32,813 nucleotides of DNA from Chrysochromulina tobinii (Eukaryota; Haptophyta; Prymnesiales; Chrysochromulinaceae): NCBI GenBank assembly GCA_001275005.1, contig JWZX01001846.1:1-32813 (forward strand), read 5' to 3'. This document shows positions 1 through 32,813 of this stretch, one piece after another. Position 1 is the first letter of the stretch. Each line of letters begins with the position of its first letter. The position numbers and the translations under genes are program-made. The notes under the pieces are model-generated. The model worked only from the letters and a program-made list of their open reading frames with translations. It did not search any database and was not told where the DNA came from.

Positions 1-1544
1 GGCGGTGGTGGCGGCGACGGCGGAGGCGGCGACGGCATCGGGGGCGGAGGCGACGGCGACGGCGGCGGCGGCGTCGGCGGCGGCGGCGACGGCGGCGACG
101 GCGATGGTGGCGTAGAGACAGCTGCCGAAAGGGCAGCTACGATGGCAGAGAGATTCGAAAGAGCACTGCTCTGAGCAGCTACGATGGCAGAGAGATTCGA
201 AAGAGCACTGCTCTGAGCAGCTACAATAGCCGAGAGAGCGGCAAGGTCGTGGACCGCAACCTTCGCCTCCAAAGCCGTTAGACGGTCGGTGAGCACGTTG
301 GTCTCGTAATTGGGCCATGATTGGCGCTTGCCTGAGAAGACGTGCGTCCTCGCGCCGACGTACTGTTGCGTCGTGGCGGCGAGCTCGGTGGTAAAGACGA
401 CGAAGCCCACTGGCTGTTGAATCAACGCGAGCGCTTGCGTAGTGAAGGTCAGGAGCTGCGCCGGCAGAGGCGAGAACCAGGTGGTTTGGGCGAGCGCCTG
501 GCCCTCGGGCGACAGGATGAACTTGACGAAGTAGTCTAGCACGGACGCCGAGAGTGCGTTCATCGACGTCCGGTCACGGTCGAGGTAGAAGTACGAGAAC
601 ATCACGATCGGCCACGTCGTCGGTCCAGCCTGGTCGTACAGATTCACCGCCGAGAAGTCGAGAGTCGCGTTGACCGGGAAGGTATTATTGGTCGCGAGCA
701 ACGCCAGCGCAGCGGCGCCAACGTTGGCGTTCTTGGAGGTGAGATAGACCCCATCGCGGTTCTTCAGTGCAATCTCTGCAAAGCCCTTCTCGTGGCCATG
801 GCCAGCGTCCATGTACCCGATCGCGTTAGGAGTCGCGTCGATGGCATCTGCCATGCCCTGCGACCCCTGTACCGCGATGGTGCCGGGGACCGACGGGAAG
901 GTCGAGCCCGTGGAATACGCCGCGCCCGCGGCATCGACCCACGACGCCGGACACTTGCCTTTGAGGTACTGGGTGATGCCCGAACTCGACGACGAGCCAT
1001 CGGCGCGCCGGTGCACCTTGATCTCGCCTCTCGCCGTCATCTCAGGGTTGAGCGCTTTGATGTCGGGGTGGTCCCAGGAGGTGATTTGGCGCGTGAAGAT
1101 TTTCGCGAGCATGCAGGCGTCGAGGTCGATTGTTGCGCCGCCCAGCTCAGCCTCTGGCACGTTGTGGAAGACGCTGATGGCGCCCAGCGCGAATGGTACG
1201 TGGAGCATCTCGCGCCCGCTGCTCCGGACGGTATTGTACAGAGCGCTGGTCATCGGGATGTCGCCCGAGCCAAAGTGATTGTACGACTTGAAGCCCGATG
1301 TGGCGTCGCCCACGAACTCGGCCTGGCCCACACCCGAGCCAACGCCACGATACGTCATCGTGAGCGGCAGCTTGGAGCGCCCCTCGAGCAGGTCCATCGC
1401 CTCCCAAAACAGGCGCTGCGGGTTGGTGCTGCCCGAGCCATGCACGTTGATCACCTGCGTCAGGCCATCAACGTATGGGATCGTTATCGTCTGAGCGTAT
1501 GCCCCCCCAGCGAGGAGGACAATGACAGCGGAAGTAATGCGCAT
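1..1544 (-). CDS. Secreted PstS-like phosphate-binding protein with Pro-rich C-terminus (3' end outside window)
   Basis: An open frame of 514 codons starts at the ATG at 1544 and is still open at base 1. Residues 1-17 look like a signal peptide (MRITSAVIVLLAGGAYA). The next ~320 residues follow the periplasmic phosphate-binding protein PstS in order: HGSGSTNP, YRGVGSGVGQAEF, GSGDIPMT, VPFALGAISVFHNVP, LAKIFTRQITSWDHPDI, KVHRRADGSSSSSGITQYL, ATPNAIGYMD and TTWPIVMFSYFYL. In bacteria PstS feeds an ABC importer. In algae secreted PstS-like proteins are probably phosphate scavengers or sensors (inference). After the PstS fold come ~14-residue coiled-coil repeats (LSAIVAAQSSALSN, from residue ~438) and then an SPPPP-type extensin-like stretch, which bacterial PstS lacks. 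What follows the Pro-rich part (anchor, membrane segment or another domain) lies outside the window. Confidence 0.88.
   Translation of the reverse strand, partial: MRITSAVIVLLAGGAYAQTITIPYVDGLTQVINVHGSGSTNPQRLFWEAMDLLEGRSKLPLTMTYRGVGSGVGQAEFVGDATSGFKSYNHFGSGDIPMTSALYNTVRSSGREMLHVPFALGAISVFHNVPEAELGGATIDLDACMLAKIFTRQITSWDHPDIKALNPEMTARGEIKVHRRADGSSSSSGITQYLKGKCPASWVDAAGAAYSTGSTFPSVPGTIAVQGSQGMADAIDATPNAIGYMDAGHGHEKGFAEIALKNRDGVYLTSKNANVGAAALALLATNNTFPVNATLDFSAVNLYDQAGPTTWPIVMFSYFYLDRDRTSMNALSASVLDYFVKFILSPEGQALAQTTWFSPLPAQLLTFTTQALALIQQPVGFVVFTTELAATTQQYVGARTHVFSGKRQSWPNYETNVLTDRLTALEAKVAVHDLAALSAIVAAQSSALSNLSAIVAAQSSALSNLSAIVAALSAAVSTPPSPSPPSPPPPTPPPPSPSPPPPMPSPPPPSPPPP
137..228 (-). repeat. 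42-bp tandem repeat in the PstS-like gene
   Basis: Copies start at 137 and 179, with a third degraded copy from 221. The period is 42 bp, so the frame is kept and each copy encodes a 14-residue helical unit just before the Pro-rich tail. Confidence 0.85.
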
Positions 1545-2080
1545 GAATGTAGGAAGGGTCGGTCAGAGGCTGTCTCGCGATCCCTGGGAAGATGTGCATC
1601 ATTCCGGCTTCGGCTCGAATATCGACCCATGAACTAAATCCGCTTGAACTGTTCACAGCTCCACAAATCGAGCTCCAAAACACATTCTCTCGCGTGTTCT
1701 CGGTACATTGTAGTGGGAACTGTTCACAGCTCCAAATTCGAGCTCCAGACGAAACACATTCTCTCGCCTGTTATCGGTAGTGTGTCTCTTATAGAGTGGT
1801 GTGCCAGCGATCATGTGTGCGATCCAAAGATAAAGAGTGGTCGACGTATGACGCATACTGGCAGTACGGAAACCTACATTATGCACAGCATAAATGTACG
1901 GCAGTCACGCCGATTCGCTTCTTAGCATGGCATGCACATGATTTGACCCAAAGGGGTACAAAGGGGTAGGGAGGTATTCTTTCTGGATAGTGGATTCACA
2001 CACTATCTATCCCCACCACCTCATTTTGAACTCAGTGCTGTGTGCCACTGTCAGGAAACGTTGACCTTCTCACACAGCGC
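1545..2080. promoter_or_regulatory. Upstream region of the PstS-like gene with a duplicated 60-bp element
   Basis: No gene is seen. Two direct copies (1646-1705 and 1717-1779, offset 71 bp) share GAACTGTTCACAGCTCCA, a TCGAGCTCCA block, CACATTCTCTCGC and TCGGTA. They lie 100-235 bp upstream of the ATG at 1544. On the minus strand a TATA-like CTATAAGA lies at about 1787-1794, just beyond the far copy. The duplicated block may be a control element for a phosphate-responsive gene (inference). The rest (1800-2080) is lower in GC and lies tail-side of the gene ending at 2081. Confidence 0.5.
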
Positions 2081-4885
2081 CTAATCGCGCCATGGGATCA
2101 AGTCAACCGCCGCGTTCCAAGGCAGCAGTCCGGGGGAAGACGCGTCAGAGCGCGAGGGCGTGGACCCATACGGATCCGTGCGTGAGTACGTGCTTCCACC
2201 GCTGGCGATGCTCTGGCACGAGTACGGGCCACTGTGACAGCCACCATCCAGCACCGCAACCGCGCGATGACTGAGCGCGCGAGGATCGGTGAAGACTGCT
2301 ATCGTGCGCCCACCGGTGCTCGGCGAGCTGCGAGAGGCGGTGATGGAGCTTCCAAGCGCTTGTGTCTCGGATCCTCCGTCGAGCTCAGTTTGCAACCCAC
2401 GAAGCTGCCCACGTAGCGACGCTAGTTGGTCTTTCAAGTTCGCGGGTAGTACCCTCTGGCTTGCCATCCGTCGAAGACGATTGCTCTCTTCATCGGGCGG
2501 GCGTGAATCCCCAGAGGTATGGCTCACTACTCTAGGCTGCCGCCCCAGGGATTCGTTACGGGATTGAGCCCTGCGCCGTAGACGGTTCGTCTCATCGGAC
2601 GGGCAGCTCGGCGTGCTGGGAGCCAGAGCGGCCGCCCTCTCCTCAGCTGCCACAAGCACCGCCGCAGCCTCGGCCCGGGCGGCAGTCACAAGCACCGCCG
2701 CAGCCTCAGCCCGCGCGGCCCAAACCAACTCGTCCGCTTTGACCGCCTGCTTCGCCGCGGCCGCCCTCTCCTCAGCTGCCGCAAGCACCGCCGCAGCCTC
2801 GGCCCGGGCGGCACTCACCAACTCATCAGCCTCGGCCACCCGCTTTGCCGCCGCCGCCTCCAACTCTATCGCCTGTGCGACGGCGTGTTCCTCGATCGCC
2901 TGTGCGACCGCCTGTGCGACCGCCTTTGCCGCCTCCAGCTCAATCGCCTGTGCGACCGCCTTTGCCGCCTCCAGCTCAATCGCCTGTGCGACCGCCTTTG
3001 CCGCCTCCAGCTCAATCGCCTGTGCGCCCGCCTTTGCCTTCGCGGCCGCCGTGGCTTTGGCTGTCTCAACCTCAGCCGCCACCTCCGCCTCTGCCTGAAG
3101 CACAAGCTGCGCCGTCTGCACTGCCCTGGCCTCAGCCGCCTGCGCCTCGGCCATCGCCCTCGCCGCCCGTACCTCCGCCTCGGCCGCCTCGGCCGCCTCG
3201 GCCGCCACGGCGCTCTCGATCTCGCGCTCCATCTCGCGCTGCTCCGCCTCGGCGCTCGCAATCTCGCGCTCCATCTCGCGCTGCTCCGCCGCGGCGCTCG
3301 CAATCTCGCGCTCCATCTCGCGCTGCTCCGCCGCGGCCTCGTCGTCAAGCGCCACAAATCTCGCATGCATCTCCTCGATTAGGATCGATCTCGTCAGAAG
3401 CCGCACCTCCGACTCGACCGTCGACAGAAGTCTCTCCCGTTCTGCTTCCGCTGATCGTAACAGCGCTGCAGCCTCTGCCTCCGCTGAGCGTACCAGTAGC
3501 AGCGCTGAAGCCTCTATAGACTCCGCTGAGCGTAGCAGCGCTGCAGCAGCCGGCGTCACCTCCGCACCGTCGCCCACCGTCGGCGTAACCGTCGGCGCCC
3601 TACCGCTGCCGCCAACCAGCGGAGCTCGGGGATCGAACTGAGCTTCTTGATTGCTTCTTGAGTGCCACAGCTCCTGCGCCTTGAGCTCGGGGATCGAAAT
3701 GAGCTTCTTTTTCCCCTGGGAGCCCCCTTCGGGATCCATCTGGAGCTTGTCGAGCTTATCGACGAAGCTCGTTGACGAAGCGGGATCCCTCTGGAGCTTG
3801 TCGAGCACCTGCAGCTTCTCCTCGCACTTGCGCTTGATGGCGGCCTCCATGGTAAAGCGCCCATCCGGAGTAGGCCCATGCCTGAGCAGCTGCGTGTACT
3901 GGGTGCGAGCCTCTGCCCAATCTCCCGCCTCGAGATGCATGTTGGCGGCCGAGAGCAGATAGCTTGAGAGCTCCGTGGCGAGCGTCAAGGCGAGCGCCAT
4001 GTCCGCATCGCCGTCCCTGCTCATCTGTGCATACCTCGCCCGCTCGTAGATGGTCTCCACATGCAGAGCAATGTACGCGCCGGCCGCCGTGGCATACGCT
4101 TCGTCAAAGAGCCGCGCTGCCGCGGCAGCGTCTCCTCGCCTGCTCGCCACATGCCCCTGGGCTGCAAGCGCCGCCGCGAGCGCTCTGGCCGACTGGGACG
4201 CAAGGGACGGCGGCGCAGCAGCATCGCTCTCGGCCATCGTCCTCGTCTCCGGCGTCGCCGGCGTCGGCGAAATCGGCAGTGGCGTGAGGGTCGTGGCGTG
4301 GAATTCGCCGCTTGCGTGGCGGTGGCGGCGTGGCGGCGGCGGCGGCATCGGGGCCGTGTGGAACGCAGGGGACGGTGCAGCCTGCCCCGATGCAGAGGGG
4401 AAGGGCAGGGCGCCGTGGTGAGCACATGCATGCATGAACGCAGGGGACGGTGCAGCCTGCCCCGATGCAGCGATACACCGTGAAGGGGACGGTGCAGCAT
4501 CGGGCGACGTCGGCGTTGGCGTCAGCGTCTGCGTTAGTGTCGGCGTCAGCGTCGGCGTTGGCGTCGACGTCGGCGTGGTGATGCCGCGAGGCGGTGGCGG
4601 TGGTGCGGCGTGAAAGTGGCGATTCCGTGGCGGAGGCGACGGCATGACGGCGGCGGCCGACGGCAGCAAGCTGGCACCTTCATGCGTCACAGGCTCAGAA
4701 CGGAGCGTTAACTGACCCGAAGTGGTATGGTTTGCGGCTTGATTTTCGTAGCGCTCAATCGTTTTCGCGAGCGCTTCGTGCAGCGCCAGGCACCGGGCAA
4801 GGTGCTCACGGTCGTGCACATGCACATGTACCCACGGATTACAACGAACCGCCTTGGACTCGAGGAAGTAACGGAGCGATGACAT
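2081..4885 (-). CDS. TPR-like and long Ala/Glu-rich coiled-coil protein
   Basis: The frame runs from the ATG at 4885 to TAG at 2081 (934 residues unspliced, 909 if the element at 4382-4456 is spliced). Residues 1-50 are helical. A Thr/Pro-rich stretch with TPTLTPTLTQTLTP-type repeats follows to ~210. Residues ~230-340 look like TPR-type paired helices (for example ANMHLEAGDWAEARTQYTQL). Residues ~430-740 form a long coiled coil rich in A, E and R, built partly from 14-residue (EMEREIASAAAEQR) and 12-residue (AIELEAAKAVAQ) tandem repeats. The tail has two NRLRR motifs and is Ser-rich. I do not recognise the family; a structural or cytoskeletal role is only suggested by composition. The gene resembles the coiled-coil gene at 23931-26183 in composition and also carries a type-A intron. 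The true 5' end could lie upstream (see 5012-5242). Confidence 0.7.
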   Translation of the reverse strand: MSSLRYFLESKAVRCNPWVHVHVHDREHLARCLALHEALAKTIERYENQAANHTTSGQLTLRSEPVTHEGASLLPSAAAVMPSPPPRNRHFHAAPPPPPRGITTPTSTPTPTLTPTLTQTLTPTPTSPDAAPSPSRCIAASGQAAPSPAFMHACAHHGALPFPSASGQAAPSPAFHTAPMPPPPPRRHRHASGEFHATTLTPLPISPTPATPETRTMAESDAAAPPSLASQSARALAAALAAQGHVASRRGDAAAAARLFDEAYATAAGAYIALHVETIYERARYAQMSRDGDADMALALTLATELSSYLLSAANMHLEAGDWAEARTQYTQLLRHGPTPDGRFTMEAAIKRKCEEKLQVLDKLQRDPASSTSFVDKLDKLQMDPEGGSQGKKKLISIPELKAQELWHSRSNQEAQFDPRAPLVGGSGRAPTVTPTVGDGAEVTPAAAALLRSAESIEASALLLVRSAEAEAAALLRSAEAERERLLSTVESEVRLLTRSILIEEMHARFVALDDEAAAEQREMEREIASAAAEQREMEREIASAEAEQREMEREIESAVAAEAAEAAEAEVRAARAMAEAQAAEARAVQTAQLVLQAEAEVAAEVETAKATAAAKAKAGAQAIELEAAKAVAQAIELEAAKAVAQAIELEAAKAVAQAVAQAIEEHAVAQAIELEAAAAKRVAEADELVSAARAEAAAVLAAAEERAAAAKQAVKADELVWAARAEAAAVLVTAARAEAAAVLVAAEERAAALAPSTPSCPSDETNRLRRRAQSRNESLGRQPRVVSHTSGDSRPPDEESNRLRRMASQRVLPANLKDQLASLRGQLRGLQTELDGGSETQALGSSITASRSSPSTGGRTIAVFTDPRALSHRAVAVLDGGCHSGPYSCQSIASGGSTYSRTDPYGSTPSRSDASSPGLLPWNAAVDLIPWRD
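2893..3045 (-). repeat. 36-bp coding minisatellite
   Basis: Units GCCTCCAGCTCAATCGCC begin at 2931, 2967 and 3003 (period 36), with more diverged units on the left. They encode AIELEAAKAVAQ in the coiled coil. Confidence 0.85.
3212..3337 (-). repeat. 42-bp coding minisatellite
   Basis: Three units begin at 3212, 3254 and 3296 (period 42), encoding EMEREIASAAAEQR-like units in the coiled coil. Confidence 0.85.
4382..4456 (-). mobile_element. Introner-like intron, type A (copy 1, diverged)
   Basis: Direct host copies at 4361-4395 and 4436-4470 (35 bp, identical, offset 75) flank a 40-bp core at 4396-4435. In the sense direction the core contains GCATGCATGTGCTCACC and then a pyrimidine tract, but its 3' end is CCTCTG, not CCACAG. 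The best intron is GC-AG, CAG|GCTGCACC to GGGGCAG|GCTGCACC. At 75 bp it keeps the frame, so unspliced RNA would add 25 residues. Confidence 0.65.
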
Positions 4886-5011
4886 GGCCGCGCGTAGCGA
4901 GGGGCTGCCAAGACGAGAATCAACGTGCAGACGGGATAGGCGACCTTAATCAAACGTAACCATGGGTGGAGGAGAGGCGCTCGCGCTCGGACAGAATCGC
5001 GAGGATGCGCA

Positions 5012-5242
5012 CTATGTTTCAGCCAAGAGCTCTGCATTCCTCTCAGCATCCGAGTCCATGAGGGCGTTGAAGAGCTTCACGGTCCTCCGGAAGTCTGTGA
5101 TCTTGAGGGGGTCGATTGCCTCGGCGGGTGCACCATCGGTCGATTCCTCCGAATCGGAGGACTGCACGCCGCCCATGAGCGTTACCGTTGCCTCGTGCCA
5201 CGTGGGTGGATTGCACGAAAGAAATGCTTCGGAATCGAGCAT
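5012..5242 (-). CDS. Small open frame, possibly an upstream exon of the gene at 2081-4885
   Basis: The minus frame from the ATG at 5242 to TAG at 5012 encodes 76 residues with a natural-looking helical end (DPLKITDFRRTVKLFNALMD, then SDAERNAELLAET). It ends 126 bp before the ATG of the next minus gene, so it could be a first exon joined across an intron ending near CTTGGCAG (about 4910). A competing plus-strand frame at 4962-5387 (141 residues) has a good ACCATGG start context, but its product looks random and Ser-rich. I cannot decide between the strands. Confidence 0.25.
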   Translation of the reverse strand: MLDSEAFLSCNPPTWHEATVTLMGGVQSSDSEESTDGAPAEAIDPLKITDFRRTVKLFNALMDSDAERNAELLAET

Positions 5243-7074
5243 GCAATGCACACGCGGATGCTCTTCAACACAACGCGCAGTCCTCCGGACCCCCAAGCAC
5301 GAGGCCCACAGTCACATGGACGGAGATGTCACCGACGGGGCCGTCTACGACAACACAAGTCACGAAATCAGTCACAATCGATGGTAGATATGTGTATGCT
5401 TGGCTACCATAGCGTGTGCGCGGTCCTTAGCGCTGCCCGGGGGTCTGAGGGCCGGCCCTGTGCCCAGCCGGCCTCCTGCACCATATCTTCGCAAACTTCG
5501 CTTCCGGCGCTCCTCCTCGGCAATACGGCGCTAATACGGCGCGCGGCGCTCCCGGCCGTTTTCCCACAGGGGGCTAACTTTCCTACGTAGCATATAACGT
5601 AAAGAACAACCGAACGCGCAAATTGATCATGCTACTACCATTTACTACTCGTACGATACTGTATATACGGGCTTAATACGGGCTACTTCGATCTACAGGG
5701 TACGTGGCTTAGGCGCTACAACCCTACTACGACAACTACTATGTGTATTGCCGTGCGCCATCGCATGCTATACATGCTCTAATTCATCAAACGCCAAGCC
5801 AGAATCCAACTCTTGCGCCCGGCAGACGTCTATATCCACGACCCGCCGCTGGGCTCGACCGACGACGCGCCCGTGCACATTTCCGCCCGCCTCAGCCCTC
5901 ACGGTTCCCCGTCACTCGCGCCCTGGCCGCCCACACCACCTTCCTTGCGGCGGGCAGCAGCTGCAACCCACTGAGCGAATTCCGACGCACTTGGTGGCGT
6001 CCAGGTGATTTCCGAGGCGCATTCCTGCTCTTTGAGCTTTGCAGCCTCGTGCCCGACGCTCGGCCGGCGAGTTAGTCGCTCGACGGACGCCTGCTGTTCG
6101 CTGCTAAGCTTTCGACGAGACTGGTGGGCTCTGGAGCTGTCGGCCGAGTGGAGGCGAGCGATTGAACGACTTTGGCTACCATGCCACGCGACATGTTGCA
6201 CGACCAGAGGGAGAGTCTGCTTAGCGACGGTGTTCCTGAACCGATCGCGGTCCGCCTGAAAACGGAGGAGTGGGAGCGTGAGTGAGCGCGACTTGCAGTC
6301 ACGAGTGCAGGGTGATTCGAAATGTCCTGTCGCGCGCCTCCTTCTCCCACTTTGTGCGCGCATCGCCAAGAGGGGCATCGCGCCTGCTGTACTCTGCTGC
6401 TGGTGCTGACGCCGACTGCGAGGTGGCGGGTTGCATGTGGACTGCCGCTCAGGGAGCGGAGCTAATCAACGGAGGTGGACTCGGTGTGGAGCAAAATCGA
6501 AATCGTTGAGCTAATCGAAAGGGACTGAGTTGATAGGAGACGCGTGCCCGATTTGGGAGACACGAAAATGATTTTTTTATGAACGACATTTCGCTTCTTC
6601 GTTCGGCATGTATTTCTCAATATGAAAAAAACAGGTTCACGAAAGCTCTCGTGTCGCTACCCCTCTTGGTGGTTTGAAGGAACTTTTGAAGGTGCAGTTA
6701 CTATGTTACTTTGAAGGGCGAGACGATTCCGAGTGCGAGCGGATGATTTCGAGTGCATGAGAACCGAGCCCGAGCATGTGTTAGATGGTGTGAACGAGGA
6801 GGAGGCAGCCTGTGGTGGTTATAACTTAAGGTATCCCGAAAAACAATAGAACGAGATACGCCGATGATTCAGGCCGACACATGCTGGGTGAGACTGGCCT
6901 GATTAATCGGCGGTTCGACGCTCATGTTCGACGCTATTGAGATCACTCGTTCAAAGACCTCGCTCTCAGTTCTTGCTCTCAGTTCCTGAAGCTGCCTCTC
7001 GTCCTACTACGATCAGTTCCACTCCGCGTGCGTCGCGTCGTCCACACCACATTGGAGAGCGCGGACAGATCTCT
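5243..7074. other. Long intergenic region
   Basis: No convincing gene is seen. 5400-5745 holds GC-rich then AT-richer unique sequence. 5749-6995 is copy 1 of a dispersed repeat (separate entry). About 245 bp within it (6634-6880) are absent from copy 2. Confidence 0.5.
5749..6995. repeat. Dispersed ~1-kb direct repeat, copy 1
   Basis: It matches 11584-12575 in the same orientation. The core (5790-6440 versus 11637-12285) differs at only a few percent of positions by eye. Weaker matches continue: GGAGACGCGT near 6537 and 12352, TTCGGCATGTATTTCTCA near 6602 and 12416, GATCACTCGTTCAAA near 6944 and 12508. Both copies keep an open minus frame of at least 100 residues containing EITWTPPSASEFAQWVAAAA, and short open frames on plus. 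It may be a duplicated gene fragment or part of a transposon; no transposase motif or terminal inverted repeat was recognised. Confidence 0.75.
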
Positions 7075-8468
7075 CTAATCTCTCATCTCTTCTCCTGACG
7101 AGATCAGCAAACGGAGCAGCGCCGCGAGATGGCCCGCGTCCCTCAGGTCTTTGGCGAGCGAGTGGCCCAGCCCCGCGTGCACGCGCACCGAGACGGTCGG
7201 CTGGCGTCTGCCTCTCTGCCCCAGGCCTTGGGCCGTGCACTCCAAGAATCGCTCCGAGGCCATCGCCATGGCCTCGCGCAGCAGACTCGCCTCGAGCACG
7301 TCAGAGGGTGCGTCCTCGCCGACATGCACCTCGATCACAGGCTGGATCACGGGCTGGGTGGGGGGCGTCAGCAGAGAGCAACGTCGGTGCCAGCACGCAA
7401 AGGCAGACTCGGTCGGCACGCCCGCCTCACGCGCCTCCGCCTGAAGCTCTGCGAGTGGATCATCGAAGAACATGTACGGCAAGGCCAGCGCCGCGCGATG
7501 GGTGGGGTGTACGAAGATCTGCGGACCAAATGCGAGGATGCCAGCTGCACCAACGGCAAGGCCCGCGCGGACGGCAGCATAGCCTCCCATCGATGCTCCT
7601 ACGGTGAGCACCCGCACAGGCTGCAGCAGGGCGATCTCGGCCTCCAGATGCGACAGTAGAGAGTCGAAAGCGTCGGTAGTCTCGGGCTGCTGGACTGTGG
7701 GCGTACATGCGCGCAAGCCAGCTCGCATGCACACTTGCGTGCACGCTGCCCAGGCAGCGAGTGGAGTGCCTCGGGTCTTGCCTCGCAGGTACCACCGCTG
7801 TAGGGGATCTGATCGACGCCAACAGCAAAGACAACAGGTGGCGCTAATGGTTGAGAAGGAGAGGCCGAAGTGGAGTGGTCGGGCGGGACAGGTCGTAGTG
7901 GTTCAGGGTCTCGTCCGGACAGGCGTCAGGAGCAGCTGGCATCGGCAAACACACCTCGCACGAAGAGTGCCGACGCGCCGATGCGCTCGCAGACACCCAC
8001 AAATTCGTACATGCCGACATGCCCCATTCCGTACGCAAGTCCGCCGAAGCTGATGATTAGCGTGCGCTCCTCGCCCAGGCTGGTGGGACCGAGACTACCT
8101 GTCCCGTCGTAGCCTGAGTAGACGCGCCTGAAGTCGTGCGCGTCGAATGCGCGTGTGGCGAGATTTCGGACTTTTTCCGCGTCTGGTGCGTGTGCATGTG
8201 CGCGTGGGTCGGGCAGCATGTCTTCTCGCAACAGGTCGAGCAGTCCGAGCCTTCGACGCAGCTCCTTGACTGAAAGAGTGGCCTCGAGCTCGCCGAGCAT
8301 GGTGACAGGAGGGCGCGTGCCGTCGAAGCCGGCTGCCCGAAAGTATGCCTCGAGATCGACTCCGTCGTCGCTGGTGCTCATTTCAATCGCCTTCACTGCG
8401 CGAGAATTGCAGTCGTTGTCCTCTGAGATATTCTGAGTGCGCCATCGAAATGGACTCGTGTGAACCAT
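7075..8468 (-). CDS. Alpha/beta-hydrolase fold protein (two exons)
   Basis: Exon 1 is 8468-7955 and exon 2 is 7808-7075. The intron 7809-7954 starts GTGTGT and ends GATCAG. Joining gives 415 residues and rebuilds the phrase FVRDPLQRWYLRG across the junction, which supports the splice choice. Exon 1 has LIISFGGLAYGMG (oxyanion-side strand). Exon 2 has the nucleophile elbow VGASMGGYAA (Ser at ~residue 240) and a late HAGLGHSLAKDL that could carry the catalytic His; HVGEDAPSD may carry the acid. The family is serine hydrolases of the alpha/beta fold, but the substrate cannot be told. A start at the Met at 8381 (MSTSDDG) is also possible. The gene is divergent from the phosphoglycerate mutase gene. 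Its intron carries neither of the introner-like families. Confidence 0.75.
7809..7954 (-). other. Ordinary GT-AG intron of the hydrolase gene
   Basis: 146 bp; donor CGAG|GTGTGT, acceptor GATCAG|ATCCCC, phase 1. It has no flanking duplication and no repeat family. The nearer CCTACAG acceptor would put exon 2 out of frame. Confidence 0.7.
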
Positions 8469-8757
8469 GTCAATTGTATTTCCTAATGAACGGCCAGGTC
8501 ATGCCAGGTCATCGCGCACCGTACTCCTCCGGAACGACGCTTTTGGAAATTCATTCTTCCGAAAGCTTAAGACGAGACAAGGAAAAAGTATAAGTTCGAA
8601 ATGTTAGTCGAGGCCGTGCTTGCAGAAGGCTGATTACTAGTACATGGGTGGGAAAGTGACTCGCAGGATCTCCGTGATAAAGACCGGGACTTCCTAAGGT
8701 GGCGGTAGCCAACTCGTCAGAATCCCGCGTTCACCTCAGATTTCGCAACCTCGACGA
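8469..8757. promoter_or_regulatory. Shared divergent promoter region
   Basis: 289 bp lie between the ATGs of the hydrolase (minus) and the phosphoglycerate mutase (plus). The region is AT-richer than the genes. A GTATAAG box lies near 8588 on the plus strand. No known factor site is certain. Confidence 0.4.
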
Positions 8758-11271
8758 ATGCGCGGTAGATCTCCGTCCACCGCGGCAGTCATTGCGGTGC
8801 TACTCTTTCGTGGCGCCTGCGCGCTGCCATGCCGGGCTGCCCTACCGACCTCACGGCGAACAGCGGTACGTCCAAGAATGAGTGGCGAGCCGGAGGGAAA
8901 GCCCGCGACACTGACGTTAGTGAGGCACGGGCAAAGTGAGTGGAACCTGGCCAACCGTTTCACGGGCTGGGTCGATGTTGACTTGACGGCGCGCGGCATC
9001 GCAGAGGCGCGTGAGGCCGGTCGCGCTCTCAAGGCCGATGGCGCACAGTTCGACCTGGTGGTCACGTCGAGTCTGCGCCGTGCTGTGCGCACCTCGTGCC
9101 TCTTGCTGTCCGGTGTCTCCACTTGTTGGGTGCCCATGCTGAAGGACGTGCGGCTCAACGAGCAGCATTCTGGCGCGATGACCGGCCGAAACAAGGTCGA
9201 GCTTGCCAACGAATACGGACAAGAGTTGGTGATGCAGTGGCGGCGTGGCTTTGATGTACCGCCGCCGCCCATCTCGATCAAAGCTCCGCTGCAACGCACC
9301 ATTTGCGAGGACGAGCGGTACCGGCGCCAGCAGGCAAGCAGCAGCGGTGCGAGCGGCGGACCGAGCTACGACGTGCTCGTGCCCAATGGCGAGTCCTTCC
9401 GCGACTGCCTGGAGCGCGTGAGGGCCGTGTGGGAAGATACGCTGCGACCCTCGCTCCATGCCGGCAAGAATGTCCTGGTGGTCTCGCATGGCAACACGCT
9501 GCGCGCGCTGATCAAGCTGGTCGATGGAGTGGGCGATGGCGACGCTTTTCACCTCGACATGCCGACCGCCTGCCCGCTGGTCTATCAGTTGGACGCGCAT
9601 GGCATCGTCCAAGGCGGCCCGCATGGGACTTGGGGCGATTCTAGCGTCCGACGTAACGGCCGTTTCTTATACGATGATGAACGCGTGGTGCAAGCGCAGC
9701 AGATGATGCGGTCACAGGTGCTGCGCAACATTGCTGTCTCGACCATCACCTCGTCCAACTCGTCCAGCTCGATTTCGATCTGCGACGCCTGGTCGGAGGA
9801 CGGCGTCTCTTCCACACGCGTCGCGGTGGGCGAGGCTGGGGAGGATTTCAACGTTCGCACTTTGGGAAAACCCGAGCGCCAACCGGTCGCGCAGGCGGAG
9901 GAGGGCTTCCAGGCTATCTTTGGCGAGGACATCGTCAAGTCGGGCCCGGGCCTGGAGGCGCAGCTCACGCCGGCGACGCCGGCGACGCTGGAGGCGCCCT
10001 CATACGTGCCGTTCGCGGGCCGTGAGAGCGATGCACTCTCGTCCGAGCTGTCAGCGCAGGCAAGCCTCGAGCTTGCCAACTTTGCATACCAGATTACTGG
10101 AGATCCACAGAAGAGATGGGATGACAGGAGGCTTATCGGAGATTACCGGAGACTTGGTGGGGCGGGGGGGCTAAAGCTGCGGCAGCGCCAGCAGGCTGCG
10201 CAGGACACCTCGGCACCGCCACGCGAGCGCGAGCCACGCTGCAGCCTCATCCTCCTCCGGCACGGGTACTCGGAGTGGAACGAGGCGAATCTGTTCACAG
10301 GATGGGCCGATCCTCCGCTGACGAGCCGCGGCCGAGATGAGGCGCGCCTGGCAGGGTCCCTTTTGCGAGCGGCTGGGATTGGGCGCATCGAGCGCGTCTA
10401 CTCGTCTCTGCACGAGCGTGCGATCAAGACTGCTTGGCTACTCCTCGATGAGATGGAGCTGCAGTGGGTGCTCCTGATTGCCTCTGATGGCCTCTGGTTG
10501 TGCTCCTTGATGAGATGGAGTTGCAGTAGGGCCTCTCTGAGTGCCTCCGATTGCCACTGATAGCCACTGATTGCGTCCCTCATCAGGTGGGTGCCACTCT
10601 CGTACACGTGGCGGCTCAACGAGCGCCACTACGGCGCGCTCACCGGCCGCAACAAGCGCGACTGCTCGCAGGAGTATGGGCTGGCGCAGGTGCAGCGCTG
10701 GCGGCGGTCGGTGAATGAGCCGCCGCCTCCGATGGACGCAGGGGCAGCAGCGGCCTTGCTTGACGAGCGCGCGTACCGCGACGTGCCAAAGCCACTCGCA
10801 GAGTCGTTGGACCAGTGCGCGGAGCGGCTGCGGCCGTTTTTGGAAGTGGAGCTGACCGCGGCCATGCGCAAGGCCGTGGACGAGTGTGGCTTCGTTGCCG
10901 AGCAGGAGGGGCTGCCGGTCGAGGTGCCGACGTTTGTAGTCTCGGCGAGTGAGAATGTGCTGCGCGCGCTTGTGCGCGAGCTGGAAGAGCTGAGCGACGA
11001 CGAGACACCGCTGATCGACGTTCCGCACGCGACGCCGCTCGTGTACCGTCTCGACTCGGCGCTGCGGCCCCTACCCTCCGCGCTTGCGAAGAGTCCACTG
11101 CGGAAGGGTTGGTACATGGCCGACCCCGAACGCATCGCCGCCTCGCAGAAGAGTATCCGGGAGGAAGTCGATTGCCGGTTGAATGATGTGCCATGCAAAG
11201 TGGATGAGGAGGACGAGGAGACGTGCTTCGTCAACAGTGCTGCGTCAACAGAGTGGGCCTGCGGTTTGTAG
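8758..11271 (+). CDS. Tandem two-domain cofactor-dependent phosphoglycerate mutase
   Basis: Exons 8758-10463 and 10587-11271 join to 796 residues. Residues 1-45 have a hydrophobic signal-like core (AAVIAVLLFRGACALP) followed by an Arg/Ser-rich stretch, fitting bipartite plastid targeting (inference). Domain 1 (~50-330) has LVRHGQSEWN (phospho-His), RFTGWVDVDLT, RLNEQHSGAMTGRNK and VVSHGNTLRAL (second catalytic His). A ~150-residue low-complexity linker follows. Domain 2 (~495-796) has LILLRHGYSEWN, LFTGWADPPLT and RLNERHYGALTGRNK. However, the HGN motif is replaced by VVSASENVLRAL, so the acid/base His is missing. The family interconverts 3- and 2-phosphoglycerate in glycolysis; domain 1 should be active, while domain 2 may be regulatory or need a partner. 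The intron shows the same duplication style as the SNF2 gene introns. Confidence 0.88.
10464..10586 (+). repeat. Type-B minisatellite intron of the phosphoglycerate mutase gene
   Basis: 123 bp; donor CTGCA|GTGGGTGCTCC, acceptor CCTCATCAG|GTGGGTGCC. Both sides share GTGGGTGC, so splicing restores LQWVPLSYTWRLNERHYG. The intron is built from CTGATTGCCTCTGATGGCC units. It also contains a degraded copy of the exon end plus donor: GATGAGATGGAGYTGCAGT occurs at 10448 and 10509, offset 61. It is in the sense direction, as in the minus-strand genes. Confidence 0.8.
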
Positions 11272-11583
11272 AACGGTTTGTAGCGTAGTGGCGGTGTGAG
11301 CGCGTCGTGGCGGTGTGAGCGCGTCAAACCGCGAATTTGCGAATGGCACTGGACTTGCACGTACGTTCGATGACGTCGCAGCGGCAACGCCGAGACGGCT
11401 GCGCTCCGGCGTTGGAGTTAGAAAAAGTACCATACTCTAGCATGACCAGTAGTCAGTACCGTAGCGGGATCGCGAGGTCCGGTACCGCAGCAGGAGAGCA
11501 GGTACAGCCCCATATTACAGTATGGCATGCGCCGATGCAGCTACCGAGTACCGTACCGCCGACTTGACGGGAGTCTAAGTGAA
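11272..11583. other. Intergenic, downstream of phosphoglycerate mutase
   Basis: No gene is seen. A GTGGCGGTGTGAGCGCGTC unit is directly duplicated at 11287 and 11307. The 15-mer CTACCGAGTACCGTA at 11541 recurs at 23704, suggesting a low-copy dispersed sequence. Confidence 0.4.
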
Positions 11584-12575
11584 TGCCGTACGCCATCGCA
11601 TGCTACATGCTCTAATCACTGACCCGGTTCGCACTAAACGCCAAGCCAGAATCCTAACTCTTGCGCCCGGCAGACGTCTATTTCCACGACCCGCCGCTGG
11701 GCTCGACCGACGACGCGCCCGTGCACATTTCCGCCCGCCTCAGCCCTCACGGTTCCCCGTCACTCGCGCCCTGGCCGCCCACACCACCTTCCTTGCGGCG
11801 GGCAGCAGCTGCAACCCACTGAGCGAATTCCGACGCACTTGGTGGCGTCCAGGTGATTTCCGAGGCGCATTCCTGCTCTTTGAGCTCTGCGGCCTCGTGC
11901 CCGACGCTCGGTCGGCGAGTCAGTCGCTCGACGGACGCCTGCTGTTCGCTGCTGATCTTTCGATGAGACTGGTGGGCTCCGGAGCTGTCGGCCGAGTGGA
12001 GGCGAGCGATTGAACGACTTTGGCTACCGTGCCACGCGACATGTTGCACGACCAGAGGGAGAGTCTGCTTAGCGACGGTGTTCCTGAACCGATCGCGGTC
12101 CGCCTGAAAACGGAGGAGTGGGAGCGTGAGTGTGCGCGTGCGTCGCGCAGTGCAGGGTCATTCGAAACGCCCTGTCGCGCGTCTCCTTCTCCCACTTTGT
12201 GCGCGAATCGCCAAGAGGGGCATCGCGCCTGCTGTACCCTGCTGCTGGTGCTGACGCCGACTTCGAGGTGACGGGTTGCATGTGGACGGACTACTGCTCA
12301 GGATACGGGGTTGATCTCATTGATGCGGGACTCCAGACTTTAGCGTTAATAGGAGACGCGTTGCCCGATTTAGATGCCCGTTTTAGTGGGGTAATTTTCG
12401 CTTCGGGGAGCTTTTTTCGGCATGTATTTCTCATAATTTGAAAAAACTGGGTGAGACTGCCCTGATTCATCGGCGGATTGGCTCTTTTGAGCGGGCGGCG
12501 CTTTTGAGATCACTCGTTCAAACTACACTAAGTCCTCGCTCTCAGTCAGTCAGCTCTCAGTTCTCGATTCCTAAA
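11584..12575. repeat. Dispersed ~1-kb direct repeat, copy 2
   Basis: Same orientation as 5749-6995. Compared with copy 1 it has a short insertion near 11620 and lacks ~245 bp between the GCATGTATTTCTCA block (12421) and the CTGGGTGAGACT block (12447). Confidence 0.75.
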
Positions 12576-13074
12576 CCCTATCGCTATCCATTTGATCATG
12601 TATCCGTCTTTTATCGCGTCCTATGGGCGAAGTCCATGCGCCTTGCGCCACGCCACAATGATGTTGAAACCCCATATAGGGAAACTACCTGACGTGAGTC
12701 CTTGATACCCTCCGCCCAAGGTCAAAATCTCGCGCAGCGCGCGCACGCGCTGTGCGCGTCTATGTGTAGACGACGCCGTACCGTAAAACTAAATCGTACC
12801 CCCGGCGACTGAGGGAACAACATAGTCCTATCGAGACCCGGTAGGACCTCTTCCTTTGCCCGCTTTCCGCACGGCTACCCTCTCTCGTCCATATCGGACG
12901 GACGCACAGTGCACCCTTAGTTTGGGGATCCACCGCAACAAGTATCTTCGGATAGACCGGTAGATATCACCGGCAGGATTGTCCTCAGCCTCCCATGCAG
13001 CATGCACCACACAGGCTCCCCTCCACAAGGGCCCTCTCGCTCCAGGGTGCCAGCGCGCCTCTGCAAGCGCCAGC
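12576..13074. other. Intergenic, tail-side of the CAF-1 p60-like gene
   Basis: No gene is seen. A GC-rich imperfect hairpin lies at 12732-12757 (GCGCAGCGCG against CGCGCTGTGCGC). Confidence 0.4.
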
Positions 13075-15381
13075 TCAGAGCGTGTGCGTCATCACCGCCT
13101 CGATGCGGCGCGGCTTCTTCGCCGGCGCAGCGAGCGTGTCTGAGGACGGCGGTGCCGCCTCGGTGGTGGCGCACTCGACCTGACGAAACTCGGCAGTGCC
13201 CGCGGACGGCTCCACGGACTCGTCCACCTCGTCCACCTCCGCCGCCGCCGCTGCAGATGCGGCCGGCGCCGGCGGCAGCAAGGGCGGCGCGAGTGACGAC
13301 GAGTCCACGCCATCGAGCGTGTGCGTCATGATGGCCTGCACGCGGCGCGCCTTCTTGAGTGGTGGTTCGGCCGAGGCAGCCTCCGTGCCATCGGCAGCCG
13401 CCTCGCGGGCGCGCACACCCGTGGCGGCTGGCTCGGCGGCAGTGCCGTCGGGCACGAGGCCGCCCGCGCCTGGCGCGGGGGCCGAAGCATCTGCGGCGGC
13501 GGTGGCGGCGGCAGCCTCCAGTTTCACAGCCTCTAATTTCACCGCAGGTGCCGGCATCGCGTCGGCGGTCGCGAGAGGCGTGGAGGCAGCAGCTGGCGCC
13601 GGTGAGGGGCCGGGAGCGGGACCGGGGGTCGCCATTGCCACTGCTGCCGCTTGCTTGGCGATTGGCGCCGTCTTGGGCAGCATGTGGCCTGGGTAGCGGT
13701 CGCGGGCGAGCGGCTTGCCGAGCGCTCGCGGTTTGAAGCGCACGATAGTGCAATAGCCGTCCATCGAGGAGGCGAGGAGGCCGTGGCCGTCGGGGAACCA
13801 CGCGAGATCGGTGAGCGGCGCGTAGTGCGTGTGGCTCGCTATCAACACAGGCTCACGCGCCATTGAGTCGTACACGACGATCGAGTCGAGCGTGGCCACC
13901 GCCCAGAGCATACGGTATGGCAAAGCACGCATCCAGCCGACGCCTGCACCGCCATCTCCGCTCAGTACGGCGCTCACGCCCCCGCCATTCGTGTCCGCTG
14001 CGGCACCTGCCGAGGCGACGTTGCTCGGGGGCGCGGCGTTGGCAGCGGCGCCGTTGGCTGCGGCGGCGCCTACGGCGTTGGCGTCGGCAGCATGCTCAAA
14101 GAGGACGGGGCAGCAGCGTACGGCGATCACGGCCTTGTCGGGCGAGGGCAGGTGCGCGCACGGCGCGGAGTTGCTGAGCGCGAGGCTCGCGCGTGAGAAG
14201 ACGTAGGTCGTCGGGCGCGCCGCTGCCGCCACCCCCCCCTCAAAGTACTGGCCGCTCGGAATGAGTAAGAAGGCACCATCTGGCGACCAGGAGAGGCGCC
14301 GGTAAAAGGAACCGGTCTCGTCGCAGAAGAGGTCGGTGGGCTTGGGCGGCTTGACCTTGGTCGGCTTGAGCGGTGCGGCCACCTCGGCGGAGGCGGCGGG
14401 CGCGAGGGCAGTGGAGCATGAGGATGTTGCTTCCGTGGGCGCAGGCGCCGCAACTGCTGCCGGCGACGACTTTGCCGCAGCGTCGCAGAAGGCGTCCTCC
14501 GCGGCGGCACCATCGGTGGACTCGACGCTCGCCTTGAGCGCGCCGTCATCCTTGGCGCCCGCCACCGACGGCGCCTTTGCGCTGCCAGCGGCCGCCGCGG
14601 GCAGCGCCGATTGCGTGCGCTTGGCGAGGATCGTGTGGGGGCAGAAGGACGCCACATCCCCCTTGGTGGCCACGGCGGCCGTCGCCTCGTCGTCGGCCGC
14701 CTCGTCCTTGGCTGCGCCCTTCTTCTTGCCCTTCTTGATGGCGGGGAGCTGCGCCCGCTCGCTCGCGTACACGTGCGCGGTGCGGTCTTGCGAAATCGAC
14801 ACGATGAACTCGTCCGCCGGGTCCCACGCCACACCCTGCACGTACCCAGTGTGTCCGCCGTTGTGCTCTGTTATTGTCTGCTGCGCCTTGCCCTTGCCCA
14901 CGTTCCACACGATGCTCGTGCCGTCGACGCATCCCGAAAAGAGCGCATCGGCGCGCGGCGACCACGCGAGGTCGTACACGTCCGCGCAGTGCCCGCGCAG
15001 CATACAAACTATCGACCATTCCTTTTGCTGTTGCTGCAATGACGCCGCCGCCGGTTCGCCGAAGGCGGGAGCGCCGCGCACGCCGCGCTCGCGCTCGCGC
15101 CAGAGGACGATGACGCTGTCGTCGCCAGCGGACGCGAGCGTCACGCCGAGTGGGCAGAAGCGCACCACGTTCACCGTCTTCGAGTGGTGCTCGAGCGACT
15201 GTACGAAGTTGATGAGCATGGAGTCGCCTTTGCGCGGGAGGCGCCAGAGGCGCACCTCATTGTCGTTCCCCGCGGTAGCGATGAGCGACGTCGTGGGCGA
15301 CACGTCCACGGACTGGATGGGCTCGCGCGCGTGCCACGCGATCTGCGGCACGTCGACGAGCACCGAGGAGGCATGAATCAT
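13075..15381 (-). CDS. CHAF1B-like: Chromatin assembly factor 1 subunit B (p60/FAS2-like WD40 protein)
   Basis: The single-exon frame runs from the ATG at 15381 to TGA at 13075, 768 residues. The N-terminal WD40 half shows IQSVDVSPTTSLIATAGND, EVRLWRL, VNVVRFCPLGVTLASAGDD, VIVLWRE, VYDLAWSPRADALFSGCVD and VQGVAWDPADEFIVSISQD. After a ~140-residue Ala-rich insert the propeller resumes with FYRRLSWSPDGAFLLIPSG, TYVFSRASL, VVYDSMAREPVLIASHTHY and LTDLAWFPDGHGLLASSMD, a pattern typical of CAF-1 p60 and HIRA. CAF-1 deposits H3-H4 behind replication forks. The tail carries two copies of KK-x-RR-[VI]-x-A-[IV]-MTHTL, resembling the Asf1-binding B-domain. The gene is divergent from LC7, with an E2F-like site next to its start. 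Confidence 0.88.
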   Translation of the reverse strand: MIHASSVLVDVPQIAWHAREPIQSVDVSPTTSLIATAGNDNEVRLWRLPRKGDSMLINFVQSLEHHSKTVNVVRFCPLGVTLASAGDDSVIVLWRERERGVRGAPAFGEPAAASLQQQQKEWSIVCMLRGHCADVYDLAWSPRADALFSGCVDGTSIVWNVGKGKAQQTITEHNGGHTGYVQGVAWDPADEFIVSISQDRTAHVYASERAQLPAIKKGKKKGAAKDEAADDEATAAVATKGDVASFCPHTILAKRTQSALPAAAAGSAKAPSVAGAKDDGALKASVESTDGAAAEDAFCDAAAKSSPAAVAAPAPTEATSSCSTALAPAASAEVAAPLKPTKVKPPKPTDLFCDETGSFYRRLSWSPDGAFLLIPSGQYFEGGVAAAARPTTYVFSRASLALSNSAPCAHLPSPDKAVIAVRCCPVLFEHAADANAVGAAAANGAAANAAPPSNVASAGAAADTNGGGVSAVLSGDGGAGVGWMRALPYRMLWAVATLDSIVVYDSMAREPVLIASHTHYAPLTDLAWFPDGHGLLASSMDGYCTIVRFKPRALGKPLARDRYPGHMLPKTAPIAKQAAAVAMATPGPAPGPSPAPAAASTPLATADAMPAPAVKLEAVKLEAAAATAAADASAPAPGAGGLVPDGTAAEPAATGVRAREAAADGTEAASAEPPLKKARRVQAIMTHTLDGVDSSSLAPPLLPPAPAASAAAAAEVDEVDESVEPSAGTAEFRQVECATTEAAPPSSDTLAAPAKKPRRIEAVMTHTL

Positions 15382-15530
15382 TGCTGCCACACTGTTTTGG
15401 CGCGAATATCAAATCTACTCGCGAATTGCGCAGTGCGTGCACTCACCGCACAAATGCGGAGTCTCGGATCGGAAACGGACACATTATTTGGCTGAACGAG
15501 AGAGTGGATTTCACACCTTCTCTTCCGAAA
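15382..15530. promoter_or_regulatory. Bidirectional promoter with E2F-like site
   Basis: 149 bp separate the ATG of CAF-1 p60 (minus) from that of LC7 (plus). TTTTGGCGCGAA at 15395-15406 fits the E2F consensus TTTSSCGC and lies 14 bp upstream of the CAF-1 ATG. A related CTCGCGAATTGCGC follows at about 15419. Confidence 0.55.
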
Positions 15531-16064
15531 ATGTCTATTCACAGTATGGTCGATGGCGAAGATGGGGTCGCGCTGTCCGACGACCTCATTTTCGATCCGC
15601 AGAGTGAGATCGACCGCCTCATGGCACACACGGCCTCATCAACCATCGAGCTGCGTCTCGAGAGGCTCGAAAGAGTTCCTGGTGTTCGTGCCGTGCTCTG
15701 TCTGGACGAGCAAAGTGGTGGAATCATTTATAAGTGCCCAGAGTCCTTTTCGGATTTCGAGGCCGCTCGGCACGCACTGCCGCTGCTCGAGCTATCACGG
15801 CGCTTCCGATCAACCGTCGCCAGCCTCTTGCCTAACGACGACGGACCTGTGCTGCTCAGCGTGCGCACACGACACACTGAGTACGTGCTATGCCCCGATG
15901 CGCTGCACAAGATGGCCGTGTGCGTGGTTCAGGGCCTCACTCCAGACGCTGGAGAAGACGCCGTCACCGCACTTGCGCTACGGCAGCTGCGCATCTGGGA
16001 GCGTACGCGCATTGGGGCGAGCGACCAGACGATTGATTGGCTTTTTGGCAACGCGGACGAGTGA
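15531..16064 (+). CDS. Roadblock/LC7-family dynein light chain
   Basis: The frame from ATG 15531 (AAAATGTC context) to TGA 16062-16064 encodes 177 residues. The segment EIDRLMAHTASSTIELRLER, then LERVPGVRAVLCLDEQSGGI, an amphipathic helix LLELSRRFRSTVASLL, VLLSVRTRHTEYVLCPDALH and KMAVCVVQ matches the LC7 fold order. LC7 dimers bind dynein intermediate chains in cytoplasmic and axonemal dyneins. The protein is longer than the usual ~100 residues, with ~25 extra at the N-terminus and ~45 at the C-terminus (IDWLFGNADE end). The start at 15531 was chosen because it is the first in-frame ATG. Confidence 0.75.
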   Translation: MSIHSMVDGEDGVALSDDLIFDPQSEIDRLMAHTASSTIELRLERLERVPGVRAVLCLDEQSGGIIYKCPESFSDFEAARHALPLLELSRRFRSTVASLLPNDDGPVLLSVRTRHTEYVLCPDALHKMAVCVVQGLTPDAGEDAVTALALRQLRIWERTRIGASDQTIDWLFGNADE

Positions 16065-16307
16065 TACTGTGATAGTACTCAATAGGGACCTACTTTTAAC
16101 TTTAGAAAAACCTAACTTTACCAGCCCCGCGGCATGTCACTCTGATCTCAGTCTGTTCTGTGGAGTTCTGATCCAGTCCAGCACGGCTGCAGGCCGTTCA
16201 ATTGGAAATCTTCTTGTATGTGTGCTGAATATAAACTATAAACGAATACCGCCGTACGGTCAACTAGTACGCTAGGTGAGGACAACGTAGAGCTAAACAC
16301 GGTCAGG

Positions 16308-18050
16308 CTACAGTCCCACGCGGCGGCGCGAGGCCGCCACGTACTCTCTAGTCGCCTGCCGCTGGGCGTCGCGCTCGTTCAGCTCCGAAGCCTCCTGTGA
16401 AGCCCTGCCTGAAGCCTGACGGGCGACACGACCAGAATCTACAAGGCCGAACCTCTCCGGGTACAAGTAGCCCGTCGGCACGGTCTTGAGCGGGTAGCCG
16501 CGATGGAGCAGGTGGCCTTCGAAGCCCAGGGCAGAGCCAGGGTAGAGACCATGCTCGGCGACCTGGGCGGCCTGTGCCATGGCGGCGACCTCTTCAACGG
16601 TCGCAGTTGGCGGCAGCTCCTCGAGATGCGTCTGCAGCTCGAGAGCGATCTGACGAACCTCGTGCAACGCAACATGCAGCCGCTCGGCCGAACCGCTCTC
16701 GCCGCCGCCGCCGCTCTCGCCGCCGCCGCCGCTCTCGCCGCCGCCGCCTCGCTCACGACTGCCGCCTCGCTTGCCGCCGCCGCTCTCGCCGCCGCCGCCT
16801 CGCTCGCGGCTGCCGCCTCGCTCGCCGTGCGCCGGCTTGGAGCGCGCACGCGCCACTTTCCTCGAGGGCGCCGGGCTGGGCGCAGGGCTCTCCCTCGTTG
16901 GAGAGGGGCTCTCTCGGTGGACGCGATCCCACAGGCTGCTGATTAGATCCTCACGCTCCTTCTGCGCAGCTGCAACACGTGCGTCCTCGAGCTGCTTGGG
17001 CGTCTTCTGCCCTGGCAGCCGTTGCCCTTTGGGCATCGGCTTGCGCTTGAGCGTCTCGGGCAGCACGCCTGTGCGCAGGTAAAAGTGCGCCGCACCGTAC
17101 TTGGGATCGGTGCCGATGCGCTGCTGGTGTTCAAGGAGGGCGCGACGGTCGCGTCCGATGTCGCCAGCGGCGGACGTGTCCCCCCGCGGCCCGCGACTGA
17201 GGTGGGGGCTGGCAGACGAGGGGCGGCCAGAGAGTCCGAGGAGGATGGTGGGTCGGCCGCTTGGCGCCGATGGCGGCCGCATCGGCGTTGGCGGGGCCGC
17301 TGGCGAGGCCGCTGACGCATCCACGTCGTCCGGCGCGTCGTCCTCGTGCGTGCTCTCATCGGCATCAGACGCGCCCTCGTCTGGTGCAGGCACAGCGAAC
17401 TGCGCGAGGGGTGCAGCCCACGCGTTCGGCACGAGCGGCTGCGACATGCTCCGGAGCATGACCCGGTTGAGCGTCGTGGCTTGACTGCGGAGCTGCTCCA
17501 CGGCCGCAAAGCAAGGATGATGCGGCCCGGGCGGAAGCAGCTGCGCGCGGGCCCCCGCAGAACTCGGCCGCGGTTGATGTCGAGCCGCGGCTGCTGGGAC
17601 CTGGGTTCTCAAAGCGCTCTGACTGCTGCTCGCGGCCAGAGCCACGTCCGACCTCGTGAGCTGCCACAGGGCCACCGGCGACGCAGCCACCATTTTGACG
17701 TTAGGAGTCATGAGCTGAACCGTGCCGCACTGCTGGTTGAGGAGCCGATGGCGCTCTGGGACGAGCCGGGGCGGGCTCGGCCTGCTCCCGACCGCCATTG
17801 TTGTGAATGGAGAAACCGTGGAAACTGCCGGTGCTTGAAAAAAGCTAAAAGGGGCCCCCGGGGTCTCCTGCGGAGGCGGGGGGGGCAAGGGGCGCGCGTA
17901 TTGCGCGGAGCGCCCCCCACCTGAAAAAAGGGACGGAGCCCCCACCTGAAAAAAATTAGGAAAATGAAAAGCGTCGGAGATCCGCACATCCGCTCCTCGA
18001 AAACGTCGGGTCAGCTCAGAACAACTGGTGAAGCTCGCCGCCGAGAACAT
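16308..18050 (-). CDS. Low-complexity protein of unknown function
   Basis: The frame runs from the ATG at 18050 (MFSAASFTSC) to TAG at 16308, 580 residues. Most of it is low complexity: a Pro run near residue 55, Ser/Ala-rich segments, an acidic stretch (DESTHEDDAPDDVDAS) and GGGGESGGGG/GGSRERGGG repeats near residues 390-430. Ordered-looking parts are KYGAAHFYLRTGVLPETLKR with PMPKGQRLPGQKTPKQLEDA (~330-370) and a C-terminal segment with LHVALHEVRQIALELQTHLE and GYPLKTVPTGYLYPERFG. I do not recognise the family. The first ~50 residues are doubtful. On the sense strand TTTTTTTCAG|GTGGGGGC and TTTTTTCAG|GTGGGGGG occur in tandem at 17912-17961 and look like acceptor sites, so translation may start elsewhere (the next ATG is at 17798). 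Confidence 0.55.
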   Translation of the reverse strand: MFSAASFTSCSELTRRFRGADVRISDAFHFPNFFQVGAPSLFSGGGRSAQYARPLPPPPPQETPGAPFSFFQAPAVSTVSPFTTMAVGSRPSPPRLVPERHRLLNQQCGTVQLMTPNVKMVAASPVALWQLTRSDVALAASSSQSALRTQVPAAAARHQPRPSSAGARAQLLPPGPHHPCFAAVEQLRSQATTLNRVMLRSMSQPLVPNAWAAPLAQFAVPAPDEGASDADESTHEDDAPDDVDASAASPAAPPTPMRPPSAPSGRPTILLGLSGRPSSASPHLSRGPRGDTSAAGDIGRDRRALLEHQQRIGTDPKYGAAHFYLRTGVLPETLKRKPMPKGQRLPGQKTPKQLEDARVAAAQKEREDLISSLWDRVHRESPSPTRESPAPSPAPSRKVARARSKPAHGERGGSRERGGGGESGGGKRGGSRERGGGGESGGGGESGGGGESGSAERLHVALHEVRQIALELQTHLEELPPTATVEEVAAMAQAAQVAEHGLYPGSALGFEGHLLHRGYPLKTVPTGYLYPERFGLVDSGRVARQASGRASQEASELNERDAQRQATREYVAASRRRVGL

Positions 18051-18145
18051 GCCACGGCACCTCTTGAAAGGACATGTCAGACATGTATCACGTTTGGGCA
18101 CGCACCCGTGGACCCGAGGCGCGTTACATCTTACAACCCCGGCAC

Positions 18146-21100
18146 CTATTGATTGACCCCTTTAAGCACAGGCTCTGATGCCGGCGTGGTGGCCGTCGCG
18201 AGCGCCGCTGTCGCCAGCCGCGCCGCCTGGCGGAGCATCGTCACGATGGCCTCCGGGCGGCCGACGCCCGCCTCGAGCGCCACCTTGCGATCAGCCGCCT
18301 CGCGCAGCAGCACGTCGCAGCTCTCCCTGGCGACCAGATGCCAGACCGTCGTCGACGCCGTCTGGCCGATTCGGGCGACGCGCGCGGCCGCTTGCTCCTC
18401 GAGGAGCGCCGAGTTGAGCACGTCGACGAACACGACGTGCTGTGCGCACGTGAGCGTCAGGCCGGCAGCGCTCTGGCCTGCATCCAGGAGCATCACACGG
18501 CATCGGGCGTCGTCAGATAAGTCATCGGGCGTCATCAGAAGTCATCAGAAGTCATCACACCTGCATCCAGGAGCATCACACGGCATCGGGCGTCGTCAGA
18601 TAAGTCATCGGGCGTCATCAGAAGTCATCAGAAGTCATCACACCTGCATCCAGGAGCATCACACGGCATCGGGCGTCCGTCCGAAAGGTATCGACGGGCT
18701 CGGCGAGGGTGGCGCCCGCGACGGCGCCCGCGACGGCGCCTGCCGCCGCGCTCGCCTTCTTCCACTCGGGGCGCCACCACGAGTCCTCCTTGAGTGAGAT
18801 GGTGCCGATGGCTGCGCGCTGTAGCACGTGGCCGATGAGCGGGAGCGCGTCGGGGAAGCGTGTGAACACGACCGCCTTCTCGGCGGGAGGGAGCTCGTCG
18901 CGCAGCAGCCGAACGAGCGCACGCAGCTTGCTGCTGCCGGCTTCGAGCCCAGGCCATTCACACCTCGCACTCGCCTTCACAGCCTCGAGCCCAGGCCATT
19001 CACAGCTCGCATCGTGAGAGGAGCTCGCGCCGTCTTGGGCGTGCTCGGCGCCGTACTGGGCGTGCTCTGCCTCGGCCAGCGCACGCACCTGTGGGGAAGT
19101 GAGAACGTCGTAGTGAGCACATGCATGCCGGGCGGGGGCAGGTGGCTCAGCGCACACACGCGGTCGAGGCGTCGTGGTGAGCACATGCATGCTGGGGCGG
19201 GGGCAGGTGGCCCAGCGCACACACCCGGTCGAAGCGTCGCTTGGTAGCGTCCGTGTGCGCCGCGAGTCGTCGACGCGACTCCTCATTCCGCTGCTCGCGC
19301 TCGTGCGCGTCGCGGGCGAGCGCGGCGCGCTTCTCGGCACCTGTGGGGAAGTGAGAGCGTCGTGGTGAGCACATGCATGCTGGGCGGGAGCGCATCGCGG
19401 GCGAGCGCGGCGTGCTTCTCGGCACCGATCGTGCGAAGATGCCGACGGAGCTCTGCCGGTGCGCAGCTCAGCGCCATCCACGGCGGTGCGGCGCGCCGCC
19501 CGAGGCGAGCTCGCTCCTGCGCCGCACGTAGCCACCCGAGGATGAGCTGCTGGTCGGCGGCGGCGCTCGCGACGGCGCTCTCTCGAAGGCTGTCAGGTAC
19601 CCTCTCGCCGAGCAGGTGGAAGACGAGGCGGGAAGGGAGCGGTGCCTCCCATCCCGACCACTCTCGAGATTGCATCTCGGCGAGGCTGTGCGGCCCGAGG
19701 AGCTTCTCGGCTGCCTCGCGCACGGCCTGTCAATAGTCGGCCACGCCTTGCGTCTCAGAGGCAATCAAAGGCAATCAGATGGGATCAGAGGCAATCAGAG
19801 GCTATCAGAGGCAATCGGAGGCAATCAGAGGCAATCAGAGGCAATCAGATGGGATCAGAGGCAATCAGAGGCCATTAAAGGCCATCAGAGGTCATCCGCG
19901 CGCCTGCTTCTCCCGGTACAGGTCGCTCAGCACGGCGCCCAGCGCGTACAAGAAGCGTGTCGCGCGCCCGCCCGACGGGTTCGCAAGGATGCGGATCGCC
20001 ACGTCATCCACCCGCCACATCTCCGAGATGCCCTGCTTGTACTTCGTCAGCTCCTCGTCTGTCAGTCGCTCCTGATGAGGGAGGTCATCAGAGGTCATCA
20101 GCATCCATCAGGTGCAATCAGGGGGACCATCAGGGGACCATCAGGGGGACCATCAGAGGCCATCAGAGGTCGGGTCTCCCCCTCCCGCCATCAGAGGCCA
20201 TCAGCGGCCATCAGAGGCCATCAGAGGCCATCAGAGGTCGGGTCTCCCCCTCCCGCCAGACGCCAGATCGAACCAGATCGAACCTCGGTCATTCGAGACG
20301 AGAGCCCTGATGAGGGAGGCAATCAATTACGCCATCAGACGCAATCAGAACGAACCTTGGTCATTCGAAACGAGAGTAGCGGCGCCACGTCAGCCCAGCG
20401 CGTGCGCTCGCTCAACGGCTCCAACGGCTGCCCGCAGTACGACCACGCATCCCAGCAGGGGAGGCCGTCGTCGTCGTCGTCGTCGTCTCGCTCGCTGCTG
20501 CTGCTGAGTCGAGAGCTGGCGCCGCCCGTGGTGCCCACCACGGCGCCACCCGCGGTGCCCACCACAGCGCCACCCACAGCGCCACTCGTGGTGTCCACTA
20601 CGGCGCCACCCACGGTGCCCACCACAGCGCCACTCGTGGTGCCCACCACAGCACCACTCGTGGTGCCCACCACAGCACCACTCGTGGTGCCCACCACAGC
20701 ACCACTCGTGGTGCCCACCACAGCGTCCGGATCCCACAGCCGCAAAAAGTGCGTCAGGATGCGCCGTACGCCATCCGAATTATCCGTCGACGTCGCCCAC
20801 TCGGCCCACTCGCTCCGCCAGCCCGAGCTCGCGGCGCCAACGGCCGGCTGCGGGCTCGGCTCGGGGCAGAGGGTGAGGTGGCGGAGCACCTGTGGGGAAG
20901 TGGGAGCGTCGTGGTGAGCACGTGCATGCTGGGCGGGGGCAGAGGGCGAGGTGGCGGAGTACCACATCGATGGCGCGATTCGTCAGGGCTCGTCTGGCCT
21001 CGATGGCCGCGTCCACGTGTGCCGTGCTGCCAAGCTCGATCGCCCGCCGTCCCCCCCACGCCCGTTCGAGGGCGGGCGGCGAGACTGGCTGCGTAGCTCC

Positions 21101-23550
21101 ATCTGCCGAGCTCGAGAGCACGATGGGAGCTCCGATCTCGGAGATGGGAGGTACGATCTCGGAGATGGGAGGTCCGATCTCGGAGATGGGAGCTCGTATC
21201 TCGGAGATGGGATCTCGGATCTCGGAGATGGGAGGTCCGATCTCGGAGATGGGAGCTCGGATCTCGGAGATGGGAGCTCGGATCTGGGAGCTCGAGAGCA
21301 CGATGGGAGGTCCGTAGTAGCCGCGCTGCCCGACGAATGCAAGCGCCACCAGCTGCTGGAGCACGACGAGATCCGCCAGCTGCAGCTCGCCCAGCGCGAA
21401 TGCATGCGTCTCGACCAGGGTGCGCAACCGACCGGCCTCCTTCTCCGCCTCCCAGCGTGCCGCGGAGAGCATCGCGGGCCAGAGCGGCGCGCTGCCCGCG
21501 CCCTGCCACACCTGAGACAAGAAATGGACAACATATGCCACGGCTCTCTCAGAAAAGTCATCAGAGGTCATCAGAGGTCATCAGAAGTCATCAGAGGTCA
21601 TCAGAGGTCGTCAGAGGTCATCACACCTGGGGCAGCCTATGTAACGGCTCCTCATACCCGTCATCAGAAGTCATCAGAAGTCATCAGAGGTCATCAGAGG
21701 TCATCACACCTGGGGCAGCCTATGTAACGGCTCCTCATACCCACGCCGGCAGCGCTCAAGGGCCTTGCCCGGCCGGTCGTCGGTCAGCGCGCCTACCAGC
21801 TCAGCAGGCATGCCTTTGGAGGCGGAGGAGTCGACGCGCCCGATACAGCGCCCTCGAGCCGTCGACGCGCCCGATACAGCGCCCGAGCCCCCCTGGCTGC
21901 CGCCGCCAGTACCGCCGCCGCCAGCGCTCTTGCCACCGTGCTGACTCTCGGCGGCACGCTTCGACTTCAAGCCCCACGATGCCCAGAGGCTCGGCGCGAG
22001 GAGCGAGCGCTGCACCTGTGGGGAGAGGGGAGCGGGCGCCATCGTGAGCACGTGCATGCAGATGCCCAGAGGCTCGGCGCGAGGAGCGAGCGCTGCACCG
22101 AGTCGATCAGGATCATCTGGCGCTCACGGCCGTAGCCTACCACAACGTCGGCCGTGCACGCGTCAGCGGCCGCGTGCCCATCTTCACAGGCCGCGTGCAC
22201 ATCTTCACAGGCCGCGTGCCCATCTTCACAGCCCGCGTCTTCGGCCGACCCCAGCGCCGTCCCCTGCGCCGTCCCCTGCGCATGGCGCAGCGCGGCGGGC
22301 AGCACGAAGTCCGCATGGAGGACCTTTTCGGCCATCGTGAGGTCGAACTCGAATCTTCGCACGCGCTGTGGAGGGATTCGTAACCGGAGCTTCGCCTTGG
22401 TACGACGCAGGAAGATGGGGCGGAGCGTCGCGCGGAGGGTGTCGAGTGCGCTCACGTCGCCGCGCTGCCACGCTGAGGCTGCCGCGTGCCAGGTGCTTGC
22501 GAGAGGCCCGCGCTCGCCTGCCATCGGGTGCACTCGGGAACCATCAGAGGCCATGTGAGGATCATCAGGTGCCAGCAGATGCCATCAGGGGCCATCAGGG
22601 GCCATCAGGTGCAATCAGGTGCAATCAGGTGTCATCAGGTGCCATCAGGTGCCCTCAGGTGAAATCAGGTGCCATCAGAGGGTCGTGCTCGCCACGGCGC
22701 TTGCCTCCTTCGAGGAAGTGGAGAAGTTGGAAGAGGTCGCCCAGCCGCTCGTGCTCCATCGGCGTGCCTGTGGGGAAGTGAGAGCGTCGTGGTGAGCACA
22801 TACATGCTGTTGGACGAGGTCGCCCAGCCGCTCGTGCTCCATCGGCGTGCCTGACACCGTCCAGCGATGCGTCGCTGCCACGAGGCGCACCGTCTTGCCG
22901 GCCGCGTACGAGCCAGGCGCCTTCTGCACCTCGTCGAGGATCACGCGCCAAAAGTGCAGGTACTTGAGCGGCGACGGGCGCGTATCGTCGTCCGTCGCGC
23001 GCACACGCAGGTTGAGGCTGCTGCGCTTCTCCTTGACACTCTCGAAGCTTTGCTGGAGCGGTCGCAGCTCGCGCATCAGCACGTCGTAGCTGGCGAGCAC
23101 GACGTCCGCGCCGGCGAGGCGGGCCACCTCGGCCATCACAGCCTCGTGCGTCGCCCCTTCGGGCCGGCCGCGGAAGTGCACGAGGCGCAGCGCAGGCGCG
23201 TGGAGGCGCAGCTCGCGCGCCCACTGCTGCTCGATGGCCGCCGTGCATGCGATGAGTGTGCTGCCGCACGGGAGGACGAGCCCCTGGGGGGCAAGGCTGC
23301 ATTCGGCCGGCCGCCACGAGTTCGCCGCCACGAGCGCCGCACACATGACCGTCTTGCCCACGCCCTGCTCGTCTGCGAGGATCCCGCCCTTGAGCGCACC
23401 CGCGCGCTCACAATCGAGCATGAAGGTCAAGGCTTGGCGCTGGAAGTCGAAGAGCGTGCTCGCGATGGCTGCGGGTTGCGGCGCCTCGGCGAGATCAGCA
23501 CCCACGTTGAGCGCGTCTAAGAAATCGGTCGGTAGTTTGGGCATGGACAT
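18146..23550 (-). CDS. SNF2-family ATPase/helicase, SHPRH-like (11 exons)
   Basis: Exons: 23550-22851, 22767-22705, 22517-22099, 22015-21710, 21511-20963, 20889-20356, 20071-19904, 19726-19426, 19340-19225, 19088-18644, 18477-18146. They total 3,933 bp, one frame of 1,310 residues. Motifs in order: ILADEQGVGKT (I), ILDEVQ (II), RWTVSGTPMEHERLGDL (III), LRPIFLRRTKAKL, then KAVVFTRFPDALPLIGHVL (IV), RCRVMLLDAGQSAAGLTL (V) and QAAARVARIGQT (VI). Motifs III and V are restored only across introns. DEVQ and the motif III-VI spacing recall SHPRH, a replication-stress ubiquitin ligase, but no RING or PHD cysteine cluster is visible. Low-complexity insertions (AVVGTTSG and PISEIRA repeats) lie in exons 5-6. 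All ten introns are of the two introner-like families, and at least three (22768-22850, 22518-22704, 19727-19903) use GC donors. Confidence 0.82.
18478..18643 (-). repeat. Intron 10 of the SNF2 gene: exact 83-bp tandem repeat containing exon ends
   Basis: The 83-bp unit is repeated exactly from 18478 and 18561, with a third partial copy from 18644 that is the true exon end. Every unit holds a copy of the exon end CTCCTGGATGCAG plus donor GTGTGATGAC. The rightmost copy acts as donor (CAG|GTGTGA), and the leftmost copied exon end acts as acceptor (GGATGCAG|GCCAGAG). The intron is thus 2 x 83 bp. Confidence 0.85.
18944..19013 (-). repeat. 42-bp in-frame duplication in exon 10
   Basis: CGAGCCCAGGCCATTCACA occurs at 18944 and 18986 (offset 42). 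The product repeats CEWPGLEA. No core element is present, so it is probably coding, although GAG|GTGTGAATGG inside it resembles a donor. Confidence 0.7.
19089..19224 (-). mobile_element. Introner-like intron, type A (double, intron 9 of the SNF2 gene)
   Basis: 136 bp; donor GACCGG|GTGTGTGCG, acceptor CCCCACAG|GTGCGTGCG. It contains two cores (sense GCATGCATGTGCTCAC at about 19190-19175 and 19127-19112), separated by a 65-bp tandem copy of the host-derived part. Only the second core has the full CTTCCCCACAG end. Confidence 0.8.
19341..19425 (-). mobile_element. Introner-like intron, type A (intron 8 of the SNF2 gene)
   Basis: Host copies at 19305-19341 and 19390-19426 (37 bp, two differences, offset 85) flank the element with AGCATGCATGTGCTCACC and CTCTCACTTCCCCACAG. 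Donor ATCG|GTGCCG, acceptor CCACAG|GTGCCG. Confidence 0.88.
19727..19903 (-). repeat. Type-B minisatellite intron (intron 7 of the SNF2 gene)
   Basis: 177 bp, mostly 10-bp units (plus strand GCAATCAGAG; sense CTCTGATTGC). GC donor AAGCAG|GCGCGC, acceptor TTGACAG|GCCGTGCG. Splicing gives REKQ|AVREAAEKLLG. Confidence 0.75.
20072..20355 (-). repeat. Type-B minisatellite intron (intron 6 of the SNF2 gene)
   Basis: 284 bp; donor ACCAAG|GTTCGTTCTG, acceptor CCCTCATCAG|GAGCGAC. It contains CTGATGGCCT units and a copied exon end plus donor (CGAATGACCRAGGTTCG at two sites 72 bp apart, near 20281 and 20353). The GTCGGGTCTCCCCCTCCCGCC block is also duplicated within it, near 20168 and 20237. Confidence 0.75.
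20527..20727 (-). repeat. 24-bp coding minisatellite in exon 6
   Basis: Units of GTGGTGCCCACCACAGC-type, 24 bp each, encode AVVGTTSG repeats. The frame stays open, so it is treated as coding. Confidence 0.8.
20890..20962 (-). mobile_element. Introner-like intron, type A (intron 5 of the SNF2 gene)
   Basis: Host copies at 20863-20890 and 20936-20963 (28 bp, three differences, offset 73) flank the element. Donor GTG|GTACTCC, acceptor CCCCACAG|GTGCTCC. Sense core AGCATGCACGTGCTCACC. Confidence 0.88.
21113..21316 (-). repeat. 21-bp minisatellite flanked by a host duplication, in exon 5
   Basis: About eight 21-bp units (GATCTCGGAGATGGGAG-type) encode PISEIRA/PISEIGP. The array is bounded by direct copies of CTCGAGAGCACGATGGGA at 21112 and 21290, encoding PIVLSSS on both sides. 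No GT or GC donor fits the borders, so I treat it as translated. Confidence 0.7.
21512..21709 (-). repeat. Type-B minisatellite intron (intron 4 of the SNF2 gene)
   Basis: 198 bp; donor CCCCAG|GTGTGATGACC, acceptor TTGTCTCAG|GTGTGGCAG. The interior is CTGATGACCT units plus a full copy of the 33-bp exon end with its donor. The copy is at about 21619-21651 and the exon itself at about 21710-21742. Splicing gives HRLPQ|VWQGAGS. Confidence 0.8.
22016..22098 (-). mobile_element. Introner-like intron, type A (intron 3 of the SNF2 gene), perfect duplication
   Basis: Host copies at 21978-22016 and 22061-22099 are identical over 39 bp (offset 83). The core between them reads TGCATGCACGTGCTCAC and ends CTCTCCCCACAG. 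Donor TCG|GTGCAG, acceptor CCACAG|GTGCAG. Confidence 0.9.
22518..22704 (-). repeat. Type-B minisatellite intron (intron 2 of the SNF2 gene)
   Basis: 187 bp of 10-bp units (plus strand GCCATCAGGT / GCAATCAGGT). GC donor GGAG|GCAAGC, acceptor GATGGCAG|GCGAGC. Splicing gives LLHFLEG|GERGPLASTW. Confidence 0.7.
22768..22850 (-). mobile_element. Introner-like intron, type A (intron 1 of the SNF2 gene), GC donor
   Basis: Host copies at 22726-22770 and 22809-22853 (45 bp, two differences, offset 83). Donor TCAG|GCACGCC, acceptor CCCCACAG|GCACGCC. It interrupts motif III (SG|TPM), which splicing restores. Confidence 0.88.
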
Positions 23551-23930
23551 GGCGCGTCGAGTGTGTGAACGTTAACACGACAGACGCGACAACCGGTGCT
23601 ACCGGTACGGCACTGTTTTTCGAAACAACACCGACACCGACCGCGGTGTGACCTGTGGGGAACATAGGAATTCCAAATCGACAACGCCTATCGTAAGGAA
23701 TTCCTACCGAGTACCGTAAACCGTAGGTACCACGACCACCCCCACATGCCCTCAGGGTCAGGCTCAGTCGCCCTCACCCAACAATTTGCGCCTGCACCAC
23801 GTCCTGCTCGGCCGCGTTCGCGGCAAGAGCCGCCCAACGACACGAGGAATTGCAAATCTTGATTACTTGATATGGCAAATAATCTCTCGTCAAGTTATGA
23901 GTCAAGAGTCAAGAGCTGTTGATCTACTGG
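23551..23930. other. Intergenic, upstream of the SNF2 gene
   Basis: No gene is seen. The sense-strand TTCCCCACAG|GT at about 23650-23660 equals the 3' end of the type-A element without its core. It could be a leader-intron acceptor or a remnant. Several ACCGGTAC and TACCGTA repeats lie at 23590-23730. Confidence 0.4.
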
Positions 23931-26183
23931 TCAAGCTGCAGGAGGCGGCCCTCGAAAGCCAGCTCGAGAGCCTGCAGTGCCGGTCCGACGTGGCAGATTG
24001 TGCCACATGATGCCCTGCTCCGTCACTGAGGGCACAAGCACCTCGCCGGCCCGGAGCTCGCGATTTGGCGAAGTCGAGCCCGGCAGCGCAGGCCACTTGA
24101 TCTGCGCCGCCGCCGCGCTCGCGGCGGCTCTCGCGGCGGCGCTCGTGGCGGAGAGGTACGGAGAGCCCAAGGCATACGCCGCCTGTGGGGAAAAGGCGCC
24201 GAGGTGAGCACTTGCATGCTGCCCTTGAGAGCCCAAGGCATACGCCGCCTCCACCCGCCGTTCGCGTGCGTCGCCGACGCCGTGTAGGTCACTGTGTAGG
24301 TGCATGTGTACTAGGCTGCCCGAGGACTTGGGGCGTGTGGCTTGGCGCAGCATGCGCAGCTCTACGTGCGATGAGGAAGGGCGTCCGGCGCTCGTGGCAG
24401 CGCTCGAGCGACGCACAGGGAGGGCGGCCGCCTCCATCGGCAGGGCGGTCGCGTCGGACACATTGTTCTCCTGGGAAGCGCCCTGATGGTGATCAGGGCC
24501 CTGAAATTTCGCCGCGAGCAACGGACGCACTCGTGCCTGGCACTGCGGCCACTGAGGCCGTTGGCTATCTTGATACGCGATCTCGTACGCACGGCGTGCC
24601 TCGCGGGTGGCAGCCTCCGCCGTCGCAGCTCGTCGTAGCGCCGTGAACGAGTGCACCTCGGCCTCCGTGAGGGACTTGCGAAGGACGCTGATGGTCGCGC
24701 GCAGTTCTGATTGGAACGCCATGTAGACCAGGACAGGGGTCAGACCAGTGCCGCCTGCGCCGCCTGCGCTGCCGGCGCCGCCTGCGCCGCCGGACGCACT
24801 GCCTGCTGCAAGTTCGCGCGCGGCCGCTTGGATCGCGAGGTTCTGCTCGTGAACCAGCTGCTCGCGCGCGGCGGCCACCGCCTGCGTTACCGCCACCTCC
24901 TGCGCTCGTGCCGCCTGTTCGGCTGCCTCCGTGGCCTGCGCCTGCAGCAGCGCGCTCTTGGCACCTACCATCCACTTGGAAGAGAGCGCCGCCTGCATCG
25001 CAATCGCTGCCACCGCGCTCTCGACCGCGGCCTTCTTATCGAGCGCAGCCACCTCTTGCTCAATGGCGACCGCCTTTGCGACGGCCGCCTCCTGCTCCAC
25101 TGCCGCCTGCCACCGATGATCCTCGATTGCCTTCACGTGCTCCGCTTCCAAGGCGACGTGGGCCGCCTCCGCCGCCGCCTTCGTCTCCGCCACTTCGGCC
25201 ATCGCCGCCACCTTTGTCGCCTCCAACTCCGCCGCCGCTGTCGCCTCAACAGCTGAAAGCCGCTCCGCCGCTGTCGCCTCAACAGCCGATAGCCGCTCCG
25301 CCGCCACTGCTGCAGCGACGCGTTTCTCTTCCTCGGCGCACGCCATGGCCTCTTCGAGTGCCCTAGCGGCCTCCGCTTTGGTCGCCTCGAGCTCGGCGGC
25401 GGCAACCGCCATCGCTGCAGCCTTTTGCGCTGCCGCCTCCTCCATCGCCGCCTCGAGGTTGGCTGCCGCGATCGCCATGGCCGCGGCCATCTGCGCGGCG
25501 GCCTCCTCGGCTGCCTCCTCGGCTGCAGCCTCCAGCGCGGCTTCCAAAGCGAGGGCTGCCTCTTCGCGTGTAGCGGAAACCGCCTGCGTCACCGCCGCCT
25601 CCTGCGCCTTCAGCGCTGCCTCAGCCGCTTCCGCTGCCTCCTCAGCGAAACGTGATTCGCGCGCTGCTGCCGTCCACGTGTTGGCCAGCTTTGCGCGCGC
25701 GACCATCGCGGCGACGGCGGCGCTGACAGCAGCATGCTGCTCTGCTTTATGCTTGACTGCCTTCACGATACCAACCGTGTTCGAGCGACTCCGCTCTTTG
25801 ACCCGCGTGGTGCTCACGGCTGCCTCCACCGCTGCCCTCTGCTCGCTCGCAGCCTTTTCGCTCGCCGCGGCGAGCGCTGCGGCCGCTGCGGCGAGCGCTG
25901 AAGCCATCGCCTGCTCGTGCGCAGCTTGCGCCTCCGCAGCCGTTGCACTTGCGGCAGCGAGCATGTCGGCCACCGCCCGTTCATGCGCAGCTTGTGCCTT
26001 GGCCCGTTGCGCCGCTGCCTCAGCATCCTTAGCCATGACTACTGCGGCAACCTCTCGGTCGATGGCGGAATGCGCAGCCCTTGCGCCTTCTGTACGAGCC
26101 TCATCGACGGCGATCGCCACAGCATCTGCAACGGCCGCCTCTGCGACCGACGCTTTGACGTAGCCTTGCGTTCGGACGTCCAT
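23931..26183 (-). CDS. Ala-rich long coiled-coil protein
   Basis: The frame runs from the ATG at 26183 to TGA at 23931: 750 residues unspliced, 728 if the type-A intron at 24183-24248 is removed. Residues ~10-460 are an almost unbroken Ala/Glu coiled coil with repeated AVTQAVSATREE-, RLSAVEATAAE- and AAAMAIAAANLEA-type units. After a Gly/Ala hinge (GGAGGAGSAGGAGG), a second helical region has MAFQSELRATISVLRKSLTE with AEVHSFTALRRAATAEAATR. The tail is Ser/Pro-rich (TRPKSSGSLVHMHL; EQGIMWHNLPRRTG). The family is not recognised; a filament-like or scaffolding role is only inferred. An E2F-like TTTTTGGCGGAAAA lies 72 bp upstream of the ATG. Confidence 0.7.
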   Translation of the reverse strand: MDVRTQGYVKASVAEAAVADAVAIAVDEARTEGARAAHSAIDREVAAVVMAKDAEAAAQRAKAQAAHERAVADMLAAASATAAEAQAAHEQAMASALAAAAAALAAASEKAASEQRAAVEAAVSTTRVKERSRSNTVGIVKAVKHKAEQHAAVSAAVAAMVARAKLANTWTAAARESRFAEEAAEAAEAALKAQEAAVTQAVSATREEAALALEAALEAAAEEAAEEAAAQMAAAMAIAAANLEAAMEEAAAQKAAAMAVAAAELEATKAEAARALEEAMACAEEEKRVAAAVAAERLSAVEATAAERLSAVEATAAAELEATKVAAMAEVAETKAAAEAAHVALEAEHVKAIEDHRWQAAVEQEAAVAKAVAIEQEVAALDKKAAVESAVAAIAMQAALSSKWMVGAKSALLQAQATEAAEQAARAQEVAVTQAVAAAREQLVHEQNLAIQAAARELAAGSASGGAGGAGSAGGAGGTGLTPVLVYMAFQSELRATISVLRKSLTEAEVHSFTALRRAATAEAATREARRAYEIAYQDSQRPQWPQCQARVRPLLAAKFQGPDHHQGASQENNVSDATALPMEAAALPVRRSSAATSAGRPSSSHVELRMLRQATRPKSSGSLVHMHLHSDLHGVGDARERRVEAAYALGSQGQHASAHLGAFSPQAAYALGSPYLSATSAAARAAASAAAAQIKWPALPGSTSPNRELRAGEVLVPSVTEQGIMWHNLPRRTGTAGSRAGFRGPPPAA
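24183..24248 (-). mobile_element. Introner-like intron, type A (coiled-coil gene), GC donor
   Basis: Host copies at 24161-24184 and 24227-24250 (24 bp, identical, offset 66) flank the core AGCATGCAAGTGCTCACC with its TTTTCCCCACAG end. Donor GGAG|GCGGCG, acceptor CCACAG|GCGGCG. At 66 bp it is frame-neutral, and without splicing it adds 22 residues and repeats AAYALGS. Confidence 0.85.
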
Positions 26184-26437
26184 GCAACGCAGAAGCCCTG
26201 AGTGTAGTTGGCGGTGCGCTTGCGGTGGTGCTCCGCAAGAGGTTGGCGAGCTTCTTTTTGGCGGAAAAGAGGCGCGGTCTCGAATTCTGAAACAGCACCT
26301 TGGCTATTTCCTTGGAGGAAACGGCTGTCTGTGCATGCAAAGCGACATGAGTCATCTCCCTCCCTCCTAAGAATCGAAACGTTGTTTACATTCTCCGTCT
26401 ATCGTGATTCATGCGAATTGAATTCTCAACTTTATGA
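26184..26437. promoter_or_regulatory. Upstream region of the coiled-coil gene with E2F-like site
   Basis: 254 bp separate the LRR gene stop from the coiled-coil ATG. TTTTTGGCGGAAAA at 26255-26268 is close to the E2F consensus TTTSGCGGGAAA but lacks one G. No other signal is seen. Confidence 0.35.
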
Positions 26438-27610
26438 TCACGTCGCGACCCCAAGCCCAACCCGAGGAGGCCCCCGGCGCCGCTTGTTGCCGCCGCGTCC
26501 TCCACCTCGCCTGCGCCCCTGCATGGCCATCGTGGAGAGCCCTCGGGTTCGATTGCCGCCCACCCCGTGGCAGACCAGAGACGGCCTGCACGGCGCTGGC
26601 AGCACCTCCGGCAGCGGACAGGCGAAGAGGTTGGTGTCGTCCCGTGCACGATCGACAGGACGCAAGCTGTGGAGTGGCTGGAGTGGCCCTTGAGAGTTCG
26701 TGAGGACGCACCTGTGGGGAAAGGAGAAGGCGCCGTGGTGAGCACTTGCATGCTGCCCTTGAGAGTTCGTGAGGACGCACCGGCTGAGCCGCAGGCCGGA
26801 CATGCCGGTAGGGAGGGTGCCACTGAGCCGGTTGCCATGGATCTCGAGCTGGCGCAGCGCGTGCCAGCCGCCAATGCTCCTCGGCAGTGTGCCCGACAGC
26901 CGTGTACCGACCAGCCACAAGGCTCGCAACTGGTGGAGCTCGCCGATCTCGGAGGGGATGGTGCCGGAGAGGCGCGTGGCCGCAAAGGAGACGTGCTGGA
27001 GCGCCGACGCACGGCCGAGCTCCGTCGGTAGCGTGCCACTCAAATGCTTGCAGCTATGCGTAAACATGCTCCGTGCACTGCCCAGCCAACCGAGCTCCGT
27101 GGGCAGCGTGCCCGACAGAAAAACGTGGTCGAGCTGTAGCCGCTGGAGATGACCCAGAGCGCCAACCTCGGGGCTCAAGGTACCCGAGAGCCTCGTGCCA
27201 GCCACATCGAGCTCACGCAGTGAGGCCCAGGCGTCCAATGAGTGCGGCACCGTGCCTGAGAGCGCCGCGTTGCTGGCGAGCAGCAGCGTCTCCATTTGAG
27301 CGAGCGACAGCAGCACTGCCGGCAGGGTGCCCGAGAGCCTGCTCGCGTCGATGTTCAGCGTCTTGATCTCGGAGAGCTGGGCGAGATGGCGTGGCAAGGT
27401 GCCGCTCACACGATTGTCGCCGAGGTCAATGCCCACCACTGTCGTATGGCTGCTGCGGTCGCACTCGATCCCGTGCCATCGGCACACGTTGCCGCTCAGC
27501 CAGCGAGTACTTGCACGCCACTTTGCGCCGTGCGCAGATGCGTATAGCTGCTCGAGCGCCTCCCGAGCCGTCGACGTGCCGAGGGTGCCTGCTGCGACGA
27601 CGGGGAACAT
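26438..27610 (-). CDS. Leucine-rich-repeat protein, plant-type
   Basis: The frame runs from the ATG at 27610 to TGA at 26438: 390 residues unspliced, 367 with the type-A intron at 26712-26780 removed. The N-terminal cap ALEQLYASAHGAKW, then W-x-C-RWHGIEC, is the LRRNT pattern of plant receptor LRRs. Nine ~24-residue repeats follow with the plant-type LSGTLP/LSGTIP signature (IDLGDNRVSGTLP, LNIDASRLSGTLP, and so on). The end CPLPEVLPAPC may close the cap. No kinase domain or clear membrane anchor follows; the tail is Arg/Gly-rich (QGRRRGGGRGGNKRRR). The N-terminus MFPVVAAGTLG is at best a weak signal peptide. It probably acts as a recognition or binding module (inference). Confidence 0.78.
   Translation of the reverse strand: MFPVVAAGTLGTSTAREALEQLYASAHGAKWRASTRWLSGNVCRWHGIECDRSSHTTVVGIDLGDNRVSGTLPRHLAQLSEIKTLNIDASRLSGTLPAVLLSLAQMETLLLASNAALSGTVPHSLDAWASLRELDVAGTRLSGTLSPEVGALGHLQRLQLDHVFLSGTLPTELGWLGSARSMFTHSCKHLSGTLPTELGRASALQHVSFAATRLSGTIPSEIGELHQLRALWLVGTRLSGTLPRSIGGWHALRQLEIHGNRLSGTLPTGMSGLRLSRCVLTNSQGQHASAHHGAFSFPHRCVLTNSQGPLQPLHSLRPVDRARDDTNLFACPLPEVLPAPCRPSLVCHGVGGNRTRGLSTMAMQGRRRGGGRGGNKRRRGPPRVGLGVAT
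26712..26780 (-). mobile_element. Introner-like intron, type A (LRR gene)
   Basis: Host copies at 26686-26712 and 26755-26781 (27 bp, identical, offset 69) flank the core AGCATGCAAGTGCTCACC with its CTCCTTTCCCCACAG end. Donor AGCCG|GTGCGTCC, acceptor CCACAG|GTGCGTCC. It is frame-neutral (23 residues if retained, repeating CVLTNSQG). Confidence 0.88.
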
Positions 27611-27989
27611 GCAGGCCTTTACGGTTTTTACCGCCAATTCATGTTAATACACACAACACAGCCTAGAAGAGAAGATCGGCGAGACCCAAATATGAACTCG
27701 GGCGGGAGCGCGCCCGCCGACATGGGCGGTGAACCCCCGAATGGGCGAGCCAGGGGGCAGCCAGTAGAAGTTTACAAGCCGCCCCCTGAAGAGACGCTGG
27801 CTCCGTTTTTACTGAGGAGCGGGGAGCGCTGGCTGCTGTGAAACACAAACGTGCAAGTCAAGTATGGTTGTCTTTTGTTTAAGTATAGACTTGACTTGAC
27901 TTGCAAGGTGCAAGGTGCAAGGAGGGTAGGACGCGTACGGTGGGGTTAGGCCTCAGAGCTTACCGGCGTTAACGAGGGATGTCATGTAA
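27611..27989. other. Divergent intergenic region
   Basis: It lies between the LRR start (minus) and the receptor-kinase gene (plus). A short plus frame from the ATG at 27692 (MNSGGSAPADMGGEPP, ending at 27841) may be a small exon, but support is weak. An 11-bp inverted repeat (GCAAGTCAAGT at 27853, ACTTGACTTGC at 27894) could form a hairpin. Confidence 0.35.
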
Positions 27990-30900
27990 TTTGCTCCTGG
28001 AACCTGTCGAGTTCGGACCGTGGAGTTCACACACGGTTTCTTTCTGTACAGTATCGCCACTGCCGACTGCGTCAGTTGTGGCCCGCGCGTCTCCATGCCA
28101 TCGCCGCCTCCACGGTCTCCAGCAGCGCATCCGGCACCATACCCACCGCCGAACATGTGCTCGAATCCATGCTTCGACACCTCCATCCTCTTGTGCACGT
28201 TCAGCACAGACTGCGTCGACTGCGGCGTGCGCACCGCGTCGCCGCCGCCGCCGCCACATTCCCCTACAATGGCGTGCATGAACAACTGCTTCAACGCCGG
28301 CGGCGGCTCGAGCAGCGACGATGGCGGCGGCCAGGGCTCTGAGTTCACAACGTGCGCCTACGTCACCGATTGCATCGGCTGTGGCCCGCGCATCTTCATG
28401 CCACCACCGCCTCCACGGTCACCAGCAGTGCATCCGGCACACAACCCACCGCCGAACATGTGCTCGAAATGCTTCGACAGTTTGAACACGAATTGCCTGA
28501 ACGCGGTGTCGTGCCCGTACCTGTCCACCGCGGTCGGCGGCACTGGCCTTTATCTCAACCCTGCTGGCAAGTCCACCACCGACTTACGCGCCATCCTCCA
28601 CCATGCTGCATGCACTGGCGCCGACCGTAATTCGACGACGGCCGACGGGCTGCGCAAGGATGCGCGCAAGGTCTTTGAAATCGCACATGAGAAGCTATTC
28701 AGCAAGATTGGGGACGCCAACGTCACATACTCGTTCCCATACGATCAGACGAACGCGAGCGAGGACACAGCGGGCGACCCCATGGAGAAAGCGGCGAACT
28801 TGAACGGTGTGTCTTCGCAGTGGGTGGAGTGCGCTGATCTCGCACCCGTGCTGCTCAGGCTCGCGTTGCTTATCTGGGCGGTTTGCTCGACGCGGAGACG
28901 ATCCGGCCCTAACGAGCGCTTTGCGAATCAGACGCACCGCAACCAGCGCTTCGCATTGGCCTTGCTCGTGCTCCTCGTCCCGCGGATGAGCGCTGTGGCG
29001 ACGACGGCACCATCCAATGGCGATGGGACTGGTGAGCATCTTGCAGAGTCGGCGCAGGCGACGCCGAGGCTGCAGCCGCTGCGGCCGCTGCCGCTCACTC
29101 AACTCTGCGCCGATGACGTGAGCAGCGGCGCCTTGGACTCGAGCGGCGCACCCATGCCATGCTCCTACTTCTCTGCACAGCCCTCTGCTTGCGCTTCCTA
29201 TTCCGTCGCGCGGACCACGTGCCCGGTGGCGTGCGACACGTGTTCGCCTCTCCAGCCTGGCCCCTCAGGCTCAATGGTCTTCTCCGGCGCGGTAACGAGC
29301 GACCACCCTGTTGCCGGGTTGCAGCACGCGCCCAGTCACACTCGTGCGCAGCAGGCCCAGCAGGCCAGCGGCATCCCCAGCCTGACCAGCACACCCAGCA
29401 CACCCAGCACACCCAGCACCTCTGCAGGCAGCAGCCTGGTTACGGGCCCTCCGTTCCAGCGACCCCCGTTGCCGCCCTTGTCCGTGTCGTCTCCCCCCAT
29501 GTCGCTGCTTCCGTCGTCCCCATTGCCGCCGCTGTCAGCCCCGACACCTTTGCCCCCGCGCCCACAGCCACAGCTACCACTACCCCGCCCACCGCCCTCG
29601 CACCCCACATCGATGCCCCCCACATCGATGCCCCCATCGATGCCCCCCCCCACGCCGTCCCTGGGCCCTCCAAACTCTGGCCCGACGCCGCCTTGGTCCT
29701 CGTCACCGCCGCCGTCGCCCGAGCGCTTGTGGCTACCTTTGATTCTGCCGCCTCCACCCGTTCGGGTGCCATCCCCGCCGCCTCAATGGTCTGCGCTGAT
29801 GGCGCCTCCGCCGCTTCCGTGCACTGGGCTGCCCTGCACCGAGGCCAGCGACAACGACGCTCCCGGGTTGCACTCCATGCAGTTTGTGCCCAGCCACCGC
29901 CGTGAGCTGCAGACCTCGGTGAGCACCGTCGCCGACCTGACCAATGCACTCGCCAACACAGCTGTCGGCCGCATTGTCCTTGCCTCCGGGACCTACTACC
30001 TCAGCGCCGAGCTCAGCATCACTAGGAGCGTCGTCATCGAGGCAGCGGCGGGAGCTACGGTCACCCTGGACGCACAAGCGAGCTCCTGGAGTCCGCGCCG
30101 TGTGCTGTACATCGCCCCGGGCTCATCGGGCGTCGTGCAACTGATCGGGCTCAGCATCACGGGAGGCTACGTCGACACGGGAGCATGCAGCTCTGACTGC
30201 ATGCCTAGATGTTGTGGCGGCGGCGGTGTTCTCATCCACGGTGGCTCGGTAGCCTTGTCATCATGCACCATAACTGGCAACACATTTCAGGGGGGAAAGG
30301 GCGGCGGTGTCTATGTCACTCAAGATTCTCGCACGGTGACCTTGTCATCTTGCACCATCACAGGCAACATGGCTGGGCAATTTGGCGGCGGTCTTTCCAT
30401 CGCGACGTCGGCGACCTCGTCGGTGACCTTGTCATCGTGCACCATCACTGGCAACTCTGTTGCTCTTTATGGCGGCGGTGTTTGCATCGAGGGCAGTGGC
30501 ACGGTGACCTTGTCATCGTGCATCATCACTGACAACTCAGCCTATGTCCCTGGCAATGCCAATAATGGGGGCGGTGGTGTCGCTGTCTTTACATCGGGAG
30601 GCACAGTGGCCATCTCGTCGTCCAACATTAGTGGCAACGTAGTTGGGAACGCTGATTCTGTGCGTGCGCACGCTCAAACGTCCCCATGGCCCTGATGGAA
30701 AAATGGCTGACGCGTTTCCTTTTATGTGCTCCTTCGCGACCTCACGTTCCCTACTCCCCAGGGGCCCAATATCGGTATCTATGCAACAACGTCTGGCTCT
30801 GGGGGGTCTGGTTGGGGGCCCCTGACCATTGTCTGCCTCTGGGCAACAACCCTCGACGGCGTCGTGGGGGGGTATGGCTCAGTCTCAGCTTGCCCGGCGC

Positions 30901-32813
30901 CGCCGCCCTTGCCGCCGCCCCCCTCGCCGCCGCCCTCGCCGCCGCCGCCGCCGTCGCCCCCACCCGCCCCGCCTCCGACCGTGGTCCTGACGCCCAGCAC
31001 CATCGTGCGCAGCTCCACGACCAGCATCGCAGTGAGTGGGATCTTGAGCGACGGCACCCACCTCGTCTTCCTACCTTCCGGCGACCGGACCTGCACAGGC
31101 GCAGCCTTCGCACGTACCGCGCAGTCGGGCGGCACGATCGGCAATGGCGCCATCTCTGTCCAGCTGCTCAACATCGGTCTCTATAAGACCTGCTTCTCGA
31201 CACTAGCCAACCCCACGCTGGATGCTGACTTTGCCTACCTGTCGGCCACGCAACTGTCTGTCATCAACGGATCGCCCCCGCCGCCGCCGCTCTCGTCCTC
31301 GCAGCCGCCGCCGCCGCGACCGCATTTGCCACCCCCGCCCTCGCCGCCCCCGCCCTCGCCGCCGTCGCCCTCGCCGTCCTCGCAGCCGCCGCCGCCGCGA
31401 CCGCCCTTTCCGTCGCTGCCCTCAAACTGTACCAGTGGGCGCACCACAGGCGGTCCCTCCAACTGTACCACCTTTCCGCCTCCACCGCGCTTCCCTCCGA
31501 CTGTGCCAGTGGGCGCACCACAGGCTCCGCCGCCCGCACTTCGCCCGCTGCCATCGCCTTCGCCATCGCCCCCACCCTCGCCGCCACCACCCTCACTGGC
31601 GGTGCCACCCTTTGCGCCCGTCTCGGCGGGCCAGGCAGTCGTCCAGGTGCAGGCCACCGTGATCACGCTTAACTTGCAGGTCGCAGGCGACGTCAACGAC
31701 TTTGCTCCAGGCTCGAGTGCGCGCGCAAATCTGGAGGCCAATTTTCGCTATAAACTCGCGTGCTACGATCCGTGCCAGCTCCGGCTCCTGATCTCGTCCG
31801 CGTCGGTGAATGTACAGGCCCTGATCACAGTGCCCAACCCTCCCGCGGGCGCAACACCAAATTTCCCGACTGCCAACCTCGCGGCCACGGTACTGGCGGC
31901 CGCGACTGCCCTCACGTCGCAGCCTCTCGCGGCGCTCTCAGGGGCCCTCGCCGTGACGGTGACGCAAGCGCCCGCCGTCACGGTCGCAGAGAACGTTGCC
32001 ATGCCAATTGTCGTCGCACCACCGCCTTCACCATCACCCTCACCCACACCCATGTCACCCATGTCGAAGGGTGCTTCGGCAGTCGAGACCAGCGGCTCAG
32101 CCGGCATCATCATCGGCGTCATCGCCTGCGTGATCATCATCCTTGTTCTCGCCCTGGTCATCCTGTACCGTCGTCGCCGCAATATCCGCAAGCTGATCGT
32201 GGTGACGCCAGCAGTCGGGCCTACCAAGTCGAGCAGCGCCGACGGTACGAGCGACTCGCACTCGTCCACGTCGTCCTCTGACATGGTGAGCTCGCTCACG
32301 CTATCCGAGGGCGCGAGTGCCAGTGCCAAGGCTCGCATGACGCGGGCGCAGGAGCTCCTCAAGGCGTGGGAGCTCGACGCGCGCGAGATCACGATCCTCG
32401 AAAAGCAGCTCGGCGAGGGCGGGCAGGGGGTCGTGGTGCGCGGCTTGTGGCACGGCATCGATGTCGCCATCAAGCAGCCGCGGCTGCCCAAGGGGAGAAG
32501 CGGGAAGCAGAACGCCTTCGGCTCGACGTCGGCGCTCGATTCGTACAATCAGGCGCTCCGACGTGAGGTGCGCGCGCTCTCGCGCGTGCGCCATCCGAAT
32601 GTCATCAAGCTGCACGGCGTATGCTTCGGACCGGCACCGATGCTCCTGATGAGCTACGCACCGAGCGGCACGCTGCAGGACGCGCTCGACAACCACAAGT
32701 TCCAGACGCCCTTGGAAACGGTGCAGCTGCTCGCGGGCATCGCGCGCGGCATGGAGGCGGTGCACGCGCACAAGATCATCCACCTCGACCTGAAGCCGGA
32801 GAATGTGCTCATC
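27990..32813 (+). CDS. Receptor-like protein kinase with beta-helix ectodomain (both ends incomplete)
   Basis: The coding frame opens after TAA at 27987 with no ATG before 28095. A likely acceptor TTTCTTTCTGTACAG ends at 28051, so the first exon is missing. It continues to 30659, then from 30762 to the window end. In order: Cys/Pro repeats (DCVSCGPR, DCIGCGPR); a hydrophobic stretch (FALALLVLLVP, ~28953); a six-Cys ShKT-like module ending CPVACDTC (~29104-29250); Pro-rich linker; right-handed beta-helix repeats (LSSCTITGN...GGGV, ~29930-30650); more Pro-rich linkers; a transmembrane helix (GIIIGVIACVIIILVLALVI, 32103-32162) with an RRRR stop; and a kinase domain. The kinase has LGEGGQGVVV, VAIK (Lys at 32472), the αC segment RREVRALSRVRHPNV and HLDLKPEN (32781). 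It is probably a cell-surface receptor of the TKL type. A hidden boundary between two genes near 28800-28980 cannot be excluded. Confidence 0.75.
30660..30761 (+). other. Ordinary GT-AG intron of the receptor-kinase gene
   Basis: 102 bp; donor GATTCT|GTGCGTGCG, acceptor CTACTCCCCAG|GGGCCC, phase 0. It removes the TGA at 30693 and joins the beta-helix frame to the frame that runs through the kinase. An earlier donor, AAC|GTAGTTGG, is also in phase. No introner family is present. Confidence 0.65.

Follow-up and report, generated by a model that had tools for sequence, protein, structure and literature searches.

Short recurrent elements of Chrysochromulina tobinii predicted to form introns with long duplications of host exon

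The window, that is, the whole 32,813-nucleotide stretch of Chrysochromulina tobinii DNA that was analyzed, corresponds to contig C839 of the 53.15-Mb, 2253-contig genome in which the searches were made. A haptophyte host was probable from one named protein match (Prymnesium sp. MAG, 70% identity over 34% of the query region), and the one 18S pattern tried gave no match. The minus strand of the window carries an SNF2-family gene whose predicted introns include two recurrent kinds, the A type with a short conserved core and the B type with a decamer repeat. The features discussed below are as follows.

4361..4470, minus strand: core of the A type (4417-4433) that lacks CCCCACAG and is flanked by 35-bp direct repeats; the insertion amounts to 75 bp, or 25 codons
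18146..23550, minus strand: host gene for the SNF2-family protein, 1314 aa when spliced; model with 10 introns, five of them A-type, and a frame open through the 10 joins
18478..18643, minus strand: B-type (decamer) intron pair with the hand reversed; the donor GTGTGA starts the filler, and the acceptor comes from the duplicated upstream exon (~34 bp, final bases GATGCAG)
19089..19224, minus strand: doubled A-type intron, 136 bp; cores 19176-19192 and 19112-19128
19341..19425, minus strand: A-type intron, 85 bp; intron copy 19390-19425, exon copy 19305-19340, core 19364-19380
20072..20355, minus strand: B-type decamer intron in which the end of the upstream exon recurs in diverged form (CTCTCGTTTCGAATGACCAAGGTTCG)
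20890..20962, minus strand: A-type intron, 73 bp; intron copy 20936-20962, exon copy 20863-20889, core 20913-20929
21512..21709, minus strand: B-type decamer intron holding a copy of the upstream exon end, which ends TGCCCCAGGTG
22016..22098, minus strand: A-type intron, 83 bp; intron copy 22061-22098, exon copy 21978-22015, core 22043-22059
22768..22850, minus strand: A-type intron, 83 bp, GC-AG; intron copy 22809-22850, exon copy 22726-22767, core 22791-22807
24183..24248, minus strand: A-type intron, 66 bp, GC-AG; intron copy 24227-24248, exon copy 24161-24182, core 24203-24219; boundaries from sequence
26712..26780, minus strand: A-type intron, 69 bp; intron copy 26755-26780, exon copy 26686-26711 (identical), core 26737-26753; boundaries from sequence

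The A core, GCATGCANGTGCTCACCACGGCGC, was 24-25 bp long and sharply bounded, and in most copies a pyrimidine tract and CCCCACAG came next. With two or fewer mismatches allowed, it was found at 2058 places in the genome (995 on one strand and 1063 on the other) compared with 16 for the reversed pattern. The combination of core and acceptor noted in the preliminary description was recovered genome-wide by a strict pattern (CCCCACAG located 2-28 bases past GTGCTCACCACGRCGC) at 559 places, with none in the control. The window held nine cores, at the positions described previously and all on the minus strand, when 0.23 was expected and none of 100 shuffles reached nine. A sample comprising the window and 50 loci around exact core matches (302 kb, non-random and selected for the core) contained 194 distinct cores. 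Among 193 of these, conservation set in abruptly at GCATGC and ended at GGCGC(C), with position 8 variable; the sequence upstream of GCATGC was ragged, and the bases adjoining the core there were weakly C-rich. The pyrimidine tract had a median length of 9 nt and was 87% pyrimidine in 127 copies, and CC(C)CACAG came after it. A recurrent element with a shared core, tract, and CCCCACAG had been proposed; the recurrence was borne out, but the copy at 4382 lacks CCCCACAG, and the tract and acceptor varied far more than the core. Neighboring A and B elements less than 1.5 kb apart shared a strand in 123 of 126 pairs, which is the expectation if survival within genes is restricted to sense copies. 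The unit of repeat plus element also occurred in tandem arrays.

Direct repeats of host exon flanked the window copies, with lengths in the range claimed previously: 27 bp for 26712, 24 for 24183, 44-45 for 22768, 39 for 22016, 28 (diverged) for 20890, 37 (diverged) for 19341, and 35 for 4382. The doubled intron at 19089, already set apart as an exception, retained only a 14-bp match. Across the sample, the sequence after the acceptor was repeated locally before the core in 117 of 141 acceptor-bearing copies, compared with 14 of 141 when partners were swapped. In a stricter test, the exon copy was anchored exactly at a GT or GC donor in 43 of 82 isolated acceptor-bearing copies (36 GT and 7 GC; swapped-partner mean 0.1 and maximum 1 over 50 reshuffles), a count that includes a few copies, for example L039 7101, in which the acceptor may lie inside the repeat. 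The donor had been placed at the start of the duplicated copy; this holds for these 43 copies but not for 4382, whose repeat does not start at GT or GC. The donors at 22768 and 24183 are GC, which had been allowed for. Among 110 single copies, 32 had a repeat in another register, often through indels, and 35 had no detectable repeat. Duplication length had a median of 25 bp (5th-95th percentile, 17-45) with a repeat-detector floor of 16. The duplicated sequence was local and for the most part coding. The 56 clean single insertions had duplications of 25.6 ± 7.9 bp and introns of 62-161 bp (median 78.5), with donors that were GT in 47, GC in 7, and GG in 2 and that lay at least 24 nt upstream of the core. 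In the short form of the element, the 24-58 nt between donor and core were host copy in 54 of these 56 cases. The junction consensus of the clean insertions was G (86%) before the donor followed by GT(A/G)CG. In the main class the junction was nearly always CACAG|GY, the downstream copy beginning with a donor-like G(T/C) straight after the CACAG of the element. Repeat pairs were identical in 18 of 46 cases, with a mismatch of 4.6% per site, and the duplications are recent. A negative correlation between repeat length and the 5' gap was set aside as partly built in, since mutation of the repeat reduces the first and increases the second.

The consequence proposed for splicing, namely that the coding sequence is regained once one copy and the element are taken out, was supported by the 1314-aa SNF2 frame, by frame tests, and by domains that continue across joins. 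The SNF2 model protein matched Pfam SNF2-rel_dom (2.8e-32), and Pfam and PDB matches continued across two of the joins, those at residues 233 and 258. None of eight homologous proteins had an insertion at residue 233 or 398, both of them A-type joins; the later joins were less well aligned. The intron at 22768 lies inside the SNF2 motif SGTPMEHERLGDLFQLL, where eight homologues have no insertion. The join of the decamer intron at 18478-18643 falls within the helicase motif CRVMLLDA|GQSAAGLTLT. For insertions outside the window, a codon model trained on the SNF2 gene only placed both sides in one frame, once the insertion had been taken out exactly, in 37 of 50, 33 of 49, and 33 of 49 cases with flanks of 60, 75, and 90 nt, respectively, when one third was expected; the corresponding values were 23/31, 26/35, and 28/41 with a confidence filter on and 35/56, 31/55, and 32/55 in the first version of the test. 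Intron lengths modulo 3 (18, 16, and 22 of 56) were not biased to multiples of three. Ten fragments were hand-picked out of 50 for a Pfam test, and the match spanned the join in six of them (calpain, filamin, PP2C, ion channel, gelsolin, and meckelin, the last at the cut-off), ended at the join in one, and was absent in three. Alignments to PP2C and calpain structures were gap-free at the join, and the PP2C alignment had five extra query residues located three residues ahead of it. On the basis of these sequence comparisons, one copy plus the element is predicted to be spliced out exactly; mobility and empty sites are likewise inferred. Within this genome the SNF2 exon matched itself only, the gene being single-copy, and provides no empty site; identical overlapping contigs (L003 = L011, L052 = L058) likewise showed no presence/absence difference. 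At 4382, repeat plus element make up 75 bp of a minus-strand open frame of 954 aa, so translation of this copy is possible, as is splicing by way of a GC..AG pair within the repeat, and perhaps it is no intron. A 60-bp copy at locus L013, through which the coding frame runs straight and whose repeat contains a possible GC..AG pair, may never have been an intron either.

The assignment of splice sites proved less uniform than first described. In a long form, found at 189 genome places, the core is extended upstream by TGATTGCCACTGATGACCTGCCTT. The statement that the element has no donor of its own fits the short form, but the long form mostly starts with its own donor GTACGY (138 places, control 0). 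The position of AG|GY within the repeat of 20 long-form copies was the end in five, the middle in five, and the start in three, with seven copies unassigned. Where it is at the end (L047, L056, L039, L054, and L052), the donor comes from the element and the acceptor from the exon copy. Acceptor-less cores between repeats containing AG|GY were found at L044, L045, L047 5091, and L017. Both splice sites might come from the duplicated segment in a minority of copies, the interior AG|GY matches being not far above control. The acceptor had been ascribed to the element, which applies to the main class, but some copies would obtain the acceptor, and perhaps both sites, from the duplication. The hand thus appears reversible in some long-subfamily copies, whose acceptor the duplication would supply; this is new here.

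The elements resemble several described routes of intron gain. Introners are also dispersed similar introns, whose donor possibly comes from a target-site duplication and whose acceptor comes from the element (PMC9860276, Fig. 2B legend). According to the portions of that survey available to us, duplications are 3-9 bp in characterized families and occur in 49 of 130 families, and terminal inverted repeats occur in 72 of 177 (PMC9860276); such inverted repeats are not a feature that introners must have. Similar introns at many unrelated positions, as in introners, were found here; similarity close to both splice sites was absent from the short form, and the median duplication was 25 bp, so that the earlier claim of duplications far longer than those of introners held against the 3-9 bp given in those portions (PMC9860276). 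The present elements differ further in their 24-25-bp core and in that nearly half of the intron is host exon. The same portions indicate that similarity near both splice sites was required (PMC9860276), so the survey would probably miss the short form. In Daphnia, staggered-break introns with 33 repeats of 4-12 bp are described, in which, as here, a copy of the adjacent exon end flanks the insert at the opposite intron end and staggered-break fill-in is invoked; unlike here, the part of that paper concerned has no recurrent insert family and its repeats are shorter (PMC4202315). Tandem duplication of an AGGT-containing segment, as set out in an excerpt of PMC3443670, also provides splice sites from two copies of an exon segment, whereas here branch-region filler lies between the copies and the acceptor comes from the element in the main class. 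Amoebophrya introner elements are likewise invading introns with direct repeats at their borders, but in the excerpted account these repeats measure 3-5 nt, inverted repeats are present at 8-20 nt, and the splice sites are non-canonical (PMC7789003). Direct repeats near introns of all kinds are listed, in an extract of PMC11782384, as 4-30 bp long (mean 11.4) with 71-100% similarity. Within the extracts of the open-licence literature consulted, we found no introner or recurrent element with duplications this long. We file the half-intron elements as a variant of introner or staggered-break intron gain rather than as a separate category.

The data need an insertion that duplicates ~17-45 bp, a recurrent insert sequence, and survival mainly where the product is exactly spliceable. 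We see an even chance that intron fragments were inserted at widely staggered breaks that were then filled in, selection keeping those for which the duplication supplied a splice site; fill-in of a wide staggered break, raised in the preliminary description, is compatible with the data, but it is not proven. A double-strand break with ends staggered by ~20-45 bp would open an exon, the gap would receive a short stretch copied from an intron (the core and neighboring sequence), and filling in of both overhangs would double the exon segment. Selection would then retain the exactly spliceable insertions, with the duplication giving what the fragment lacks: a donor for a 3' half, an acceptor for a 5' half, or perhaps both across AG|GY. 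The element is ~42 bp and the shortest A-type intron among the 56 clean cases is 62 bp, so it is the long duplication that would make the small insert usable. Wide-stagger fill-in with intron-derived filler would explain the variable ends, the two hands, and the acceptor-less copies. Against it, the sharp core boundaries (GCATGC and GGCGC) are unneeded for splicing and look like those of a defined element rather than of random fragments, and the near-constant CACAG|GY junction could reflect target preference instead of selection. Two tests for source flanks carried with the insert also count against fill-in, since the extra 5' sequences of L005 and L010 were found nowhere else in the genome.

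A rival explanation is a dedicated mobile element, in which an integrase or transposase would insert the 24-bp core element through a wide staggered cut, with a preference for G|GT(A/G)CG, and the spliceosome would use the duplicated site as donor. Sharp core boundaries, high copy number, and the strong junction consensus (G 86%, then GT(A/G)CG) agree with this explanation, which we nevertheless consider unlikely, because terminal inverted repeats were absent by eye (on reading of the sequence only, GCATGCA... and ...CCCCACAG are non-complementary), the 3' end is unfixed with acceptor-less copies present, repeat length varies, and the long form has the opposite hand. Retroposition, by which an RNA ending in CACAG would be reverse transcribed onto a nicked exon in a target-primed manner that leaves ragged 5' ends and variable duplications, is less probable still: the duplication lengths are indeed variable, and the sequence upstream of GCATGC is ragged and accompanied by a 5'-extended subfamily, but the constant 3' end of retroposed copies was not found, this end being wholly missing in some copies, and the 5'-half copies would require priming at the other end. 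That the introns are older and a neighboring piece of exon was copied in later by slippage, gene conversion, or minisatellite turnover is highly improbable; arrays of repeat plus element and minisatellite-like decamer introns indicate frequent local copying, but in A-type cases a full donor-like motif opens the exon downstream of the intron, which fits a once-continuous exon and not an ordinary exon start, the introns are close to minimal length, and in 43 of 82 copies the start of the repeat coincides exactly with the splice junction. Introners are reported in mirusviruses, according to the part of PMC12768974 concerned. Viral spread was considered and discarded: the core matched one IMG/VR contig (3300027760_000958) at its very end, and the decamer patterns had no IMG/VR match. 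Two prokaryote contigs with the core pattern had it within ordinary-looking sequence and were taken as chance.

Whether staggered-break fill-in might extend past the A family was assessed with the decamer introns. These (e.g., CTGATGACCT) were found at 7490 genome places compared with one in the control, often between direct repeats. They are minisatellite-like in appearance. After removal of duplicates, median repeat lengths were 25 bp for A (61 pairs), 27 for B (73 pairs), and 25.5 for B with fillers of at least 70 bp (28 pairs). The A and B lengths did not differ by Kolmogorov-Smirnov test (p 0.24 and 0.64), an equality that may be partly set by the detector, as its floor is 16 and unclassified pairs also have a median of 26. 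An exact splice solution existed for A repeats in 53 of 70 cases in the sense direction and 32 of 70 in antisense, and for B repeats in 44 of 101 and 43 of 101, respectively, with 21.5 in a shifted control. Because sense solutions for B were no commoner than antisense, these repeats argue weakly for a process beyond the A family, and in view of the antisense and unclassified controls we make no claim that all decamer introns arose by such insertion. A lineage-wide process of wide-stagger insertion, in which half-introns of either hand with a branch region are completed by exon duplications of 20-45 bp, is accordingly put forward only tentatively and as somewhat improbable; the same controls hold down our confidence both in it and in the best explanation for the A family.

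How introns come into being in large numbers is a long-standing question. In the elements described here, an insert below the size of a functional intron is completed by host exon duplicated over ~25 bp. If this is right, such long repeats would raise exact intron gain per insertion far above that from 3-9-bp duplications, and surveys based on whole-intron similarity would overlook the short-form class. With recent copies numbering in the thousands in a single genome, both the mechanism and the selection can be tested. If the general wide-stagger reading were true, introns could be born without transposon ends or a pair of splice sites in the insert.

Whole units, each an exon copy plus the core element, were found in tandem in loci fetched around core matches (L-numbers below; positions are within each locus unless assigned to the window), and other arrangements of the core and of decamer repeats were also recorded.

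Core-containing and other repeat features.
L008, 1770-2080: tandem array of exon copy plus element
L036, 5237-5480: tandem array of exon copy plus element
L031, 3103-3270: tandem array of exon copy plus element
L034, 419-551: A-type cores whose neighbors lie on the other strand
L013, around 1500, minus strand: core flanked by 31-bp repeats, 60 bp in total
L059, 4495-4518: one copy of the core, terminal in a contig of 4.5 kb from IMG/VR
L031, 1607-1750: additional decamer filler, CCTGACGAAC type, flanked by host direct repeats
L059, 4400-4450: additional decamer filler, CCTGACGAAC type, flanked by host direct repeats
Window, 20518-20750: exonic minisatellite, SNF2 gene
Window, 21107-21300: exonic minisatellite, SNF2 gene

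The SNF2-gene minisatellites encode repeated VVGTTSGA and ISEIRAP-like stretches. The remainder of the L059 contig resembles phage or bacterial genes, and the contig is probably a chimera or a misbinned fragment from the same host. Identical 3-kb stretches shared by the two members of each contig pair, L003/L011 and L052/L058, represent assembly redundancy, so some double counting is possible in the genome-wide counts.

The opposite-strand cores of L034 have repeats of about 25 bp and lack an acceptor; they are probably antisense and nested within a composite intron. The coding frame continues uninterrupted through the L013 insertion, reading ...SLSIEAIEAIQHACAHHGTRSLSIEAIEAI..., and on this reading the insertion is perhaps retained as protein. 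The arrays contain 2-4 units, each with a donor at its start and an acceptor at its end, and the predicted mRNA would therefore be identical whichever sites were chosen.
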